Positions 1 to 64,000 of a stretch of DNA of 64,000 nt are shown here, piece after piece. The first letter of the stretch is position 1. Each line of letters opens with the position of its first letter. The position numbers and the translations under genes were made by a program. Source of the stretch: Cyanobacterium sp. Dongsha4. Its GTDB lineage: Bacteria; Cyanobacteriota; Cyanobacteriia; Cyanobacteriales; Cyanobacteriaceae. The stretch covers positions 2,245,326-2,309,325 of the forward strand of contig NZ_CP084098.1 in the NCBI RefSeq assembly GCF_036345015.1, written 5' to 3'. Below the pieces are notes generated by a model. It saw nothing but the letters and a program-made list of their open reading frames with translations, did no database searches and was not told where the DNA came from.

Positions 1-1
1 C

Positions 2-568
2 TCTCAAAATTCCATCAAAGATTTACAACACAAATATCCTCAACATCATTTTAGTAGCCTTGATGTCTCTGATGATGAACAAGTAAAAATATGGATTCAA
101 TCTTTTCCTGATATTCCCGATTTAGTGATTAATAATGCGGCGGTAATTAATTATCCTGCCCCCCTATGGGAAATTAGTGCCGAAGATTTCTCTTATTTAA
201 TTGATGTTAACATCAAAGGAACAGCAAATGTTATTCGTCATGTTCTCCCCGTAATGATGAAGAGGAAGCAGGGTATCATTGTTAATATTAGCTCAGGTTG
301 GGGGCGATCGACCTCTCCTGAAGTAGCTCCCTATTGTGCCTCAAAATGGGCTATAGAAGGATTAACCCAAGCATTAGCCCAAGAATTACCTTCTGGTATC
401 GCAACCATTGCCCTTAACCCCGGTATTATTCATACCCAGATGTTAGATATTTGTTTTGGGGATGAAGCTCAATATTATACTCCCATCAATCAATGGGTAG
501 AAAAAGCTGTACCCTTTTTGCTGAAATTATCTACGAAAAATAATGGACAATCTTTGACTATATCTTAA
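2..568 (+). CDS. SDR-family oxidoreductase, 5' truncated by window edge
   Basis: Short-chain dehydrogenase/reductase, an NAD(P)-dependent oxidoreductase of the classical Rossmann-fold type. The reading frame is open from base 2, so the true start and the glycine-rich cofactor motif lie outside the window. What remains includes the NNA(G)-type motif (LVINNAAV, near base 125), the catalytic Ser region (NISSGWG), and the YxxxK signature in PYCASKWAIEGL. It is followed by the usual LNPGII segment after the active site. The substrate cannot be told from this fragment. A 185-bp spacer separates it from the glycosyltransferase downstream on the same strand, so it may or may not belong to that block. 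Confidence 0.85.
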   Translation, partial: SQNSIKDLQHKYPQHHFSSLDVSDDEQVKIWIQSFPDIPDLVINNAAVINYPAPLWEISAEDFSYLIDVNIKGTANVIRHVLPVMMKRKQGIIVNISSGWGRSTSPEVAPYCASKWAIEGLTQALAQELPSGIATIALNPGIIHTQMLDICFGDEAQYYTPINQWVEKAVPFLLKLSTKNNGQSLTIS

Positions 569-753
569 TTGAAATTATTAGACATAGTGTATAGTAATTT
601 TTGTTATGCAGAGGTACAAGGCTTATTATTATCAGGGAATAGGGAATAGGCAATGGGCAATAGTAAATAGTATCAAAAACTATACCTTATATTTTTTTTG
701 GCTCTTCTACAATGGTTATGATACATTAAGGCTTTTATCTTTAAATCTGGAAA

Positions 754-1980
754 ATGAAACAGCCATGTAAAATAGCTTACATCCTAAAACGTTATCCCCG
801 TTACTCAGAAACCTTTATCGTTAATGAAATCTTAGCCCATGAATCCGCAGGTTTAGCCATCGATATTTTCGCTTTGCGCCCTCCTACCGATACTCATTTT
901 CAAAATATTATTTCCCAAGTTAGGGCTTCTGTTACCTATATCCAGAAACCAACTCAAGGCAGAAAAAGTAATTTTCTTAATACCCTTTCCCCCACTCCCG
1001 CCAGTTACTTTTGGGCAGAATTACAAGAAACCGCTCAAATAATACCCGATATTTGGCAAAAACTCCCCTTAGCCACAGGAGAAAGGGCAAGTGTTGTCTA
1101 TCAAGCATTATGGTTAGCCAGAGAAGTGCGTCAGAGAAATATTACCCATTTACACGCTCATTTTGCCTCGGTTGCCACTAGCGTCACTCGTCTAGCCTCT
1201 CATTTTACTGATATTCCCTACAGTTTTACTGCCCACGCTAAAGATATTTACCATAAAAGTGTTGACTTTAACGATCTCCATAATAAAATCAGAGATAGTA
1301 AAATTACTATTACCGTAAGTGACTATAACCGTCAATATTTGCAGGAAAACTACGGAAAAGTAGCTCAATCAGTTAAAAGAATTTACAATGGTATTGATTT
1401 GGCTAAATTTACCTATCTTTCCCCCGAAAATCGTCCATCAAAAATAATTTCAGTGGGGCGTTTAGTCGAAAAAAAAGGATTATCAATCTTAATTAAGGCT
1501 TGTGATTTACTTAAACAATGGGGATGTGATTTTTCCTGTCAAATAGTGGGGGGTGGAGAGTTAGAGACATCCCTAAAAAATCAGATAGAGGAACTAAATT
1601 TATCAGATAAAGTCATTTTAATCGGTTCACGCCCTCAAAATGAAGTTTGTGAATTAGTACAAAATTCCGCAGTATTTGCCGCCCCTTATATTGTTGCCAA
1701 AGATGGTAATAGAGACGGTTTACCAACGGTGTTATTGGAAGCAATGGCATTAGGCACTCCCTGTATCGGTACAGATGTAACTGGTATCCCTGAACTAATC
1801 AAAGATGGAAAAACTGGTTTGATTGTACCTCAAGAAGATGAAAAGGCTTTAGCAGAAGCATTAAAACAACTTCTCTACAAATCCGATTTAAGGGTGAAAT
1901 TAGCTCAATCAGCAAGGCATTTACTCGAATCAGAATTTGATATTCACAAAAATACTGCTTTATTGAGGAATATATTTTAG
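754..1980 (+). CDS. GT4-family glycosyltransferase
   Basis: Retaining glycosyltransferase of the GT4 (GT-B fold) class, expected to transfer a nucleotide-activated sugar onto a lipid- or glycan-linked acceptor at the cytoplasmic membrane. The N-terminal half carries YILKRYPRYSETFIVNEI, typical of exopolysaccharide (WcaL/colanic acid type) transferases, and HLHAHFASVA. The C-terminal half has the donor-binding region ISVGRLVEKKGLSILI and the acidic motif in LPTVLLEAMALGTPCIGTD. Length (408 aa) is normal. It opens a same-strand block with a second GT4 enzyme, an ABC exporter and an APH-like kinase, which suggests assembly and export of a glycoconjugate (inference). Donor and acceptor are unknown. 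Confidence 0.85.
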   Translation: MKQPCKIAYILKRYPRYSETFIVNEILAHESAGLAIDIFALRPPTDTHFQNIISQVRASVTYIQKPTQGRKSNFLNTLSPTPASYFWAELQETAQIIPDIWQKLPLATGERASVVYQALWLAREVRQRNITHLHAHFASVATSVTRLASHFTDIPYSFTAHAKDIYHKSVDFNDLHNKIRDSKITITVSDYNRQYLQENYGKVAQSVKRIYNGIDLAKFTYLSPENRPSKIISVGRLVEKKGLSILIKACDLLKQWGCDFSCQIVGGGELETSLKNQIEELNLSDKVILIGSRPQNEVCELVQNSAVFAAPYIVAKDGNRDGLPTVLLEAMALGTPCIGTDVTGIPELIKDGKTGLIVPQEDEKALAEALKQLLYKSDLRVKLAQSARHLLESEFDIHKNTALLRNIF

Positions 1981-2099
1981 GGGTTTAGGGGATTGGGGTG
2001 ATTGGGAGATGAGGAGAAAGGAAGAGATGAGTTAGAGGTTAGAAATTAGGAATTTTTAATTATCAACTATTCATTATTCACTACAACAGGGGGTTTAAT

Positions 2100-3284
2100 T
2101 TGAAAGTTGCTTATGTCTGTGCTGATGTGGGTATTCCCGTATTTGGGCAAAAAGGATGTGCAATTCATGTACAAGAAATAATCCGCTCATTATTGGCGAA
2201 AAATATCGAAGTTTCCCTATTTACTCCTCGTTTAGGGGAAAAAATCCCCCATGATTTTGAAAAGGTTAACATTTATCCTCTTCCTCCTATTCCAAAGGTA
2301 GAAAAGGGTGAAAGGGAAAAAATGGCTTTAAGTATTAATTCTGATTTAGATTCCTTATTAACTTTAACTCAACCTTTTGATTTTATTTATGAGCGTTATT
2401 CGTTGTGGAGTTATGCAGGAATAGAGTTTGCCCAACAAAGACATATTCCCAGTATTTTAGAAGTTAATGCTCCTTTGATTATAGAACAAGATCAACATCG
2501 GGGTTTGGTTCATCGTCAGAAGGCAGAAAAAATTGCTCAAAGGGTATTTGAATTGGCAACTATCATTATTGCTGTGTCAAAAGAAATTAAAAGTTATGTT
2601 AGTCAATATGTGAGCAATCCAGAGAAAATTAAAGTTATTCCTAATGGAGTTAATGCTCAAAGATTTTCTGATGATGTCATTAAAAATAGCCATAAAAAGT
2701 CTAATTATCCTTTTACTGTGGGTTTTGTGGGTTCTTTGAAGCCTTGGCATGGTTTACCAATATTAATCGACAGTTTTGCTCGTTTTAATCGAGATTATCC
2801 TGAAAGTCGTCTTTTAATTGTGGGAGATGGCACGGAAAAAGATTTTTTAGTGGAGAATGTTAAGCAACGTCAATTACAATCTGTGGTGCAATTCGTGGGG
2901 GCGGTATCTCCCGACATGATTCCTTATTGGTTAGGGAAAATGGATGTAGGTATTGCGCCTTATCCTTCTTTAGATAATTTTTATTTTTCTCCTCTCAAAG
3001 TTTATGAGTATATGGCGGCAGGTTTACCTGTCATTGCGAGTAATATTGGGCAAATTAAGGAATTGATAGAGGATGGGGTTGATGGTTTACTGTGTGAGGC
3101 TGGAGATAGTTTTGCTTTAACTAATGCTTTAATAACTTTAGCTCGATCGCATCTTCTTCGTGATAAACTAGGTACATCTGCTAGAGCAAAGATTTTAAGT
3201 CATTATACATGGGATAAAGTCGCCGATAAAATTTTAGCCTGTGTCGCAGAATCTAGTTTAAGGATAAAGGAGGGTAATTCATGA
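2100..3284 (+). CDS. GT4-family glycosyltransferase (second)
   Basis: Second GT-B fold glycosyltransferase of family GT4, 394 aa. It begins with a TTG codon at 2100: the product starts MKVAYVCADVGIPVFGQKG, the first beta strand of this fold, and no closer ATG fits. A GT4 N-domain loop (KGCAIHVQEI) is followed by the donor domain with GFVGSLKPWHGLPIL and the acidic site SPLKVYEYMAAGLPVIAS. Its stop overlaps the ATG of the ABC exporter gene by 4 bases (ATGA at 3281-3284), a sign of translational coupling. That coupling ties sugar transfer to export of the same product. Specificity is unknown. Confidence 0.87.
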   Translation: MKVAYVCADVGIPVFGQKGCAIHVQEIIRSLLAKNIEVSLFTPRLGEKIPHDFEKVNIYPLPPIPKVEKGEREKMALSINSDLDSLLTLTQPFDFIYERYSLWSYAGIEFAQQRHIPSILEVNAPLIIEQDQHRGLVHRQKAEKIAQRVFELATIIIAVSKEIKSYVSQYVSNPEKIKVIPNGVNAQRFSDDVIKNSHKKSNYPFTVGFVGSLKPWHGLPILIDSFARFNRDYPESRLLIVGDGTEKDFLVENVKQRQLQSVVQFVGAVSPDMIPYWLGKMDVGIAPYPSLDNFYFSPLKVYEYMAAGLPVIASNIGQIKELIEDGVDGLLCEAGDSFALTNALITLARSHLLRDKLGTSARAKILSHYTWDKVADKILACVAESSLRIKEGNS

Positions 3285-5041
3285 CATCCGCAAAATCCTT
3301 AACAAAAACTCTGCCCATTCTCTCAGAATTATTAAGCTATTTTTCGCCCTATCTACATCAACAAAAGTGGTTAGTGATTATAACCTTTATCGCTATCGTG
3401 GCAGAAGTTGGGTTAAGAGTTTTAGAGCCTTTACCCTTAAAATTTATATTTGACTACGTTTTAGGAGATACTCCCACTCCCCTTATTCTGAATCAAATTT
3501 CACCTCTTTCTCTATTAACCTTAAGCAGTCTTTCTATTTTACTGATTACCTCTTTGAGAGCTTTTGCAGGGTACTGGAGTACTGTAGTTTCTGCGATGGT
3601 TAGTAGTAGGGTAATGACACAGGTAAGGGATGATTTGTATTGCCATCTACAACAACTTTCTCTCAATTATCACAACCAAGCCAAAAGTGGAGATTTAATC
3701 ATCCGAGTTAGCAGTGATGCTAGTCGGTTACAAGAGATTTTATTAACAGCTACTTTACCCCTGATAATCAGTAGTTTAACCTTAGTGGCAACCGTTGGGG
3801 CAATGTTGTGGATTGATGTTAAGTTGACTTTACTGTCTTTATTGACAGTACCTTTGTTCGTATTAGCTGGAAATCTTCTTAGTTCTAAGATACAAGAATC
3901 TTCTCTTAATCAACGAAAAAAAGAGGGGTTAGTTGCTTCAACGGCGGCGGAGTCGATGATGGCAATTAAACTGATTCAATCCCTATCCTTGGAAAATGCC
4001 TTTGCTCAAATATTTTTTCATCAAAATCAGGCTAGTTTAACAAAAAAAGTTGAAACTCAACGTTTATCCGCTTCTTTAGAAAGGATTGTCGATATGATAA
4101 TTGCTTTGGGTATTGCTTTGGTTTTATGGTATGGTTCTTATTTAGTATTGCAAGATAATTTGACGGCAGGAGATGTAATTGTTTTTTTTACCTATCTCAA
4201 AAATGCTTTTAAACCAATCCAAAATTTTGCTAAATATACTGGGCGTTTAGCTAAGGCTTCGGCTTCTGGAGAAAGAATTTTAAATATTTTCAAGGAAACT
4301 CCCGAAATTCGAGATTTACCCCATACTATCAATGCTTCTCCTCTACAAAGGGAAATAACTTTCAAAAATCTTAGTTTTACTTATCCCTCAGGGAAACAAA
4401 CCCTTAATAATATTAATTTAACGATAAAAGCAGAGCAATTTGTTATGATTACGGGGATTTCTGGGGGCGGAAAATCTACTTTGATGAGTTTATTATTACG
4501 TCTTTATGAGCCCACTTCAGGGGCAATTTTAGTTGATGGTAAGGATATTAGAAATTATACTCTTAAATCGTGGCGATCGCAAATTAGTGTAGTTTTACAA
4601 GAAAGTCTGTTGTTTGGAGCGACTATCAGAGAAAATATTGCTTACGGGGTGAAGAATGTCACTGATGAGGAAATTGTTGAAGCTACCAAATTAGCCAATA
4701 TTCACGACTTTATCTCCAATTTACCCCAAGGATACGATACCATGATTGGAGAAAGAGGTACAACCCTTTCAGGAGGGCAAAGACAGCGAATTGCGATCGC
4801 ACGGGCGGCTATTCGACAAACTCCCATCTTAATTTTAGACGAACCAACCACAGGACTCGATCGTCAAAATGAAGAAATTGTTATGGAATCCCTACAAAAA
4901 TTAGCTCAAAATCGCACTACTTTTTTAATTACCCATGATTTATCTTTAGCAGAAAAAGCCGATTTAATTCTTTATTTAAACAATGGTAAAGTAGAAACTT
5001 TATCTAATTGTGAACATCTAAATAAATTAGTTAAATTGTAA
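3281..5041 (+). CDS. ABC exporter, fused membrane and ATPase domains (MsbA-like)
   Basis: Half-transporter of the type IV exporter class: N-terminal six-helix transmembrane domain (about residues 20-320) followed by a nucleotide-binding domain. Visible motifs are Walker A (GISGGGKST), Q-loop (VVLQES), the signature LSGGQRQR, Walker B (ILILDEPTTGLD) and the switch His (LITHDLSLA). It should work as a homodimer that exports a lipid-linked or amphipathic substrate from the cytoplasmic leaflet. A GGAGG ribosome-binding site lies just ahead of its ATG, which overlaps the upstream glycosyltransferase stop. Context points to a glycolipid or glycoconjugate as substrate (inference). Confidence 0.9.
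   Translation: MTSAKSLTKTLPILSELLSYFSPYLHQQKWLVIITFIAIVAEVGLRVLEPLPLKFIFDYVLGDTPTPLILNQISPLSLLTLSSLSILLITSLRAFAGYWSTVVSAMVSSRVMTQVRDDLYCHLQQLSLNYHNQAKSGDLIIRVSSDASRLQEILLTATLPLIISSLTLVATVGAMLWIDVKLTLLSLLTVPLFVLAGNLLSSKIQESSLNQRKKEGLVASTAAESMMAIKLIQSLSLENAFAQIFFHQNQASLTKKVETQRLSASLERIVDMIIALGIALVLWYGSYLVLQDNLTAGDVIVFFTYLKNAFKPIQNFAKYTGRLAKASASGERILNIFKETPEIRDLPHTINASPLQREITFKNLSFTYPSGKQTLNNINLTIKAEQFVMITGISGGGKSTLMSLLLRLYEPTSGAILVDGKDIRNYTLKSWRSQISVVLQESLLFGATIRENIAYGVKNVTDEEIVEATKLANIHDFISNLPQGYDTMIGERGTTLSGGQRQRIAIARAAIRQTPILILDEPTTGLDRQNEEIVMESLQKLAQNRTTFLITHDLSLAEKADLILYLNNGKVETLSNCEHLNKLVKL
4573..4580. repeat. HIP1 octamer GCGATCGC (example of many)
   Basis: Highly iterated palindrome 1, the hallmark octamer of many cyanobacterial genomes. 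This example lies in the ABC exporter gene. Dozens more, often with a flanking A, occur in this window, mostly inside coding regions, for example in the PP2C, amidase and radA genes. Repeat-rich spacers carry few. Confidence 0.9.
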
Positions 5042-5068
5042 TATTATTCAAAAAAATCAAGAAAAATA

Positions 5069-6127
5069 ATGAATTGTATTATTATTAATAATTATCAAAT
5101 TAATCCAGAAGATAAACTAAATAACTATATTAAAGATGCCATTAATCCTCACAAAGTTATCAAAACTTTTAACGAAAATATCTCAATTATTCAAGAAGAT
5201 AATTATAAATTAACTCAAATTAAATTAATTCGTTATAGACAACAAAAACGCTGTTTAATTGAATATCATTTTCAAAGCAAGAATAATTTGATTTTAATAG
5301 GAAAAATTAAAGCAAAAAAAACAGATTTTCATAGTTTTCAATTACAAGAAAAACTGTGGCAAAATGGCTTTGATGAAAATAGCCAAGATAATATTTCTGT
5401 CCCTAAAGCTGTTGGTATAATTCCTAAATGGCAAATGTGGTTACAAAAAAAAGTATCGGGGCAAATACTAAGTAAATATTTAACAAAAAATCAACCCATT
5501 AATATTTATCAAAAAGTTGCTCATATTGCTGATAAACTGCACCAAATAAATATTCCTACTAATCGCACTCATACTATTAAAGATGAATTAAATATTTTGC
5601 ATGAAAAATTACCATTACTAACTAAAGATTATCCTCATTGGCAAAAAAGAATTGAAAACTTACTCAATCAATGTGATATTTTAGCATCAAAAGTAATAGA
5701 AATAGAATTATGTGGTATTCATAGGGATTTTTATTTTGATCAGATTATTATTGATAACAACCGTTTTTATTTATTAGATTTAGACTTATATTGTCGAGGA
5801 AATCCTTGTTTAGATATTGGCAATTTTATCGGTCATATTAGCGAATATAGCCTACGTCAACTTGAGGATATATCAGCATTAAAACATCAAGAATTAGCTT
5901 TAAAAAATGAATTTATAAACATTCATACGAAAGAAAAACAGGATTCTCTATCACTATGGGAGTTAAAAGACTTAAAAACTATGATTGAAAATAATATTGA
6001 TATTTATACTCTATTAACTTTAGTGCGTCATATTTATCTTAGTACTCAATTTAATGAACGTCATACTTATACAAAAACTCTATTTAATTTCTGTGAAGAA
6101 AAAATAAAATTGGCTCTCTCATATTGA
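5069..6127 (+). CDS. APH/choline-kinase-fold phosphotransferase
   Basis: Small-molecule kinase of the aminoglycoside phosphotransferase/choline kinase fold. The evidence is the C-lobe: a Brenner-type catalytic loop in CGIHRDFYFDQII (His, Asp and Gln in the usual positions), then the metal-binding Asp in FYLLDLDLYCRGNPCLDIGNFIGHI. The N-lobe is diverged. The gene is strikingly AT-rich, rich in Asn, Ile and Lys, compared with the exporter just 27 bp upstream. Being last in the glycosyltransferase-exporter block, it may phosphorylate a sugar, amino alcohol or the exported glycoconjugate (inference). An antibiotic-resistance role is not implied by this fold. Confidence 0.7.
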   Translation: MNCIIINNYQINPEDKLNNYIKDAINPHKVIKTFNENISIIQEDNYKLTQIKLIRYRQQKRCLIEYHFQSKNNLILIGKIKAKKTDFHSFQLQEKLWQNGFDENSQDNISVPKAVGIIPKWQMWLQKKVSGQILSKYLTKNQPINIYQKVAHIADKLHQINIPTNRTHTIKDELNILHEKLPLLTKDYPHWQKRIENLLNQCDILASKVIEIELCGIHRDFYFDQIIIDNNRFYLLDLDLYCRGNPCLDIGNFIGHISEYSLRQLEDISALKHQELALKNEFINIHTKEKQDSLSLWELKDLKTMIENNIDIYTLLTLVRHIYLSTQFNERHTYTKTLFNFCEEKIKLALSY

Positions 6128-6156
6128 GTATGAAAAAAAAGAAAAATTTTGAAGTT

Positions 6157-7194
6157 TTAATTATTAACCATTAATGTTTGAGAAGTTTTTAAAGAATTTA
6201 TATTCTTATTTCCTGTGCAGAAAAGCACTGTTTTTATCTCTGCAATTAATAGCTTTACTAACTCCTCAATAGCTTCTTCTGAAGTAATAGCGGTTTTCAG
6301 AAAAGGATAAGCCAAACCCACCATATCTGCACCTAAAGCCAACATTTTTGCCACTTCTAAACCATTACGAATTCCCCCCGAAGCGATTAGGGGTATCTCA
6401 GGATATTTTTGCCGAATATCTTTAACACAATCAGCAGTGGGAATTCCCCAATTAGCAAAGGTTTTACCCAATTCTCTCTGAAGAGGATTTTTTGCTCTTT
6501 CACTCTCTACCATTGCCCATGATGTGCCACCCATACCAGCTACGTCAATAGCTTTAACACCAACATTAATAAATTTTTCTGCCATTTTTGCCGATATACC
6601 GTTACCTACTTCTTTGGCAATAACCGGTATAGATAATTTATCACACACTTGCTCAATCTTTTTCAATAAGTCTTTGAAATTGGTATCCCCTTCAGGTTGG
6701 ATACATTCTTGTAAAGGATTAAAATGGAGAATTAATGCGTCTGCTTCTAAAATATCGACTAATTTTAAGCATTCTTCCCAACCATAACCATAATTAAGTT
6801 GAACCGCTCCTAAATTAGCTAATAATATTATATTTGGAGCATAGTCACGCACTTGAAAAGTAGGAGCAATTTCTGGTTTTTCAATGATAACACGTCCTGA
6901 ACCGATCCCCATTGGTAAACCATATTTTTGGGCAATCCTCGCCAATCGTTGGTTTATTAATTGGGCGTTTTCCGTGCCTCCTGTCATAGAAGAAATTAGC
7001 AAAGGAGTATTTAATTGACGGTTTAAAAAAGTGGTACTAATATCGATTTCTTGATAGTTTAATTCTGGTAAACAAACATGGGTAAATTGATATTTTTCTA
7101 AGCCGTTAGTAATTTGGTTTACTTGTACTTTTTCATCTAAACAAATGCGAATATGATCATCTTTTCGGCTTTGAGTTTCTGTTAAATTCACCAT
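6157..7194 (-). CDS. fni: isopentenyl-diphosphate delta-isomerase, type 2 (FMN)
   Basis: Interconverts isopentenyl and dimethylallyl diphosphate for isoprenoid synthesis (carotenoids, phytol, quinones) in the cytoplasm, using reduced FMN and NADPH. This type 2 enzyme is the usual cyanobacterial form. The TIM-barrel sequence shows [13 protein letters not shown] near the N terminus, [22 protein letters not shown], the flavin-binding [20 protein letters not shown] and the C-terminal [24 protein letters not shown]. Length (345 aa) fits the family. It runs opposite to the glycoconjugate block and converges on the phosphotransferase gene. Its start is immediately preceded by a spacer that holds transposon debris. 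Confidence 0.93.
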
Positions 7195-7205
7195 AATAAA
7201 CCTGA

Positions 7206-7307
7206 TTAAATATAAAAATAAAATTTTTCTGATAATGTATTTTGACTTTCATTGCCATAATTAGTCACAGTACCTTTTAAGGTTTTGCCATCAATAGCAA
7301 TATAATC
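7206..7307 (-). pseudogene. remnant of a DDE transposase (ISAs1/H-repeat type)
   Basis: In the spacer upstream of the IPP isomerase gene the minus strand encodes about 30 residues, DYIAIDGKTLKGTVTNYG and a short tail ending at a stop at 7206. IAIDGKT(L/V)(K/R)G is the signature around the first catalytic Asp of ISAs1-family (H-repeat) transposases. No start codon, no second or third catalytic acid and no intact termini remain, so this is a relic of an insertion sequence. It sits beside the 207-bp inverted-repeat element, which could be its non-autonomous relative or an unrelated later insertion. Confidence 0.55.
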
Positions 7308-7346
7308 TTATATGTATTTGTGGTTACAAAAAGAATCAATAAATAA

Positions 7347-7553
7347 CCCTCTTTTGTCAAACTCCGCAAACACTTATAATTTATAGATTCTGGAACTATG
7401 GCATATCAATTGATCGATACAATCTTTAATATTATAAAATCAATCAAAACTTTAAATTGGTAAATTTTACTCTGTAACATACTTTTATCATTAGTTACCA
7501 AGGTGTTTGAAAATATTTAATAATAGTTAAAGTTGGAAACTGACAAAAGAGGG
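7347..7553. repeat. 207-bp MITE-like element with 13-bp terminal inverted repeats
   Basis: Perfect inverted ends CCCTCTTTTGTCA (7347-7359) and TGACAAAAGAGGG (7541-7553) bound an AT-rich non-coding segment. ATAA occurs directly outside both ends and could be a 4-bp target duplication. The left half (7347-7398, read on the minus strand) matches a second partial copy at 29645-29704. The right end falls inside the coding frame of the following methyltransferase gene, which begins only after it. No transposase is encoded, so mobilisation would have to be in trans. Confidence 0.6.
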
Positions 7554-8021
7554 ATAATCGCTCAAGCAGGTTATGAAGTGACAGGAGTTGATGATTCTCC
7601 CTCTGGAATTAAGTTTGCTCAACAGACTTACGGTAATTGCCAGTTTATTCAAGAAAGTACATACGATATTTCTCCTGAAAAATTAGGTAAAAAATTTGAT
7701 GTTATAATTGCGATCGATGTGATTGAGCATTTATTTTATCCCAAAGAATTAGCTAAAGTTGCGAAAAAGTGTTTAAATCCCGACGGATATTTGATTGTAA
7801 CGACACCTTACAACGGCTATTGGAAGAATTTAGCCCTTTCAATCATGGGAAAATGGGATCAACATTTAACGGTTTTATGGGATGGTGGACATATTAAGTT
7901 TTTTTCCATAGCTACTTTGACAGAATTATTAAAGTCTCAAGGTTTTAGCAATATTAACTTCAAATTTGCGGGAAGATTACCTTTTCTTTGGAAAGACATG
8001 ATATGTTATAGCCATATTTAA
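7533..8021 (+). pseudogene. SAM-dependent methyltransferase lacking its N-terminal third
   Basis: Class I methyltransferase remnant. Recognisable homology starts at IIAQAGYEVTGVDDSPSGI (acidic motif after strand beta2) and continues through FDVIIAIDVIEHL, YLIVTTPYNGY and a C-terminal GGHIKFFS segment. Family members normally have some 60-80 more N-terminal residues including the glycine-rich motif I that binds SAM; here that part is gone. The open frame begins with TTG at 7533 inside the 207-bp inverted-repeat element, and an in-frame stop lies just upstream. A protein of about 162 aa could be made but should not bind SAM normally. The likely ancestor acted on a sugar or lipid intermediate, perhaps linked to the glycan block at 0.7-6.1 kb (inference). 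Confidence 0.75.
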
Positions 8022-8110
8022 ACTCTATAAACTGCTTTTTTCAAATATTCTCCTAATCGAACTGGAGTAAAATAATTGAGTAGGCATTGTCGATATAAAG
8101 GTAACTATCT

Positions 8111-8659
8111 ATGACCCTAACTACCTATAAATGGACAACAGAAACTTATCATCAAGCCCTTGATAGTGGCATCTTTAATGGTGAAGCGGTAGAGTTATTG
8201 CGGGGAGAAATAATTATTATGTCACCAGAAAGAGAACCTCATGCCTATTATAATAGCGAAGTTGCTGACTATCTCCGCAGTTTATTGGGAAATCGAGTTA
8301 AAATCAGAGATGCGAAACCTATCACACTACCTCATAATTCCGAACCAGAGCCAGATATTGCTATAGTTAAACCGCTAGGTAAAGAATACTTAAAACACCA
8401 TCCCTATCCTGAAGATATTTTCTGGATTATCGAATTTTCTCAAGCAACCCTCAGTAAAGATTTGAATGAAAAAAAAGACATTTATGCTGAAGCTGGTATT
8501 AGAGAATATTGGGTGGTAGATTTAAAAAATCTACAGCTAAAAGTATTTAGAGATTTAGTTAATAGTCATTACACATCAGAATTAACCATGAAAACTGGTC
8601 AAATTTCACCTCTTTCTTTCCCTGAAGTCAAGATAAATATTCCACAACTAATTGCGTAA
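8111..8659 (+). CDS. Uma2-family putative restriction-like endonuclease (DUF820)
   Basis: Member of the Uma2 family, very abundant and repeated in cyanobacterial genomes. The fold is a PD-(D/E)xK nuclease. Visible active-site elements are EPEPDIAIVKP, WIIEFSQATLSKDLNEK and the following YAEAGIREYWVVDL. Length (182 aa) is typical. The biological role of the family is not settled, although several members are found on mobile DNA. It is 56 bp ahead of a second, quite different Uma2 gene, and both lie next to transposon debris. Confidence 0.85.
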   Translation: MTLTTYKWTTETYHQALDSGIFNGEAVELLRGEIIIMSPEREPHAYYNSEVADYLRSLLGNRVKIRDAKPITLPHNSEPEPDIAIVKPLGKEYLKHHPYPEDIFWIIEFSQATLSKDLNEKKDIYAEAGIREYWVVDLKNLQLKVFRDLVNSHYTSELTMKTGQISPLSFPEVKINIPQLIA

Positions 8660-8715
8660 TAATCTATTACTATTTAATTACTGTAAAACTATTTATTAAT
8701 CATTAATAAAAATCT

Positions 8716-9354
8716 ATGACAGCAGTTATCACTAAACCGAGAGGGGAAAATATAGTTAAGTTAAATTCAGTTAGTTGGGAGACTTTTAATCGCCTTCTCA
8801 ATGAATTGGGTGATAAAAGAAATCAACGTTTAACTTACCATGATCATATTTTAGAAATTATGAGTCCATTAGGAAAACACGAAAATAATAACCGTTTTAT
8901 TGATGATCTTATTCGTGCGATCGCAGATGAATTAGGATTAAATCTCAAAAAATTCGGCTCACTCACTCTAAAATCTGAGCAATTTCAACAAGCAGTAGAG
9001 CCTGATTCTTGTTATTATTTACAAAATGAACCAAAGGTAAGAAATAAGCAACAAATTGATTTAACCATCGATCCTCCCCCTGATTTAGTATTAGAAATAG
9101 ATATAACGAGCGGTTCATTACATAAATTACCTATTTATGCTAACTTAGGCATACCAGAAATATGGCGTTATGATGGGGAAAAATTAACTGTTTTTATCCT
9201 TGAAAAAGAGACAAATAATCACCGAGAGCTTGAGGAAAGTTTAGCCTTTCCCTTTATCAATATAGACTTGATTCCTAAGTTAATTCAACAAAGTTTAATC
9301 GATGGAGAAACAGCAGTTTTAAGAGCTTTTAGAAAGTATATTAAAAATATATAA
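8716..9354 (+). CDS. Uma2-family putative restriction-like endonuclease, second copy
   Basis: Second Uma2-family PD-(D/E)xK-fold protein, 212 aa, tandem to the first but clearly a different subfamily. It has a longer N-terminal region (NSVSWETFNRLLNELGDKR) and the core DPPPDLVLEIDITSGSLHKLPIYANLGIPEIWRYDG. The catalytic Asp and Glu-x-Asp pattern is present, while the lysine position is occupied by His-Lys in SLHKLPIY. The two genes are close enough (56 bp) to be co-transcribed. Function is unknown beyond the family fold. Confidence 0.82.
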   Translation: MTAVITKPRGENIVKLNSVSWETFNRLLNELGDKRNQRLTYHDHILEIMSPLGKHENNNRFIDDLIRAIADELGLNLKKFGSLTLKSEQFQQAVEPDSCYYLQNEPKVRNKQQIDLTIDPPPDLVLEIDITSGSLHKLPIYANLGIPEIWRYDGEKLTVFILEKETNNHRELEESLAFPFINIDLIPKLIQQSLIDGETAVLRAFRKYIKNI

Positions 9355-9525
9355 ATATTAACTAATAAAATAATATGATAAATACTTTAACAGAATCAAA
9401 ACAAATATTAAATAAAGATAAAGTATTAAGGGAATTCGTCTGAGCAGTTCTTTTACAACAGTTACTTCTGAGGTTTTTTTCCTTCAAAACTGCGATAATC
9501 AATAATAAAGATTCTTTTATAACTC

Positions 9526-10692
9526 ATGAATGAAGATAATTTTTTTGATATTTATCACCATAGTTTAAATAAACATAAAGAGGAATTATGTGGGGATAAA
9601 GTCAAATTTACTAAAGGAGAATCTAAAAGTACTATTGTTCTTTCTGATGGTTTAGGAAGTGGTGTTAAAGCAAATATATTAGCAACTCTTACTACGGAGA
9701 TGTTAATTACTATGCTTGATGCAGATTTGCCCTTAAAAGAAGTAATAGAAACCATTGCGGGGACTTTGCCGCGGTGTCAGATGCGAAATATTGCTTATGC
9801 CACTTTCACTATTATTACAATTAATCATCATGACAATAAATTTGAGGTAATTAACTTTGATAATCCCCCTATTTTTCTTCTGAAAAAGGGCAGAATAGAA
9901 AAACTTATTCCGACAACGGAAGTGATTTTAGATAAAAAAATTAACTATTATCAAGGAATATTAGAAAGGGGCGATTTTTTAGGAGCAATTAGCGATGGTA
10001 TTTTGTATGCTGGATTAGGTAATACCATGAATTTTGGTTGGGGATGGGATAATATTGCCAAGTTTTTAGAAAGTGTTTTTCTGACAAAAGCTAGTAATTC
10101 TCGTAAAATTATTGAACAGGTGGTTCAAGAAACTAAAAAACTCTACTGTAATCATATCGGTGATGATGCAACTTTTGTAGGTGTGTATGTACGCAAACCT
10201 AAGCCTTTAATGATATTTACAGGGCCTCCTTTAGATCCTAGCAAAGATGAAGATTATGCGGAACAATTATTGAGTTTTGCTGGACGTAAAATTATTTGCG
10301 GTGGTACAACAGGTAATATTGTTGCTAATTATATGGCAGAAACTATTGATATAGATATTGCTACGATGACAAAAGAGCTACCTCCCATTGGTAAATTGAA
10401 AGAAATTGATTTAGTCACGGAGGGAATTTTAACTATTTCTAAAGCGAAAGAGTTGTTAAACCGTTGTCAATTTGATGTTAGTAGATTACCAACGGTGCGT
10501 AATAGTGCGGTATTATTAGCCAAGGAAATTTTAGAGGCTGATTCTATTTATTTTTTAGTGGGACAACAAATTAATGAATTTTATCAGAATCCTCTTTTAC
10601 CTAAAAATATTTCTATTCGTCGTAGTTTAATTGAGGAATTAGTGCAGTTATTAAGGGAAAATCAAAAAAAAGTTATTCTTGAATATTGTTAA
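9526..10692 (+). CDS. SpoIIE-type serine phosphatase, hydrogenase-associated type
   Basis: PPM/SpoIIE-fold phosphatase of the class often encoded beside hydrogenase genes in anaerobes. The metal-binding motifs are in IVLSDGLGSGVKAN (residues 37-50), LGAISDGILYAG and HIGDDATFVGVY; these bound the catalytic domain, about residues 10-225. The C-terminal 160 residues form a separate domain with IICGGTTGNIVANYMA and a helical tail, which matches the architecture of the hydrogenase-linked family as I recall it. The next gene, 33 bp on, is a hydrogenase maturation protease, which supports a role in redox or hydrogenase-linked signalling (inference). No transmembrane or sensor domain is present, so the input must come from a partner protein. 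Confidence 0.75.
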   Translation: MNEDNFFDIYHHSLNKHKEELCGDKVKFTKGESKSTIVLSDGLGSGVKANILATLTTEMLITMLDADLPLKEVIETIAGTLPRCQMRNIAYATFTIITINHHDNKFEVINFDNPPIFLLKKGRIEKLIPTTEVILDKKINYYQGILERGDFLGAISDGILYAGLGNTMNFGWGWDNIAKFLESVFLTKASNSRKIIEQVVQETKKLYCNHIGDDATFVGVYVRKPKPLMIFTGPPLDPSKDEDYAEQLLSFAGRKIICGGTTGNIVANYMAETIDIDIATMTKELPPIGKLKEIDLVTEGILTISKAKELLNRCQFDVSRLPTVRNSAVLLAKEILEADSIYFLVGQQINEFYQNPLLPKNISIRRSLIEELVQLLRENQKKVILEYC

Positions 10693-10725
10693 GTTATGAC
10701 ATAAGTTTTTTACACTAAATTAAAA

Positions 10726-11178
10726 ATGATTGAAATCGAGAAAAAATCAACTTTAGTTATTGGTTATGGTAATTCCTTACGCAGTGATGATGGTATAGGA
10801 CAAAAAATTGCGATCGCACTTTCTCAATTGAATTTAAAGAATTTAACCGCTATTGCCACTCACCAATTGACACCAGAATTAGTAGAGAAAATTATTCAAT
10901 TTGAACAAATAATCTTTATTGATGCTCAGATAAATAGTGAAAAGATAAAAATAAATAAAATAGAAAATATAAACTCTTATACTCAACAAAATTGGACTCA
11001 TCATCTCAATCCTATTTCATTAATTAATTTAACCAACAACTTATATAATAAATTCCCTCAAGGATGGTTAATTACTATTCCTATTAAAAATACTAATTTT
11101 GGTGAACAAATATCTCCAGAAGTAAAAATAATGGCGGAAAATATTATTAATAATATTGGCAAAAATTTTCTTAATTAA
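10726..11178 (+). CDS. hydrogenase maturation protease (HoxW/HupW/HyaD family)
   Basis: Endopeptidase that removes the C-terminal tail of the large subunit of a [NiFe] hydrogenase after nickel insertion. Family features are the N-terminal VIGYGNSLRSDDGIG (conserved nickel-sensing acid in the DDG segment), the THQLTPELVEKI segment and FIDAQI with the second acidic ligand. A WTHHLNP motif supplies the expected His. The sequence is diverged, so HoxW versus HupW cannot be assigned; no hydrogenase structural gene is in the window. It follows the SpoIIE phosphatase by 33 bp. Its stop overlaps the stop of the convergent MazG/acyl-CoA dehydrogenase gene. Confidence 0.78.
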   Translation: MIEIEKKSTLVIGYGNSLRSDDGIGQKIAIALSQLNLKNLTAIATHQLTPELVEKIIQFEQIIFIDAQINSEKIKINKIENINSYTQQNWTHHLNPISLINLTNNLYNKFPQGWLITIPIKNTNFGEQISPEVKIMAENIINNIGKNFLN

Positions 11179-12599
11179 TCATCTTTGATTAAAGAATAGC
11201 AAGACTCTTTTAATAAAGGTAAAGTTTGCCCTGAAACAGAATAAACTAGGGCTTCTCGATAAACTCTATTGGCAGGATTATAGTCTATATTAGCTGTTCC
11301 TTTTGATGTTATGATAGATGCGATCGCACTTTTGTGAGCTAAATTAATAGCTTCTACTCTCAACTTTAATTTTTCTGCAAAACTAACATTGTTATCAATC
11401 ATAGCTGTTAACATTTTGTCTTGCAAATTTTCTACTTGATTTTTTAATTCAAAATAAGTTTCTTTGATTTCTTGATAATCTAATTTGACTAAATTTTCCT
11501 CCATAATTCTCAAACTAGCAAAAGTACAACCCAAAGGAAAAAAGCCATGATGTAAAATATTTTCTTGGTCTTTCAGATGAATATTATTGCTAGGTTTAAT
11601 TGTAACAATATCTTCTTTTCTCAACAAATAATTATTTAATTTACCCGTGACAGTATTAGTGCTTGTCATCGCACATAATTGTAAAGGTTTACTTAATTCT
11701 AAATATGAATTTTGATGGTGAAAAGGAATGATACCATAAAGTTCTTGACCATCGGGTAAAGTTGCCCCGATAATAAAATGAGAGAATATATCATAACCAG
11801 TAATCCAAGGAATAAACCCATTTAATTCATATCCTTTTTCTGTGACAGTAGCAGTTACTAAAGCCTTTTCTTTTATTCTTAGATGAGAAAAACCCACTCC
11901 ATAAAAATAATTTTCTTTTCCTATTTTAGTTAAATATTTTTCTTTCAAAATCTCATTATCACTACTGTTCAAAAATGCGATCGCACTTTGATGTTGAGTT
12001 TGTAAAAAAGCAAATGCCCCAGAATATTTTGCCATCATAATTTGCCATGAATAAAAACCTAAATTGCTCATAGCTAAACCTTGCCATTGAGAATCTATTT
12101 TCAGTCTTAAGAAAGAAGAATCTATAGTATTAAAATCATAAAAATAAGTTTTCAATAATTGGCTATCCTTATCTAAAATATTCCCTTGAGGTAAGATATT
12201 TTGTTCTAAATAAGCCTCTGCTTTATCAATAGTCTTCAATTCCGTTAAAGACAAATTTACTTTTTTGTTTTTTTCAGAATTTCTACAATTGATTAACTGT
12301 AGCTTTTTGTTGAACTTTCCCTTAAGTTGTGCTTTTTTTTCTTTAACTAAATTAATGTCATCTGAAGTGATATTATTTGCTTCGATAATAGCCTCTATAA
12401 CTTCATAAACATCCGCTATTTCTTCTATTAAATCTTCCTTCTTATCTGTGGCAAAAACTTCTTTAGCTTCTTCAATTAACTTCCGTTTCAATTCTTGCTT
12501 ATACTCATCATTATTTAATATTGTTAGTTGATAGTTTAAATTATTTTTATCAAGAAAATCAGGTATATTATCTCTAATTAATTTAGAATATTTACTCAT
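11175..12599 (-). CDS. fusion: MazG-like pyrophosphohydrolase + acyl-CoA dehydrogenase-like
   Basis: Single uninterrupted 474-residue frame with two unrelated parts. Residues 1-105 resemble MazG-like/phosphoribosyl-ATP pyrophosphohydrolase proteins (KLIRDNIPDFLDKN, then EEAKEVFATDKKEDLIEEIADVYEV, the E-ExxK-E-xxD metal-binding pattern of all-alpha NTP pyrophosphatases). Residues about 120-474 resemble the stand-alone cyanobacterial acyl-CoA dehydrogenase-like protein (YSGAFAFLQTQHQSAIAFL, GVGFSHLR, GFIPWITGYDIFSHFIIGATLPDG, HHGFFPLGC). A lysine/asparagine-rich linker joins them. I know both parts only as separate proteins, so the fusion is unusual. The dehydrogenase part is shorter than canonical ACADs, and its catalytic Glu and substrate cannot be placed. 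Cyanobacteria generally lack beta-oxidation, so the role is open. Confidence 0.72.
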   Translation of the reverse strand: MSKYSKLIRDNIPDFLDKNNLNYQLTILNNDEYKQELKRKLIEEAKEVFATDKKEDLIEEIADVYEVIEAIIEANNITSDDINLVKEKKAQLKGKFNKKLQLINCRNSEKNKKVNLSLTELKTIDKAEAYLEQNILPQGNILDKDSQLLKTYFYDFNTIDSSFLRLKIDSQWQGLAMSNLGFYSWQIMMAKYSGAFAFLQTQHQSAIAFLNSSDNEILKEKYLTKIGKENYFYGVGFSHLRIKEKALVTATVTEKGYELNGFIPWITGYDIFSHFIIGATLPDGQELYGIIPFHHQNSYLELSKPLQLCAMTSTNTVTGKLNNYLLRKEDIVTIKPSNNIHLKDQENILHHGFFPLGCTFASLRIMEENLVKLDYQEIKETYFELKNQVENLQDKMLTAMIDNNVSFAEKLKLRVEAINLAHKSAIASIITSKGTANIDYNPANRVYREALVYSVSGQTLPLLKESCYSLIKDD

Positions 12600-12976
12600 A
12601 AAATATAGATTCCTAAAAATTCAAACAATAAATATTAGGCTATGATTTTTAGTTTAAATCGGTAATGAGGAATAGGCAATCAGCAATGGTAATAATATTT
12701 GAATATTAAGGCGTGTCATCAATTAAGCCCCTCTAAATATATATTTGTTGTTCTAGCCATAAAGATCATTAAAAATCATCAAGCCTGAAACCTTTTAGTT
12801 GAAACCTTCCTAAACTCCATATTCTTGCAAAAAAATTGAGGCGATACCTACTATGTGCCTGAAACCCCTATTTGTTAACAATACTTTAGCAAAATGATTT
12901 CGAGGTCGTGCATTTGATAGTATTTGAAGATAGAACCTAATTATAATGTTTAATTATAAGTAACTAAAAGCCCCAT
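12600..12976. other. 377-bp spacer between divergent genes
   Basis: Lies between the divergently read fusion gene and the PP2C phosphatase gene. A TATAAT hexamer at 12942-12947, about 30 bp before the phosphatase ATG, is a candidate -10 box, although no good -35 sits at standard spacing. The rest is AT-rich with a short stretch of the genome's dispersed repeat (GGAATAGGCAATCAGCAATGG). No small gene or RNA was recognised. Confidence 0.5.
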
Positions 12977-14761
12977 ATGTCCATGAGCGATTTTGACACC
13001 ACTATTTATAAATGTATCATTAGCACTCCTGCCGATAAAACCCCTTATATCCCTTTTAAAACCCCAGAAGAAACAAAAGGTAAATTACCTAACAAATATG
13101 CCCTAGTAAATCCATTAGAACTAAATTCCCTCACCCCTTATATAACAATTAATAATCGTCAATATTTTGCTTTAGAAGTTATCGATATAAATCCCGAACA
13201 AAAAAGCATATTAGATGAAAATTTGGAAAAAATAGAAGATTTTGAGAAGGATAATTTAAAAAAAGTAGGTATTCCCGACTTAGCTTTTGTTTATCTTACC
13301 CTAACCGAATATAATCCCACCGTACCTGAACTTTTAGATGCTTGGCAAGATTCCGAATTTGATCAGGAAGTGGTAATTGTCACCAACAATCAAATATTTA
13401 AAACCCTGACAGAATATTGGGAAAATAACACCCCTGATAAAGCAACTATATTAGGTTATTTACAAACCATGACTAAGTTATGGAGAACTCTTGGTAAACT
13501 TAATTGTCGCTCTACACTACTACATATCAATAATCTAAAAATTGATTTTAATCAAACACTCTTAATAGAGCATATATACCAAGACCCTGAGAATGATCCT
13601 CCGTTATTGAGGGAATTAGTAGAAACATGGGCTAATTTAATTGCTGATTTCGGTGGAGATTATGAGTCATTAATTACAGATTTAATGATCAAAATTGAGT
13701 CAGGAGAGGTAGAAAATGCGAAACAATTACGCTCTGAAATAGAGTTGCTAATTCAACAAACAGAAATTGAATCATTATTAGAAGAGGAAGATTTAAGTTT
13801 TCTCAATGAGAGTGATGAGTTAAACACCATTGCTGAGTCATTTGGAGATGATGATTTATCTTCTGAATCTCAAGCTACACAAATTAACAGTGATGGAGAT
13901 GACCAACCTACTTTAGTTTTGCCGATGCGTTTATTGAGCGTTAAAGAAGTGGGATTGACGGATATTGGTCGTCGTCGGGGACATAATGAAGACTATTTTG
14001 CGATGGATACAACAATCAAAAAGTCTGAAAGCTCTCGTGGTACTTATGTTTCTGCAAAAGGACTCTTTTTAGTTTGTGATGGTATGGGAGGTCATGCAGG
14101 AGGTGAAGTTGCAAGTGCTACGGCAGTCAAGTGTTTATCAGAGTATTTCCAGCAAAATTGGGACGACGAATTGCCTTCTGCTCAAACCATTCGGGAAGGA
14201 ATTTTAAGTGCGAATGAAACGATTTATTCTCTTAACAAGGATAAAGGACAAGTCGGTGCTGGTAGAATGGGAACAACTCTCACTTTAACTTTAGTGCAAG
14301 ACACAAAAGCTGCGATCGCACACGTGGGAGATAGTCGAATTTATCGAGTTACCCGTAAATGGGGTTTAGAGTTACTGACTGTAGATCATTGTGTTGCTCA
14401 AGCAGAAATCAGACAAGGAGTTGATCCAGAAATTGCCTATGCGCGCCCCGATGCTTACCAATTAACCCAAGCCCTAGGCCCCAGAGACAATAGCTTTGTT
14501 AATCCAGACATCAGATTTTTAGACATTAAAGAGGATACCTTATTTTTAATGTGTTCCGATGGTTTATATGACAATGATTTATTTGAAAGTAACTGGGAAA
14601 AAATCCTTTTACCCTTAATTAGTTCCAAGGCTAGTTTAGAAGAAGGAGTTGCCCACATAATTGACCTTGGCAACCAAGTAAATGGTCATGATAATCTAAC
14701 TTGTGTTTTAGTGCGCATTAAAGTACAACCTAATTTAGATGGGCAAAGTGGATTTTTTTAA
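12977..14761 (+). CDS. PP2C-type Ser/Thr protein phosphatase with long N-terminal extension
   Basis: Metal-dependent (PPM/PP2C) phosphatase that removes phosphate from Ser/Thr of target proteins. The catalytic domain occupies about residues 315-590. Motifs are VGLTDIGRRRGHNEDYF, GLFLVCDGMGGHAGGEVAS, GTTLTLTLV, AHVGDSRIYR, LFLMCSDGLYDN and GHDNLTCVLV. The N-terminal 300 residues are acidic and not clearly alike to a known domain; a stretch around residues 140-215 (WRTLGKL..RSTLLHINNLKIDF) faintly recalls a degenerate kinase lobe (speculative). The stop codon TAA is the outermost part of a dispersed repeat (TAATCTCAGTTCGG), so the extreme C terminus may have been set by element insertion. Confidence 0.88.
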   Translation: MSMSDFDTTIYKCIISTPADKTPYIPFKTPEETKGKLPNKYALVNPLELNSLTPYITINNRQYFALEVIDINPEQKSILDENLEKIEDFEKDNLKKVGIPDLAFVYLTLTEYNPTVPELLDAWQDSEFDQEVVIVTNNQIFKTLTEYWENNTPDKATILGYLQTMTKLWRTLGKLNCRSTLLHINNLKIDFNQTLLIEHIYQDPENDPPLLRELVETWANLIADFGGDYESLITDLMIKIESGEVENAKQLRSEIELLIQQTEIESLLEEEDLSFLNESDELNTIAESFGDDDLSSESQATQINSDGDDQPTLVLPMRLLSVKEVGLTDIGRRRGHNEDYFAMDTTIKKSESSRGTYVSAKGLFLVCDGMGGHAGGEVASATAVKCLSEYFQQNWDDELPSAQTIREGILSANETIYSLNKDKGQVGAGRMGTTLTLTLVQDTKAAIAHVGDSRIYRVTRKWGLELLTVDHCVAQAEIRQGVDPEIAYARPDAYQLTQALGPRDNSFVNPDIRFLDIKEDTLFLMCSDGLYDNDLFESNWEKILLPLISSKASLEEGVAHIIDLGNQVNGHDNLTCVLVRIKVQPNLDGQSGFF

Positions 14762-14786
14762 TCTCAGTTCGGTTTAAGCACATCGG

Positions 14787-14846
14787 ATAAGGGAAGTGGG
14801 GCTTAGGGTTTTGGGGTATTAGGGGGAAACGAGTTAGGAGTTAGGA
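14787..14846 (+). repeat. left arm of 60-bp inverted repeat flanking the amidase gene
   Basis: From ATAAGGGAAGTGGGGCTTAG to a GAGTTAG heptad run. The reverse complement recurs at 16649-16708 with a single-base indel. The next module inward, ATTATCAACTATTTACCTTTG (about 14868-14889), also recurs inverted at about 16508-16532, so the two spacers are arranged symmetrically around the amidase gene. Both modules belong to repeat families found elsewhere in the window, but this 60-bp match is closer than the others I found. Confidence 0.75.
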
Positions 14847-14863
14847 GTTAGGAGTTAGGAGTT
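14829..14863 (+). repeat. heptanucleotide tandem array (GAGTTAG)n
   Basis: Four to five tandem copies of a 7-bp unit, GAGTTAG, directly ahead of the conserved module TTATTAATTATCAACTATTT. It matches the description of short tandemly repeated repetitive (STRR) sequences known from cyanobacteria. Located in the spacer between the phosphatase and amidase genes. Confidence 0.7.
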
Positions 14864-15006
14864 ATTAATTATCAACTATTTACCTTTGCCCTTTGCCATT
14901 TTTACTTTGCTCTTCTGAAATCGATTCACCGTAACACTATTCAGCAAACATATATTAATCAGAAATTAGGCATTAGGAACTAAGTTTTTGATCAAATTCT
15001 TTCTTT

Positions 15007-16404
15007 ATGACCAATAAAAAAAATATTAGCTCAATATCAACAGTAGAGTTGAGTAAATTAATTCACAGCAAGGAAATTTCTCCCTTAGAAATTCTTGAAT
15101 TTTACGCTCCACAAATAGAAGAAAAAAACCCAAAACTAGGGGCTTTTACTTATTTAAACTTAGATTTAGCCTACAAAGAAGCCAAAGAAAAAACTGAAAT
15201 CTTAGCTCAAGTTGACGATACCTCTTGCTTACCCTTTTTTTTTGGTATTCCCACCGCTATTAAAGATTTATACCCTGTTAAAGGTATGCCAACAAGTTAT
15301 GGTAATGGTTTTGTTAAAGACCAAATTGCAGATTATGATTGTAGTGTCACAGGTAAAATAAAGGAAGCAGGGTTTATTATTGTAGGCAAAACTGCAACTT
15401 CTGAGTTAGGTTCACTACCTTACACAGAATCTATTGGTTTACCTCCTTGTCGCAACCCTCATAACCTTGACTATACAGCCGGAGGATCAAGTGGGGGAGG
15501 GGCTTCCGCAGTGGCGGGGGGGTTATTGCCCATCGCTCCGGGTTCTGATGGAGGAGGTTCTGTGAGAGGACCTGCTTTTTGTTGTGGTTTAGTGGGTTTA
15601 AAGCCCAGTCGAGGACGAGTTTCTAATGCTCCTGTGGGAGATTATCAAGGAGGAATTGCAACTCATGGTTGTTTAAGTCGTACGGTGGCAGACAGTGCTG
15701 CTTTATTAGATGCGATCGCAGGTTATATTACGGGTGATCCTTATTGGCTACCAAATCCTGAGACTTCGTTTCTTTCCGCTTTAACACAAGAAACAGGTAA
15801 GTTAAAAATTGCTTTTGCTACTTCTGTATTACCGGCTGGAGAAGTTGACCCCATTTTAAAAACTCAAGTAGATGCGATCGCACTTTGTTTACAAGAAATG
15901 GGTCATGAGTTAGTAGAGGCTTGTCCAGATTTTACAACCTTGGTTGAACCCTTTAAAATCATTTGGCAATCGGGCATTACGGCGGCAGGATTCCCAGAGC
16001 AAATCCTCAATCCGATGAATCAGTGGTTAAAACAAAACTCCCCTGATTTAGGCACTTACTTAAGGGCAGTTCATCAGATGCAAGTTATTTCTCGACAGAT
16101 AGTCGGCTTTTTTGACCATTTTGATTTATTGCTTTTACCTACTTATATGTCACCACCAATCAAAATCGGTGCATGGGCAGATTTACCTGCCGAAAAAACC
16201 CTAGAAAAGATTATTCACTGGATCAATCCCTGTCCTCCTTTTAATGCGACAGGACAACCTGCGATCGCACTTCCTACAGGATTTACAGAAGATAATTTAC
16301 CCATCGGAGTGCAACTAATCGGGAAACCAGCAGATGAAAAAACCCTCTTACAAATAGCCTATCAACTGGAGACAAGAAACAAACTGAGTTCAAAGTTAGG
16401 GTAA
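15007..16404 (+). CDS. amidase signature family enzyme
   Basis: Amidase-signature hydrolase, 465 aa, related to GatA and other amide hydrolases. The Ser-cisSer-Lys triad is visible: Lys86 in GIPTAIKDL, the cis-Ser (about 161) in GGSSGGGASA, and the nucleophile Ser185 in GSDGGGSVRGPA. The C-terminal part ends with the conserved FNATGQPAIALPTG. Nothing indicates a GatCAB role: no gatB or gatC is nearby and the gene stands alone. Substrate is unknown; in other bacteria such proteins hydrolyse small aliphatic or aryl amides. The gene is enclosed by a two-part inverted repeat, which makes it a possible invertible or transposed unit (inference). Confidence 0.88.
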   Translation: MTNKKNISSISTVELSKLIHSKEISPLEILEFYAPQIEEKNPKLGAFTYLNLDLAYKEAKEKTEILAQVDDTSCLPFFFGIPTAIKDLYPVKGMPTSYGNGFVKDQIADYDCSVTGKIKEAGFIIVGKTATSELGSLPYTESIGLPPCRNPHNLDYTAGGSSGGGASAVAGGLLPIAPGSDGGGSVRGPAFCCGLVGLKPSRGRVSNAPVGDYQGGIATHGCLSRTVADSAALLDAIAGYITGDPYWLPNPETSFLSALTQETGKLKIAFATSVLPAGEVDPILKTQVDAIALCLQEMGHELVEACPDFTTLVEPFKIIWQSGITAAGFPEQILNPMNQWLKQNSPDLGTYLRAVHQMQVISRQIVGFFDHFDLLLLPTYMSPPIKIGAWADLPAEKTLEKIIHWINPCPPFNATGQPAIALPTGFTEDNLPIGVQLIGKPADEKTLLQIAYQLETRNKLSSKLG

Positions 16405-16540
16405 AGATAAAGGCAATTAACAAGCAATTAACAATTAGTGATTAAGACAAGAGAACGGATAAACCTCTCTGTATCTTCCCTTAAAAAGGTCAAAGGGCAA
16501 GGGAAGGGGCAAAGGTAAATAGTTGATAATTAAAAGGTGA

Positions 16541-16573
16541 CAGGTTTCAGGTTTCAGGTTTCAGGTTTCAGGT
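16541..16573 (+). repeat. heptanucleotide tandem array (CAGGTTT)n
   Basis: Four perfect tandem copies of the 7-bp unit CAGGTTT followed by a diverged copy (CAGGTGT). The same heptad occurs once or a few times in many other spacers of the window, for example near 40850, 46205, 56300 and 57410. Confidence 0.75.
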
Positions 16574-16648
16574 GTTAGATGTTAGAAAATTTCCGAATTT
16601 TTAATTCTCCCTACTCCCTACTCCCCACTCCCCTACTTTTATAAAACC

Positions 16649-16708
16649 CCTAACTCCTAACTCGTTTCCCCCTAATACCCCAAAACCCTAAGCCTCCACT
16701 TCCCTTAT
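16649..16708 (-). repeat. right arm of 60-bp inverted repeat flanking the amidase gene
   Basis: Reverse complement of 14787-14846 with one inserted base (GTGGAGGC against GTGGGGC). The arm ends near ACTTCCCTTAT. The two arms lie about 1.8 kb apart around the amidase gene. Confidence 0.75.
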
Positions 16709-16750
16709 ACCCTGATACCTGTACCCTCTTTCTAAACTCCGAACCCCTAA

Positions 16751-17749
16751 TTAACTGGCAACGATATACTCTTTGACACTACTTCTTTTTTTGCGTAAAT
16801 GAGCTAATGCCTGTTGCTCCAACTGACGTACTCTTTCACGACTAATATTCATTCTTTGTCCAATTTTTGCCAGAGATAATTCCTTACCATCTTCTAAGCC
16901 AAATCTGAGTCTGACTACTTGCTGTTGTTGAGGAGTTAATTCCCCCAACAGTTTTTGTAAGTCCTGACGCATCAACTCTTGAGTAATATAATTATCTGGA
17001 GATACTCCTTCATCTTCTAAAAGCTCTGATAACTCGGTATCTTGGTTATCTCCCACTTTGACATCTAAAGAGATGGGTTGACGAGCAATACTGAAATACT
17101 CCCTAATCTGAGCTGGTTCTAACTGCAAAGCCTCTGCTATTTCATTGGGGCTAGGACTTCTACCCAATTTTTGAGATAATTCTCTCTGAGTTTTTTTAAT
17201 TTTATTCAGTTTTTCTGTGATATGAATAGGAAGACGAATAGTTCTAGCCTGTTGTGCGATCGCACGAGTAATCGCTTGACGAATCCACCAGTAAGCATAA
17301 GTAGAGAATTTAAAACCTTTGGTGGGGTCAAATTTTTCCACCCCTCTTTCTAGCCCAAGACTACCCTCTTGAATTAGATCTAAAAACTCCATATTACGCT
17401 TTTGATATTTTTTTGCGATCGCCACTACAAGCCGTAAATTAGCTTCGATCATTTTCTGTTTTGCCCGTTTGCCCTGATGAATTATTTTTTTCACCTCATT
17501 GGGGGTTTTATCTGCCTTCTGAGCCCATTCTTCCAGGGTTATTTCTCGACCCAACTTTTTTTCTAAGCTCTCTTTCACATCGTAGAGAGACATCATGTGT
17601 TGCACCTGTTTCCCAAAAACAATTTCTTGCTCATGACTTAAAAGAGGAACTTTCCCAATTTCTTGCAGATAGGTACGTACCATATCTACGGTATTCACTC
17701 TTCTTTTATCAACATCATTAATATTTGCAGTAACTTTAGCATTGGACAT
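16751..17749 (-). CDS. group 2 RNA polymerase sigma-70 factor (SigB/SigD-like)
   Basis: Sigma factor of the RpoD family that directs RNA polymerase to -10/-35 promoters. With 332 aa and no long region 1.1 it is a non-essential group 2 factor, several of which respond to stress, light or nutrients in cyanobacteria. Region 1.2 (DMVRTYLQEIGKVPLLSHEQE), region 2 (NLRLVVAIAKKYQKRNMEFLDLIQEGSLGL, FKFSTYAYWWIRQAITRAI), region 3 and region 4 (LAKIGQRMNISRERVRQLEQQALAHLRK) are all present. An AGGAGA ribosome-binding site lies about a dozen bases before the ATG. The exact paralogue cannot be fixed from sequence reading alone. Confidence 0.9.
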   Translation of the reverse strand: MSNAKVTANINDVDKRRVNTVDMVRTYLQEIGKVPLLSHEQEIVFGKQVQHMMSLYDVKESLEKKLGREITLEEWAQKADKTPNEVKKIIHQGKRAKQKMIEANLRLVVAIAKKYQKRNMEFLDLIQEGSLGLERGVEKFDPTKGFKFSTYAYWWIRQAITRAIAQQARTIRLPIHITEKLNKIKKTQRELSQKLGRSPSPNEIAEALQLEPAQIREYFSIARQPISLDVKVGDNQDTELSELLEDEGVSPDNYITQELMRQDLQKLLGELTPQQQQVVRLRFGLEDGKELSLAKIGQRMNISRERVRQLEQQALAHLRKKRSSVKEYIVAS

Positions 17750-18204
17750 AGGGCTTTTTCTCTCCTAACTTTCAGCTCAATGTAGTTTTTCTGGGCAGGA
17801 CTTTTCCAACCTTTTAATAATAATGCTAGTTTTAATGGCTTAAACTATTTTTTTAACATTATTGTACTTTCTATATAGACGTTTATTTATTTACAAAAGT
17901 TCACTTTTACAAAAATATTTTTAAATTAAAGCACCAAATCAATTTAAGCTATCGACTATTATGAATAGTGTTAATTTTCTTAACAAAAATAACTAGATTG
18001 CGCGCCTTGCTTCTATGATGACAGATTTATCTAAAGAAGGCTAGGATAATTTTTTGTGTGATCACCGAACTTTACTGTAGTGATATTCCCCTGTTCAGTA
18101 ACGGAAAATGGGGGGAACGAGAAGAAATTGTCTTCATTACTAATTACTAATTGCTGATTGCTGATTGCTAATTGTTAATTACCTTTGCCCTTTTATTGCT
18201 TGAA
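17750..18204. other. 455-bp spacer upstream of the sigma factor gene
   Basis: Contains the leader of the sigma factor gene (minus strand) and the 3' flank of moeB. It is AT-rich near 17800-18000, where a TACAAT (minus strand, about 17864) could be a -10 box but lacks a well-placed -35. Near 18120-18190 it carries the dispersed repeat TTACTAATTACTAATTGCTG and CCTTTGCCCTTTT. No gene or RNA was recognised. Confidence 0.5.
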
Positions 18205-19383
18205 TTAATAGGAAGGTACAGAAGGATCAACTTCCTGACTCCAAGCCAAGATGCCTCCTTTGACGTTAATACCCTCAATACCCGCTTCTTTGAGAATTTG
18301 CAATGCCTTAGTCGAACGTCCACCCATTTTACAATGAGCAATTAAACGATGACCTTTTACATCAACTAATTCTCTAATTTTTTGTACTCCTTCTCCACTT
18401 TCAATATCAGATAAAGGAATCAAAACAGAGCCGGGGATACGAGCAATTTCATGCTCATTAGGATTACGCACATCAACTAATACGTAATCATGAGGATGAG
18501 ATTCTAACAAGAATTTTAGCTCTTGTACCGTAATTTCTGGGAGTTCTTCCTGAGCTTTTTCTGACTCTGCCTGAGCTTGAGGAATACCGCAAAACTCTTC
18601 GTAATCAACTAATTTTTCAATTACAGGGCGTACAGGATTGGGACGTAATTTCAACTCTCTGAATTTCATATCCCAAGCATTAAATAATAATAAACGACCG
18701 CTTAAAGTTGTCTCTGCCCCTAAAATAATTTTAATAGCTTCAGTGGCTTGAATTGTACCGATAATTCCGGGTAAAACCCCTAAAACTCCTCCTTCTGCGC
18801 AAGAGGGTACCATTCCTGGTGGTGGTGGTTCGGGATATAAGTCACGATAGTTGGGGCCTCCCTCATAGTTAAAGACTGTTGCTTGTCCTTCAAAGCGGAA
18901 AATAGAACCATATACATTAGGTTTGTTCAACAAAACACAGGCATCGTTAACTAAATAACGGGTGGGGAAATTATCTGTACCGTCAATGATAATATCGTAG
19001 GGTTCAAAAATAGAGAGGGCATTTTCTGAACTCAAACGAGTCTCATATAAGTCAACTTGACAGGCAGGATTAATTTCTAAAATACGATGTTTTGCCGATT
19101 CAATTTTGGGTTTTCCAACCCATGAAGTACCGTGGATAATTTGTCTTTGCAGGTTGGAAGTGTCAACCACATCAAAATCAACTATACCGATTCTACCAAT
19201 ACCAGAGGCGGCTAAGTAAAGAATTAAAGGAGAACCTAGTCCTCCTGTTCCAACACAGAGTACACTAGCGGCTTTCAGACGTTTTTGCCCTTCTAAACCC
19301 ACTTCAGGCAAAATAATATGTCTGGCATACCTTTCGTACTCTTCCTTATTAAGTTCTATTGCTTCTAAGTTCGGATTAAGCAT
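18205..19383 (-). CDS. moeB: MoeB/ThiF-type adenylyltransferase with C-terminal rhodanese domain
   Basis: E1-like enzyme that adenylates the C-terminal Gly-Gly of a small sulfur-carrier protein (MoaD or ThiS) and, through its rhodanese domain, can pass sulfur to it, for molybdopterin or thiamine synthesis. The N-terminal E1 domain (residues 10-265) has YARHIILPEVGLEGQKRL, the nucleotide-binding VLCVGTGGLGSPLILYLAASG and DGTDNFPTRYLVND. The zinc-binding cysteines of many MoeB proteins are not evident. The rhodanese domain (about 285-390) has VLVDVRNPNEHEIARI and the active-site loop AHCKMGGRS with Cys. The 392-aa length is standard for the cyanobacterial fused form. Confidence 0.9.
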   Translation of the reverse strand: MLNPNLEAIELNKEEYERYARHIILPEVGLEGQKRLKAASVLCVGTGGLGSPLILYLAASGIGRIGIVDFDVVDTSNLQRQIIHGTSWVGKPKIESAKHRILEINPACQVDLYETRLSSENALSIFEPYDIIIDGTDNFPTRYLVNDACVLLNKPNVYGSIFRFEGQATVFNYEGGPNYRDLYPEPPPPGMVPSCAEGGVLGVLPGIIGTIQATEAIKIILGAETTLSGRLLLFNAWDMKFRELKLRPNPVRPVIEKLVDYEEFCGIPQAQAESEKAQEELPEITVQELKFLLESHPHDYVLVDVRNPNEHEIARIPGSVLIPLSDIESGEGVQKIRELVDVKGHRLIAHCKMGGRSTKALQILKEAGIEGINVKGGILAWSQEVDPSVPSY

Positions 19384-19439
19384 TATTTTGTTTAATTATC
19401 AGAAAATCGATTCTGCCATTTATTCTCTAATTTTCTATT

Positions 19440-20699
19440 CTAACTTAAATTGGAAATACTCAGTTCACTGGCTAGTAAGGCACTGCCATAAGCCGCTTCG
19501 GTGTTAGCAGAAATGGATACGGGTACTTGTAGGTATTTTTCTCTGATTAAGTGCCATGTCTCATTTTTAGCTCCTCCTCCAGCAGTATAAACTTGAGAAA
19601 GAGGTGTTGCACCTAATTGTTGTAATAATTTGTAACCTTGAGATTCGATCGCAGCTATGCCCTCTAATAAACCTTGTAGGAATAAGATTGGGTTATCGGG
19701 GCGGGGGGATAATTTGGGTTCTAAATCAGGGTTATTGATAGGGAAGCGATCGCCTTTTTCTAATAAGGGATAGTATTGTAAATTAGTACAGGTATTATGA
19801 TCAATTTTTTGGCTAAGGTCATTTAATTCATCATCGGAGAAAAAATGTTTTAAAACTGCCCCTCCTGTATTTGATGCTCCACCCACTAACCATAAATTCC
19901 CCAATCGATGGCTATAAATCCCATAACGACTGTCATCAATTTTTGTTTTACTCAACAACTTCAAAACTAAAGTTGAACCCAAAGAAGTAACTGCTTCCCC
20001 TGAAGTTTTTATACTACTGGCAAGAAAAGCGGCGATACTGTCCGTTGTTCCAGCTTTAATTAAGCAATGGGGATTAATTTGGTATTTTTTCGCCACAGAA
20101 GGTATTATTTCCCCTACAGTCTCACCCGGTGCTTTTATCTTTGGCAAAAGAGAGAAAAACGGTAAGTTTTCTAGCCAAGAAGAGTAACTCAAAGACTCCA
20201 CATCATAACCTAATTTAAGAGCGTTGTGATAGTCGCTAACGCCCATTTTACCGTGTAATAGCAATCCTAACCAATCTGCTTGATGTAGTAAATAAGTTGC
20301 TTTTTCGGTTAATCCTTGATGATACCACCAAAAAATTTTTGCTAAGGTAGAAGTGGCACTCACAACTAAATGATTTTCTGGGGCAAAAGATTTAATTTCC
20401 TCTAAGTATTGTTTTCCCCTTACATCGTTGTACCAAAGTGGCTCACTCAACAGTTGTCCATTTTTATCTAACAAAAGAGTAGTGCTAGAAGTTGCGTCAA
20501 GTGCGATCGCATCTAATTTTTGAGTAATATAAAGAGGTATTTGTGAGAGTAACTCATCTAATCCTTTCCGCCAATAATAGGGAATTTGGGCAGGAAAATC
20601 AGCCGTTTTTAGACAGAGAATTTGATTTTTATTTTCATCGATAACGATGCCCCTTGCCCCCGAAGTACCAAAATCAAGCCCTAAATAATAACTAACCAT
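19440..20699 (-). CDS. FGGY-family carbohydrate kinase (xylulokinase/ribulokinase-like)
   Basis: ATP-dependent sugar kinase of the FGGY/actin-like fold. The N-terminal phosphate-1 motif is SYYLGLDFGTSGARGIVID. Further features are the middle AGTTDSIAAFLASS and C-terminal YTAGGGAKNETWHLIREKYL with AAYGSALLA. At about 419 aa it is shorter than classical xylulokinases (480-500 aa), matching the cyanobacterial and plant plastid XK1-type D-ribulose kinases (family recall). I chose the ATG at 20699, where MVSYYLGLDFG begins; a TTG four codons upstream is possible. It reads toward moeB with a 56-bp gap; the functional link is unclear. Confidence 0.82.
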   Translation of the reverse strand: MVSYYLGLDFGTSGARGIVIDENKNQILCLKTADFPAQIPYYWRKGLDELLSQIPLYITQKLDAIALDATSSTTLLLDKNGQLLSEPLWYNDVRGKQYLEEIKSFAPENHLVVSATSTLAKIFWWYHQGLTEKATYLLHQADWLGLLLHGKMGVSDYHNALKLGYDVESLSYSSWLENLPFFSLLPKIKAPGETVGEIIPSVAKKYQINPHCLIKAGTTDSIAAFLASSIKTSGEAVTSLGSTLVLKLLSKTKIDDSRYGIYSHRLGNLWLVGGASNTGGAVLKHFFSDDELNDLSQKIDHNTCTNLQYYPLLEKGDRFPINNPDLEPKLSPRPDNPILFLQGLLEGIAAIESQGYKLLQQLGATPLSQVYTAGGGAKNETWHLIREKYLQVPVSISANTEAAYGSALLASELSISNLS

Positions 20700-20936
20700 A
20701 AAAAACTTCAACTATAACAAGGTAATAAAAAATAATAGAGAGTAGGGAAGAAAGAAGAGAGAAAAGTGATGATAAATTATAAAAAACTTATGTTTACTGA
20801 TTTTTTTCTTTTTAATTTTTTCACTGACTTACTAAATGTTAGTGTTGGAAATGGAAAACCTGAAACCTGCCACCTGAAACCCACTGTTGTCCAATAAATA
20901 TTATGTAAGTCGAACTCAAGTTAAGTATTTATTAAA

Positions 20937-21545
20937 TTATGGACATTGAAAAATCGTTAAAACTACGCCACTTAAAATGTATTGATGAGTAACTGTGATA
21001 AGTCCAGCCTGTGAAGCTAATTTTTGTCTTTGAGCTTTATTATAAAAACGAATACCTCCCGGAGTAAAAAATACTTTTTTCATTTGATTATTTCCTAAAT
21101 AATCCGCCAAATAAAAATAACCGCCTTTTTTTAAAACCCTTGCCACTTCCCGAAAAACCTTTTCTGGCTGTAAATAATGCAAAAAGCTAATTGTATTAAA
21201 AACCGCATCAAATTGATTATCTGCAAAAGGTAAATCATGAGCATCCGCACGAACAAAGATTAAACGGGGATGATGGGTATTTGCTAAACGAGCATTAGTC
21301 AGCATCTCTGGAGATAAATCCGCCCCTATCCCTTTTAAATCGGAAAATTCTTCTGCTAATCGATTTAACAATTTTCCCGTACCACATCCTAAATCCAAAA
21401 TCAAAGGAGAAGAAGGTAAATTAATATAATCCAATAAACGGGTATGAATTGCTTGATAAAAGATAGTAGTGAAGGTGAAATCGTAAAATCTAGCCCAAAC
21501 ATCAAAAAAAATCCGTTTTTGCCGAATAAAAATCTCTTCTTGCAT
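20937..21545 (-). CDS. class I SAM-dependent methyltransferase (UbiE/Methyltransf_11 type)
   Basis: Complete small methyltransferase, 202 aa. Motif I is LILDLGCGTGKLLNRLAEEF, motif II is VRADAHDLPFADNQFDAVFNTIS, and motif III is REVARVLKKGGYFYLADYLG. The C-terminal cap resembles quinone or demethylmenaquinone-type methyltransferases, but the substrate is not identifiable. It is divergent from sigF across a 350-bp AT-rich spacer. Intact motif I contrasts with the truncated methyltransferase at 7.5 kb. Confidence 0.85.
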   Translation of the reverse strand: MQEEIFIRQKRIFFDVWARFYDFTFTTIFYQAIHTRLLDYINLPSSPLILDLGCGTGKLLNRLAEEFSDLKGIGADLSPEMLTNARLANTHHPRLIFVRADAHDLPFADNQFDAVFNTISFLHYLQPEKVFREVARVLKKGGYFYLADYLGNNQMKKVFFTPGGIRFYNKAQRQKLASQAGLITVTHQYILSGVVLTIFQCP

Positions 21546-21895
21546 CTTTCTTTATCTTGTATAAATTTACTCAGAAAAAGATTTAATAAATCTTTAGATT
21601 ATTTTATATTAATTAATGTAAACAAAAACATTAAAATAATTAAATTATGATAAGTTTTTCGTGCTAATAAATTACTTATAGTTTATCAGTATAAATAGTG
21701 ATAAATAATTATGCTTTAGACAAAATTAATAAAAAAATACAGTGAATACCCTGTTGTTTTGAGATAACTTTATCAAATACAATAAAAATAGATTAAAAAT
21801 GAAAGTTTAAATATAATTTTGATAGTATCTTGCTTTGATATTAATTATTGTGCGGGTAATATGTGTTGACTCTAGTATAAATTGAAAAAAGAACT
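21546..21895. other. 350-bp AT-rich divergent promoter region
   Basis: Separates the methyltransferase gene (minus) from sigF (plus) and must carry both promoters. A plausible promoter for sigF is annotated separately. The rest is very AT-rich, and I saw no repeats of the families that fill other spacers, which is itself unusual for this window. Confidence 0.5.
21835..21862 (+). promoter_or_regulatory. candidate sigma-70 promoter of sigF
   Basis: TTGATA (21835-21840), a 16-bp spacer, then TAATAT (21857-21862), 33 bp before the sigF ATG. Spacing and hexamers are acceptable for a group 1/2 sigma promoter, but this was judged by eye only. Confidence 0.4.
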
Positions 21896-22672
21896 ATGAC
21901 TACTTTAAAAACACACTCTGAATATAAACAAGAAAACGAGAAACTTTTTGTAAATTATCGACAAAATCATGATTTGAAGATAAGAAACCAAATTTTAGAG
22001 TTAAATATGGGATTGGTGCGCAAAGAAGTGTGTCATTGGTTGAATCAGTGTCAGGAGAATTATGATGATTTATTACAGGTAGGTTGTATTGGTTTAATCA
22101 GAGCAATTGATCGCTACGATATAGAAAAAGGTTTTGCATTTAGTTCTTTTGCTGTTCCTTATGTCAGAGGAGAAATACAACATTATTTAAGAGATAAAGG
22201 CTATTCTATTCGGATTCCTCGTCGTTGCTTAGAATTAAAGAATCAGTCTAACCGCATTGTGAGAAAACTCAGAAATGAATTAAATAGACAGCCTACAGAT
22301 CAAGAAATTGCAAGGGAATTAGGAGTTTCTTTACAGGAATGGCATGATGTTAAACTAGCCCATCAAAATCGTGAACCGATTAGCTTAGATATTAATGCCA
22401 ATGATGAAGATGAGCGTAGCACTTTAGGAGACTGTTTACCTGATCATCAATATCGTAGTTTTCAATTAGCACAGGAAGACAAAATTCGTTTACAAAATGC
22501 TCTATATCAATTAGAAGATGGCACTCGTAAGGTTTTAGAATTTGTATTTTTACAAGATTTAACCCAAAAAGAAACTGCTGATATTTTAGGGGTGAGTGTA
22601 ATTACTGTATCCAGAAGAATTAAAAAGGGTATTGTGAAAATGAGAAATTTAATTAAACTCGATGAATTCTAA
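21896..22672 (+). CDS. sigF: group 3 sigma factor SigF
   Basis: Alternative sigma factor of the SigB/F/G type; in Synechocystis the orthologue controls pilin genes and phototactic motility (established knowledge). The 258-aa protein has region 2 (LNMGLVRKEVCHWL, LLQVGCIGLIRAIDRYDIEKGFAFSSFAVPYVRGEI), region 3 (YSIRIPRRCLELKNQSNRI, RQPTDQEIARELGVS) and region 4 (FLQDLTQKETADILGVSVITVSRRIKKGI). VRGEIQHYLRDKG is diagnostic of the F/B/G group. Start ATG fits the usual N terminus. A tRNA-Pro gene follows on the same strand after about 50 bp. Confidence 0.88.
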   Translation: MTTLKTHSEYKQENEKLFVNYRQNHDLKIRNQILELNMGLVRKEVCHWLNQCQENYDDLLQVGCIGLIRAIDRYDIEKGFAFSSFAVPYVRGEIQHYLRDKGYSIRIPRRCLELKNQSNRIVRKLRNELNRQPTDQEIARELGVSLQEWHDVKLAHQNREPISLDINANDEDERSTLGDCLPDHQYRSFQLAQEDKIRLQNALYQLEDGTRKVLEFVFLQDLTQKETADILGVSVITVSRRIKKGIVKMRNLIKLDEF

Positions 22673-22722
22673 GATGAAAGATGATTTGATATTCAAGATA
22701 TGTTATGATTATTAAACGATAG

Positions 22723-22796
22723 CGGGATGTAGCGCAGCTTGGTAGCGCACTTCGTTCGGGACGAAGGAGTCGCAGGTTCAAATCCTGTCATCCCGA
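22723..22796 (+). tRNA. tRNA-Pro, anticodon CGG
   Basis: A 74-nt cloverleaf. The acceptor stem CGGGATG pairs with CATCCCG and the discriminator base is A. The D-arm is GCGC-AGCTTGGTA-GCGC. The anticodon stem CTTCG/CGAAG holds loop TTCGGGA with anticodon CGG, reading CCG. The T-arm is CAGGTTCAAATCCTG. CCA is not encoded. All stems pair perfectly. Confidence 0.95.
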
Positions 22797-22990
22797 TTGT
22801 GGATCTGTACAGTGCCAAATTCTTGTCTTTGAAGTAGCAATGACAGATTAATAATGAACTCTTGCCGAAAATTATCGATGTGATATTTTCCTTTATCTCT
22901 TCTGCTAATCGTCACTAAAGCAGTTAAACCTTTTTGTAGTACACGGTTATTTATTGTTAATTCCTAATTCCTAGCTAATTAAAACAGATT
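22797..22990. other. spacer after tRNA-Pro, no gene seen
   Basis: Between the tRNA gene and the convergent SpoIID gene. It contains no repeat of the main families apart from a weak TTATTGTTAATTCCTAATTCC tract near 22950, and no strong hairpin followed by a T-run. Confidence 0.4.
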
Positions 22991-24109
22991 CTATTGTGTT
23001 TTCAAAGTAGATAACTTAGCATTGCGATAATAATGAGCTAAAATTTGACGATAGTTAACACCATTTTGGGCTAAATATTGAGCTCCCCACTGACTCAACC
23101 CTAAACCATGACCAAATCCTCTACCAGATACTTGTAAGCTATTTCCCCCTAAAGAGACACGGAATAATGTACTTCTTAAATCAAGGGCTTTGCGTAAATC
23201 ACTACCAGCGACATTTTTAGTAGTGCGATCGCCCACAACTCTCATAGTTACGATTCTGCCTTGGGGGGTAGTTTTTTGGGGAATTAGGGCTTGGATATTG
23301 CCGACTCCTCCGACAATTCTACTCATGGTAGAAGGAGAAACGCTTTTATTCCAACTAAAAACAGGGGAATTTTGATCGTAATCGACTACTCCTCGAAGAT
23401 AGGGTAAGGGAGATACCCAAATATCTTCGACATTTTCAGTATGACCACCAGAAGAAGAATGAAATACCGCTAAAATGATTTGGTTATTGTAAGTCATAAC
23501 CTCTCCCATGGTTTCCCTTACTGCTTGATGAGTGGTGGTATATTCACTGCTTAAACCTTTATAAACCTGAGTAGCGGTAGTTGTATCTAAATCAAAAAGT
23601 TGATTACGTCCACTATTTCGTTTATATAGAGCATAAGTTCTGGCGGCCACGGCTTGAGCTTTCAGTGCGTCTTTAGGCCAACTAGGAATAGCCTCTGCAC
23701 CGACAACACTATATAGATAATCCTCTAAATCCACATAGTTAATTGCTGTAATTCCTTTACCTTGAGGTACTAATAACACTCTCCCACGATACCAGCGATC
23801 TCCAATCCAGACAACCCCGTCTCCACTAGGCTCTAACCATAAACGATTGGATTTCCATTGATTAAGATTAACATTGCCTCCTTGTACTTGAGATACAAAA
23901 GAATTCATCCCTGCAACTTGTCCGACAACTCGCCCCGCATTATCTTTTACAACTGCCGGGGTTGAACTACCTATCTGTAAAGAATTAGCACCTTTTTTGA
24001 TTGCAACCCTTAATTCTAAAGCGGCTTGGGCAGATGGACTAAAGATTAACCAGAGCAAAGATAATAAGCTAAACTTGGCCAACCATTGTAATATTAATTT
24101 TTTACCCAT
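22991..24109 (-). CDS. SpoIID/LytB-domain secreted protein
   Basis: Secreted cell-wall-associated protein of the SpoIID/LytB family; the sporulation homologue is a lytic transglycosylase that trims peptidoglycan. An N-terminal signal peptide is evident (WLAKFSLLSLLWLIFSPSAQA, cleavage after AQA). The SpoIID domain follows: YRGRVLLVPQGKGITAINYVDLEDYLYSVVGAEAIPSWP, ALKAQAVAARTYAL, FHSSSGGHTENVEDIWV, and C-terminal GRGFGHGLGLSQWGAQYLAQNG. The catalytic Glu of SpoIID corresponds to the E in GAEAIPSWP. 372 aa is typical. Cyanobacteria do not sporulate, so a vegetative cell-wall role is likely. Confidence 0.9.
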   Translation of the reverse strand: MGKKLILQWLAKFSLLSLLWLIFSPSAQAALELRVAIKKGANSLQIGSSTPAVVKDNAGRVVGQVAGMNSFVSQVQGGNVNLNQWKSNRLWLEPSGDGVVWIGDRWYRGRVLLVPQGKGITAINYVDLEDYLYSVVGAEAIPSWPKDALKAQAVAARTYALYKRNSGRNQLFDLDTTTATQVYKGLSSEYTTTHQAVRETMGEVMTYNNQIILAVFHSSSGGHTENVEDIWVSPLPYLRGVVDYDQNSPVFSWNKSVSPSTMSRIVGGVGNIQALIPQKTTPQGRIVTMRVVGDRTTKNVAGSDLRKALDLRSTLFRVSLGGNSLQVSGRGFGHGLGLSQWGAQYLAQNGVNYRQILAHYYRNAKLSTLKTQ

Positions 24110-24315
24110 AATCTCACACCGTAATTCGTTTTTTGATGATTGTTAACTGAATCTTACTTAATTTCTGCGAGTGTTGTTTTTTTGTGTTAGGAATATTTAA
24201 GCAGAAAAAATGACTTTACAAATAGTATTTTTGTTTCCATTCTTTCAAGATCGAACTCAGGTGGTGATAAAATAGCAAGACTGAAAATAAAGCAGAAATA
24301 ATCAGTAAAAAAGTA

Positions 24316-25281
24316 ATGATTAGAGTTGGTTTAGTTGGTACGGGATATGCGGCTCAAAGACGGGCGGAGGCTTTTCAAGCAAATCCTTTAACTGAGTTAG
24401 TGGCGGTGGTGGGCAATAGTGTGGAAACAACAGCTAGTTTTTGTGAAACCTACGACATTCCTTCGATTTCTAGTTGGCAACAGTTAGTAAATGATTCTAG
24501 TTTAGATTTAATTTGCATTTCTAATATTAATCGAGATCATGGAATGATTGTAAGAGGTGCTTTATTAGCTGATAAACACGTTATTGTTGAGTTTCCTTTA
24601 ACTATCAATCCTGATGAGGCAGAGGAGTTGCTAAATTTAGCACAAGACAAAAATAAGTTACTTCATGTAGAACATATCGAAATTTTGGGGGGAGTGCATC
24701 AAGCTATTAGGGCTAATTTATCAGCCATTGGCGATCCTTTTTTAGCTCGTTATACGACTATTTTGCCGAAGAGTAGTTTAATGAATAAATGGACTTTTAA
24801 CTATGAGTATTATGGTTTCCCTTTTATAGCGGCTCTTTCTCGTATTAGTCGTTTTACTGATTTATTTGGAGAAGTGGATTCGGTAAGTTGTTATGGGCGT
24901 TTTTGGGATGCTGAAAAGGTTGGTTATTTTTCTGCTTGTTATACTCAGGCACAGTTATCTTTCAAGAATGGTTTATTAGCTTGTTTAACTTATGGCAAGG
25001 GTGAACAATTCAAAAGTAGCGATCGCACCTTAGAAATTTATGGTACTCAGGGGACGTTAAAATTCGAGGGAGAAACAGGTAAGATTATCAGGGATGGAGA
25101 AGAAAATGCGATCGAAGTTGGTACAAGGCGAGGACTCTTTGTTAAAGATACGGAAGCAGTGATCGACTATTTAACGACAGGAAAACCTCTTTATATTGAA
25201 AATAAAGCCAGTGTTTATGCTCTAAAAGTAGCCAATGCAACTCTTAAGGCTTATCAAGGTCAATCAATATGTAAGGTTTAA
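24316..25281 (+). CDS. bvdR: biliverdin reductase (Gfo/Idh/MocA fold)
   Basis: NAD(P)H-dependent reductase converting biliverdin IX-alpha to bilirubin, known from Synechocystis BvdR, where loss disturbs phycobilisome content. The N-terminal Rossmann motif VGLVGTGYAAQRRAEAF, LLHVEHIEILGGVHQAIR, ALSRISRFTDLFG, YGKGE and the C-terminal RRGLFVKDTEAVIDYLTTGKPLY agree closely with the cyanobacterial BvdR sequence as I remember it. That is closer than to generic sugar dehydrogenases of this fold. 321 aa fits. It stands alone on the plus strand, divergent from the SpoIID gene. Confidence 0.85.
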   Translation: MIRVGLVGTGYAAQRRAEAFQANPLTELVAVVGNSVETTASFCETYDIPSISSWQQLVNDSSLDLICISNINRDHGMIVRGALLADKHVIVEFPLTINPDEAEELLNLAQDKNKLLHVEHIEILGGVHQAIRANLSAIGDPFLARYTTILPKSSLMNKWTFNYEYYGFPFIAALSRISRFTDLFGEVDSVSCYGRFWDAEKVGYFSACYTQAQLSFKNGLLACLTYGKGEQFKSSDRTLEIYGTQGTLKFEGETGKIIRDGEENAIEVGTRRGLFVKDTEAVIDYLTTGKPLYIENKASVYALKVANATLKAYQGQSICKV

Positions 25282-25340
25282 GGAAATAGATGTTAAAAAG
25301 GGCAAAGGTGAATAGTTGAGAATTAAGAATTGAAAACCCC

Positions 25341-25376
25341 GTTCACGACTGAAAGGAGTGTACGAGCGAAGCGAAC
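25341..25376 (+). repeat. 36-bp interspersed repeat, copy 1
   Basis: Unit starts GTTCACGACTGAAAGGAGTG and ends GAGCGAAGCGAAC, with GTTC/GAAC inverted ends. A second diverged 36-bp copy lies at 41195-41230 inside a MITE-like element. There is no array of spacers, so it is not CRISPR despite the length. Confidence 0.7.
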
Positions 25377-25494
25377 TGTTCTAACTCAAATTTGCTTAGT
25401 ATAATTTTAGTAAAAAAAAGTCAATGGATAAGGAAGTGTGATTTATCATTAAAACTTAATATTAACTAATAAAATAATTAAATAAAAAGCAAAA

Positions 25495-27336
25495 ATGTTT
25501 GAAATTGATATAGAAGCCCTCCAAGCAGAATTCGATCGCATCGTTGCCTCTTTTGGTACTCCTTCCGACAGTTTTATTGAAGATACAGAAAGATGGATAG
25601 AAGATAATTCTATTATCCTACAAGAAATTAATGGCGGTGGTGGTGGATTAGAAAAAGTCTTTTTGACTGTAACTACTTTTGAGGATCAAAATGACGGCGG
25701 AGACAGAAACGGTTTATCCCTTCGAGATGCTATTTTAAGGGCAAAAGCAGACCCTAGTAAAGAATATGTTATCAGCCTTCCTGCCGGAGTTTATGAGTTG
25801 TCTATTCAGGGTAACGAAGACTCCTTATTTCCTAGTGACAATCCCAACTTACCCGGTGAAGTAGATGACATCGTTGCTCGTACAGGAGACTTAGATGTTG
25901 AAACAAGAGTTACCATTTTGGGAGTAGGTGCAGGATCAACTATTATCAATGGTATAGCATTAGGCGATCGCATTTTTGATGTTCGAGAAGGAGGATTACT
26001 TTCTCTTAGTGGAGTTACTATCGAGGATGGAATAGCCGAAAATGCCCTTGATGAAAACGGTAGTAGCGGTGGTGGTATTCGCATTAACACAGGGGCTTCC
26101 GCTATTATCAATAACAGTATTATCAAAAATAATTCCACTGCCATTAATACCGCCACAGATAATAACAATGGAGGTGGTATAGCCAACTTCGGAGATACAG
26201 AAATTATTAACAGTATCATTTCAGGCAACCTCTCAGGAGACGACGCAGGAGGTATCTATAACGAAGGTACATTAAATATTCGTAATAGCACCATAGCTGG
26301 TAACTTCGCCAATGCCGCCGCCGTAGAAGTGATTGAAGCAGGAGGAGGGGGACTTTATACCTTCGGAGGAACAGTACAAATACTAAATAGCACTATCTCT
26401 GGTAACATTACAGGAGACGCAGGGGGCGGTATTCTCAGCCAAGATGCCACCGTTTCCATTATCAACTCAACTATCACGAATAATAGCTCTCAAATTGGCT
26501 CAGGTATTACCGTTTTAGGAGCAAATAACCCCCTTTTACTGCAAAACAGCATTGTTGCAGGAAATTTAGATAGTAGTGACATAGAAGGATTTTTTACCCC
26601 AAACAGTTCCTATAACCTTATTGGTGATGGTAACGGTATTATTTTAGATGGGTTTAATAATAATATTGTCGGAGACATCGTTAATCCATTAGATCCTCTC
26701 CTCGGAGATTTACAGGATAATGGTGGTTATACTCCTACCCATTTGCCCCTCAGAGGTAGCCCTGCCATTAATGCAGGAAATAACGAAATTGCTTCGTCTC
26801 AAGTAAGCAATTCAGACCAAAGAGGCTATGCCCGTATAGTGGGAGGTACAGTAGATATAGGTAGTACAGAAAGCGGTGCAACCCCTCGCTCTGGCTTAAA
26901 TAATCCCATATATCGCTTCCAAAATACAGAAGTACCCGGTACATATCTTTATGTGGGAGAAGAAGAAAGACAAAGCATTTTAAACAATTATCCTAAATTT
27001 CAAGAAGAAGGATTTGCTTTTAGTGTTGCCACTCAACCGGGGGATGGATTAATTCCCATATATCGTTTCCAAAACACTCAAATACAAGGAACATATCTTT
27101 ATGTAGGGCAAGAGGAAAGACAAAGTATTTTACAAAGTTTTCCTCAATTCCGAGAAGAGGGATTAGCTTTTTATGCTTTTGGGGCTAATGCTAATCAAGC
27201 TGACAGCTTATACCGTTTCCAAAACGATAATTTACCCGGCACTTATTTATTTGTAGGGCAGAATGAAAGACAAAGCATTCTTCAAAACTATTCCAATTTT
27301 GCCGAAGAGGGCATCGCTTTTGAGGCGGCTTTTTAA
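25495..27336 (+). CDS. parallel beta-helix protein with three C-terminal DUF5648-type repeats
   Basis: 613-aa protein, probably extracellular or surface-bound. Residues about 55-200 resemble the CSLREA-like opening (SLRDAILRAKADPSKEYVISLPAGVYEL). They are followed by right-handed beta-helix coils with many INNSIIKNNS, ISGNLSG and NSTIAGN turns and a choice-of-anchor end (DNGGYTPTHLPLRGSPAINAG). Three tandem 40-45 residue repeats close the protein (YRFQNTEVPGTYLYVGEEERQ and kin, about residues 478-613), matching the DUF5648 pattern. No classical signal peptide is seen at the N terminus, so export may be non-classical or by a type I system (inference). Function is unknown. Confidence 0.78.
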   Translation: MFEIDIEALQAEFDRIVASFGTPSDSFIEDTERWIEDNSIILQEINGGGGGLEKVFLTVTTFEDQNDGGDRNGLSLRDAILRAKADPSKEYVISLPAGVYELSIQGNEDSLFPSDNPNLPGEVDDIVARTGDLDVETRVTILGVGAGSTIINGIALGDRIFDVREGGLLSLSGVTIEDGIAENALDENGSSGGGIRINTGASAIINNSIIKNNSTAINTATDNNNGGGIANFGDTEIINSIISGNLSGDDAGGIYNEGTLNIRNSTIAGNFANAAAVEVIEAGGGGLYTFGGTVQILNSTISGNITGDAGGGILSQDATVSIINSTITNNSSQIGSGITVLGANNPLLLQNSIVAGNLDSSDIEGFFTPNSSYNLIGDGNGIILDGFNNNIVGDIVNPLDPLLGDLQDNGGYTPTHLPLRGSPAINAGNNEIASSQVSNSDQRGYARIVGGTVDIGSTESGATPRSGLNNPIYRFQNTEVPGTYLYVGEEERQSILNNYPKFQEEGFAFSVATQPGDGLIPIYRFQNTQIQGTYLYVGQEERQSILQSFPQFREEGLAFYAFGANANQADSLYRFQNDNLPGTYLFVGQNERQSILQNYSNFAEEGIAFEAAF

Positions 27337-27356
27337 TTAGGGGTTGATGAAAAAAG

Positions 27357-27480
27357 ATGTTGGGGTATTAGGAGTTAGGAGCTAGAAGTTAAGAGCTAGA
27401 AGTTATTAATTATCAACTATTTACCTTTGCCCCTTGCCCCTTGCCCTTTGACCTTTTTTCTTTGCCTTTTGCCCTTCATC
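27357..27480 (+). repeat. dispersed spacer repeat
   Basis: AGGAGTTAGGAGCTAGAAGTTA followed by ATTAATTATCAACTATTTAC, CTTTGCCCC and CCTTGCCCTTTG. The same ordered set of modules recurs at about 14829-14900, 39075-39140, 49055-49105 and 56360-56430, and in reverse at about 16500 and 59700-59800. Confidence 0.7.
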
Positions 27481-27494
27481 TATTCCTCCGTTTT

Positions 27495-27635
27495 TTATTT
27501 TTGGCGACGACATTTTTCAGAACAATATTTAACCTCATCCCAACATTTAGACCATTTTTTGCGCCATGTAAAAGGTAAACCACAAACAGGACAAATTTTA
27601 GTTGGGAAATCAGATTTTTTTCTCTGCTTTGCCAT
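27495..27635 (-). CDS. DUF2256 zinc-ribbon-like small protein (46 aa)
   Basis: A 46-residue gene read on the minus strand. It starts [19 protein letters not shown] and contains [20 protein letters not shown], ending KCRRQK. Two CxxC-like pairs (CPVC, then C...C in YCSEKC) form the probable metal site. The sequence matches the DUF2256 family, present in cyanobacteria and some proteobacteria. Its ATG lies 8 bp after the stop of the Sua5/YrdC gene, so the two form an operon. The family's function is unknown; linkage to tRNA modification is only contextual. Confidence 0.85.
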
Positions 27636-27643
27636 TTTTGCTC

Positions 27644-28297
27644 TTAATTATTGAAATTAAACCATTTTTCCAGTTCTTCCCACCCTAAACCTTGTCGCAC
27701 TACGGCAGGATTTTCTGTAGAAAAATCTAAAATTGTTGAAACGTCATAACCTGGGTCTGTATAATCATCGATAATAATGTCAACCAGTTTATCAAAGTAA
27801 TCAAATAATTTCGCCTTTTCCCAGTCATCGGAGGGGGAATATCCTTCTTCATCGTTAATATGAGCAGAGGTGGAAACAACTGGATTATTAAGAGTTGTTA
27901 AAATTGCTTGACAAACGTTCTGATCTGGTACTCGAATACCTGTAGTTTTGCGTTTTGGTGACATAACCAGTTTTGGGACTAATTTTGTGGCAGGTAAAAG
28001 AAAAGTATAAGGACCGGGTATTAATCTTTTCATGATATAGTAGGCTTCATCAGTTACGATCGCATATTCGGAAATTTTCGATAGAGAAGAACAAAGAAAA
28101 GTTAATGGTTTGTCGTTGGCAAGACGTTTTAAAGTTCTCACTTTTTCTACGGCACTTTTAACATTAATATCACAACCAATGGCATAAACTGTATCTGTGG
28201 GATAAAGCATGATTGCTCCATCTTTTAATGCTGATGCTATTTGCTCAATACTTCTGCTTTGAGGATTATCAGGATTTAATTCGTATAAAATAGCCAT
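27644..28297 (-). CDS. Sua5/YciO/YrdC family protein (threonylcarbamoyl-AMP synthase-like)
   Basis: Protein of the YrdC/Sua5 fold. Family members make threonylcarbamoyl-AMP from Thr, bicarbonate and ATP for the t6A modification of ANN-decoding tRNAs. Core motifs are [65 protein letters not shown] and [10 protein letters not shown]. At 217 aa it is the YciO-like size and resembles Slr0006-type cyanobacterial proteins, so it may be a paralogue rather than the main TsaC. It is followed after 8 bp by the DUF2256 gene. Confidence 0.85.
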
Positions 28298-28403
28298 AAA
28301 ATAATTTAAAAATTAATAATAAAACAGTGACAGAAGGCTAAAGCCTTTGATTTTTTATGTAATAGCTCAAAGCTATAAAACTTATCAGTTAATTGTATCT
28401 TAT

Positions 28404-29594
28404 ATGAGTAAAATCGCTTATTTACAATGTCATACAGGAATAGCAGGGGATATGTTTTTAGGGGCATTAGTTTCCGCTGGTGTGCCACTAGAATATTTAG
28501 AGAAAAGTTTAGAGAGCTTAAATATCAGTCAAGAGTATAAATTACAAGAAGAAACTGTAACTAGAAATGGGCTTTGTGCGACAAAAATTCATGTCCATTT
28601 AACATCTCATTCTCATCATCACCATCACCATAGACATTTAGCAGATATTGAACATATTATTAATCAAAGTAATTTAGCCCCTCAAATTAAGGCTAATAGT
28701 TTAGCTATTGTTCGTCAACTTGCGATCGCAGAAGCAAAAGTTCATAATACAAACATAGATAAAGTCCATTTTCACGAAGTGGGGGCAGTAGATGCCATTG
28801 TTGATATTGTTGGTACTTGTATCGGATTAGATTATTTAGGGATAGAAAAATTATACTGCTCACCTTTACCCACAGGAGGAGGCACAGTCAAAGCCGCTCA
28901 CGGAATATTACCAGTACCAGTACCCGCCGTGCTAGAGTTGTTACAAAGCCGTAAAATCCCAATATATAGCAACGGTATTGAAAAAGAATTAGTTACTCCC
29001 ACAGGGGCGGCAATTGCGGCGACGTTAACGGAAAGTTTTGGACAACCTCCCAAAATGAATTTAGAGAAAATAGGCAATGGTGCAGGAAGTCATGATTTAT
29101 CTCTACCTAATGTTTTACGTCTTTGGATAGGGGAAATAGAGTTATCTGATTTAGAGGAAATAGCAGTCTTAGAAACTCAAATTGATGATTGTAACCCCCA
29201 AATTTTGGCTTATGTCTTAGAAGATTTATTAAATATTGGTGCAAAAGATGTCTTTACTCAACCTGTGATGATGAAAAAAAGTCGTCTTGGGGTTTTGTTG
29301 ACAGTAATTTGTGAGCTTGACAAAATCAGTATATGTGAAAATCTTATTTTCCGAGAGACTACGACTTTAGGCATTCGCAGACAAATTCAACAAAGATCGA
29401 TACTAGAGCGAGAAATTAGAACTATTAAGAGTAAATATGGCGATATAAGATTAAAAATCGCTAAAAAGAACGAGAAAATTGTGAATGTCTATCCTGAATA
29501 TGAAGATTGTGCAACTATTGCCCGTCAATTAGATATTCCTATTAATAGAATTCAATGGGAAGTGGTAAGGGAATTTTACGAGAAGCAAACCTGA
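28404..29594 (+). CDS. larC: LarC-family nickel pincer cofactor protein
   Basis: LarC inserts nickel into the pincer pyridinium cofactor used by lactate racemase and related enzymes (established for Lactobacillus). The start MSKIAYLQCHTGIAGDMFLGAL (ATG at 28404) matches the family; an upstream in-frame ATG at 28347 would add 19 unrelated residues. A His-run, HSHHHHHHRH, near residue 68 is a likely nickel-binding loop. The central VHFHEVGAVDAIVDIVGT and LVTPTGAAIAATL, and the C-terminal ETQIDDCNPQILAYV, are typical. The gene is one continuous frame of 396 aa, unlike Lactobacillus larC, which needs a programmed frameshift. larA, larB and larE are not in the window. The stop TGA lies in a dispersed-repeat terminus. 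Confidence 0.88.
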   Translation: MSKIAYLQCHTGIAGDMFLGALVSAGVPLEYLEKSLESLNISQEYKLQEETVTRNGLCATKIHVHLTSHSHHHHHHRHLADIEHIINQSNLAPQIKANSLAIVRQLAIAEAKVHNTNIDKVHFHEVGAVDAIVDIVGTCIGLDYLGIEKLYCSPLPTGGGTVKAAHGILPVPVPAVLELLQSRKIPIYSNGIEKELVTPTGAAIAATLTESFGQPPKMNLEKIGNGAGSHDLSLPNVLRLWIGEIELSDLEEIAVLETQIDDCNPQILAYVLEDLLNIGAKDVFTQPVMMKKSRLGVLLTVICELDKISICENLIFRETTTLGIRRQIQQRSILEREIRTIKSKYGDIRLKIAKKNEKIVNVYPEYEDCATIARQLDIPINRIQWEVVREFYEKQT

Positions 29595-29615
29595 GTTTTA
29601 TTAAGGGCGAGGGGC

Positions 29616-29641
29616 AAACCTCCTCGAGAGCAGGTTTTTTT
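29616..29641 (+). terminator. candidate intrinsic terminator of larC
   Basis: AAACCT (29616-29621) can pair with AGGTTT (29632-29637) across a CCTCGAGAGC loop, and the hairpin runs straight into a T-tract ending at 29641. It sits about 22 bp after the larC stop. The stem is short. Confidence 0.5.
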
Positions 29642-29644
29642 CAA

Positions 29645-29704
29645 AAGTTCCAGAATCTATAAAATTGCAAGTGTTTGCGGAGTTTGACAAAAGAGGGATA
29701 AAGG
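29645..29704 (+). repeat. partial copy of the 7.3-kb inverted-repeat element
   Basis: AGTTCCAGAATCTATAAA followed by GTGTTTGCGGAGTTTGACAA and AAGAGGGATA. It matches the reverse complement of 7345-7398 with a few differences. Only one end of the element is present here. Confidence 0.7.
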
Positions 29705-29837
29705 GGGTTTCTTTTAAGGGGAGACATAGAGAGGTTTGCTTTTTGACTGTTGCCTCCTGCCCCTTACTCTTTGCCCTTTTACCAATTTATCCAGAACTCA
29801 GATTTAAGAATTAAAATTCCAAAATTTCAGTTAATGC

Positions 29838-29868
29838 TATACTGATAACTTAAGCAACTAATTTGTTG
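29838..29868 (+). promoter_or_regulatory. SufR operator CAAC-N6-GTTG next to sufR -10 box
   Basis: The perfect inverted repeat CAAC-TAATTT-GTTG lies at 29855-29868, 58 bp ahead of sufR. It sits just downstream of a TATACT -10-like hexamer (29838-29843), so it would cover the transcription start. CAAC-N6-GTTG is the published recognition sequence of cyanobacterial SufR. This strongly suggests autorepression by the [4Fe-4S] form. Confidence 0.75.
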
Positions 29869-29926
29869 TTTTATTCGACCTAATTAAACTATATATCATT
29901 AATTTCAGCATTTCTTCAGGAAGACT

Positions 29927-30565
29927 ATGAACACTTCCCTCCAATCATCAAGTAAAGAAGCAATCTTACAATATTTGCTGAAAGAAACTCAGGCTTCGGC
30001 ACAAAATATAGCAGAAGCTATGAATATTAGTACCCAAGCAACCCGCAGACATTTGAAGGATTTGCAGGAACAGGGTTTAATTGAATATGATTTAATTCGA
30101 GTGAAAACAGGCAGACCCCAATATTTGTATTCTCTGTCACGTCAAGGGCGCGATCGCTTCCCCCAGAATTATGGAGAGTTTGCCGTTTCTTTTTTGGATA
30201 CTCTCACCGAAACAGTAGGAGAAAATGAAGTTAGTAGGGTATTGCAAAAACAATGGGAGAAAAAAGCTGATAACTACCGTAAATTCATGGAAGGTAAATC
30301 TTTAGAAGAAAAGGTAACTCAGTTAGTGAAAATGAGAAAAGAAGAAGGTTACATGGCTGAATTATTTATAATCGAAGAAAATCCCCCTCAATTTTTTATT
30401 TCTGAGCATAATTGTGCTATTTCTGATGTAGCTGAATCTTATCCTCAAGTATGTAGCCATGAATTAGAAATGTTTAGTTCTCTATTTCCTGAGTGTTTAG
30501 TAGAGCGTACAAACTGGATTCATCAGGGTGAACATCGTTGCGGTTATTTAATTAAGGTTGACTGA
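29927..30565 (+). CDS. sufR: iron-sulfur cluster regulator SufR
   Basis: DNA-binding repressor of the suf (Fe-S assembly) genes in cyanobacteria; the holo form with a [4Fe-4S] cluster represses. The N-terminal winged HTH (residues 12-60) reads ILQYLLKETQASAQNIAEAM and ISTQATRRHLKDLQEQGLI. The C-terminal cluster domain carries Cys in EHNCAISDVAES, YPQVCSHE, FPECLVERT and EHRCGYLI, the known SufR pattern. 212 aa is normal. In many cyanobacteria sufR is divergent from sufBCDS; here the upstream neighbour is larC and the downstream gene a small membrane protein, so any sufBCDS operon must be elsewhere. Confidence 0.93.
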   Translation: MNTSLQSSSKEAILQYLLKETQASAQNIAEAMNISTQATRRHLKDLQEQGLIEYDLIRVKTGRPQYLYSLSRQGRDRFPQNYGEFAVSFLDTLTETVGENEVSRVLQKQWEKKADNYRKFMEGKSLEEKVTQLVKMRKEEGYMAELFIIEENPPQFFISEHNCAISDVAESYPQVCSHELEMFSSLFPECLVERTNWIHQGEHRCGYLIKVD

Positions 30566-30727
30566 ATAAATCTATTTACCACAACAGAGAATAAGGTCAT
30601 AATTTGAGGGTTGTAAAATAATGTTTTTCTTCTTTCCGTTCCTTTACAACTCATCATTATTTTTTATTTCTTTACTGAGTATAATATAAAGAAGTGTGTA
30701 AATTTTATCTGAGTTATTTCAAAAATT

Positions 30728-30976
30728 ATGCCTCCACGTTGGCCTAGAAAACCTGATCGTCAAAATGATCCTGAATTTCGTAAATTAGATGATCTCATGA
30801 ATTTTGCTGTCCATACTGCACTCTTTATCGCTACTAATTCGGGGGTATGGTTTTTTCACAATTTTAATCATCCTGAGTGGTCTTGGGCTAGTCAGTTTAG
30901 TCTAATTTGGGGCGGAGTTTTAATTATACATCTTCTCTATATAAGTGCGATCGCAGATTATTCTAACAAGAGCTAG
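30728..30976 (+). CDS. small 2TM-domain membrane protein
   Basis: 82-aa protein with a basic, proline-rich start (MPPRWPRKPDRQNDPEFRKL) and two hydrophobic segments, about residues 28-47 (FAVHTALFIATNSGVWFF) and 56-75 (FSLIWGGVLIIHLLYISAI). The pattern fits the 2TM domain family seen in many cyanobacteria. Nothing suggests a specific function. It follows sufR by 160 bp on the same strand. Confidence 0.7.
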   Translation: MPPRWPRKPDRQNDPEFRKLDDLMNFAVHTALFIATNSGVWFFHNFNHPEWSWASQFSLIWGGVLIIHLLYISAIADYSNKS

Positions 30977-31105
30977 TTGGCGTTGAAGTTATCTCATGAG
31001 GGCAGGTATCAGGTTTTAATTAATTACTAATAGTTAATTACTTGTTGCCTACCCTAACTAATAATGTACATCTTCAGAGTAATGAAGCCACTTTGTTTGT
31101 CGCTA

Positions 31106-31609
31106 TTATTGATTATTAAATAATTGTAATAACTTAAATAAATTAACTTTTGTTTCTGCCGTTGTTTCTCCCAAAAGTCCTGCAATTTCTTGAGCAACTT
31201 TCATCTGATTATTAACAACATTATTGACTTGCTTAATCATTTCTTCCTGCATTTTTGTTAATTCTTTCTTTTGTTTAATTTCAGAAGTCAAGTCTATCAT
31301 TATGCAGAGAATCAAATTTTTTTCTTCTATGGGGTAAATAAATTCTTTAACAAATATCTCTGGTTTAGGATATTCTTTAATTGAATTTTCTATATTTTTT
31401 TTCTCTTTCCAAGCACTTTTTAAATGTTCTATATCGCCGAAAATATTAACAGCTAATTGACCTTTGATTGCACAGCTTTCCAATTTGAATAACCTGCAGA
31501 AAGCAGGATTCACCAACTGAATTTCTAAATCAGAATTGACAGCAATTAGTGCATTAGGGTGATATTCCCACGCTAATTTATAGAGATAGTGATGGTTATT
31601 TTCTAACAT
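31106..31609 (-). CDS. PAS-domain protein (167 aa)
   Basis: Small cytoplasmic protein with one PAS domain (residues about 12-110: WEYHPNALIAVNSDLEIQLVNPAFCRLFKLE) and a helical tail of about 55 residues that may dimerise. No kinase, GGDEF or other output domain is attached, so it should act through a partner. It is last in a same-strand series with the [2Fe-2S] protein 99 bp upstream. Such PAS plus thioredoxin-like ferredoxin pairs occur in hydrogenase-linked clusters of anaerobes (recall), which links this to the SpoIIE/maturation-protease pair at 9.5-11.2 kb. Confidence 0.8.
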   Translation of the reverse strand: MLENNHHYLYKLAWEYHPNALIAVNSDLEIQLVNPAFCRLFKLESCAIKGQLAVNIFGDIEHLKSAWKEKKNIENSIKEYPKPEIFVKEFIYPIEEKNLILCIMIDLTSEIKQKKELTKMQEEMIKQVNNVVNNQMKVAQEIAGLLGETTAETKVNLFKLLQLFNNQ

Positions 31610-31708
31610 TATTTTAATTTAGTGCTTTGAGGAAAATATTACTTTAGAGGGAATATAATTTAGGATTTAAACTTAATAACTATGGACAAAAATAGCGATA
31701 AATTGGTT

Positions 31709-31963
31709 TTATTTTATCATGGGTAAAATTTCATGGATAAATTTTTCTTCTAAATTTTGAGGACTAATATTAATAAATAAATGGTCTTTAAATTTCATAA
31801 CAATTCCTGAGCTACAAGTTTCTAAGCAAAAACAACCTTTTAATTCAACTATTTGGTCTATATCATACTCACTTATTAATGTTTGTAGTTTTGGTAAAAC
31901 TTCATAAACTCCTAACTGATGACAAGCTGAACCCATACATAAAAATAAGTTTTCTTTTAGCAT
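31709..31963 (-). CDS. thioredoxin-like [2Fe-2S] ferredoxin domain protein
   Basis: 84-residue protein resembling the C-terminal [2Fe-2S] domain of NuoE/HoxE/HydC-type subunits. The cluster ligands are probably Cys9 and Cys14 (CMGSACHQ) and Cys46 and Cys50 (CLETC), the C-x4-C...C-x3-C pattern of thioredoxin-like ferredoxins; Cys44 is extra. As a free-standing domain it could act as an electron carrier or redox input to the adjacent PAS protein (inference). It lies 67 bp after the Dnd-associated gene and 99 bp before the PAS gene. Confidence 0.85.
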   Translation of the reverse strand: MLKENLFLCMGSACHQLGVYEVLPKLQTLISEYDIDQIVELKGCFCLETCSSGIVMKFKDHLFINISPQNLEEKFIHEILPMIK

Positions 31964-32030
31964 TTTTCCTCTTTGAAAGGCGTTAATAAATGTTATTCCC
32001 CATCAAGCTAAAAATCTTTTTATTATCCTC

Positions 32031-32501
32031 CTATTTAATAAATTTTCTAAGATCGAAATTATTATTTTTGACCGTTGAAAGACACTCTTTTTCTTGAGTA
32101 AGAATTAATAATATTCTCTCACTATAGTCAACTGCTCCTTTTAACTGTTGTTGTAATCTATCTAATCCGCCATTGGCATATTCTTCAAAAATTTTAATTC
32201 TGGCTTCTTCTTGATTTTCTTCATAGCTAGAAATAATATTTAAGTCGTGGGTGCTAGTAATGCCTAATAGTTTAAATAAAGATTCATAACCACGGGAGTT
32301 AAAAACCTCTATACTGATGGGGGAAGGTTCTTTTGCGATCGCACCTAAAGTCATAGGACAATTATAACTCTTACCTAAAGAAGCGGCGAAAGCCATTAAA
32401 TCTGCATAAGTAGAAAATACTCCTTGAGGATTATGGGGAGATATTACTAAATTTTGGACTAAATCAGCTTTGTCCTGAGATATTCTAACTCTATTAGACA
32501 T
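32031..32501 (-). CDS. DNA phosphorothioation (Dnd)-associated protein 4 homologue
   Basis: 156-aa protein whose core (STYADLMAFAASLG, ISIEVFNSRGYESLFKLLGI, IFEEYANGGLDRLQQQL, GAVDYSERILLIL) matches, from memory, the family named Dnd system-associated protein 4. Those proteins are encoded near dndBCDE/dptFGH genes for DNA backbone phosphorothioation and its restriction, with unknown biochemical role. Here no dnd or dpt gene is in the window; neighbours are ftsQ and a ferredoxin-like gene. It could be an orphan remnant of a defence island, or a family member with a housekeeping job. Confidence 0.65.
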   Translation of the reverse strand: MSNRVRISQDKADLVQNLVISPHNPQGVFSTYADLMAFAASLGKSYNCPMTLGAIAKEPSPISIEVFNSRGYESLFKLLGITSTHDLNIISSYEENQEEARIKIFEEYANGGLDRLQQQLKGAVDYSERILLILTQEKECLSTVKNNNFDLRKFIK

Positions 32502-32648
32502 AATTTTTATGAATTAAAAGGCAAAGTAACAAGGGCAAGGGGCAATTTGAGTTCGGAGTTAAGAGTTAAGATAAAAAGAAATTTCTCCCTAAAACCCTAA
32601 CACCCCAACCCCCCAATTTCCCAATTCCTCAACATCCCAAACAATAAA

Positions 32649-33494
32649 TTAATTGCTATTTTTCTCCTTTTTCACTGATTCTTTTTTACTAATAGAAGGA
32701 ATTTCAGGGTCTGTTAAATCAATATAGATAATATCTTCTCGACGCACTTGGGCAGTAATAACTTTAAGTTTTTCTAACACCATTAATTGCTGTGAAAATT
32801 TTTTCGGGGTATAAGCACCTAAGTATATTTTTCCTAAGTCTGTAAGTAGCACTAAGTTAGTGGGATTTTGCCAGTCAACGGTATTAATCTTGACAGTGGA
32901 CTGAGTCAGAAAGCTATATAATTCTTGCCAATAAGGAAGATAAGTCTGGGGTGCTCCAATGATTTTTAGTGTTGGTAGTTGCTCCGGATTTTCTTTTAAA
33001 TTGTGATACACTTCATTGGAAACAAATACTCCATCTTTGTCTAAATATCCGATAGTTTGAATTGTTAATTTATTGGTTTTTTCCTCTATTTCAGGAGCAA
33101 GTGCGATCGCAACTGGTTTTTTCTCTTCCAAAGAAATTTTTAAATGAGGGGGGAATAATTCTTTTTGAATAACAACATTTTCAACAGGCACTAAAGTCTG
33201 TAAATTTTTACTCAACTCTTGGGTAGATAACTTTAACAAAGATTGAGGATATTGCAAAGGAATCAAACTACGCACCTCATCATCACTCAGTAAACTATTA
33301 CCTTCTATATCTATTTGCTGACTATTTTTAATTACCCAATTAGGTAAAGTAATAAACCAAAACACTCCCCCTGTTATAGATAAAATCATCAAAAAACGAA
33401 CTACCGCAATAAAATCTCGCCATCTACGCTCTTTTTTTCTTTCTTCTCGGCGACTTCTAATAGTAGTAGTGGAAACAAAAGTTTGATTAGCCAT
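32649..33494 (-). CDS. ftsQ: cell division protein FtsQ/DivIB
   Basis: Bitopic membrane protein of the divisome linking FtsW/FtsI to the Z-ring-associated proteins. A basic N-terminal cytoplasmic region (RSRREERKKERRW) is followed by one transmembrane helix (FLMILSITGGVFWFITLPNWV). Then come the POTRA domain (IDIEGNSLLSDDEVRSLIPL, SLLKLSTQELSKNL, KISLEEKKPVAIAL) and the FtsQ beta domain (LTDLGKIYLGAYTPKKFSQQL). I placed the start at the ATG at 33494; a GTG nine codons upstream (33521) is possible. ftsZ, commonly next to ftsQ in cyanobacteria, is not adjacent. Confidence 0.85.
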   Translation of the reverse strand: MANQTFVSTTTIRSRREERKKERRWRDFIAVVRFLMILSITGGVFWFITLPNWVIKNSQQIDIEGNSLLSDDEVRSLIPLQYPQSLLKLSTQELSKNLQTLVPVENVVIQKELFPPHLKISLEEKKPVAIALAPEIEEKTNKLTIQTIGYLDKDGVFVSNEVYHNLKENPEQLPTLKIIGAPQTYLPYWQELYSFLTQSTVKINTVDWQNPTNLVLLTDLGKIYLGAYTPKKFSQQLMVLEKLKVITAQVRREDIIYIDLTDPEIPSISKKESVKKEKNSN

Positions 33495-33778
33495 TGATTT
33501 ACCAATGATGGTTTCAACCACGATAATAAATAATTGACCCTATTCTAGTTAACAATGGACAATTCTTCACTAATTTTCACCTATTTACCTTCGCCCTTTG
33601 CCCCTTGCCCTTTTGAATTTGCCTGTTGCCTATCTCCTAACGATTTAGACATTTCCTAGCTCATCTATTTTTACCAGTCTTAACATTTCCTTTATAATTG
33701 AACCTAGGTAAATTTATATTGAGAAATTAACAATAAATCTTTTACCTAAATAATTATCTATATCTTTAAGTATTTATA

Positions 33779-35569
33779 ATGATTTCTCGCCAACATTCTT
33801 CAGGTAATGTCATGAAAAATCCTATTTCTGCTACTTCATCTTCATCGACACAAAAATTATCTGACTTAGTAGGACAAAATAGGTCAGAAGAAGTGACATT
33901 GTTGGCGGCGGCGGTTCACAGCGCCCATGATTCTATCGTCATTACAGATACACAATTAGATTATCCGGGGCCAAGAATTGTATTTGTGAATAAGGCTTTC
34001 ACGAAAATGACTGGGTATCAGGAGAATGAAATTATAGGCAAAACTCCTCGTATTTTACAAGGACCAAATACTGATCGCACCATCTTTAAGGAATTAAAGA
34101 ATAAGTTGAGAAAGGGAAAAGTTTTTTTTGGAGAAGCAATCAACTATCGTAAGGATGGCACAGAATTTTATAATCAATGGCATATTGAACCTATTTATAA
34201 CTCGGAAGGGACATTAACTCACTATTTAGCTATTCAAAGGGATGTAACCGAAAAAAAAGAAGCGGAGAAAAAATTAATCTATGATGCCTTTCATGATTCT
34301 TTAACGGGTTTATATAATCGGGGTTGGTTTCTCAAAGAATTACATAAAAGTTTGATACAAGCCAATCAATGTCAAGATTCTATGTTTGCTCTTTTGTTTT
34401 TGGATTTAGACGGTTTTAAATTAATTAACGATACTTTAGGGCATTCGGTGGGAGATGTTTTTTTACAAGAAGTAGCCAGAAGAATCAAAAAAAGTATTCG
34501 CCCTCAAGATAAACTAGCTCGTTTGGGAGGGGATGAGTTTACAATTATCATTGAAAATGTAAATGATTTAAGTATTGTTTCTCAAATTGCCGATCGCATC
34601 CAGTTTAATCTACAGAAACCTTTAACTTTAGGCTCTCAAGAGGTATTTACATCTTGCAGTATCGGGATTGCTTTAAGTAATGTGGGTTATGAAACTCAAG
34701 AGGAAATGTTAAGAGATGCAGACTTAGCTATGTATCGGGCAAAGTCTCTGGGGAAGTCTCGCTCGGCGATTTTTAATAAAACCATGCACCAAGTGGCAGT
34801 CAAGCGTTTAAATTTAGAAAATGATTTGCGTAAAGCCCTTGAAAGAGAACAATTCGAGCTTTTTTATCAACCCATAGTTTCTGTTAATGAACAAACCATA
34901 GTCGGTTTTGAGTCTTTGTTGCGTTGGCATCATCCCGAAAAAGGTGCTATTTCCCCCGCCGAGTTTATTCCTTTAGCTGAAGAAACAGGTTTAATTATTG
35001 ATATTGGTAAATGGGTACTAACTAAGGCTTGTGAGCAGTCGAGACATTTTAATCAGTTAAATTCAAGTAATTCTTTATTTATGAATATAAACTTGTCTCC
35101 CCGTCAATTTAAACAGTCTGATTTAGTGGCAACAGTAGATGATGTTTTACAAAAAACAAAATGCGATCGCCACTTAATTAAATTAGAAATTACCGAAAGT
35201 GCTATTTTAGAAACTGATAGTATTGCAGATGTAATGTTAAGAGAACTAAAAGAATTAGGTATAAAATTGTGTATTGATGATTTTGGTACGGGTTATTCCT
35301 CTCTTAGTCGTTTATATCAGTTTCCTATTGATATTTTGAAAGTTGATTCCTGTTTTATTCGTGCCATTGGGAAGCATGAGAGAAAAGAAAAAATCCTTGC
35401 AAGTATAGTTAATTTAGCCCATAACTTAGATATGGAAGTAGTGGCGGAGGGGGTAGAAACAGAATTTCAACTAGACAAAGTTAAGCAGTATCAATGTGAA
35501 TATGTGCAAGGTTACTTATTTGGTCATCCTCAGTCAAGTCAAGACATTGAAAAACTCATTAGAAGTTAG
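33779..35569 (+). CDS. PAS-GGDEF-EAL cyclic-di-GMP protein
   Basis: 596-aa cytoplasmic protein for cyclic-di-GMP turnover. The PAS domain (about 40-160) resembles LOV domains (GKTPRILQGPNTDR), but the flavin-adduct Cys position is Pro, so it is not a classical blue-light sensor. The GGDEF domain (about 170-335) has the intact motif at 250-254 and an inhibitory RxxD site (RPQD, 241-244). The EAL domain (about 345-590) reads ESL at the signature but keeps NINLSPRQF, LEITESAIL, IDDFGTGYSSL, KVDSCFI and VAEGVETE. Both activities are therefore plausible. It is 67 bp upstream of a second protein of the same class. Confidence 0.92.
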   Translation: MISRQHSSGNVMKNPISATSSSSTQKLSDLVGQNRSEEVTLLAAAVHSAHDSIVITDTQLDYPGPRIVFVNKAFTKMTGYQENEIIGKTPRILQGPNTDRTIFKELKNKLRKGKVFFGEAINYRKDGTEFYNQWHIEPIYNSEGTLTHYLAIQRDVTEKKEAEKKLIYDAFHDSLTGLYNRGWFLKELHKSLIQANQCQDSMFALLFLDLDGFKLINDTLGHSVGDVFLQEVARRIKKSIRPQDKLARLGGDEFTIIIENVNDLSIVSQIADRIQFNLQKPLTLGSQEVFTSCSIGIALSNVGYETQEEMLRDADLAMYRAKSLGKSRSAIFNKTMHQVAVKRLNLENDLRKALEREQFELFYQPIVSVNEQTIVGFESLLRWHHPEKGAISPAEFIPLAEETGLIIDIGKWVLTKACEQSRHFNQLNSSNSLFMNINLSPRQFKQSDLVATVDDVLQKTKCDRHLIKLEITESAILETDSIADVMLRELKELGIKLCIDDFGTGYSSLSRLYQFPIDILKVDSCFIRAIGKHERKEKILASIVNLAHNLDMEVVAEGVETEFQLDKVKQYQCEYVQGYLFGHPQSSQDIEKLIRS

Positions 35570-35636
35570 TAACTCGTAATTCAAATAACTTATACTGAAG
35601 ATGGAAAGATTTTAATTATAATGGCTTTCTTTATCA

Positions 35637-38600
35637 ATGAAATATTCGAGACTGTTATGGGGGTTTTTTGTCTTTGTTTGTCCGTTAAAAATGTCAGAAG
35701 TTTTAGCACAAAATTCCAGCGAAACAGTTACTATTGGAATTTATGAAAATCCGCCAAAGGTTTTTTTAAGTAAGGATAAGAAGTCTTCTAATTTTTGGAA
35801 GCCTTCTGGCTTTTGGGTGGATATTGTCAACGAAATAGGTAAACAAGAAAATTGGTCTATTAATTATATTCCCTGTGAATGGAGTCAGTGTTTAAGTTTA
35901 GTGGAGCAGGGTAAATTAGATTTGATGTTAGATGTAGCTTATTCTCCAGAGCGCGATCGCATCTTTGATTTTAACAATGAAGTAGTTTTAGCCAGTTGGT
36001 CTCAAGTTTATACTCGTAAAGGTCTTAAATTAGAGACAATATTAGACTTAGACGGTAAAAAAGTAGGGGTTTTAAAAAATAGCATTCAAGAAGAAGCCAT
36101 TAATAAATATATTAAATCTTTCGGCATTTCTCCTGAGTTAGTAGAGATAGGAAGTTTTGAGGAGATATTTGTACTTTTAGAAAAAGGAGATATTGATGCA
36201 GGAATTATTAATCATCTTTTCGGTAAAATCGCTCAGAGTAAATTTGATGTAGAAAAAACAAATATTTTATTAAATCCAGCTCGTTTACATTTTATTGTTA
36301 AGAATAAAGACCCAAAATCACTATTACAAAAATTAGATCATCAACTGGAAAAACTCATAGATAATGGCGATTCTGTTTATTATCAAGCAAAAAAGCAATG
36401 GTTAGAACCAGAGCCTAAATTTAGTTGGGTAACTGTTAAAAAAGAAGTAATAAATTCAGTTTTTTATCTGCCTTTTATCGGCTTATTCTTTCTCCTACTT
36501 TGGAATTTTTCCCTCAAGAAAGAAGTTAATCGCCGTATTGCCTTAGAGAAAAAATTAAAAGATAGTCAGGAAAGTTATGCCAGTCTGGCTTCTTCTGTAC
36601 CAGTGGGAATTTTTCGGACTAATAATCAATTTCAATGTATTTATGTTAATCATCATTATACAAAGCTAACGGGCATTTCCTATGAAGATGCTGTGGCGGA
36701 TAAATGGAAAAATGCCTTTCACCCCGATGATAAAGAATCAATTTTAAGATTATGGGAAAATTCCATTAAAGAGAAAACCATATTTGAGATGGAATGCCGT
36801 TTTCTCCACTCTGATGGCAAAATTGTTTGGGTTTATACTCAATCGTTACCAGAATATGACAGCGAAGGAAATTTAAAAGGTTATGTGGGAACTTTAACGG
36901 ATATTAGCGATCGCAAATTAGCAGAATTAGCCCTAAAAGAAAGTGAACAAAGATTCCGCAACATGGCGAAAAATGTACCGGGAGCAATTTTCCGTTATAT
37001 CTTACATCCTGATCATACTGATCAAATTATTTATATGAGTGAGGGATGTTATGAACTTTGGGAAATCAAAGCTGAAGAAGCTATTAATAATGTGGCAATT
37101 CTTTGGGATTTAATTCACTCAGAAGATATACCCGCCATGCAAGAATCTATACTCAAATCAGCACAAACTTTACAACCTTGGTTTTGGCAGTGGCGAATTA
37201 AAACCCCTTCCGGTAAGAAAAAATGGTTACAAGGCTTTGGCAGACCGACAAAACTCGATGATGGTGCGGTACTTTGGGATAGTTTGATTATGGATATTAG
37301 TAACCGTAAACAAGCAGAAATAAATTTGGCTAAAAGTGAAGAACGTTTGCGCTTAGTCACAGAAAACATGAGTGACTTAATTTGTTTATTTAATGCAGAT
37401 AAAAAACTTGTTTATGCAACTCCTTCTTGTGAGTTTTTATTGGGTTATACCGCAACGGAGTTAAAAGAAATAGACTTAGAAACACTTTTTCACCCTGATG
37501 ACCATAGTTATATTTATGATAATTGTTCTGTATATTCTACAGATAGAAACGAGGATAGTCGAACTATTACCTATCGCATTCTCTGCAAATCAGGTAACTA
37601 TATCTGGTTAGAAACCCTCAGCAAAAAAATTTATGACAACCAAGGAAATTTAGTCTATATACAAACCACATCAAGGGATGTGAGCGATCGCATCTCCATG
37701 GAAGTACAACTAAAGCATGATGCTCTCCATGATAAATTAACAGGGTTGCCCAATCGTAATCTATTAATCAAAAGACTTGATTTAGCCTTAAAAAGAAATC
37801 GCCGTTACACTCAATCTAATTTTGCTCTTTTATTTTTTGATCTGGACAATTTTAAATTAGTCAATGATAGTCTTGGTCATTTAATTGGTGATGAATTATT
37901 ATTACAAATTGGGGCATTATTACAAACTTTTATTCGAGATACAGACATAGCCGCCCGTTTAGGAGGAGATGAATTTGTTATTCTCCTTGAAGATATAACA
38001 GAAGTAGAACAAGCTGTAATAGTTGCTCAAAGAATTTTAGACTCGATGCGATCGCCATTTATCCTTTCCCATCGTCAAGTATTTACTAATACTAGCATTG
38101 GCATCGTCATTGGTAACACTAAACATAAAACACCTCAAGATGTTCTCAGAGACGCAGATATAGCCATGTATAAAGCAAAGCATCAAGGTAAAGGGAAATA
38201 TGCCATTTTTGACCCTCAGATGCACCAACAAACGGTTCTGAGATTAAATTTAGAAAATAATTTAAGAAAGGCGTTAGAGGAAAATCAATTTACACTTTAC
38301 TATCAACCAATTGTTAATTTGGAAAAATTAACTACAGAGGGATTTGAAGTCTTAATTAGATGGCAACATCCCCAAGAAGGAATTATATACCCCTGCGATT
38401 TTATTAATGTAATGGAGGAGATTGGTTTAATTAACGATTTGGGAGAGTGGATTTTTAAAACTGCCTGTCAACAGTTATTTCAATGGCAACATCAATTTAA
38501 TTTACCCTTAAAAATTAACATTAATCTTTCGGTGCAACAACTCACAGAATCGATTATTCCTTTACTAGACAAAATTCTCGATATTTACCCTATTCAACAA

Positions 38601-39005
38601 AATACATTAGTGTTGGAAATTACCGAAAGTATGTTGATTAAAGATTTTGAAGACACGAATAATTTATTAAGCCAGATAAAACAAAGAAGCATTCAAATCA
38701 GTATTGATGATTTTGGTACGGGATACTCTTGTTTAGGATATTTACATCAATTATCTGTGGACGCTTTAAAAATCGATCGCAGTTTTATGAATTTTTCTTC
38801 TTCTAAAAACCATAATCAAGTAATTGTTAGCTCTATTTTAGCTCTAGCTCAATCTTTAGGCATACGTGCGATCGCAGAAGGCATTGAAACTGAAGAACAA
38901 AGACAATGGTTAATCAGCCAAAAGTGTAAACTAGGACAAGGATATTTGTTTTCACCTCCCATAGCAAAAGATAAAGCAACAGATTGGCTAAAAATTGACA
39001 AGTAA
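35637..39005 (+). CDS. periplasmic-binding-domain/PAS3/GGDEF/EAL receptor
   Basis: 1122-aa membrane receptor for cyclic-di-GMP signalling. The order is signal peptide (ending EVLAQ), a bacterial extracellular solute-binding (SBP_bac_3) domain about 30-260 (VTIGIYENPPKVFL, GFWVDIVNEIG, DGKKVGVLKNS) and one transmembrane helix (VFYLPFIGLFFLLLWNF, about 280-297). Then come three PAS/PAC units (about 315-430, 440-560, 570-695), GGDEF (motif in ARLGGDEFVILLED, RxxD site RDTD present) and EAL (signature reads EVL; LEITESMLI, IDDFGTGYSCLG and AIAEGIETEEQ intact). It probably senses a small amino-acid-like ligand outside and alters cyclic-di-GMP inside. Confidence 0.92.
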   Translation: MKYSRLLWGFFVFVCPLKMSEVLAQNSSETVTIGIYENPPKVFLSKDKKSSNFWKPSGFWVDIVNEIGKQENWSINYIPCEWSQCLSLVEQGKLDLMLDVAYSPERDRIFDFNNEVVLASWSQVYTRKGLKLETILDLDGKKVGVLKNSIQEEAINKYIKSFGISPELVEIGSFEEIFVLLEKGDIDAGIINHLFGKIAQSKFDVEKTNILLNPARLHFIVKNKDPKSLLQKLDHQLEKLIDNGDSVYYQAKKQWLEPEPKFSWVTVKKEVINSVFYLPFIGLFFLLLWNFSLKKEVNRRIALEKKLKDSQESYASLASSVPVGIFRTNNQFQCIYVNHHYTKLTGISYEDAVADKWKNAFHPDDKESILRLWENSIKEKTIFEMECRFLHSDGKIVWVYTQSLPEYDSEGNLKGYVGTLTDISDRKLAELALKESEQRFRNMAKNVPGAIFRYILHPDHTDQIIYMSEGCYELWEIKAEEAINNVAILWDLIHSEDIPAMQESILKSAQTLQPWFWQWRIKTPSGKKKWLQGFGRPTKLDDGAVLWDSLIMDISNRKQAEINLAKSEERLRLVTENMSDLICLFNADKKLVYATPSCEFLLGYTATELKEIDLETLFHPDDHSYIYDNCSVYSTDRNEDSRTITYRILCKSGNYIWLETLSKKIYDNQGNLVYIQTTSRDVSDRISMEVQLKHDALHDKLTGLPNRNLLIKRLDLALKRNRRYTQSNFALLFFDLDNFKLVNDSLGHLIGDELLLQIGALLQTFIRDTDIAARLGGDEFVILLEDITEVEQAVIVAQRILDSMRSPFILSHRQVFTNTSIGIVIGNTKHKTPQDVLRDADIAMYKAKHQGKGKYAIFDPQMHQQTVLRLNLENNLRKALEENQFTLYYQPIVNLEKLTTEGFEVLIRWQHPQEGIIYPCDFINVMEEIGLINDLGEWIFKTACQQLFQWQHQFNLPLKININLSVQQLTESIIPLLDKILDIYPIQQNTLVLEITESMLIKDFEDTNNLLSQIKQRSIQISIDDFGTGYSCLGYLHQLSVDALKIDRSFMNFSSSKNHNQVIVSSILALAQSLGIRAIAEGIETEEQRQWLISQKCKLGQGYLFSPPIAKDKATDWLKIDK

Positions 39006-39017
39006 TATATTGGTATT

Positions 39018-39150
39018 TAACTTTATTTCAATTTAAGAATATCAGTTAAGTGTCAGGTTGTTGGGGGATTGGGGGATTAGGAGTTAGGAGTTATTAATTA
39101 TAAACTATTTACCTTTGCTCTTTGCTCTTTTGCCCTTTTTACTCTGCCTT
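39018..39150 (+). repeat. dispersed element copy (diverged left end)
   Basis: Diverged left end TAACTTTATTTCAATTTAAG then AATATCAGTTAAGTGTCAGG, a TAGGAGTTAGGAGTTATTAA segment and the module AACTATTTACCTTTGCTC. A right-end-like CCAACTAAGGTTA occurs at about 39194-39206, overlapping the 3' end of pgeF. Confidence 0.55.
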
Positions 39151-39202
39151 TTGCATGAGTGCCTACCTTAACCTTAATTGACAATTTTATATCCAACTAA
39201 GG

Positions 39203-39985
39203 TTACTGAGAAACAATACCACTCCATTGAATATTTTTCTCTTTAGTGCGACGATAGGAAAAGAAATCTTCTGGGGTTTGATAAGTACAATAGGGCGCGA
39301 TCGCAATTTTATTTAAGTTTATACCTTGTTGTTGAATTTGTAAATTAATCACCTGAGTAACATTTAATCTAACTTTATTTTCTTCCTCATCAGGTAAAAT
39401 CGGCTGATTTTCTATTTGTAAGGCTTTTTCAATGATTAATTCTGAGGGAGTATCTGAAGGGAAAATAGTTTTTAAAACCTCAACAGCAACTTCCTTATTG
39501 ACTTGATATACCTTACCATGAATAGCAGGACCTAAAGCAAACAGTAAATCTCCTAATTTCGACCCTTGAGATTGTAAAAGTGCGATCGCCTTTGGTACAA
39601 TTGCAGTAGAAGTGCCACGCCATCCCGAATGAATCGCCATCACCCTACCACTACCTTGATCAGCAATAAGAACAGGTGTACAATCAGCACTAGCACACCA
39701 AACTGAATCCAAAGACTTACTAGAGACAATACCATCCCCTTCCAATAAATCAGCACTAGATAAATAGTGGCTATCTAATGTTGCAGTAGAAAAGAGAATA
39801 TCGCTATGAATTTGCTTAAGACGATAAACAGAAGCATTTGGGTTTAAATAACTAACAAGAATATTTGGGGAATCCCCCTGAAAATGACAAGTAAAAAACC
39901 CGTGTTGCCAATTCCTCAGCAAATCACAGGTTAAAAATCTACCTTTTTCCGTCTCTCGCCATTGCCACATAGAAGAATTAGTCAT
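39203..39985 (-). CDS. pgeF: peptidoglycan editing factor PgeF (YfiH, laccase-domain)
   Basis: Cytoplasmic protein of the YfiH/DUF152 family; the E. coli member prevents misincorporation of L-Ser in place of L-Ala in peptidoglycan precursors, and homologues are related to purine nucleoside phosphorylases. The metal site shows as the His in RLKQIHSD, Cys in WCASADCTPVLI and His in VMAIHSGWRGTS. ALGPAIHGKVYQV and APYCTYQTPEDFFSYRR follow. I chose ATG 39985; a TTG two codons earlier is the alternative. Length about 260 aa is standard. It converges on the large receptor gene. Confidence 0.88.
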   Translation of the reverse strand: MTNSSMWQWRETEKGRFLTCDLLRNWQHGFFTCHFQGDSPNILVSYLNPNASVYRLKQIHSDILFSTATLDSHYLSSADLLEGDGIVSSKSLDSVWCASADCTPVLIADQGSGRVMAIHSGWRGTSTAIVPKAIALLQSQGSKLGDLLFALGPAIHGKVYQVNKEVAVEVLKTIFPSDTPSELIIEKALQIENQPILPDEEENKVRLNVTQVINLQIQQQGINLNKIAIAPYCTYQTPEDFFSYRRTKEKNIQWSGIVSQ

Positions 39986-40117
39986 ATACAATGAAGAATT
40001 AAAAATGAAGAATGAAGAAGTAAAGGCATTATTCCTTTATCATCTCAATGATTAATATAAATTTAACTAAACATTTTTCTACATTCTACATCGTACATTT
40101 CAGATTCTTTCAAGCAA

Positions 40118-40495
40118 TTAATACTGAGTAATACTACAAGTTAAAGGGCAAGAAGCATATAAAGCTCTGCGAGTCACTTTATCATTATCTTGTAACCATC
40201 CTAACCATTTTACCTCATTAGGATGAACACCTTTAAGAGTTAGAATAATCGAACTGAAAAGAATACAGGATAGAGTTACTCCTAGCATACCACTAGACAC
40301 AAGCACGATCGCACTAGCGGGGAAAACTGACTGTAAAACCACTGCGGCTAAAACTCCCACCGTCATCAATATCACCACTAACGGAAAGCCCACAACCAAA
40401 AAACAAACAGTTAAAGTCAAATTCCAGATGAGGAAACTCTTAGTCATAGACAATAAATAGCTATCGCGCCAAGTGTTTTGATTCGACATTTGCAT
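40118..40495 (-). CDS. small membrane protein, unknown function
   Basis: 125-aa protein with two or three hydrophobic segments: residues about 20-42 (LIWNLTLTVCFLVVGFPLVV) and 45-85 (GVLAAVVLQSVFPASAIVL, GMLGVTLSCILFSSIILTL), then a basic, Cys-containing tail. An AAGGAG ribosome-binding site 8 bp before the ATG supports this start. I do not recognise a family beyond the general look of cyanobacterial small membrane proteins. It has its own promoter region of about 1 kb upstream, partly filled by a mobile element. Confidence 0.7.
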   Translation of the reverse strand: MQMSNQNTWRDSYLLSMTKSFLIWNLTLTVCFLVVGFPLVVILMTVGVLAAVVLQSVFPASAIVLVSSGMLGVTLSCILFSSIILTLKGVHPNEVKWLGWLQDNDKVTRRALYASCPLTCSITQY

Positions 40496-40872
40496 TTCTT
40501 TTCGCTCCTTCAGATTTCTAACGACAACAAACAGACAACAAACAATATAAAGTTTAGATAAAGTTTCAGTATAAACAACTAGATATGTGTTCCCATATTG
40601 CCAGTATAGGCAATGAAAAATGAAAATGAGGATTTTTGTAATATTTTTTTACATATTATCCGAAAAAGATGTGCTAATAAATGACTTACAAGACTTAAAT
40701 TCATTGATTCTGAGGCTTATAAATTCTCTATTTTGAAAATTTGTTACATTTATATACAATCCGAGGGTTTTTTCTCAGTTTTTGTTTTCCTCAAGTTTAC
40801 CTCGGTTAATATCTTGAGGTTTGAGAGTTCGCAGTAATGAAAGAGGTTTCAGGTTTCGGGTTTCAGGTTTTA

Positions 40873-41313
40873 GGGTATTGGGGCAGGGCTGTTTCAAAGT
40901 AGAAAGACAAAAACGCTAAAACTATTACCAGTAAAAGAATATAGGGTTTTAGAGCTTTGAGGATTAAGAAGTAGTTAAAAATGTTGAGATTATCAATTTA
41001 TAACCATAAACCATTAACAACTATTGCAAGAGTGCCTATTCCCTACCTGAGTTCGATGAAAAAGTATCGAAAAATAAAGCGCCCTCGAGTTATCATCGAG
41101 CCAATTTTGGAATAAAAAATTATTAAATTTAGGAAAAACTCATTTAAAATCAATTTATTCAGCTTTTTTGTCAATAATTATTACTTTTAACTCCGTTCAC
41201 GACCGAAGGGAGTGCATGAGAGCAGCGAACTCTCCGAACTCCGAACTCCGAACTCAGGTATTCCCTGCCTTAACCAGAAAAATTTAGAATGAAACAGCCC
41301 TGGGGTATTGGGG
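40873..41313. mobile_element. MITE-like element, copy 1, with 11-bp target duplication
   Basis: The element body is 40884-41302 (419 bp) with perfect 13-bp inverted ends CAGGGCTGTTTCA and TGAAACAGCCCTG. It is flanked by identical 11-bp direct repeats GGGTATTGGGG (40873-40883 and 41303-41313). It contains no credible coding frame. Near its right end a CTCCGAA heptad array holds a 36-bp unit (41195-41230). A second copy, about 95% alike by eye, is at 63274-63666. Confidence 0.85.
41195..41230 (+). repeat. 36-bp interspersed repeat, copy 2, nested in MITE copy 1
   Basis: Begins GTTCACGACCGAAGGGAGTG and ends AGCAGCGAAC. It is the same length as the copy at 25341-25376 with several differences. 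It is absent from the equivalent position of MITE copy 2, where an uninterrupted ACTCCGA heptad array is found. Confidence 0.7.
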
Positions 41314-41516
41314 GGAAACTTATTTCTTAAGTTATCAATTACTAATTACTGATTATTAATTACTTTTGCCCCTTGCCCTTTTAACTTTGCTCTTTTAAAA
41401 TCTACTAACCTCAACACTAATTCTCAATTAATCTTTCCTTTCGTTCAAATTCTTTGCTAATCTCTAAAAATAGTCCTATAAACATCCTTACCTCATTATA
41501 TTAAGCAAAAATACTC

Positions 41517-44015
41517 ATGGCACAACAGTTAAATTTATTGAATCAAGGTCAAATTATTCCTACTGCTTTACACACAGAAATGGAGAGATCCTATTTGGAA
41601 TATGCTATGAGTGTTATTGTAGGGAGAGCGTTACCAGATGTGAGAGATGGTTTAAAACCAGTTCATAGACGTATTCTATATGCTATGTATGAATTAGGAC
41701 TAAGCCCCGATCGCCCTTTCCGAAAATGTGCTAGAGTAGTGGGGGATGTGTTAGGAAAATATCATCCTCATGGTGATCAAGCGGTGTATGATGCAATGGT
41801 GCGCTTGGTGCAAGATTTTTCTAGTCGTTATCCTTTATTAGCAGGCCATGGCAATTTTGGCAGTGTGGACAATGATCCTGCGGCGGCTATGCGTTATACT
41901 GAAACTCGTCTTGCCCCTATTTCCTATGAGAGTCTATTAGAAGAAGTTAACGATTCTACTGTTGATTTTACCAGTAACTTTGATAATTCTCAACAAGAGC
42001 CTGTTGTCCTTCCTGCTAAGTTACCGATTTTATTGTTGAATGGATGCTCTGGTATTGCTGTGGGTATGGCTACCAATATTCCACCCCATAATTTAGGTGA
42101 AATTGTTGATGGTTTAATTGCTTTGATTGACCGCCCCGATTTAGATGATAATAAGCTAATAGAGTTGATACCGGGTCCTGATTTTCCCACAGGAGGAGAA
42201 ATTATTAACCCAGATGGTATCAAAGAGGCATATTTGACAGGAAAAGGTATTGTAACCATTCGAGGAGTGGCTACCATTGAACAATTAAGAATAGAAAAGA
42301 AACGTATTCGGGAAAAAACTGCCATCATTGTCACAGAATTGCCCTTTCAGGTAAATAAGGCAGGGTGGATTGAAAAAGTCGCAGATTTAGTTAATCAAGG
42401 AAAAATTACTGATATTGCGGACATCCGAGATGAGAGCGATCGCACTGGTATTAGAGTTGTGATAGAATTGAAAAAAGATGCTCAACCTCCACAAGTATTG
42501 CATCAACTTTATAAACAAACTGCATTGCAAAGTAATTTTGGGATAATTATGCTTGGTTTAGTTAACAATAAACCTTGTCAGTTGTCTTTGAAAGAGGTAT
42601 TAAATGAGTTTTTACAATTCAGAGAGCAGACTTTAACAAGACAATATAGCTATGAATTAGAAGAAAAAAGAGAGAGAATCCATTTATTAGAAGGATTATT
42701 AAAAGCATTAAAAAATATCAAAAAAGTCATTTCTATTCTTAGTAATTCTGCTGATGGCACAACGGCAAAAAATACATTGCAAACAGATTTAAAAATTTCT
42801 GAGGCACAGGCTAACTCTATTCTGGCTATGCCATTGAGAAGAATTACAGGGTTAGAGAAGCAAAAATTAGAAGAAGAATACAGTCAACTCCAAGAGAGAA
42901 TTAACCAATTACAACAGTTACTTGAAGACAGAAACGAATTACTAAAAGCCTTAAAAAAAGAATTGCGGAGTTTAAAACGTAAATTTGCAGATAATAGAAA
43001 GACAAAAATTTTAAACTTAAAGAGTATTAAAGAAGAAAAAATTTCTAAAACTGCCTCTAAACAGAAAAAAGAATCATTACCTTCCCTCCCCCTCGATTTT
43101 TCCCAAAAAATGCCAGAGGATGCTTTAATTCATATTACTGCTAAGGGCAAAATTTATTGGCGTAAACCTGCCACTATTTCTGATACACCCATTGTTAAAA
43201 AAAATACTGATTTAGTTATCTATCAACAAACCGTTAACCCCAAAGCAGAAAAATTGATTGTCTTTTTTGATAGCGGTAAGGCTTACCCTCTTTCTCTGGC
43301 GGATATTCCTGCTTATCCCACCAAACAAACCATTGATAGACTGGTTTCCAATAGTGCTACCCAAAACGATGCGAAACCCATTGCCTATGTTTGTTTAGAA
43401 GAGACAAAAGCTAGTGGTTTACTGATGTTAACTCAAGGAGGTTATCTGAAGCGAATTAGTATCGGTGAATTAGATGGTTTAGGTAATAGAGGCTTTCAAC
43501 TGATTAAATTAAAACAGAAAGATTCCCTCCAGTTTATCTTACCAGTAAGCGAAAACTCAGAAGCTGCGATCGCAACTAATGGAGGAAGAATTTTAAGACT
43601 AGGAATAACAGAAGATAATGTTGCCACTATGGGTAAAAGTGCGCAAGGAAATGTCGGTATTAAATTAAGATATGGGGAAAGAATCATTGGCTGTGAAAAA
43701 GTTGATAATAAAAGTAATTTATTATTAATTTCTGCGTTGGGATACGGTAAATTATTACCCATTAAAAGTTTACGCAAAATTCGTTTAGGAGATTTGGGAA
43801 ATCAGGCATTTAAGTTTAAGAGTAAAGAAGATTATTTAACTAATATTCTCTTAGCAGATGACACTGATATTCTTGTGGCAAAAACTGAAACTGATAACCG
43901 TTATTTATTAGATATAAGTAAACTTTCCATTAACAATCAGACGGAAAAATCTTTAATCAAATTAACCAATGATGAAAAAATAGAATTAACCATTAAATGG
44001 TGGGGAATTGACTAA
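41517..44015 (+). CDS. type II topoisomerase subunit A (GyrA/ParC family)
   Basis: DNA cleavage and religation subunit of a type IIA topoisomerase, 832 aa. The N-terminal winged-helix domain has [20 protein letters not shown], the loop [17 protein letters not shown] and the catalytic Tyr127 in [11 protein letters not shown]. Coiled coil at about 360-500. The C-terminal beta-pinwheel (about 530-830) lacks any QRRGGKG GyrA-box, so DNA wrapping and negative supercoiling are doubtful. Cyanobacteria carry two GyrA-like proteins, and this looks like the ParC-like or second paralogue. The Ser83 position of E. coli GyrA is Gln88 here. gyrB/parE is not adjacent. Confidence 0.85.
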
Positions 44016-44103
44016 ACTAATTTAAGTTAGGTTTAACTCAAATCCTGCACCTCGTTTAAAATTGGTTTGTGAAGATGGGCAAAAGTGAATAGTTGATAGT
44101 TAA

Positions 44104-44180
44104 TAACTCCTAACTCCTAACTCCTAACTCCTAACCCCTAACTCCTAACCCCTAACTCCTAACTCCTAACCCCTAACTCC
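44104..44180 (+). repeat. heptanucleotide tandem array (CTAACTC/CTAACCC)
   Basis: About eleven tandem 7-bp units alternating TAACTCC and TAACCCC. This is the reverse complement of the GAGTTAG heptad found elsewhere, and the longest such array in the window. It lies in the spacer before argS. Confidence 0.85.
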
Positions 44181-44295
44181 TCTTCCCTAATCCCCCAATA
44201 AATACCCTGATACCTGCCCTTAACAGATATTTTTACATCGAACAGAAGTCTATTTAAGCTATAATTGCCTAGTTTAAGGCTATATTGATTGTTCC

Positions 44296-46044
44296 ATGAT
44301 AGAGAAATTAAGAAATATTTTTACTACCGCTTTAGTTAATGCGTTTGGAGAAGAATTTGCTAATATTGACCCATTAGTTGTACCGGCTAGTAATCCTAAA
44401 TTTGGTGATTATCAATGCAATATTGCCCTACCTTTAGCTAAAAGTTTACAACAAAAACCAAGGGCGATCGCAGAAAATATTGTTAATCATGCCCAAACTC
44501 AAGATTTTTGCTTACCCTTAGAAATTGCAGGACCCGGTTTTATTAATATTACTATTAAGCCAGAATATGTTGCAGAAAAAATAAAATTAAACCAAAAAGA
44601 TGAGAGACTAGGAGTAGAAAAGGTAAGTGAAAAACAAAAAGTAATTGTTGATTTTTCTAGTCCAAATATTGCCAAAGAAATGCACGTTGGACATTTAAGA
44701 TCCACTATTATTGGAGATAGTATAGCTCGTTTATTAGAGTTTAGAGGACATGATGTTTTAAGACTTAATCATGTAGGAGATTGGGGTACACAATTTGGAA
44801 TGTTGATTGCCTATTTACGCTTAGAAAAACCTGAAGTTTTAACCACAGCTAATGCAGTTGATATAGGTGATTTAGTTACTCTTTATAAACAAGCAAAAAT
44901 TAAGTTTGATAATGATACAGAATTTCAAGAAACTGCTCGTCAAGAAGTAGTAAAACTGCAAAGTAAAGATTCAGAAAGTATCAAAGCATGGCAGTTATTA
45001 TGTGAACAATCCCGTAAGGAATTTGAAATTATTTATCGACTATTAGATATTAAATTAACAGAAAGAGGAGAATCTTTTTATAATCCCTTTTTACCCGATG
45101 TTATTAAAGATTTAGAGACTGCTAATATCCTAACAGAAGATCAAGGAGCAAAATGTGTTTTTCTCGATGGTTTTGTGAATAAAGAAGGAAATCCTTTACC
45201 CCTAATTGTCCAGAAATCTGACGGTGGCTATAACTATGCAACTACTGATTTAGCGGCAATCAAGTATCGTATTAAAGAAGATGAAGCAGAAAGAATAATT
45301 TATGTAACAGATGCTGGACAAGCTAATCATTTTGCTCAAGTTTTTCAAGTAGCAAAAAAAGCTAATTTTGTACCTGATAATGTGGAATTAGTCCATGTAC
45401 CTTTTGGTTTAGTTTTAGCAGAAGACGGTAAAAAAATCAAGACTCGTTCAGGTGAAACTATTAAATTAAAAGACTTATTAAAAGAAGCGGTAAATAGAGC
45501 AAAACAAGACTTAGAAAATAGACTAACAACCGAGGGGAGAAATGAAGAAGATGATTTTATTAATGAAGTTAGTCAAGTGGTAGGATTAAGTGCTGTAAAA
45601 TATGCCGATTTAAGTCAAAATCGCACCACTGATTATCGTTTTAGTTACGATAAAATGTTAGCACTACAAGGCAACACTGCACCTTATCTTTTATATGCTT
45701 ATGTAAGAGTGCAAGGTATTAGTAGAAAGGGTAATATTGACCTAGATAAATTAGAGTCAAATCAAGATATTCTTCTCACAGAGGAAACAGAATTAGTTTT
45801 AGCAAAACATCTTTTACAGTTAGACTATATCATCAAAGAAGTAGAGAAAGATTTGTTACCTAATCGTCTTTGTTTATATTTATTTGAATTAAGTCAAAAA
45901 TTCAATCAATTTTATGATCAATGTCCTATTTTACAGGCAGAAGAAAAAGTTAAATTGTCTCGTTTAATTTTGGCAGATTTAACAGCAAAAACGATTAAAT
46001 TAGGTTTATCTTTATTGGGAATTTCTGTTTTAGAAAGAATGTAA
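44296..46044 (+). CDS. argS: arginyl-tRNA synthetase
   Basis: Class I aminoacyl-tRNA synthetase charging tRNA-Arg, 582 aa. The N-terminal Add-1 domain (about 1-110) is followed by the HIGH-type motif in [24 protein letters not shown]. Next are [15 protein letters not shown], the ATP/KMSKS-equivalent region with [21 protein letters not shown], and the anticodon-binding domain ending [10 protein letters not shown], the canonical C terminus. As in most ArgRS, KMSK is not strictly kept. Single gene, no operon partner; a repeat-rich spacer lies on either side. Confidence 0.97.
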
Positions 46045-46163
46045 TAAAAGTTAAATATTTAAAAATAAGCAAGTTGAATTAACCTGTTCAAAATCAATAT
46101 TTTTGCTTTTTGTCTCTAAATTTGTTGATTTGAAACCTGAATACTTAATTTTTAAATTCTAAA

Positions 46164-46300
46164 TAACCTCAGTTCGGTTTAAGAATATCCGATAAGGTTA
46201 GGTGTCAGGTTTCAGGTTGCAGGTGTTAGGATGATGACCAGATGAGAAGAGAGGATGAGAGGAGAAAATAATGCTTTCAGCTTATCCAAAACTCAGGTTA
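46164..46300. repeat. 137-bp MITE-like element with ACCTSAGTT ends, best-bounded copy
   Basis: The left end TAACCTCAGTTCGGTTTAAG (46164) and right end AAAACTCAGGTTA (46300) are inverted, each bordered by TA. The interior has TATCCGATAAGGTTAGGTG, TTTCAGG heptads and purine-rich GATGAGAAGAGAGG. It is non-coding. The same left end, often through AAGAATATC, is found near 14761, 39018, 49003, 54623 and 57360. Confidence 0.7.
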
Positions 46301-46342
46301 AATAAGTAGATTTCTAGCTGTATATTATTCTAATTATCATAG

Positions 46343-46363
46343 AAAAAGGTGGGCATTGCCCAC
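46343..46363 (-). terminator. hairpin terminator downstream of the PAP2 gene
   Basis: GTGGGCA and TGCCCAC form a near-perfect palindrome at 46349-46363. On the minus strand it is followed by a T-tract (46347-46343), about 50 bp past the PAP2 stop. It may also stop argS read-through as a hairpin. Confidence 0.5.
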
Positions 46364-46411
46364 TCTACTAACGCCTTGTAATTTAGCATAATTTAAAATG
46401 CTAGACTTAGA

Positions 46412-47062
46412 TTATTTAGAACTTTTTAAGATAGTAATTGAAAAAATAAACATAATGTAACCAACTGCATAAGAAGCAATAATGTCACTAACCCAATGAA
46501 CTCTTAAATAAGCACTACTTATCCCCATTAGAATTAATAAAAATACTGCTAGACTGTATAAAAATACTTTTAATTTAGGGTAGGATTGAGAAATAAAATA
46601 ACAAATTAAAAAGTATAACAGTAAATTTCCTGCCGCATGACCGCTAGGATAGCTATTACCAAAAGCATTTTCAACTAAACGATCTAATGGTCGAGGAATT
46701 GCAAATAAAGGTTTAAAAATTTTATCAATTAAAATTAAAATAAAGAGACAAGAAAAAGCCATTACTTGAGCTTCTTCCCAGTATTTTTTCCAGACTAAAA
46801 CACCTAAAGTAAATAAAACAAAAAATACGGCTACTTCCGCTTCTCCGAGAAAATAAGATGCTCTAGCAATATAAATAAACCAATTTGGTAAGTTTTCGTG
46901 AATGGTTTGAAGTAAATATTCATCTAATTCTTTCAGCCTTCCTGTTACGACAAACGTTGTCAATATAACAAAATATAGAATAGTTATTGAACAAATAATA
47001 ATTTGATTTTTACTAATATTGTTGAGAACTTTTTTAGGCTTTATAATATACTTTTTTATCAT
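46412..47062 (-). CDS. PAP2-family membrane phosphatase
   Basis: Integral membrane phosphatase of the PAP2/lipid phosphate phosphatase class, 216 aa with about six transmembrane helices. The tripartite signature is recognisable: KxxxxxxRP in KPLFAIPRPLDRL, PSGH in GNSYPSGHAAGNLLLYF, and the third motif SSAYLRVHWVSDIIASYAVG with the nucleophilic His. Probable substrates are undecaprenyl diphosphate or phosphatidic acid, with the active site facing the periplasm. The gene converges on argS; nothing in the neighbourhood fixes the substrate. Confidence 0.9.
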   Translation of the reverse strand: MIKKYIIKPKKVLNNISKNQIIICSITILYFVILTTFVVTGRLKELDEYLLQTIHENLPNWFIYIARASYFLGEAEVAVFFVLFTLGVLVWKKYWEEAQVMAFSCLFILILIDKIFKPLFAIPRPLDRLVENAFGNSYPSGHAAGNLLLYFLICYFISQSYPKLKVFLYSLAVFLLILMGISSAYLRVHWVSDIIASYAVGYIMFIFSITILKSSK

Positions 47063-47354
47063 ATTTATATTTTATCTTGACCTTCAAAAAATAACACATA
47101 AAAATGTTAATTAAGTTTAGTATCTGTATCGATTTTGTTTTATTAATAAAAAATATGTATTTTGTTTCAAGGAGGCGATGTCTGAAGTGGTAGGCTTCTC
47201 CTAATCGCAATACTCCTTATTGGTTGTTATATCAAGGTCACTCAATTAGTTATAAATAACTTCTCTTGTGTTTTTGGACATCAATAATAACAAGTTAAGT
47301 CTTCAATTATAGTCGTTTTAATGCCTAAAATCTATTATCTTTGTCCTTTATAAC

Positions 47355-48887
47355 TTATTCATCTTCAACAATAGAATCTGCATTTATATCCACAGAGGAG
47401 GGAGATTGATTAGGAATTGCTAAAACGATCGCATCTATGACTTTTCCGACACAGAGAATCTCTAAACCTAAATCACTGGGGTAAGTTTGACCTTTAGGAA
47501 CGATCGCTCTTTTAAAACCAAGTTTAGCCGCTTCTTTAAGCCTTAACTCCATTTGCGAGACTAGGCGCACTTGTCCTCCTAAACCGATTTCCCCAATTAA
47601 AACCGTACGAGGATCAACGGTGCGATCGCGAAAACTCGCCACAATGGCAATAGCCATACCTAAATCGGCGGCCGGTTCTTCTACTCCTAATCCCCCTGCG
47701 GATGCAACATAAGCATCTAATTTTGAGAGGGGAATTCCCACTCGTTTTTCTAAAACCGCTAAAATCTGTTGCAGTCGATTATAGTCAACCCCTGTGGTAG
47801 AACGACGGGGAGAAGTATAACTGGTGGGACTTACTAAGGCTTGTAACTCGACCACTATACATCTTGTCCCCTCACAGGAAACGATTGTAGCCGTACCGGG
47901 GGCTAATTCATCTCTACTGCTTAAAAACAACTCAGAAGGGTTAGACACTTCGTCTAAACCATGATCCACCATCTCAAAAATACCGATTTCATGGGTTGCC
48001 CCAAAACGATTCTTCACAGATCTTAATAAACGATGGGAGGCATAGCGATCGCCCTCAAAATATAGTACAGTGTCCACTAAATGCTCTAAAACTCTAGGAC
48101 CTGCGATCGCACCTTCTTTAGTTACATGACCGACAATAAATAAAGTAATTCCCTCTCTCTTTGCAACCTGCATTAAGGCAGAAGTACATTCTCTTACTTG
48201 AGAGACAGAGCCGGGGGCAGAGTTGAGAGTGGCAAAATGAAGAGTTTGAATACTGTCAATAATAGCAACTTGAGGCTTAAGAGACTCTAATTCCCTTAAA
48301 ATTTCTTCTAAATCTGTTTCAGCTAAAACGTAGAGATTCGGCTCACTATAGTCTTGATTAATCTGATTGGTTTTGTGTCCATTGCCATTATGATTGTGAT
48401 CAAGTTCCTCCTCATCTTCTTCTATCACCCCTACCCCTAAACGAGAAGCCCTTAATTTTACCTGTTGTCCTGATTCCTCAGCCGAAACGTAAAGAATGCG
48501 AGGAAAACGTATCGCCAATTGATTAGCAGTTTGTAACAATAAAGTTGATTTGCCAATACCGGGATCTCCCCCAATTAGCACTAAAGAACCCGGAACGATT
48601 CCTCCCCCTAAGACTCGATCGAGTTCTTGATAGCCAGAATTCATGCGAGGCTGCTCTTCTTCTTTTATATCGGAAAACTTGACAGAAATTCTCGGTTGTG
48701 CAGGGGTAACATTTTTTTGGTGAGGACGGGCATTCGACTGCCAACCACCTCGACTAAAGTTTCCATTACCATTAAGGATGACTTCTTCCAAAGAACCGTA
48801 AGTATCGCAACTAGGACATTTTCCAAACCACTGAGAAGATTCTGCACCGCAAGAGTTACAGATATAAACAGTTCTGGTTTTTGCCAT
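47355..48887 (-). CDS. radA: DNA repair protein RadA/Sms
   Basis: RecA-related ATPase that promotes branch migration of recombination intermediates. The N-terminal zinc finger is CNSCGAESSQWFGKCPSC. Walker A (GGDPGIGKSTLLLQ), Walker B region (PQVAIIDSIQTL), the RadA-specific KNRFG (about residue 290) and the Lon-protease-like C-terminal domain (VGIPLSKLDAYVASAGGL, LIGEIGLGGQVRLV) are present. A charged His/Asn/Glu-rich insertion at about residues 155-185 (EEDEEELDHNHNGNG) is longer than in E. coli. 510 aa fits cyanobacterial RadA. Confidence 0.96.
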   Translation of the reverse strand: MAKTRTVYICNSCGAESSQWFGKCPSCDTYGSLEEVILNGNGNFSRGGWQSNARPHQKNVTPAQPRISVKFSDIKEEEQPRMNSGYQELDRVLGGGIVPGSLVLIGGDPGIGKSTLLLQTANQLAIRFPRILYVSAEESGQQVKLRASRLGVGVIEEDEEELDHNHNGNGHKTNQINQDYSEPNLYVLAETDLEEILRELESLKPQVAIIDSIQTLHFATLNSAPGSVSQVRECTSALMQVAKREGITLFIVGHVTKEGAIAGPRVLEHLVDTVLYFEGDRYASHRLLRSVKNRFGATHEIGIFEMVDHGLDEVSNPSELFLSSRDELAPGTATIVSCEGTRCIVVELQALVSPTSYTSPRRSTTGVDYNRLQQILAVLEKRVGIPLSKLDAYVASAGGLGVEEPAADLGMAIAIVASFRDRTVDPRTVLIGEIGLGGQVRLVSQMELRLKEAAKLGFKRAIVPKGQTYPSDLGLEILCVGKVIDAIVLAIPNQSPSSVDINADSIVEDE

Positions 48888-49001
48888 ATTTCCTTCGCCC
48901 TATTGCCAACAATTACCCCATAATGCTACCAAAAAAGTTCTTCCTACTATCGGGTTTTTACTAATTCTTAACTAAAATTTCATCTTCAAGAGATTTTAAA
49001 T

Positions 49002-49145
49002 TTACCTCATTTTGGTTTAAGAATATCGGGTAAGGTTGGGAGTTAGGGGTATTGTGTTAGGAGTTATTAATTATCAACTATTTACCTTTGCCCCTTGCCC
49101 TTTTCTCATCACTCATCGATGAAAATTTATCCCGAACTCAGGTTA
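49002..49145. repeat. MITE-like element with ACCTSAGTT ends, copy overlapping a stop codon
   Basis: Left end TTACCTCATTTTGGTTTAAG, interior ATATCGGGTAAGG, the heptad/TATCAACTATTTACCTTTGC modules, and right end ATCCCGAACTCAGGTTA at 49145. The right end supplies the TGA stop (minus strand) of the RNase H-fold nuclease gene. A second copy sharing GATGAAAATTTATCC next to the right end is at about 56268-56478. Confidence 0.7.
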
Positions 49146-49539
49146 GCTTATTTATATAACGTTGCACTAACAGTATTGCCACTAGGTCATCAATGGGGCG
49201 GGGAGGAACTTTCAGGCTTTGAGGAATCAATCTTCCTAAACCTTTTGGAGGATACATTTGCCAGTATAGCTCTCTTGCTTCTAATGTGCTGTTTTTTTCA
49301 TCTACAAACTCAATAACAGATGATAAGTTTAGTTTATCTATTATTTTCTGTTTCCACTCTTTAGAAGTGGTCAAGTTCCCTATAATTAATTTATTTGGTT
49401 GATAATTAGACCATAAATTCTCAATAGATGCGATCGCATCTTCACTTTTTACCACCTCATGCCATAGGATTTGCTTATCTATTGTTACTATAGCCAAACC
49501 ACACTTATCTCTACCCGGATCAAAACCTAAAAATATCAT
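49138..49539 (-). CDS. RNase H-fold resolvase-like protein (RuvC/YqgF superfamily)
   Basis: 133-aa cytoplasmic protein with the RNase H-like start IFLGFDPGRDKCGLAIV (catalytic Asp after the first strand), NKLIIGNLTTSKEWKQKI (second strand), EFVDEKNSTLEAREL (acid in the third strand) and PPRPIDDLVAILLVQRYI (final acids). It matches the short Holliday-junction-resolvase-like proteins of cyanobacteria. It may process nucleic-acid junctions or rRNA, which is not proven. I set the start at ATG 49539. The last codons (KLT, stop) run into an element terminus. Confidence 0.75.
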   Translation of the reverse strand: MIFLGFDPGRDKCGLAIVTIDKQILWHEVVKSEDAIASIENLWSNYQPNKLIIGNLTTSKEWKQKIIDKLNLSSVIEFVDEKNSTLEARELYWQMYPPKGLGRLIPQSLKVPPRPIDDLVAILLVQRYINKLT

Positions 49540-49663
49540 AAATGACAAACCCCGCAAAAATATAATAGACTTTTTACAAAACTAGAGAAGAAAATAGTAT
49601 TACCCTCAAAAAGTTAAAATATAAATAAAAAAGTAAACATCTGGAAAAAGGTAAAAAATCTGA

Positions 49664-50374
49664 ATGTTAGAGCAAATTTTACATCCTTCTATCGATTTCG
49701 GTATTGATACTGCTTTTATTTTAGTGATTTTGGTTGCCTTAGAAGCTGTATTGTCTGCGGATAATGCCATAGCTTTGGCCTCCATTGCCCAAGGCTTAAA
49801 AGACTCTAAACAACAACGATACGCCTTAAATGTTGGGTTATTAATGGCTTATGTTTTAAGAATAACCTTGATTATTACCGCCGCTTGGATTGTTAAATTT
49901 TGGCAGTTTGAATTGTTAGGAGGATTATACTTACTCTGGCTAACTTTTCGTTATTTCGTCAATTCAGATCAAGAAAACGGCGAAGACGATGAAAACTCTA
50001 AACTGAATTTTAAAAACCTGTGGCAGGCGATACCGATTATTGCTTTTACCGATTTAGCTTTTTCCTTAGATAGTGTCACCACTGCCATTGCCGTTGCCGA
50101 TGAAATTTGGTTAATTATAGCAGGAGGTACGATTGGAGTTATTGCCCTACGTTTCTTAGCAGGTTTATTTATCCGTTGGATTCAAATATTTACTCATTTA
50201 GAAGATGCAGGATTTATTACTGTTGGTTTAGTAGGCCTCCGTCTTATTCTTAAAGTGGCTTATCCTTCTTTAGTGCCTCCAGAATGGCTTATGATTGGTA
50301 TTATTATTGGAATGTTTACTTGGGGATTCTCGGAAAAAAATGATTTAGAAGTTAAAGATTCTCCTGAATCCTAA
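49664..50374 (+). CDS. TerC-family integral membrane protein
   Basis: TerC-family (LysE superfamily-like) membrane protein, 236 aa with about seven hydrophobic helices. Family hallmarks are the acidic transmembrane motifs VALEAVLSADNAIALASIA (helix 1) and FTDLAFSLDSVTTAIAVAD (helix 4), whose Asp and Glu residues probably bind a metal ion. Bacterial homologues have been linked to tellurite resistance and Mn export or metalation of secreted proteins. Plants have a thylakoid TerC needed for thylakoid biogenesis, so a similar site is possible here. No operon partner is obvious. Confidence 0.88.
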   Translation: MLEQILHPSIDFGIDTAFILVILVALEAVLSADNAIALASIAQGLKDSKQQRYALNVGLLMAYVLRITLIITAAWIVKFWQFELLGGLYLLWLTFRYFVNSDQENGEDDENSKLNFKNLWQAIPIIAFTDLAFSLDSVTTAIAVADEIWLIIAGGTIGVIALRFLAGLFIRWIQIFTHLEDAGFITVGLVGLRLILKVAYPSLVPPEWLMIGIIIGMFTWGFSEKNDLEVKDSPES

Positions 50375-50494
50375 ATTTATAGGTTGTAATATTATGGTGA
50401 GGGTAGGGGAAAGAAGGACAAAGGGGGAGAGGAGTAAACTAATTATTAATTCATCATTCATCATTTTTAATTCTTAATTTATATAAGGGGATTG

Positions 50495-51550
50495 ATGTCC
50501 ATTTCTTTCCGTAATATTGCCTTAGTGGCGATAACTGTTTTACTAATTCTTCTGCTGTGGCAGTTGAGAAGTTTACTGGTTATCTTAATGATTTCCGTTG
50601 TTTTAGCGGCTACTCTTGCTCCTATTGTCGATTGCGGGGAGAAAATGCGCATTCCTCGCTGGTTAGGAGTTATTTTGGCTTATTTATCTATTATCTTAAT
50701 TATTACAGGGGGAGGATTAGTAATTGGACCTACTGTCATAGCTCAAATAGAAAGGTTATTACAAAAACTTCCCGGATATTTAGACATTATTACAAATTTA
50801 ACTCAGTCATTAATTATTCGTTTTGGTATTACTGAGCCTCAAGCCTTAAATTTAATTGATCAGTGGCTTGATTTACAGGCTTTGGCATCTTGGGCAGTGC
50901 GATCGAGTCAAAAGCTCATTTTAAGTTCTTTAGGGCTTACTAGAGGCATTGTTGGAGCTATTTTCAATATCTTATTATCAATTATTCTTTCAGGTTATTT
51001 ATTAGCTGGTTCAAAAAAATTAATTAAAGATTTTGTCAGCATTTTTCCTTCTCCTTGGGATGCAAAATTAGAAGCCCAATTCCCACCAATGAGCGATCGC
51101 ATGGGAAAATATATTCAGGGTAGAATTTTAGTCTCTCTTATTCTTGGTGTTGCCATTACTATTGGCTTAAAATTTATCGGTATCAGTGAATTTGCCCTTG
51201 GTTTAGGGGTTATTGCTGGTTTTACTAACCTTATCCCTTTTTTTGGACCTGTTATTGGCTCTATCCCTGCCTTAATAGTTGCGATCGCCCAAGGAGGGTT
51301 GACTTTTTGGTGGGTTCTACTCTTATTTGTTATTATTCAAAATGTAGAGACTTATGTACTAGATCCTTTATTGGTGGGTTCGAGTGTAGAAATTGAGCCT
51401 TTATATCAGCTTTTAGCAGTGTTAGGTGGAGTGCAAGTTTTGGGTATTATTGGAGCATTAATAGTTCCTCCTTGGGTAGCAGGGGCGGGGGTAGTATTAG
51501 AAAATCTTTATCTGAAACCGAAATTAGTCAAAGATAATTCTAGTAGTTAG
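50495..51550 (+). CDS. AI-2E family transporter (PerM/TqsA family)
   Basis: Integral membrane protein of the AI-2E/UPF0118 family, 351 aa and about eight transmembrane helices. The N-terminal pair is LVAITVLLILLLWQLRSLLV. The conserved C-terminal core is IPFFGPVIGSIPALIVAIAQGG followed by VQNVETYVLDPLLVGSSVEIEPL with P-x-L-V-G, close to the family signature. The true start is the ATG at 50495, with AAGGGG just upstream; an in-frame TTG overlaps it at 50492. Members export signals, ions or organic substrates and the specific cargo is unknown. It follows the TerC gene after 120 bp. Confidence 0.88.
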   Translation: MSISFRNIALVAITVLLILLLWQLRSLLVILMISVVLAATLAPIVDCGEKMRIPRWLGVILAYLSIILIITGGGLVIGPTVIAQIERLLQKLPGYLDIITNLTQSLIIRFGITEPQALNLIDQWLDLQALASWAVRSSQKLILSSLGLTRGIVGAIFNILLSIILSGYLLAGSKKLIKDFVSIFPSPWDAKLEAQFPPMSDRMGKYIQGRILVSLILGVAITIGLKFIGISEFALGLGVIAGFTNLIPFFGPVIGSIPALIVAIAQGGLTFWWVLLLFVIIQNVETYVLDPLLVGSSVEIEPLYQLLAVLGGVQVLGIIGALIVPPWVAGAGVVLENLYLKPKLVKDNSSS

Positions 51551-51677
51551 TCTTGACTCCTTCCGCCAATCTCTCAAATCACCCCATAGATTCTCCATAA
51601 ACCAATTATCGAAAATCAAGTTATCTTTAATGTTATAAGCCTCGATCGAAGCTAAACCCATTGACTTTTATACACCC

Positions 51678-53198
51678 ATGATTATTAGTTATTGTCTAAA
51701 TCCTAATTGCCCTCAGCCAAAAAACCATCCAAAACTAAAACAATGCTATACCTGCGGTGCAAATCTGATTTTAAACAATCGTTATCGTGCCATTAAAGTT
51801 CTAGGAAAAGGAGGATTTGGTGCGACTTTTATCGGAGTGGATTTAACTTTAACTGAAAATCCTTTATGTGTTATAAAACAATTACGACCTAATGCAGATG
51901 ACCCCCAAGCGGTTAAAACGGCAATTAATTTGTTTGAAAGAGAGGCGAAAATTTTAGGTCAGATTAATCATCATCAAATACCAAAATTATTAGACTATTT
52001 TGAAGATCAAGGACAATTTTATCTGATTCAAGAATTAGTTAATGGTCAAAATTTACAACGGGAAATAAAATATGAAGGGGTTTATGGAGAATTAGCTTTA
52101 CGAAGATTCCTCCTAGAAATTACCCCTGTTTTAAAATATATTCATTCTCAAAAAATTATTCATCGTGATATTAAACCTGCAAACATCTTACGTCGCAAAA
52201 AAGATGGAAAATTAATCTTAATTGATTTTGGTGCTGTAAAAGATGAAGTTAATACTAAATTAGCAAAAACCTTTGGGCAAACAGCATTAACTAAACTATC
52301 TGTTGGTACGATGGGTTACGCACCTCCCGAACAATTAGCTATGCGTCCAATATACTCTAGTGATATATATGCCTTGGGGGCAACGTGCCTTTATCTATTA
52401 ACAGGAAAATCTCCAAAAAACTTTCCCATCGACTCGGATAATGGTGAATTACTATGGCAACAAGAAGTTTCTTTAAGTGATAAAATGGTCAGGGTTTTGG
52501 AAAAAATGTTAGCCATTAATACTAGAGATCGTTACAAAAGTGTGGATGATGTAATTATTGCCCTTGATGCGGAATCCCTTGAAGGTAATATGTTGAGTAT
52601 TCCCACTCCTATATCGAGTGGCAGAACAAATATTTCTTCTTTGCCTGAAACAGAAATTACTGTTGGTGATATTAGTAAAACCATGTCTCCTGCCCAACAA
52701 TTAAGACAAGCAATCCAAAAACGCAAAACAAAAAGCGACCGCCCCAAGAAAATGTTATTAAAATGGAATGAGGAAAGATTTTTTAATGCTCATAATAACG
52801 GCAAAAAAGACTTTAGTGATCAGGAATTGCAAAACCTCAATCTACAGGGAAGTAAATTAATTAAATGTATTTTTCGCTATTCCCAATTACAAGGAGTAAA
52901 CTTCAAAGATAGTAGCTTATCTCAAGCCAATTTCTACTCTGCCGATTTAACTAATGCTAACTTTATTAATGCCAATTTGTTTCAGGCTTATTTTTCTAAG
53001 AGTAACCTTGAAAACGTTGATTTTACTGGTGCAAATTTAGGTAGTGCAGACTTTACTAATGCCAATGTTACTAACGCTAATTTTTCAGGGGCAAACTTAA
53101 AAAATGCCAAAATTAATCAGCAACAATTAAAATCTGCAAAGGTAAATCGAAATACAACATTTCCTGATGGTAGTCGTCTTTGGTGGAAGATTTTTTAA
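51678..53198 (+). CDS. Ser/Thr protein kinase with Cys motif and pentapeptide repeats (SpkB-like)
   Basis: Hanks-type kinase, 506 aa. The N-terminal Cys motif (CLNPNCPQPKNHPKLKQC and CYTC) is characteristic of cyanobacterial SpkB, whose cysteines are needed for activity in Synechocystis and which supports oxidative-stress tolerance. The kinase domain (about 30-295) has VLGKGGFGATF, VIKQLRP (Lys), HRDIKPANILR, DFGAVKD and GTMGYAPPEQ. A linker of about 70 residues is followed by pentapeptide repeats (NLQGSKLIKC, ANFYSADLTNANFINANLFQA, about 385-490). Gene order gives no substrate; the gene is upstream of the convergent gshB-grxC operon. Confidence 0.9.
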   Translation: MIISYCLNPNCPQPKNHPKLKQCYTCGANLILNNRYRAIKVLGKGGFGATFIGVDLTLTENPLCVIKQLRPNADDPQAVKTAINLFEREAKILGQINHHQIPKLLDYFEDQGQFYLIQELVNGQNLQREIKYEGVYGELALRRFLLEITPVLKYIHSQKIIHRDIKPANILRRKKDGKLILIDFGAVKDEVNTKLAKTFGQTALTKLSVGTMGYAPPEQLAMRPIYSSDIYALGATCLYLLTGKSPKNFPIDSDNGELLWQQEVSLSDKMVRVLEKMLAINTRDRYKSVDDVIIALDAESLEGNMLSIPTPISSGRTNISSLPETEITVGDISKTMSPAQQLRQAIQKRKTKSDRPKKMLLKWNEERFFNAHNNGKKDFSDQELQNLNLQGSKLIKCIFRYSQLQGVNFKDSSLSQANFYSADLTNANFINANLFQAYFSKSNLENVDFTGANLGSADFTNANVTNANFSGANLKNAKINQQQLKSAKVNRNTTFPDGSRLWWKIF

Positions 53199-53336
53199 GC
53201 ATAACCTAGTTAGTAATTAGCACAAGGCAAGAGGCAAAAGTGTTTAATTAACACGCTTCCCTAACACCTCAACAACCTCACACCTGAAATCTCTTTCCGA
53301 AACCCGAAATCCTGACTCCCGACTTCTGCTTATAAC

Positions 53337-54302
53337 TTATTCAACTTCCAAAAGAAATTTAATTGTTTCTTGTCCTAAATTAACATGATTTAAACGGTCT
53401 ATTTCCCTAATACCAGTCGGACTGGTAACATTGATTTCTGTAAGATAACCGCCAATTACATCTATGCCAACAAAAATTAAACCATCATCAAGGAGAGTAG
53501 GTGCGATCGCATCACAAATTTCCCATTCCCTCGGAGTTATTTCTGTCTGAGCTACCCTGCCACCTACAGCCATATTACCTCGAAATTCTTTGCCCGTAGG
53601 AATACGATTAACTGCTCCAATGGGTTTACCTCCTAAGAGAATAATTCTTTTATCCCCTTCTTTTGCTGATGGTAAATATTCTTGAACCATAATTGGTTCT
53701 TGTGCTTGTTTGGTGCTAATTTCAATTAAAGAGTTAAAATTGCGATCGCCTTCTTGCATAAATAAAATACCCTCTCCTGCTTTGCCACCCAAGGGTTTAA
53801 GAATTAAGGCTTGTTTTTCTTGTAAAAAGTCGGCAATTACTTCCTTACTTTGAGTGACAATAGTTTCAGGAATAACATCGGTAAATTGTAGAGCGTACAT
53901 TTTTTCATTAGCCCCACGAATTCCTTGAGGAGAATTAACAACTTTTGTTTTTCGAGAATCAACTAAATCAAGGATATAAGTAGCATAAAGATAAGCAGTT
54001 GTAACAGGTGGATCTTTACGCATTAACACCACATCACAAAATTCCAGAGGAGAAAAAAAAGTCTCTCCTACTTGATACCATTCTTTTTCAGCAATCCACT
54101 TTCCTTCAATTAATTGAACAGGTTTTAAGGTGACAGGGGAAATATGCCCATAGGCTTTACCATCAACAACGCTTAATTTATCAATGGTAGTAATATAAAC
54201 CTCATGCCCTAAAACTTGGGCAGATTCCATCATTGCCACACTACTATCATGGGTAGGATCTAATCGTGCGATCGGATCTATAATAAAAAGAAACTTTTTC
54301 AT
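53337..54302 (-). CDS. gshB: glutathione synthetase
   Basis: Joins gamma-glutamylcysteine to glycine with ATP (ATP-grasp fold), the last step of glutathione synthesis. The sequence has FIIDPIARLDPTHDSSVAMM, VVLMRKDPPVTTAYLYATYILD, ILKPLGGKAGEGILFMQ and FRGNMAVGGRVAQTEITPREW, followed by DVIGGYLTEINVTSPTGIREI. 321 aa is standard. The ATG lies 1 bp after the stop of grxC, so grxC-gshB form a tight operon, a common cyanobacterial pair that links glutathione synthesis to its use. Confidence 0.97.
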   Translation of the reverse strand: MKKFLFIIDPIARLDPTHDSSVAMMESAQVLGHEVYITTIDKLSVVDGKAYGHISPVTLKPVQLIEGKWIAEKEWYQVGETFFSPLEFCDVVLMRKDPPVTTAYLYATYILDLVDSRKTKVVNSPQGIRGANEKMYALQFTDVIPETIVTQSKEVIADFLQEKQALILKPLGGKAGEGILFMQEGDRNFNSLIEISTKQAQEPIMVQEYLPSAKEGDKRIILLGGKPIGAVNRIPTGKEFRGNMAVGGRVAQTEITPREWEICDAIAPTLLDDGLIFVGIDVIGGYLTEINVTSPTGIREIDRLNHVNLGQETIKFLLEVE

Positions 54303-54303
54303 T

Positions 54304-54564
54304 TTAACTATACAAAATTTGGTCTAACTTTCCAGCGCGATCGAGGGCATAAATATCATCACAACCGCCAATATGTTGATCATCAATGAAAATTTGAGGT
54401 AAGCTACTACGCCCATTGGCTCTTTCCGTCATTGCCATTCTAGCGGCGTTATCTCCATCAATACAATATTCGGTAAATTCTATCTGTTTTTCTCTTAGTA
54501 ACGCCTTTGCACGGATACAAAAAGGACAACTACTCCAAGTATAAATTTCTACTTTTGCACTCAT
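54304..54564 (-). CDS. grxC: glutaredoxin 3 (GrxC)
   Basis: 86-aa dithiol glutaredoxin with active-site motif CPFC in YTWSSCPFCIRAKALL, the cis-Pro region SSLPQIFIDDQHIGG and the GSH-binding GGCDDIYALDRAGKL. It uses glutathione to reduce disulfides and glutathione mixed disulfides. First gene of the grxC-gshB operon on the minus strand. Confidence 0.95.
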   Translation of the reverse strand: MSAKVEIYTWSSCPFCIRAKALLREKQIEFTEYCIDGDNAARMAMTERANGRSSLPQIFIDDQHIGGCDDIYALDRAGKLDQILYS

Positions 54565-54975
54565 GATTACTCAATTTTGATTAATGGTCAACATTAAGTA
54601 TTGTAAAGTATATTGCTCTCATTAATCTCAGTTACTCAGTAAGAATATCGGTTAAGGGCACATTGCATGAGTCTTGTCGGTTTCGGGTTTGATGGTTTGA
54701 TTTTTTCAACATTTGGCGGCGCTTAATCATAAGTATTAAATGTACTGAAATTATGCCAAAAATCGAGACATCAAAATATTATCACTATTCCCCACCTGAA
54801 TGAGAAATTATATCTACAATCAACAACGCCTAACATTTAATTAAATCCGTTAGAAAGACTTAATAAGTAAATATGCTTATAACTTTTAATATTAAATTTG
54901 ATAAAGAAAATGATCTCTAAAAAAAAAGATTTGATAAGGTGAAATAATTTGTAGAAAAGATAAATTTCAGGGATA
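54565..54975. other. 411-bp spacer with a partial dispersed element
   Basis: A left-end copy, TAATCTCAGTTACTCAG then AAGAATATCGGTTAAGGGC, lies at 54623-54660; no clear matching right end was found. A GTTTCGGGTTTGATGGTTTG stretch follows. The remainder is AT-rich and holds the presumed divergent promoters of grxC and the following small gene. No further gene was recognised. Confidence 0.5.
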
Positions 54976-55287
54976 ATGAAGCATTTTTGTGATGATTGGA
55001 TTCAAGAGTGGTGTGATCATAATGGTTGGACAGACTGGTTTTTAGAGTGTCGTGATTATTGGGCTTTCCCCCCTCACAGTGTAATGCCTTTACCCATTCC
55101 CAAAGAAACATTAATGGAAATTAAGGCAGAAAAAGGTTTTTCTCCAGAGGAAAAAATATGGTTGTCAATTAGTGTTGCCATTAGTCTTACAGGAGGAGTT
55201 TTCAGTTATCTTTTAAACTGCCCTATGCCTCTTGTTTTAGCTTTCGCTTTTACTGCTATTATCATCGCTAATTTTGAGTTAGATTAA
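54976..55287 (+). CDS. small conserved-looking membrane protein, unknown
   Basis: 103 aa: a Trp-rich polar N-terminal half (CDDWIQEWCDHNGWTDWFLE, residues 5-24, then WAFPPHSVMPLPIP) and two adjacent hydrophobic segments (IWLSISVAISLTGGVFSYLL and PMPLVLAFAFTAIIIANF, about 60-100). I do not recognise a named family; the style matches cyanobacteria-only small membrane proteins. Neighbours (glutathione operon, SOD) are oxidative-stress genes, but they are on the other strand and the connection is weak. Confidence 0.6.
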   Translation: MKHFCDDWIQEWCDHNGWTDWFLECRDYWAFPPHSVMPLPIPKETLMEIKAEKGFSPEEKIWLSISVAISLTGGVFSYLLNCPMPLVLAFAFTAIIIANFELD

Positions 55288-55385
55288 TTATTATAGGTTT
55301 AGTCAGATGTTAAGGTGGGGCAAAGGGTAAAGGTGAATAGTTAATAATTAATAATGTTACTCCTAACTCCAAACCTTAAACCCAA

Positions 55386-55988
55386 CTAACTTGCCTTAGA
55401 AAAATTTTGTGCAACGAAATCCCAATTAACTAATTTTTCCAGAAAATCATTGATGTAGTCAGGACGGCGATTTTGATAATCTAAATAGTAAGCGTGTTCC
55501 CAAACATCCATCGTTAAAAGAGGAATTTGATTTTTAGTAAAAGGATTATCAGCATTTGGTGTTTTTGTAACTTTTAGAGTGTCTCCATCTAACACTAACC
55601 ACGCCCAACCACTACCGAATTGAGTAGCACCAGCATTTTTAAAGGCTTCTGTAAATTTCTCAAAAGAACCAAAATCTGCGTTGATTTTATCTGCTAAAGC
55701 ACCAGTGGGATTACCTCCACCATTGGGTTTCATACATTGCCAATAAAAACTATGATTCCATGCTTGGGCGGCATTATTAAATATTCCTTGTTTGGAAGCG
55801 TCTTCGGCAAGGTTTTTGATAATAGTTTCTATGGGTTGGTTGTCTAATTCTGTACCAGCAACGGCCTCATTAAATTTATTCACATAGGCGGCATGGTGTT
55901 TATCATGGTGGAATTCTAAGGTACTTTTAGAAATATAAGGTTCTAAAGCATTGTATTCATAGGGGAGATTTGGTAATTGATATGCCAT
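55386..55988 (-). CDS. sodB: superoxide dismutase [Fe]
   Basis: Cytoplasmic Fe-superoxide dismutase, 200 aa, converting superoxide to H2O2 and O2. Metal ligands are His27 in LEFHHDKHHAAYVNKF, His in AQAWNHSFYW, Asp and His in MDVWEHAYYLDY. FNNAAQAWNHSFYW with the Gln in place is the Fe-type signature rather than Mn-type. Standard length; no leader peptide. It is convergent with the small membrane protein gene, with an ordinary spacer carrying no clear terminator. Confidence 0.96.
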   Translation of the reverse strand: MAYQLPNLPYEYNALEPYISKSTLEFHHDKHHAAYVNKFNEAVAGTELDNQPIETIIKNLAEDASKQGIFNNAAQAWNHSFYWQCMKPNGGGNPTGALADKINADFGSFEKFTEAFKNAGATQFGSGWAWLVLDGDTLKVTKTPNADNPFTKNQIPLLTMDVWEHAYYLDYQNRRPDYINDFLEKLVNWDFVAQNFSKAS

Positions 55989-56152
55989 AATTTATTTATC
56001 TTTATCGGTTACAGCATTGATCCTACCTAAATGATTTTTCTCTCACAATGCTCATCGGTGGTTGGGGGATATAGTTTTTTATCGCTCCTTTTAAGGGAAG
56101 AGAGGAAATATCATAAATAATTGACAGAAAACTTATGTTAATTGATTTTCTT

Positions 56153-56169
56153 CTTTGAAACAGCCCTGC
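56153..56169 (-). repeat. orphan terminus of the CAGGGCTGTTTCA element
   Basis: CTTTGAAACAGCCCTGC is an exact reverse complement of the first 17 bases (including the preceding G) of the two full copies. The adjacent sequence does not continue the element, so it is a solo end or deletion remnant. Confidence 0.7.
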
Positions 56170-56267
56170 CTTGTTACCTCTGCGTTGTTTATAAATTGAA
56201 TTTTGATTTTAATGGTTAATTTTGATCTGAAAAATTATGGGGAAACTTATTGAAGGAAAGTTCGTCT

Positions 56268-56478
56268 AATAAAATATCGAAGAAGAGTAGGTTTCAGGCA
56301 TCAGGTTTCAGGTTGTAGGTGTTAAGGTATTGGGGTGTTAGGGAGAAACAAGTTGGGGGTATTGTGTTAAGAGTTAGAAGTTATTAATTATCAACTATTT
56401 ACCTTTGCCCCTTACCCCTTGCCCTTTGACCTTTTCGCCATCACTCTATAGATGAAAATTTATCCTGAACTCAGGTTA
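56268..56478. repeat. MITE-like element with ACCTSAGTT ends, copy with diverged left end
   Basis: Right end ATCCTGAACTCAGGTTA at 56478 is clear. The interior shares GGGGGTATTGTGTTA, TTAATTATCAACTATTTACC, GCCCCTT and GATGAAAATTTATCC with the 49002-49145 copy. Left end (near AAAATATCGAAGAAG) is degenerate. Confidence 0.6.
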
Positions 56479-56519
56479 ATTAACTCTCAAAATAAAGCAT
56501 TTATTGTCGTTTAATTATA

Positions 56520-57362
56520 TTGATTATTGCCGTGTTTAAATATTATCGAAAGTTAGTTTATCTATTCACATCTGTCTTTGTTGCTTCTAGTTTAATTATC
56601 ACTGATGTGCAACCTAGTAATGCTATCCCTTGGCAGGAGTTAATTTTTAGGGGTATTCAGCTTATTCAGATCAATAATATCAGTGATCAACAAGAGAGAG
56701 AAATTGGTGGTCAAATTCGCCAACAACTATTATCTCAAGGCAAAGTTAAGTTGTACAGAGATGAAAATTTATCTGCTTACGTTAATCAAATTGGACGCAG
56801 GTTAGTGGCCGTCAGTGGCAGGCCAAATATACCTTATCGTTTTGAAATAGTTGATAATCCTCAAGTTAATGCTTTTGCTACTATGGGGGGCTATATTTAT
56901 TTGCATACAGGTTTAATTACCACCGCAAATAATGAAGCAGAGTTGGCCAGTGTAATTGCCCATGAAATTGGTCATGTTGTTGCTCGTCACTCTCAAAAAC
57001 AAATGCAACAACAAGCACTAACTCAGGGTTTATTAAGTGTAGCAGGTTTAGATCGCACTCAGGTAGTACAGTTAGGGGTCGCATTAGCTGTTGATTTACC
57101 TTATTCTCGTCAAGACGAATATGAGGCGGATACTTTGGGGTTGGAAATGTTGAAAGCGGCAGGTTATGCACCTCAAGCGATGGTTGATTTTATGCGTAAG
57201 TTAGCAAAAACGGGGGGAAGAACTCCTACTTTACTTAGTACCCACCCCGCTTCTGGAGATCGTGCGATCGCACTTGAACAAAAAATTCCAGCTTCGAGAG
57301 GTTATCAAGGAGATGGTTTAGACGAACAAGCCTACCGCTATCAAATTCGCTCTTTACTCTAA
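56520..57362 (+). CDS. M48-family metalloprotease, secreted or membrane-anchored
   Basis: Zinc protease of the M48 (Ste24/HtpX/BepA-like) family, 280 aa. A signal-peptide-like N terminus (YLFTSVFVASSLIITDVQ) precedes the catalytic domain. Zinc ligands are in HEIGH of SVIAHEIGHVVARHS and the downstream Glu in YSRQDEYEADTLGLEML, followed by LLSTHPASGDRAIAL, typical of periplasmic quality-control members. The start is TTG at 56520 with a GTG alternative at 56532; neither has a strong ribosome-binding site. Its TAA stop is immediately followed by CTTCAGTTAATATTAAGAAT, a dispersed-element end. Confidence 0.87.
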   Translation: MIIAVFKYYRKLVYLFTSVFVASSLIITDVQPSNAIPWQELIFRGIQLIQINNISDQQEREIGGQIRQQLLSQGKVKLYRDENLSAYVNQIGRRLVAVSGRPNIPYRFEIVDNPQVNAFATMGGYIYLHTGLITTANNEAELASVIAHEIGHVVARHSQKQMQQQALTQGLLSVAGLDRTQVVQLGVALAVDLPYSRQDEYEADTLGLEMLKAAGYAPQAMVDFMRKLAKTGGRTPTLLSTHPASGDRAIALEQKIPASRGYQGDGLDEQAYRYQIRSLL

Positions 57363-57427
57363 CTTCAGTTAATATTAAGAATATTTGATTTGGGTAGGTT
57401 TTAGGTATCAGGTTTCAGGTGTCAGGT

Positions 57428-58441
57428 TTAAGAAAGTTTCTTCAAGAGATTTTGTGTTACTTCTTTAGGGTTATGGGCAACCATAATCGCCCTAACTACG
57501 GCAACATTTGTCGCCCCTGCCTTCACAACGTCTTCAATATTTGTTTCATCGATGCCACCAATGGCAAACCAAGGAATAGAGGCATTTTCTTGGGCATAAC
57601 GCACATATTCTAAACCTGCGGCTTTTTTTCCTGCTTTGGTTGGGGTTTCATAAACAGGCCCTACCCCAATATAATCTACTTGATCTGCGATCGCATTTTT
57701 CATTTCTTCGGGGTTAGTTGTTGATTTGCCAATAATTTTATCTTTACCTAATAATTGACGGGCTACGGAAATAGGTAAATCTGTTTGTCCTAAATGTACA
57801 CCATCGGCGTTTACTGCTAAAGCTAAGTCGATGCGGTCATTTACTAAAAATAAAGCATTATACTGATTACACAGTTGTTTTAATTTACTAGCTTGTTCAT
57901 ATCTCACAACGTCAGTTTCATCTTTATGACGATATTGAACTAATTTTAAGCCCCCCTGTAGGGCAGATTCTACCACTTCATATAAATTTTCTACGGGGGA
58001 AGTAACTAAATATAGAGAAGATTGCGATAATAACTGATGGTTGTTTTTATTCATGAGTTGACTTTCTAAAGTGTAAACCTGATAGCGCATTTGTTTCATC
58101 GTAAGGGCGAATTTGCCGTTAATCAATTTACTATATTCTTCCAAAACCCTTAAGGCTTCTTGAACACGACATAAGTTAGCCAATAATACACTATCTAAAT
58201 TTTCTCTCTTTTCTTCCTTGGGATGGGTTAAAGTTGTACCGACATCATTAATGGTATCCCTAGCGGCTCGAATTTCTGGGCTATGCCATTGAGATAATTC
58301 TTGACGCATTTGTTTACAAGATTCTGCCATTGTTTGATTATTCAAGCCAAAACGACACCATTCCTCAATGATTCTTAATCCTTCTCTAGCTCGATCTAAG
58401 TTAGCATCTAAAATACGGTAAATAGCTTGTTTGTGCTTCAT
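57428..58441 (-). CDS. thiE: thiamine phosphate synthase with N-terminal extension
   Basis: Couples HMP-PP and THZ-P to thiamine phosphate. The C-terminal ThiE domain (about 135-337) has LVQYRHKDETD, LFLVNDRIDLALAVNADGVHLGQTDLP, IIGKSTTNPEEM, DYIGVGPVYETPTKAGKKAAG and WFAIGGIDETN, all canonical. The N-terminal 130 residues (YRILDANLDRAREGLRIIEEW) are the extra ThiP-like domain found in cyanobacterial ThiE. It is 6 bp downstream of the GT2/TPR gene and probably translated from the same message. Confidence 0.95.
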   Translation of the reverse strand: MKHKQAIYRILDANLDRAREGLRIIEEWCRFGLNNQTMAESCKQMRQELSQWHSPEIRAARDTINDVGTTLTHPKEEKRENLDSVLLANLCRVQEALRVLEEYSKLINGKFALTMKQMRYQVYTLESQLMNKNNHQLLSQSSLYLVTSPVENLYEVVESALQGGLKLVQYRHKDETDVVRYEQASKLKQLCNQYNALFLVNDRIDLALAVNADGVHLGQTDLPISVARQLLGKDKIIGKSTTNPEEMKNAIADQVDYIGVGPVYETPTKAGKKAAGLEYVRYAQENASIPWFAIGGIDETNIEDVVKAGATNVAVVRAIMVAHNPKEVTQNLLKKLS

Positions 58442-58447
58442 TTCTAC

Positions 58448-59653
58448 TTAATCGTTTAAATTTAATCCTACCAATTTCAATTCTTCTTTCAAATTTTCAG
58501 CAACAGAGCGATTTTGTTGTTTATGCAAATTGTATGCTTTTTGAAAAACCTCCGCACTTTCTTCCATATATCCTTGTTGAAGTAATAAAACCCCTAAATT
58601 TTGATATGCCCAAGGATATTCGGGATTTAATTTTATTGATTGGCGGTAAGTTTCCATGGCTAAGGAAATATTACCCATCGCTCGGTGAGTTAAGCCTAAG
58701 TTGTAGTAAGCAAGGGCGTAGTGAGGTTCAATGATGATACATTGTCGATAAAGGTTGAGGGCTTGTTGATACTGCCCCCTTTGATAACAAAGACTACCAA
58801 AGTTATGATAAGCCCCTAGTTTTAATTTACCTAAGATAGGAGATGCGATCGCTTTTTGATAATGTTTAACTGCTAAGGAAATTTGTCCTTCTTTCACATA
58901 AGCATTAGCTAGATGGTAGTGCAGTTCAAATAGTGTCGTAGCAGTAGCTAGATTCGATTTTAAGCCTGTTTTCAACAGTTTTAGACCTTTTTTGACCTCT
59001 CCTAAAGAAACGTACAAAGCACCCAATTTACTGCAAACATAAGCATCATGGGGATTTTCTGCCAAATAACTTTCCATGGCTTTACGAGCCTTTTGGGCTT
59101 TCTCTTGTTGGGCAATCACTTCTGGTTGATAACCATAATGTGCGATCGCAACTTCATTAGAATCAAATATTTTCCATTGTTTCTCTTTTTCTTGTAAAGC
59201 AATGACAGAATCATCAATCAAGGCGTGATAAGGACGAGAAAAACTAATCTGAGGGTGACGACGGAAAAAACGAGAAAGAGAAGAATAAGGAGAAGAAACC
59301 GTACCAATTTCATGGCGAATAAGATTAATAACTAAACAGTCATCTTTTTCCATTAAAGGGGTTATCTGAGAAATAATTTTCGGGTTAAAAACCTCATCTG
59401 CATCTAAAACTAAAACCCAATCTCCTGAAACATACTGTAAACCAAAATTTCTTGCTTGGGCAAAATCATCATTCCACTGATAATCATAAACTTTTGCTCC
59501 ATAGCTAATCCCTATCCCTTTGGTATTATCGGTTGAACCAGTATCAACAATAATCATTTCCCCGACAATATCTTTAACGCTATCTAAGCATCTAGGAAGG
59601 TTATGAGCCTCATTTTTGACGATCATTGCCAAAGAAATACTATTGTGTACCAT
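58448..59653 (-). CDS. GT2 glycosyltransferase with C-terminal TPR repeats
   Basis: About 401 aa. The N-terminal GT-A domain (SLAMIVKNEAHNLPRCLDSV, EMIIVDTGSTDNT, WVLVLDADEVF with the metal-binding DxD) is fused to five or six TPR units in the C-terminal half (LYVSLGEVKKGLKLLKTGL, YQRGQYQQALNLYRQCI, AYYNLGLTHRAMGNISLAMETY, AYQNLGVLLLQQGYMEESAEV). Such proteins may glycosylate proteins or peptides; the acceptor is unknown. An AAGGAA ribosome-binding site precedes the ATG at 59653; an in-frame TTG at 59668 is less likely. Followed 6 bp later by thiE. Confidence 0.87.
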   Translation of the reverse strand: MVHNSISLAMIVKNEAHNLPRCLDSVKDIVGEMIIVDTGSTDNTKGIGISYGAKVYDYQWNDDFAQARNFGLQYVSGDWVLVLDADEVFNPKIISQITPLMEKDDCLVINLIRHEIGTVSSPYSSLSRFFRRHPQISFSRPYHALIDDSVIALQEKEKQWKIFDSNEVAIAHYGYQPEVIAQQEKAQKARKAMESYLAENPHDAYVCSKLGALYVSLGEVKKGLKLLKTGLKSNLATATTLFELHYHLANAYVKEGQISLAVKHYQKAIASPILGKLKLGAYHNFGSLCYQRGQYQQALNLYRQCIIIEPHYALAYYNLGLTHRAMGNISLAMETYRQSIKLNPEYPWAYQNLGVLLLQQGYMEESAEVFQKAYNLHKQQNRSVAENLKEELKLVGLNLND

Positions 59654-59699
59654 TTTTTCCTTGCTCAAAATAAATATAAAGAATCAAACTTAAATTAGT

Positions 59700-59800
59700 G
59701 AATGAAAGGGCAAGGGGCAAAGGGCAAAGGTAAATAGTTGATAATTGATAATTGATAACTCCTAACTCCTAACCCCTAATACCCCAATACCCTAACGCTC
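59700..59800 (-). repeat. dispersed spacer repeat, reverse orientation
   Basis: GGGCAAAGGGCAAAGGTAAATAGTTGATAA run and CTAACTCC/CTAACCCC heptads followed by CCCCAATACCCTAACGCTCC. These are the usual modules in inverted order relative to 27357-27480. Confidence 0.7.
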
Positions 59801-59872
59801 CAATTTTCTCACTAATTTTTCTCTAATAGCTTAAATAATTTTAAACTATAACAGTTCGTGACAAACTTTCTT

Positions 59873-59918
59873 TTGACAAGATTCCCTTACAATCTATTCA
59901 ATAAGTAATTACAAATAC
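59873..59918 (+). promoter_or_regulatory. candidate argB promoter with NtcA-like GTA-N8-TAC box
   Basis: TTGACA (59873-59878), 16-bp spacer, TATTCA (59895-59900) makes a reasonable sigma-70 promoter. GTA-ATTACAAA-TAC at 59905-59918 matches the NtcA consensus spacing GTA-N8-TAC. It would overlap the start site, so it would suit repression or be coincidental rather than classical NtcA activation at about -41. Confidence 0.4.
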
Positions 59919-59942
59919 ATAAAAGTAAAAATAATCATTGCT

Positions 59943-60830
59943 ATGTCCAAAAAAATCGTTGAGAGTGAATATTATCGAGAACAAGAAGCAACCAGAGTCA
60001 GAATTTTAAGCGAAGCCTTACCCTATATTCAAAAATTTTCAGGACGTACTATTGTTGTGAAATATGGTGGTGCGGCGATGAAAGATGGTACTCTCAAGGA
60101 ATATGTGATTCGAGATATTGTTTTTCTCGCTTCTGTGGGGGTTAACCCAGTAGTGGTACATGGTGGTGGTCCAGAAATCAATACATGGTTAACAAAATTA
60201 AATATAGAGCCTCAATTTAAAGATGGTTTGAGGGTTACGGATGCTCCTACTATGGATGTTGTGGAAATGGTTTTGGTGGGTAGGGTGAATAAGGAGTTAG
60301 TGTCTATGATTAATCGGGCAGGAGGAAGTGCTGTTGGAATCTGTGGAAAAGATGGTAATTTAGTTAAAGCAAGATCAGTAGATCAAGAAAATGTTGGTTT
60401 TGTGGGAGAGGTTACTAATGTCGATATTAGTTTGGTAGATGCCCTTGTTAAAAGTGGATATGTGCCGATTATTTCTAGTGTTGCGGCGGATAATGAAGGA
60501 CAAGCCCACAATATTAATGCGGATACTTTTGCGGGAGAAATAGCGGCGGCGTTGGGAGCGGAAAAATTGATTTTGTTGACCGATACTCCCGGTATTCTTA
60601 AAGATTACCATGATCACTCCACTCTTCTTTATAAATTAACGATTCAAGAAGCTCGTGATTTAATTGATGATGGTATTGTCAGTGGCGGTATGATACCAAA
60701 AGTAAACTGTTGTGTGCGATCGCTCGCTCAGGGAATAAAGGCGGCTCATATTATTGATGGACGTATTCCCCATGCGTTACTATTAGAAATTTTCACGGAT
60801 GATGGTATCGGTTCAATGATTGTACCTTAA
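59943..60830 (+). CDS. argB: N-acetyl-L-glutamate kinase
   Basis: Phosphorylates N-acetylglutamate, the controlled step of arginine synthesis; in cyanobacteria it is activated by the signal protein PII and inhibited by arginine. 295 aa. Motifs are [20 protein letters not shown] (ATP and acetylglutamate), [67 protein letters not shown] and [14 protein letters not shown]. The N-terminal [24 protein letters not shown] helix is the arginine-sensitive, hexamer-forming extension. A promoter and a possible NtcA box precede it. Confidence 0.97.
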
Positions 60831-60926
60831 TTTTACTTAGTAGTTTTTAAGGATAAAAAATTAGCAGTTAGTAATTACTAATTATCTCTGATAAAATGTT
60901 TTATTAACATAAGTATTAGTTAGAAA

Positions 60927-61355
60927 ATGAGTTCAGTTAATTATATAGTTGTTTATGACGGAAACTGTAATTTATGTGTCAATTTTACTAAATTATTAGA
61001 AAGATTCGATCGCGGTAAATTATTCAGATATATTCCCATGCAAAATAGCGCAATTTTAAAAACCTTAAATATTACTCCCCAAGACTGTGAACAGGGGATG
61101 ATATTGAAAAATATGGAAGATAACAGTTTAATATGGCAAGGAAGCGAAGCCGCAGAAAAAATTATAGAATTATTACCGAATGGTCAATTATTTATTAACG
61201 CTTATCGTTCTATCCCTAATCTTAAATCCATAGGAGATAAAAGCTATCTAAAAATTAGAGATAATCGTTATCAGTGGTTTGGTGGTAGGGAAAAAACTTA
61301 TTATTCTTCCTATAATTTAAGTTGCAAAAATAACTCGGATTGTTTGCTTAATTAA
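60927..61355 (+). CDS. DCC-family thiol-disulfide oxidoreductase-like protein (DUF393)
   Basis: 142-aa thioredoxin-like protein of the DUF393/DCC family, named for the conserved DxxCxxC motif, seen here in YIVVYDGNCNLCVNFTKLL. The C-terminal part also has three Cys in SCKNNSDCLLN. Substrates are not known for the family. It is 31 bp upstream of the MMADHC-like gene, forming a probable two-gene unit downstream of argB after a spacer of about 96 bp. Confidence 0.82.
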   Translation: MSSVNYIVVYDGNCNLCVNFTKLLERFDRGKLFRYIPMQNSAILKTLNITPQDCEQGMILKNMEDNSLIWQGSEAAEKIIELLPNGQLFINAYRSIPNLKSIGDKSYLKIRDNRYQWFGGREKTYYSSYNLSCKNNSDCLLN

Positions 61356-61386
61356 TAATTAATATTTCCCCTTATTTATTATATTA

Positions 61387-61863
61387 ATGAATAGTAAAAG
61401 CCCAGAAATTTTTGTAAAAACTATTAATATAAATGATTATATTATTCTTAATCAAGAAAAACTATTACCAGATTGGAAAGAAGTACCTAAAACAATTATT
61501 TTCTTATTTTTTCGTTGTCAATATGTCTTAAATGGTAGTAATTTAAAATATGAAGAACTAGAAAAAGAAAGACTGCTTTTAGAATTTTATACGTTAGGAA
61601 AAAAGTTTTATTATCATAGTCAAAATCAAAAAATATTATCGGAAGTAATTTGTCCAAAAACAGGTTTTCCTCTCTATTCAAGCAAAGGAAAAGAAATATT
61701 TATCACTCAGCAATTAGTCAAAAGATATTTGCCATCATTTAAGGTGAAAACAAAAGAATGTGGTTTATTTCATCCTCTTTGGGGTCAAGCAGTTTACCCT
61801 TGTATAATATTGTCTGGGGCGGAATTAACTATAAATAAATCAATAATATCAGCCATAACTTGA
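61387..61863 (+). CDS. MMADHC-like protein (methylmalonic aciduria type D protein family)
   Basis: 158-aa protein with the cyanobacterial pattern KLLPDWKEVPKTIIFLFFRC, ICPKTGFPLYSSKGKEIFI, KRYLPSFKVKTKECGLFHP and LWGQAVYPCIILSGAEL. From memory this resembles bacterial proteins annotated as methylmalonic aciduria and homocystinuria type D (MMADHC-like); human MMADHC is a cobalamin trafficking chaperone. The assignment rests on this motif recall only. No cobalamin gene is adjacent; the gene follows a DCC-type redox protein by 31 bp. Very AT-rich. Confidence 0.6.
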   Translation: MNSKSPEIFVKTININDYIILNQEKLLPDWKEVPKTIIFLFFRCQYVLNGSNLKYEELEKERLLLEFYTLGKKFYYHSQNQKILSEVICPKTGFPLYSSKGKEIFITQQLVKRYLPSFKVKTKECGLFHPLWGQAVYPCIILSGAELTINKSIISAIT

Positions 61864-61967
61864 TCAACTCTGCTATTAAGAATTACATAGAAAAAGTATT
61901 GCTCAAATTGCCACGATAGTTCAAAATTTGATAATCTAAACTAATAACTTATAGTAGAAAGAATAAA

Positions 61968-63131
61968 GTGAGTATTATTATAGGACGTGGCAAATCCGCT
62001 CGTAGAGCGTATGGTATAGACGAAATTGCATTAGCACCTGGAAATAGAACCCTCGACCCTAGTTTAGCAGACACCCGTGTTAATTTAGGAGGTATTGAAA
62101 GAGAAATTCCTATTATTGCCAGTGCGATGGATGGCGTGGTAGATGTGAGAATGGCAGTATTACTCTCCGAATTAGGAGCTTTAGGAGTACTAAATTTAGA
62201 GGGGATTCAAACCCGTTATGAAGATCCTAACCCTATTCTCGATCGCATTGCCTCTGTTGGCAAATCAGAATTTGTGGGCTTAATGCAAGAATTATATAGT
62301 GAGCCGATTAAACCCGAATTAATCAAACAAAGAGTTATTGAAATTAAAAAACAAAAAGGTATTGCCGCCGTTAGCTTCACCCCTGCCGGTGCTAGTCAAT
62401 ACGGAAAAGTAGTTGCAGAAGCGGGAGCAGATTTAGTCTTCATTCAAGCAACAGTAGTTTCTACAGCCCACTTATCTCCTGAATCTATCACTCCTCTTGA
62501 TTTAGCTGGTTTTTGTGCCGAAATGCCCATGCCCGTCATTCTCGGTAACTGTGTTACTTATGATGTTGCTTTAAATCTGATGAAAGCAGGTGCGGCAGGT
62601 GTTTTGGTGGGAATTGGCCCTGGTGCGGCTTGTACTTCGAGAGGAGTACTTGGTGTCGGTGTACCTCAAGCAACTGCTGTGGCTGACTGTGCCGCCGCTA
62701 GGGATGATTTTGAGAAAGAAACAGGCAAATATGTGCCAATTATTGCGGATGGTGGCATTATTACTGGGGGGGATATTTGTAAATGTATCGCCTGTGGTGC
62801 TGATGCTGTAATGATTGGTTCACCCATTGCTCGTTCAGAAGAAGCCCCGGGCCGTGGTTTCCACTGGGGTATGGCAACTCCTAGCCCTGTTCTCCCTCGT
62901 GGTACTAGAATTAATGTTGGTACTACGGGTACAATTAAAGAAATCCTTAGAGGTCCTGCAAAATTAGATGATGGTACTCATAATCTTTTAGGTGCATTAC
63001 AAACCAGTATGGGTACTTTAGGGGCTAAAAATATTAAAGAAATGCAGGAAGTTGAAGTGGTAATCGCACCTTCTTTGTTAACAGAGGGTAAGGTTTATCA
63101 AAAAGCCCAACAATTAGGTATGGGTAAATAA
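61968..63131 (+). CDS. GuaB3-type IMP dehydrogenase family protein (no CBS domains)
   Basis: 387-aa TIM-barrel oxidoreductase of the IMPDH/GMP reductase superfamily lacking the CBS module. The active-site loop GIGPGAACTSRGVLGVGVPQ with catalytic Cys, phosphate-binding ADGGIITGGDICKCIACGADAVMIGSP, and the N-terminal YGIDEIALAPG with IIASAMDGVVD are conserved. This short form is usual in cyanobacteria and actinobacteria (GuaB3), where it is reported to be related to purine salvage rather than IMP dehydrogenation. Starts with GTG at 61968. Highly conserved. A dispersed-element end begins 12 bp after the stop (TTAACCTGAGTTC). Confidence 0.92.
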   Translation: MSIIIGRGKSARRAYGIDEIALAPGNRTLDPSLADTRVNLGGIEREIPIIASAMDGVVDVRMAVLLSELGALGVLNLEGIQTRYEDPNPILDRIASVGKSEFVGLMQELYSEPIKPELIKQRVIEIKKQKGIAAVSFTPAGASQYGKVVAEAGADLVFIQATVVSTAHLSPESITPLDLAGFCAEMPMPVILGNCVTYDVALNLMKAGAAGVLVGIGPGAACTSRGVLGVGVPQATAVADCAAARDDFEKETGKYVPIIADGGIITGGDICKCIACGADAVMIGSPIARSEEAPGRGFHWGMATPSPVLPRGTRINVGTTGTIKEILRGPAKLDDGTHNLLGALQTSMGTLGAKNIKEMQEVEVVIAPSLLTEGKVYQKAQQLGMGK

Positions 63132-63881
63132 TTGAATTAACCTGAGTTCAATATAAAATTTTTGGTGGTGTAAGTAAAAGTGTCAGGTATCAGGGGATTA
63201 GGAGATTAGAGTGTTGGGTTGGGGTGTTAGGGAGAAGTTAATTAAACATTTTTGCCCTGCCCTCTTGAGAGAGCAGGGCTGTTTCAAAGTAGAAATACAA
63301 AAACCCTAAAACTATTGCCAGTAAAAGAATATAGCGTTTTAGAGCTTTGAGGATTAAGAAGTAGTTAAAAATGTTTAGATTATCAATTTATAACCATAAA
63401 CCATTAAAAACTATTGCAAGAGTGCCTATTCCCCAACTGAGTTCGATGAAAAAAGTATCGAAAAATAAAGCGCCCTCGAGTTATCATCGAGCCAATTTTG
63501 GAATAAAAAATTATTAAATTTAGGAAAAACTCATTTAAAATCAATTTATTCAGCTTTTTTGTCAATAATTATTACTTTTAACTCCGAACTCCGAACTCCG
63601 AACTCCGAACTCCGAACTCAGGTATTCCCTGCCTTAACCAGAAAATTTTAGAATGAAAAAACCCTGCTTGAGAGAGGGAATAAACCGGGGTTTCTTTTAA
63701 GGGGAGACACAGAGGGGTTTTTCCTCTTGCCCACCTTAACGGACAATCTTATATCGAACTTAGGTGATGAAAATTGAACTTTTGCTTAACTTGTGCGTCT
63801 GATGAATATAGTTAATTAATGAAAGTTATTTAACCTCAGTTTAAGATAATATTTTGAGGTTGAAAGGGAAATACTATAAGA
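63132..63881. other. 750-bp repeat-rich spacer
   Basis: Starts with an ACCTGAGTTC end, followed by GTCAGGTATCAGGGG and GGGGTGTTAGGGAGAAG modules, then the 393-bp MITE copy 2 and its flanks. A GAGAGGGAATAAACCGGGGT and TTTCTTTTAAGGGGAGACAC piece, shared with 29700-29735, comes next. An imperfect palindrome AACCTCA...TGAGGTT (63832-63861) lies 20-50 bp before the next gene, where it could be a regulatory hairpin. No coding gene was seen. Confidence 0.65.
63264..63676. mobile_element. MITE-like element, copy 2, with 10-bp target duplication
   Basis: The body (63274-63666, 393 bp) begins CAGGGCTGTTTCAAAGTAG and ends TGAAAAAACCCTG, a right end with two changes. It is flanked by identical 10-bp repeats CTTGAGAGAG (63264-63273 and 63667-63676). 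The interior matches copy 1 almost throughout but lacks the 36-bp unit, carrying instead a plain ACTCCGA heptad array at about 63580-63620. Confidence 0.85.
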
Positions 63882-64000
63882 ATGGACATAAAATATATCA
63901 AAACATCTCGCACTAATAGCAAATATGGATTATCTTCAATGCAACTGCTTTTCCGTCGTTGTTTGGGGGTTGTTGCTTTTTCTTCTGCCATGTTAGGGCT
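63882..64000 (+). CDS. start of an unidentified gene, cut by window end
   Basis: An ATG at 63882 opens a frame that stays open to the last base (39 complete codons). The first residues are MDIKYIKTSRTNSKYGLSS, then a hydrophobic run (LLFRRCLGVVAFSSAMLGL) that looks like a signal peptide or transmembrane helix preceded by basic residues. The product is probably exported; the family cannot be judged. Confidence 0.6.
   Translation, partial: MDIKYIKTSRTNSKYGLSSMQLLFRRCLGVVAFSSAMLG

Follow-up and report, generated by a model that had tools for sequence, protein, structure and literature searches.

A high-copy MITE family of Cyanobacterium sp. Dongsha4, probably moved by an IS982-type transposase and often located at stop codons

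Cyanobacterial STRR sequences are short, tandemly repeated 7-base arrays in intergenic DNA, which are not transposons by themselves. MITECca01 of the Cardinium endosymbiont (~240 bp, no transposase) is described as derived from its parent ISCca4, a member of the IS982 family, and has ends very similar to those of the resident IS982 element (PMC9769881). MITEAba12 of Acinetobacter baumannii (111–114 bp, 9-bp duplications) is moved by ISAba12 and has its ends and duplications in common with this resident IS; 40% of 90 copies carried the duplication and one copy at a gene 3′ end creates a premature stop (PMC6382973). The BrickBuilt MITE of Porphyromonas gingivalis has a tandem repeat array with a unit of 23 bases as its interior (PMC4596501), and RUP of Streptococcus pneumoniae (IS630-Spn1) is an intergenic MITE of 107 bp that resembles a resident IS at its ends and inserts at TA (PMC2229807). 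Earlier cyanobacterial MITEs are named in PMC10969869. Precedents exist for an IS982-type MITE, for tandem repeats in a MITE, and for a single MITE-made stop at a gene end.

The element family described here, termed A, is represented by a complete copy of 133 bp in a stretch of 64,000 nucleotides of the Cyanobacterium sp. Dongsha4 genome (G000; 4,320,404 bases, 5 contigs), hereafter called the window (C1:2245326-2309325). Like MITECca01, the family has ends resembling those of a resident IS982 element; unlike it, the family has a heptad-rich interior without likeness to the resident IS, and its copies are often found at stops. With MITEAba12 it shares the agreement of ends and duplications with a resident IS, whereas a general placement at stop codons is not described in the available parts of PMC6382973. 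The interior is a tandem array as in BrickBuilt, with a unit of 7 instead of 23 bases and in a different host, and the duplications of 6–8 bp set the family apart from the TA insertion of RUP. Arrays of 7 bases reminiscent of STRR sequences occurred both inside and outside the MITEs. The A family itself was not found described in the open-access literature on IS982, MITEs, and cyanobacteria that was searched, including the accessible part of PMC9208149. The copy at 46166-46298 is very probably a MITE of a high-copy family that is moved by an IS982-type transposase and generates 6–8 bp duplications of the form TA(N2-4)TA.

A sequence-only reading of the window had delimited this copy as 46164-46300, with TAACCTCAGTTCGG from 46164 and AACTCAGGTTA up to 46300 as inverted ends bordered by TA. 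Both ends and the copy as such are present, but the element proper spans 46166-46298, reads ACCTCAGTTCGG..AAAACTCAGGT, and is flanked flush on either side by TAAATA, so that the bordering TA represents the ends of a 6-bp target duplication. No transposase gene is present in the element, as no ORF of at least 80 aa was found between 46044 and 46412. A known structured RNA was considered and rejected for 46100-46400, where no Rfam match was obtained at E ≤ 1, and plasmids searched with a 601-base query comprising the copy and its surroundings gave no match. The earlier interpretation as a MITE is upheld by the inverted ends, the precise duplications, the absence of such an ORF, and the high copy number, and additionally by precise empty sites in a sister family (B, see below).

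The end motif ACCTSAGTTCG (≤ 1 mismatch) occurred 13 times in the window vs 0.67 times expected (100 shuffles, largest 3), and the longer motif TAACCTSAGTT of the sequence-only reading 12 times vs 2.77 expected (largest 9 in shuffles). Throughout the genome, TAACCTSAGTTC (≤ 1 mismatch) was found 359 times vs 62 times for a reversed-pattern control. Copies of the A family have the left end ACCTCAGTTCGGTTTAAGAATATC and a right end that, read inward, is ACCTGAGTTTTGGATAAGCTGAAAG or ACCTGAGTTCGGGATAAATTTTCATC. Family B has ACCTGAGTTCGATGAAAAAAG, ACCTGAGTTCGATATAA, or ACCTGAGTTCGGAGTTCGG as ends (ACCTGAGTTCGAT-type) and duplications of 6–7 bp. The first ~10 bases are common to A and B and their targets are unlike, which suggests that the two families have different movers. 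One hybrid (L237) combines one A end and one B end with the A-type duplication TAATCTA.

Of the further sites listed in the earlier reading, those at 49004-49143, 39020-39203, and 29589-29803 are indeed two-ended, but decayed (Table 1). At 14761, 54625, 56476, and 57362, ends were found as claimed, but each is a single end or has a decayed partner and none forms a complete copy. The site at 63140 belongs to a ACCTGAGTTCRATATAA (B-like) element. A complete B-type copy at 41045-41259 with the 7-bp duplication ATTCCCT was missing from the list. It is enclosed by a third inverted repeat at 40884-41302 with CAGGGCTGTTTCA-like ends, and this composite seems to have multiplied, because seven B copies carry the same ATTCCCT duplication. 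The third inverted-repeat family, with ends CAGGGCTGTTTCA..TGAAACAGCCCTG, was seen both at 40884-41302 and in L114, where a DDE_Tnp_1 relic with similar ends (GCAGGGCTGTTTCATTTTCAAA) was also observed.

Table 1 Features of the window related to MITE families A and B (positions are those of the window)
Feature	Position	Strand	Remarks
Target duplication, left copy TAAATA (6 bp)	46160..46165		Read directly
Complete A-type MITE, 133 bp	46166..46298	+	Left end ACCTCAGTTCGGTTTAAGAATATC, CAGGTTT-type heptads, right end AGCTTATCCAAAACTCAGGT
Target duplication, right copy TAAATA (6 bp)	46299..46304		Matches left copy
Decayed A-type MITE, no intact duplication	49004..49143	+	Same place occupied in congener G001, heptad interior different
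Decayed MITE, A-like left end and B-like right end	39020..39203	+	
Decayed two-ended copy	29589..29803	+	Own ACCTGA gives TGA 29592-29594, closing ORF 28347-29594
A-type left end	14761..14785	+	TAA 14759-14761 closes ORF 12977-14761
Decayed A-type left end	54625..54650	+	
A-type right end	56457..56476	-	Left partner apparently decayed, near 56266
Decayed A-type left end	57362..57385	+	TAA 57360-57362 closes ORF 56520-57362
Complete B-type MITE 41045-41259 (215 bp)	41038..41266	+	ATTCCCT at 41038-41044 and 41260-41266
B-like ends ACCTGAGTTCAATATAA and TTATATCGAACTTAGGT, without matching duplication	63140..63765	+	B-type MITE 63435-63623 inside
Empty site TAAAATCT, occupied in G001 by a B-type insertion of 239 bp	47326..47333	+	

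Duplications were evaluated in 493 convergent end pairs of the fetched loci, comprising A, B, IS, and chance pairs. An exact duplication of at least 6 bp was present in 63 pairs, flush with ACCT..AGGT (37 of 6 bp, 21 of 7 bp, 4 of 8 bp, and 1 of 10 bp), and 64 pairs had a duplication of at least 5 bp compared to a mean of 4.6 and a maximum of 11 after shuffling of partners. Stricter end models yielded 49 distinct complete A copies, 23 of which had an exact 6–8 bp duplication and 32 of which had one with at most one mismatch; if the boundary was moved by −1 or +1 base, four duplications each were found, and partner shuffles gave a mean of 3.6 and a maximum of 9. This pattern is the signature of a staggered insertion of 6–8 bp and not of TA insertion, and the lack of an exact duplication in 26/49 copies, which counts against the explanation, would be expected if many copies were old. 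The stricter models also returned 72 B “copies,” 18 of them with duplications, a count that is too high, since heptad ends can be matched at more than one offset; a set of 27 B copies was used instead for target preference. When these 27 B and 25 A copies, all preselected for a duplication of at least 6 bp (two of the 25, L051 and L237, being of mixed type), were compared, TA stood at both ends of the duplication in 23 of the 25 A copies (one of the 25 duplications is 10 bp long) and in none of the 27 B copies, and the GC content of the duplications was 6% in A vs 34% in B.

In the sequence-only reading, the family had tentatively been ascribed to a TA-targeting transposase of the IS630/Tc1-mariner type, i.e., to insertion at a single TA, and in 36 of the 49 complete A copies ACCT..AGGT is indeed bordered by TA at either end. 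The 2-bp TA duplication of such MITEs was not found; instead, the identical duplications in the 23 A copies reach beyond TA to 6–8 bp, the boundary is ACCT..AGGT, family B lacks the TA..TA form in spite of near-identical outer bases, and the transposase that accompanies matching ends in this genome, obtained in a search for DDE_Tnp_1, is an IS982. The ascription to IS630/Tc1-mariner was thus abandoned, and we regard it as very improbable.

This resident element, with 11 distinct, intact copies of 964 bp in the genome (98.8–100% identical; L110 is the same copy as L103), has the ends ACCTCAGTTTTGGATAAG and AACCAAAACTCAGGT (ACC-type), and 9/11 copies have a 6–8 bp duplication, with TA..TA in six of these nine. 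Its transposase matched the IS982 models NF033520 (transpos_IS982, 271 bits at a cut-off of 130) and PF13612 (240 bits), and length, ACC-type ends, and 6–8 bp duplications likewise agree with the IS982 family, from whose insertion sequences the A MITEs differ by having no transposase gene. The right end of the 46166-46298 copy is identical to the right end of the IS982 element in 20/22 bases. In one A subgroup, the IS ends agreed with one A end in 20/22 and 17/18 bases, and the TTTTGGATAAG end of the resident IS is borne almost exactly. The best of 90 IS–MITE alignments (25 of the 90 listed) covers 22 bases and lies at an end. A simple origin of the MITEs by deletion within the 964-bp IS was rejected, because the similarity stops after ~22 bases and the interiors are unlike. 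As mover of the A family, the resident element is the foremost candidate, and we infer that an IS982 protein, probably the resident one, moves the MITEs in trans.

The A family may also have been derived from another, now lost IS982 element, which would also have been its main mover. Such an origin is compatible with the main explanation, and we consider it a real possibility, albeit not the favored one. It is in line with the restriction of the match with the resident IS to the ends, with the left end CGGTTTAAGAATATC, which is identical to neither resident IS end, and the right end CGGGATAAATTTTCATC, which likewise differs from the resident element. In the congener G001, no IS982 match was obtained from five candidates at E ≤ 0.001 although A copies are many, so that the source there is lost or different. 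The related genome G014 (same family) has three IS982 copies above the cut-off, one of which was read in its entirety and has ACCTGAGTTCGGGATAAG ends and the duplication TACTTA. Arguing against a lost source are the A subgroup with the almost exact TTTTGGATAAG end and the target preference of the resident IS, which is similar to that of the A family. For a wider comparison, 40 of 80 loci related to IS982 were examined, mostly cyanobacterial and including several copies from one genome. Related ends were present in 33 of the 40: 32 loci show the type AC.T.AGT..GG[AT]TAAG or a close variant, and L178 has AGTTCGACGA; a 6–8 bp duplication flush with the boundary was found in 14 of these 33, with candidates having duplications being favored by the selection. 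The A ends fit the end pattern of these IS982 relatives.

The search for DDE_Tnp_1 in this genome and in G001 yielded 27 loci, and ACCTGAGTTCGAT-type ends bracketed a transposase frame in none of them, i.e., a mover for B was not found there. Two candidates for autonomous elements were dismissed: L066, whose 251-aa frame looks on visual inspection like a radical-SAM activating enzyme, and L018/L025, where a permease-like gene (by eye) lies between two copies. A partial IS982-like frame with another end type (ACCCAAGTTGCTAGTTAT / ATAACTAGCAACTCGGGT) was observed in L313 (C1:2544000-2546400), where it adjoins an A-type right end and heptads. An A element of 982 bp with the duplication TAATTA (L005:578-1559) holds an inserted gene read by eye as an IS1-type transposase.

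The position of A ends relative to genes was determined in contiguous sequence (the window and L042-L059, 424 kb of two genomes), with the end of an open frame of at least 100 codons as a stand-in for a gene and a stop counted at −8 to +4 of an A end. Stops were found at 16/42 A ends (G000 8/20, G001 8/22, one orthologous pair being counted twice) compared to 75/1398 duplication-like intergenic sites (Fisher p = 8e-10), 94 of 4000 random intergenic points, and 1/17 B ends. Those lying wholly outside the element (−8 to −4) amounted to 7/42 vs 26/1398 (p = 2.6e-5), and all seven were at −7 to −5, in or beside the duplication. The other 9 of the 16 stops use element bases, either at −2 (first A of the element, preceded by TA from the duplication) or at +3 (ACC-TGA), and could be created by any insertion inside or near the end of a frame. 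Among the loci outside the contiguous set, stops were present at 12/77 A ends in loci found by element similarity and 20/81 in loci picked by pattern; a count in which all these sets were mixed gave 43/212. As L197-L276 were partly picked by a pattern with TA before ACC, which favors TAA stops, the stop-codon claim rests on the contiguous sequence. The more frequent orientation of A-left than A-right ends towards stops (30/106 vs 16/109, p = 0.019) was obtained from these mixed, TAA-biased loci. Within the window, mechanically predicted ORFs end at a MITE boundary at 14761, 57362, 29594, 39203 (−), and 49138 (−). The TAA closing the ORF 39203-39991 (−) sits at the right boundary of the MITE 39020-39203, and the right end of 49004-49143 provides the TGA of frame 49138-49557 (−), which has 139 aa and a TTG start and is only a putative gene. 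A MITE family broadly placed at stop codons was not found in a limited search of the open-access literature.

With an IS982-type insertion as the preferred explanation, a DDE transposase would recognize the A terminal repeats (~ACCTSAGTTYKGKWTAAG) and duplicate 6–8 bp of its preferred target TA(N2-4)TA. Stop codons lie within such targets, and an insertion can complete a stop, either through ...TA and the first A of the element (TAA) or through ACCTGA (TGA). Insertions at gene 3′ ends are therefore common and probably tolerated, and we infer that the observed bias combines target choice and tolerance. A more far-reaching proposal is that A MITEs act as a mobile gene-end module, which is steered to stops by the IS982-type choice of TA(N2-4)TA, can rebuild them, installs a rapidly changing, heptad-bearing 3′ region behind many genes, and thereby remodels transcript ends; this is put forward tentatively and appears unlikely at present.

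A comparison of orthologous spacers, as suggested in the sequence-only reading, was successful for the sister family B, for which two precise empty sites were identified, whereas none was found for A at the places tried. At the first site, G001 carries TAAAATC-element-AAAATC (239 bp) where the window has TAAAATC from 47326 onwards; at the second, the element L232:15661-15868 with the duplication AAGTAAT is present in G000 and absent from G001. Scanning the duplicated copies against the available loci of the other genome returned an orthologous empty site for a B copy only. The spacer of the 46166 copy had no alignment in G001, the A copies L267 and L008 lie within larger indels, the flanking sequences of L030 match at two places (L008 and L030 taken from match coordinates), and those of the A copy at L263:500 are located at different sites of G001. 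L263:7666-7927 is an insertion shared by both genomes. The copy at 49004-49143 is shared as well, with its ends and flanks aligning and its heptad middle differing (58 vs 165 bases unaligned), and in G001 a MITE (L046:15709-15947) lies beside the same gene as 39020-39203. At the latter, synteny breaks: one flank is shared, and on its other side the G001 copy is bordered by sequence matching C1:207410-208252 of G000, with recombination between MITE copies being a possible cause. When 224 kb from this genome were compared with 200 kb from G001, synteny around the window extended over only ~14 kb, although identity within aligned blocks was mostly 85–97%; dispersed repeats may be one cause of this. 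G001 also has 858 bp at L046 ~3261-4118 in place of 67 bases at 50376-50442 of the window, with a match to a group II intron (RF00029, 56.6 bits).

The heptad structure noticed earlier in A interiors was confirmed (lag 7, z = 20.7 against base-composition shuffles); it was weak in B interiors (z = 3.4). The module TATCAACTATTTACC, by contrast, failed as a mark of the family: of its 32 near-matches in the 424 kb of both genomes, five were flanked by A-like ends on both sides at a distance of up to 300 bp, eight on one side, and 19 on neither. As heptad blocks thus also occur alone, they are separate repeats that MITEs carry. A elements with duplications sit within heptad blocks in L003, L004, and L005. 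In L003, a B element with a 6-bp duplication is inserted into an A element, of which uninterrupted relatives exist. The same captured B fragment is found in six A copies at different places (L022, L023, L027, L029, L030, and L255), indicating that the composite formed and was then multiplied. The interior is best described as fast-changing cargo, consisting of heptad arrays and pieces of other MITEs.

The 19 core sites without MITE ends would also agree with a reading in which the units are intergenic heptad (STRR-like) arrays that were spread by recombination, their ends being kept by chance or selection. Neither the sharp boundary of the duplications nor the two precise orthologous empty sites of B fit such arrays, and the same holds for the nested insertion in L003 with its duplication and the uninterrupted relatives of the host repeat; we give this reading hardly any credence and retain the A units as IS982-type MITEs.

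The analysis corrects the transposase family and precisely delimits a class of repeats that has hundreds of ends in a single genome, for which it also points to a likely mover. The multiplied nested composites mean that these MITEs capture other repeats, heptad arrays included. The stop-codon bias suggests a route by which MITEs may reach a high copy number with little damage, and the shaping of transcript 3′ ends by MITEs becomes testable.
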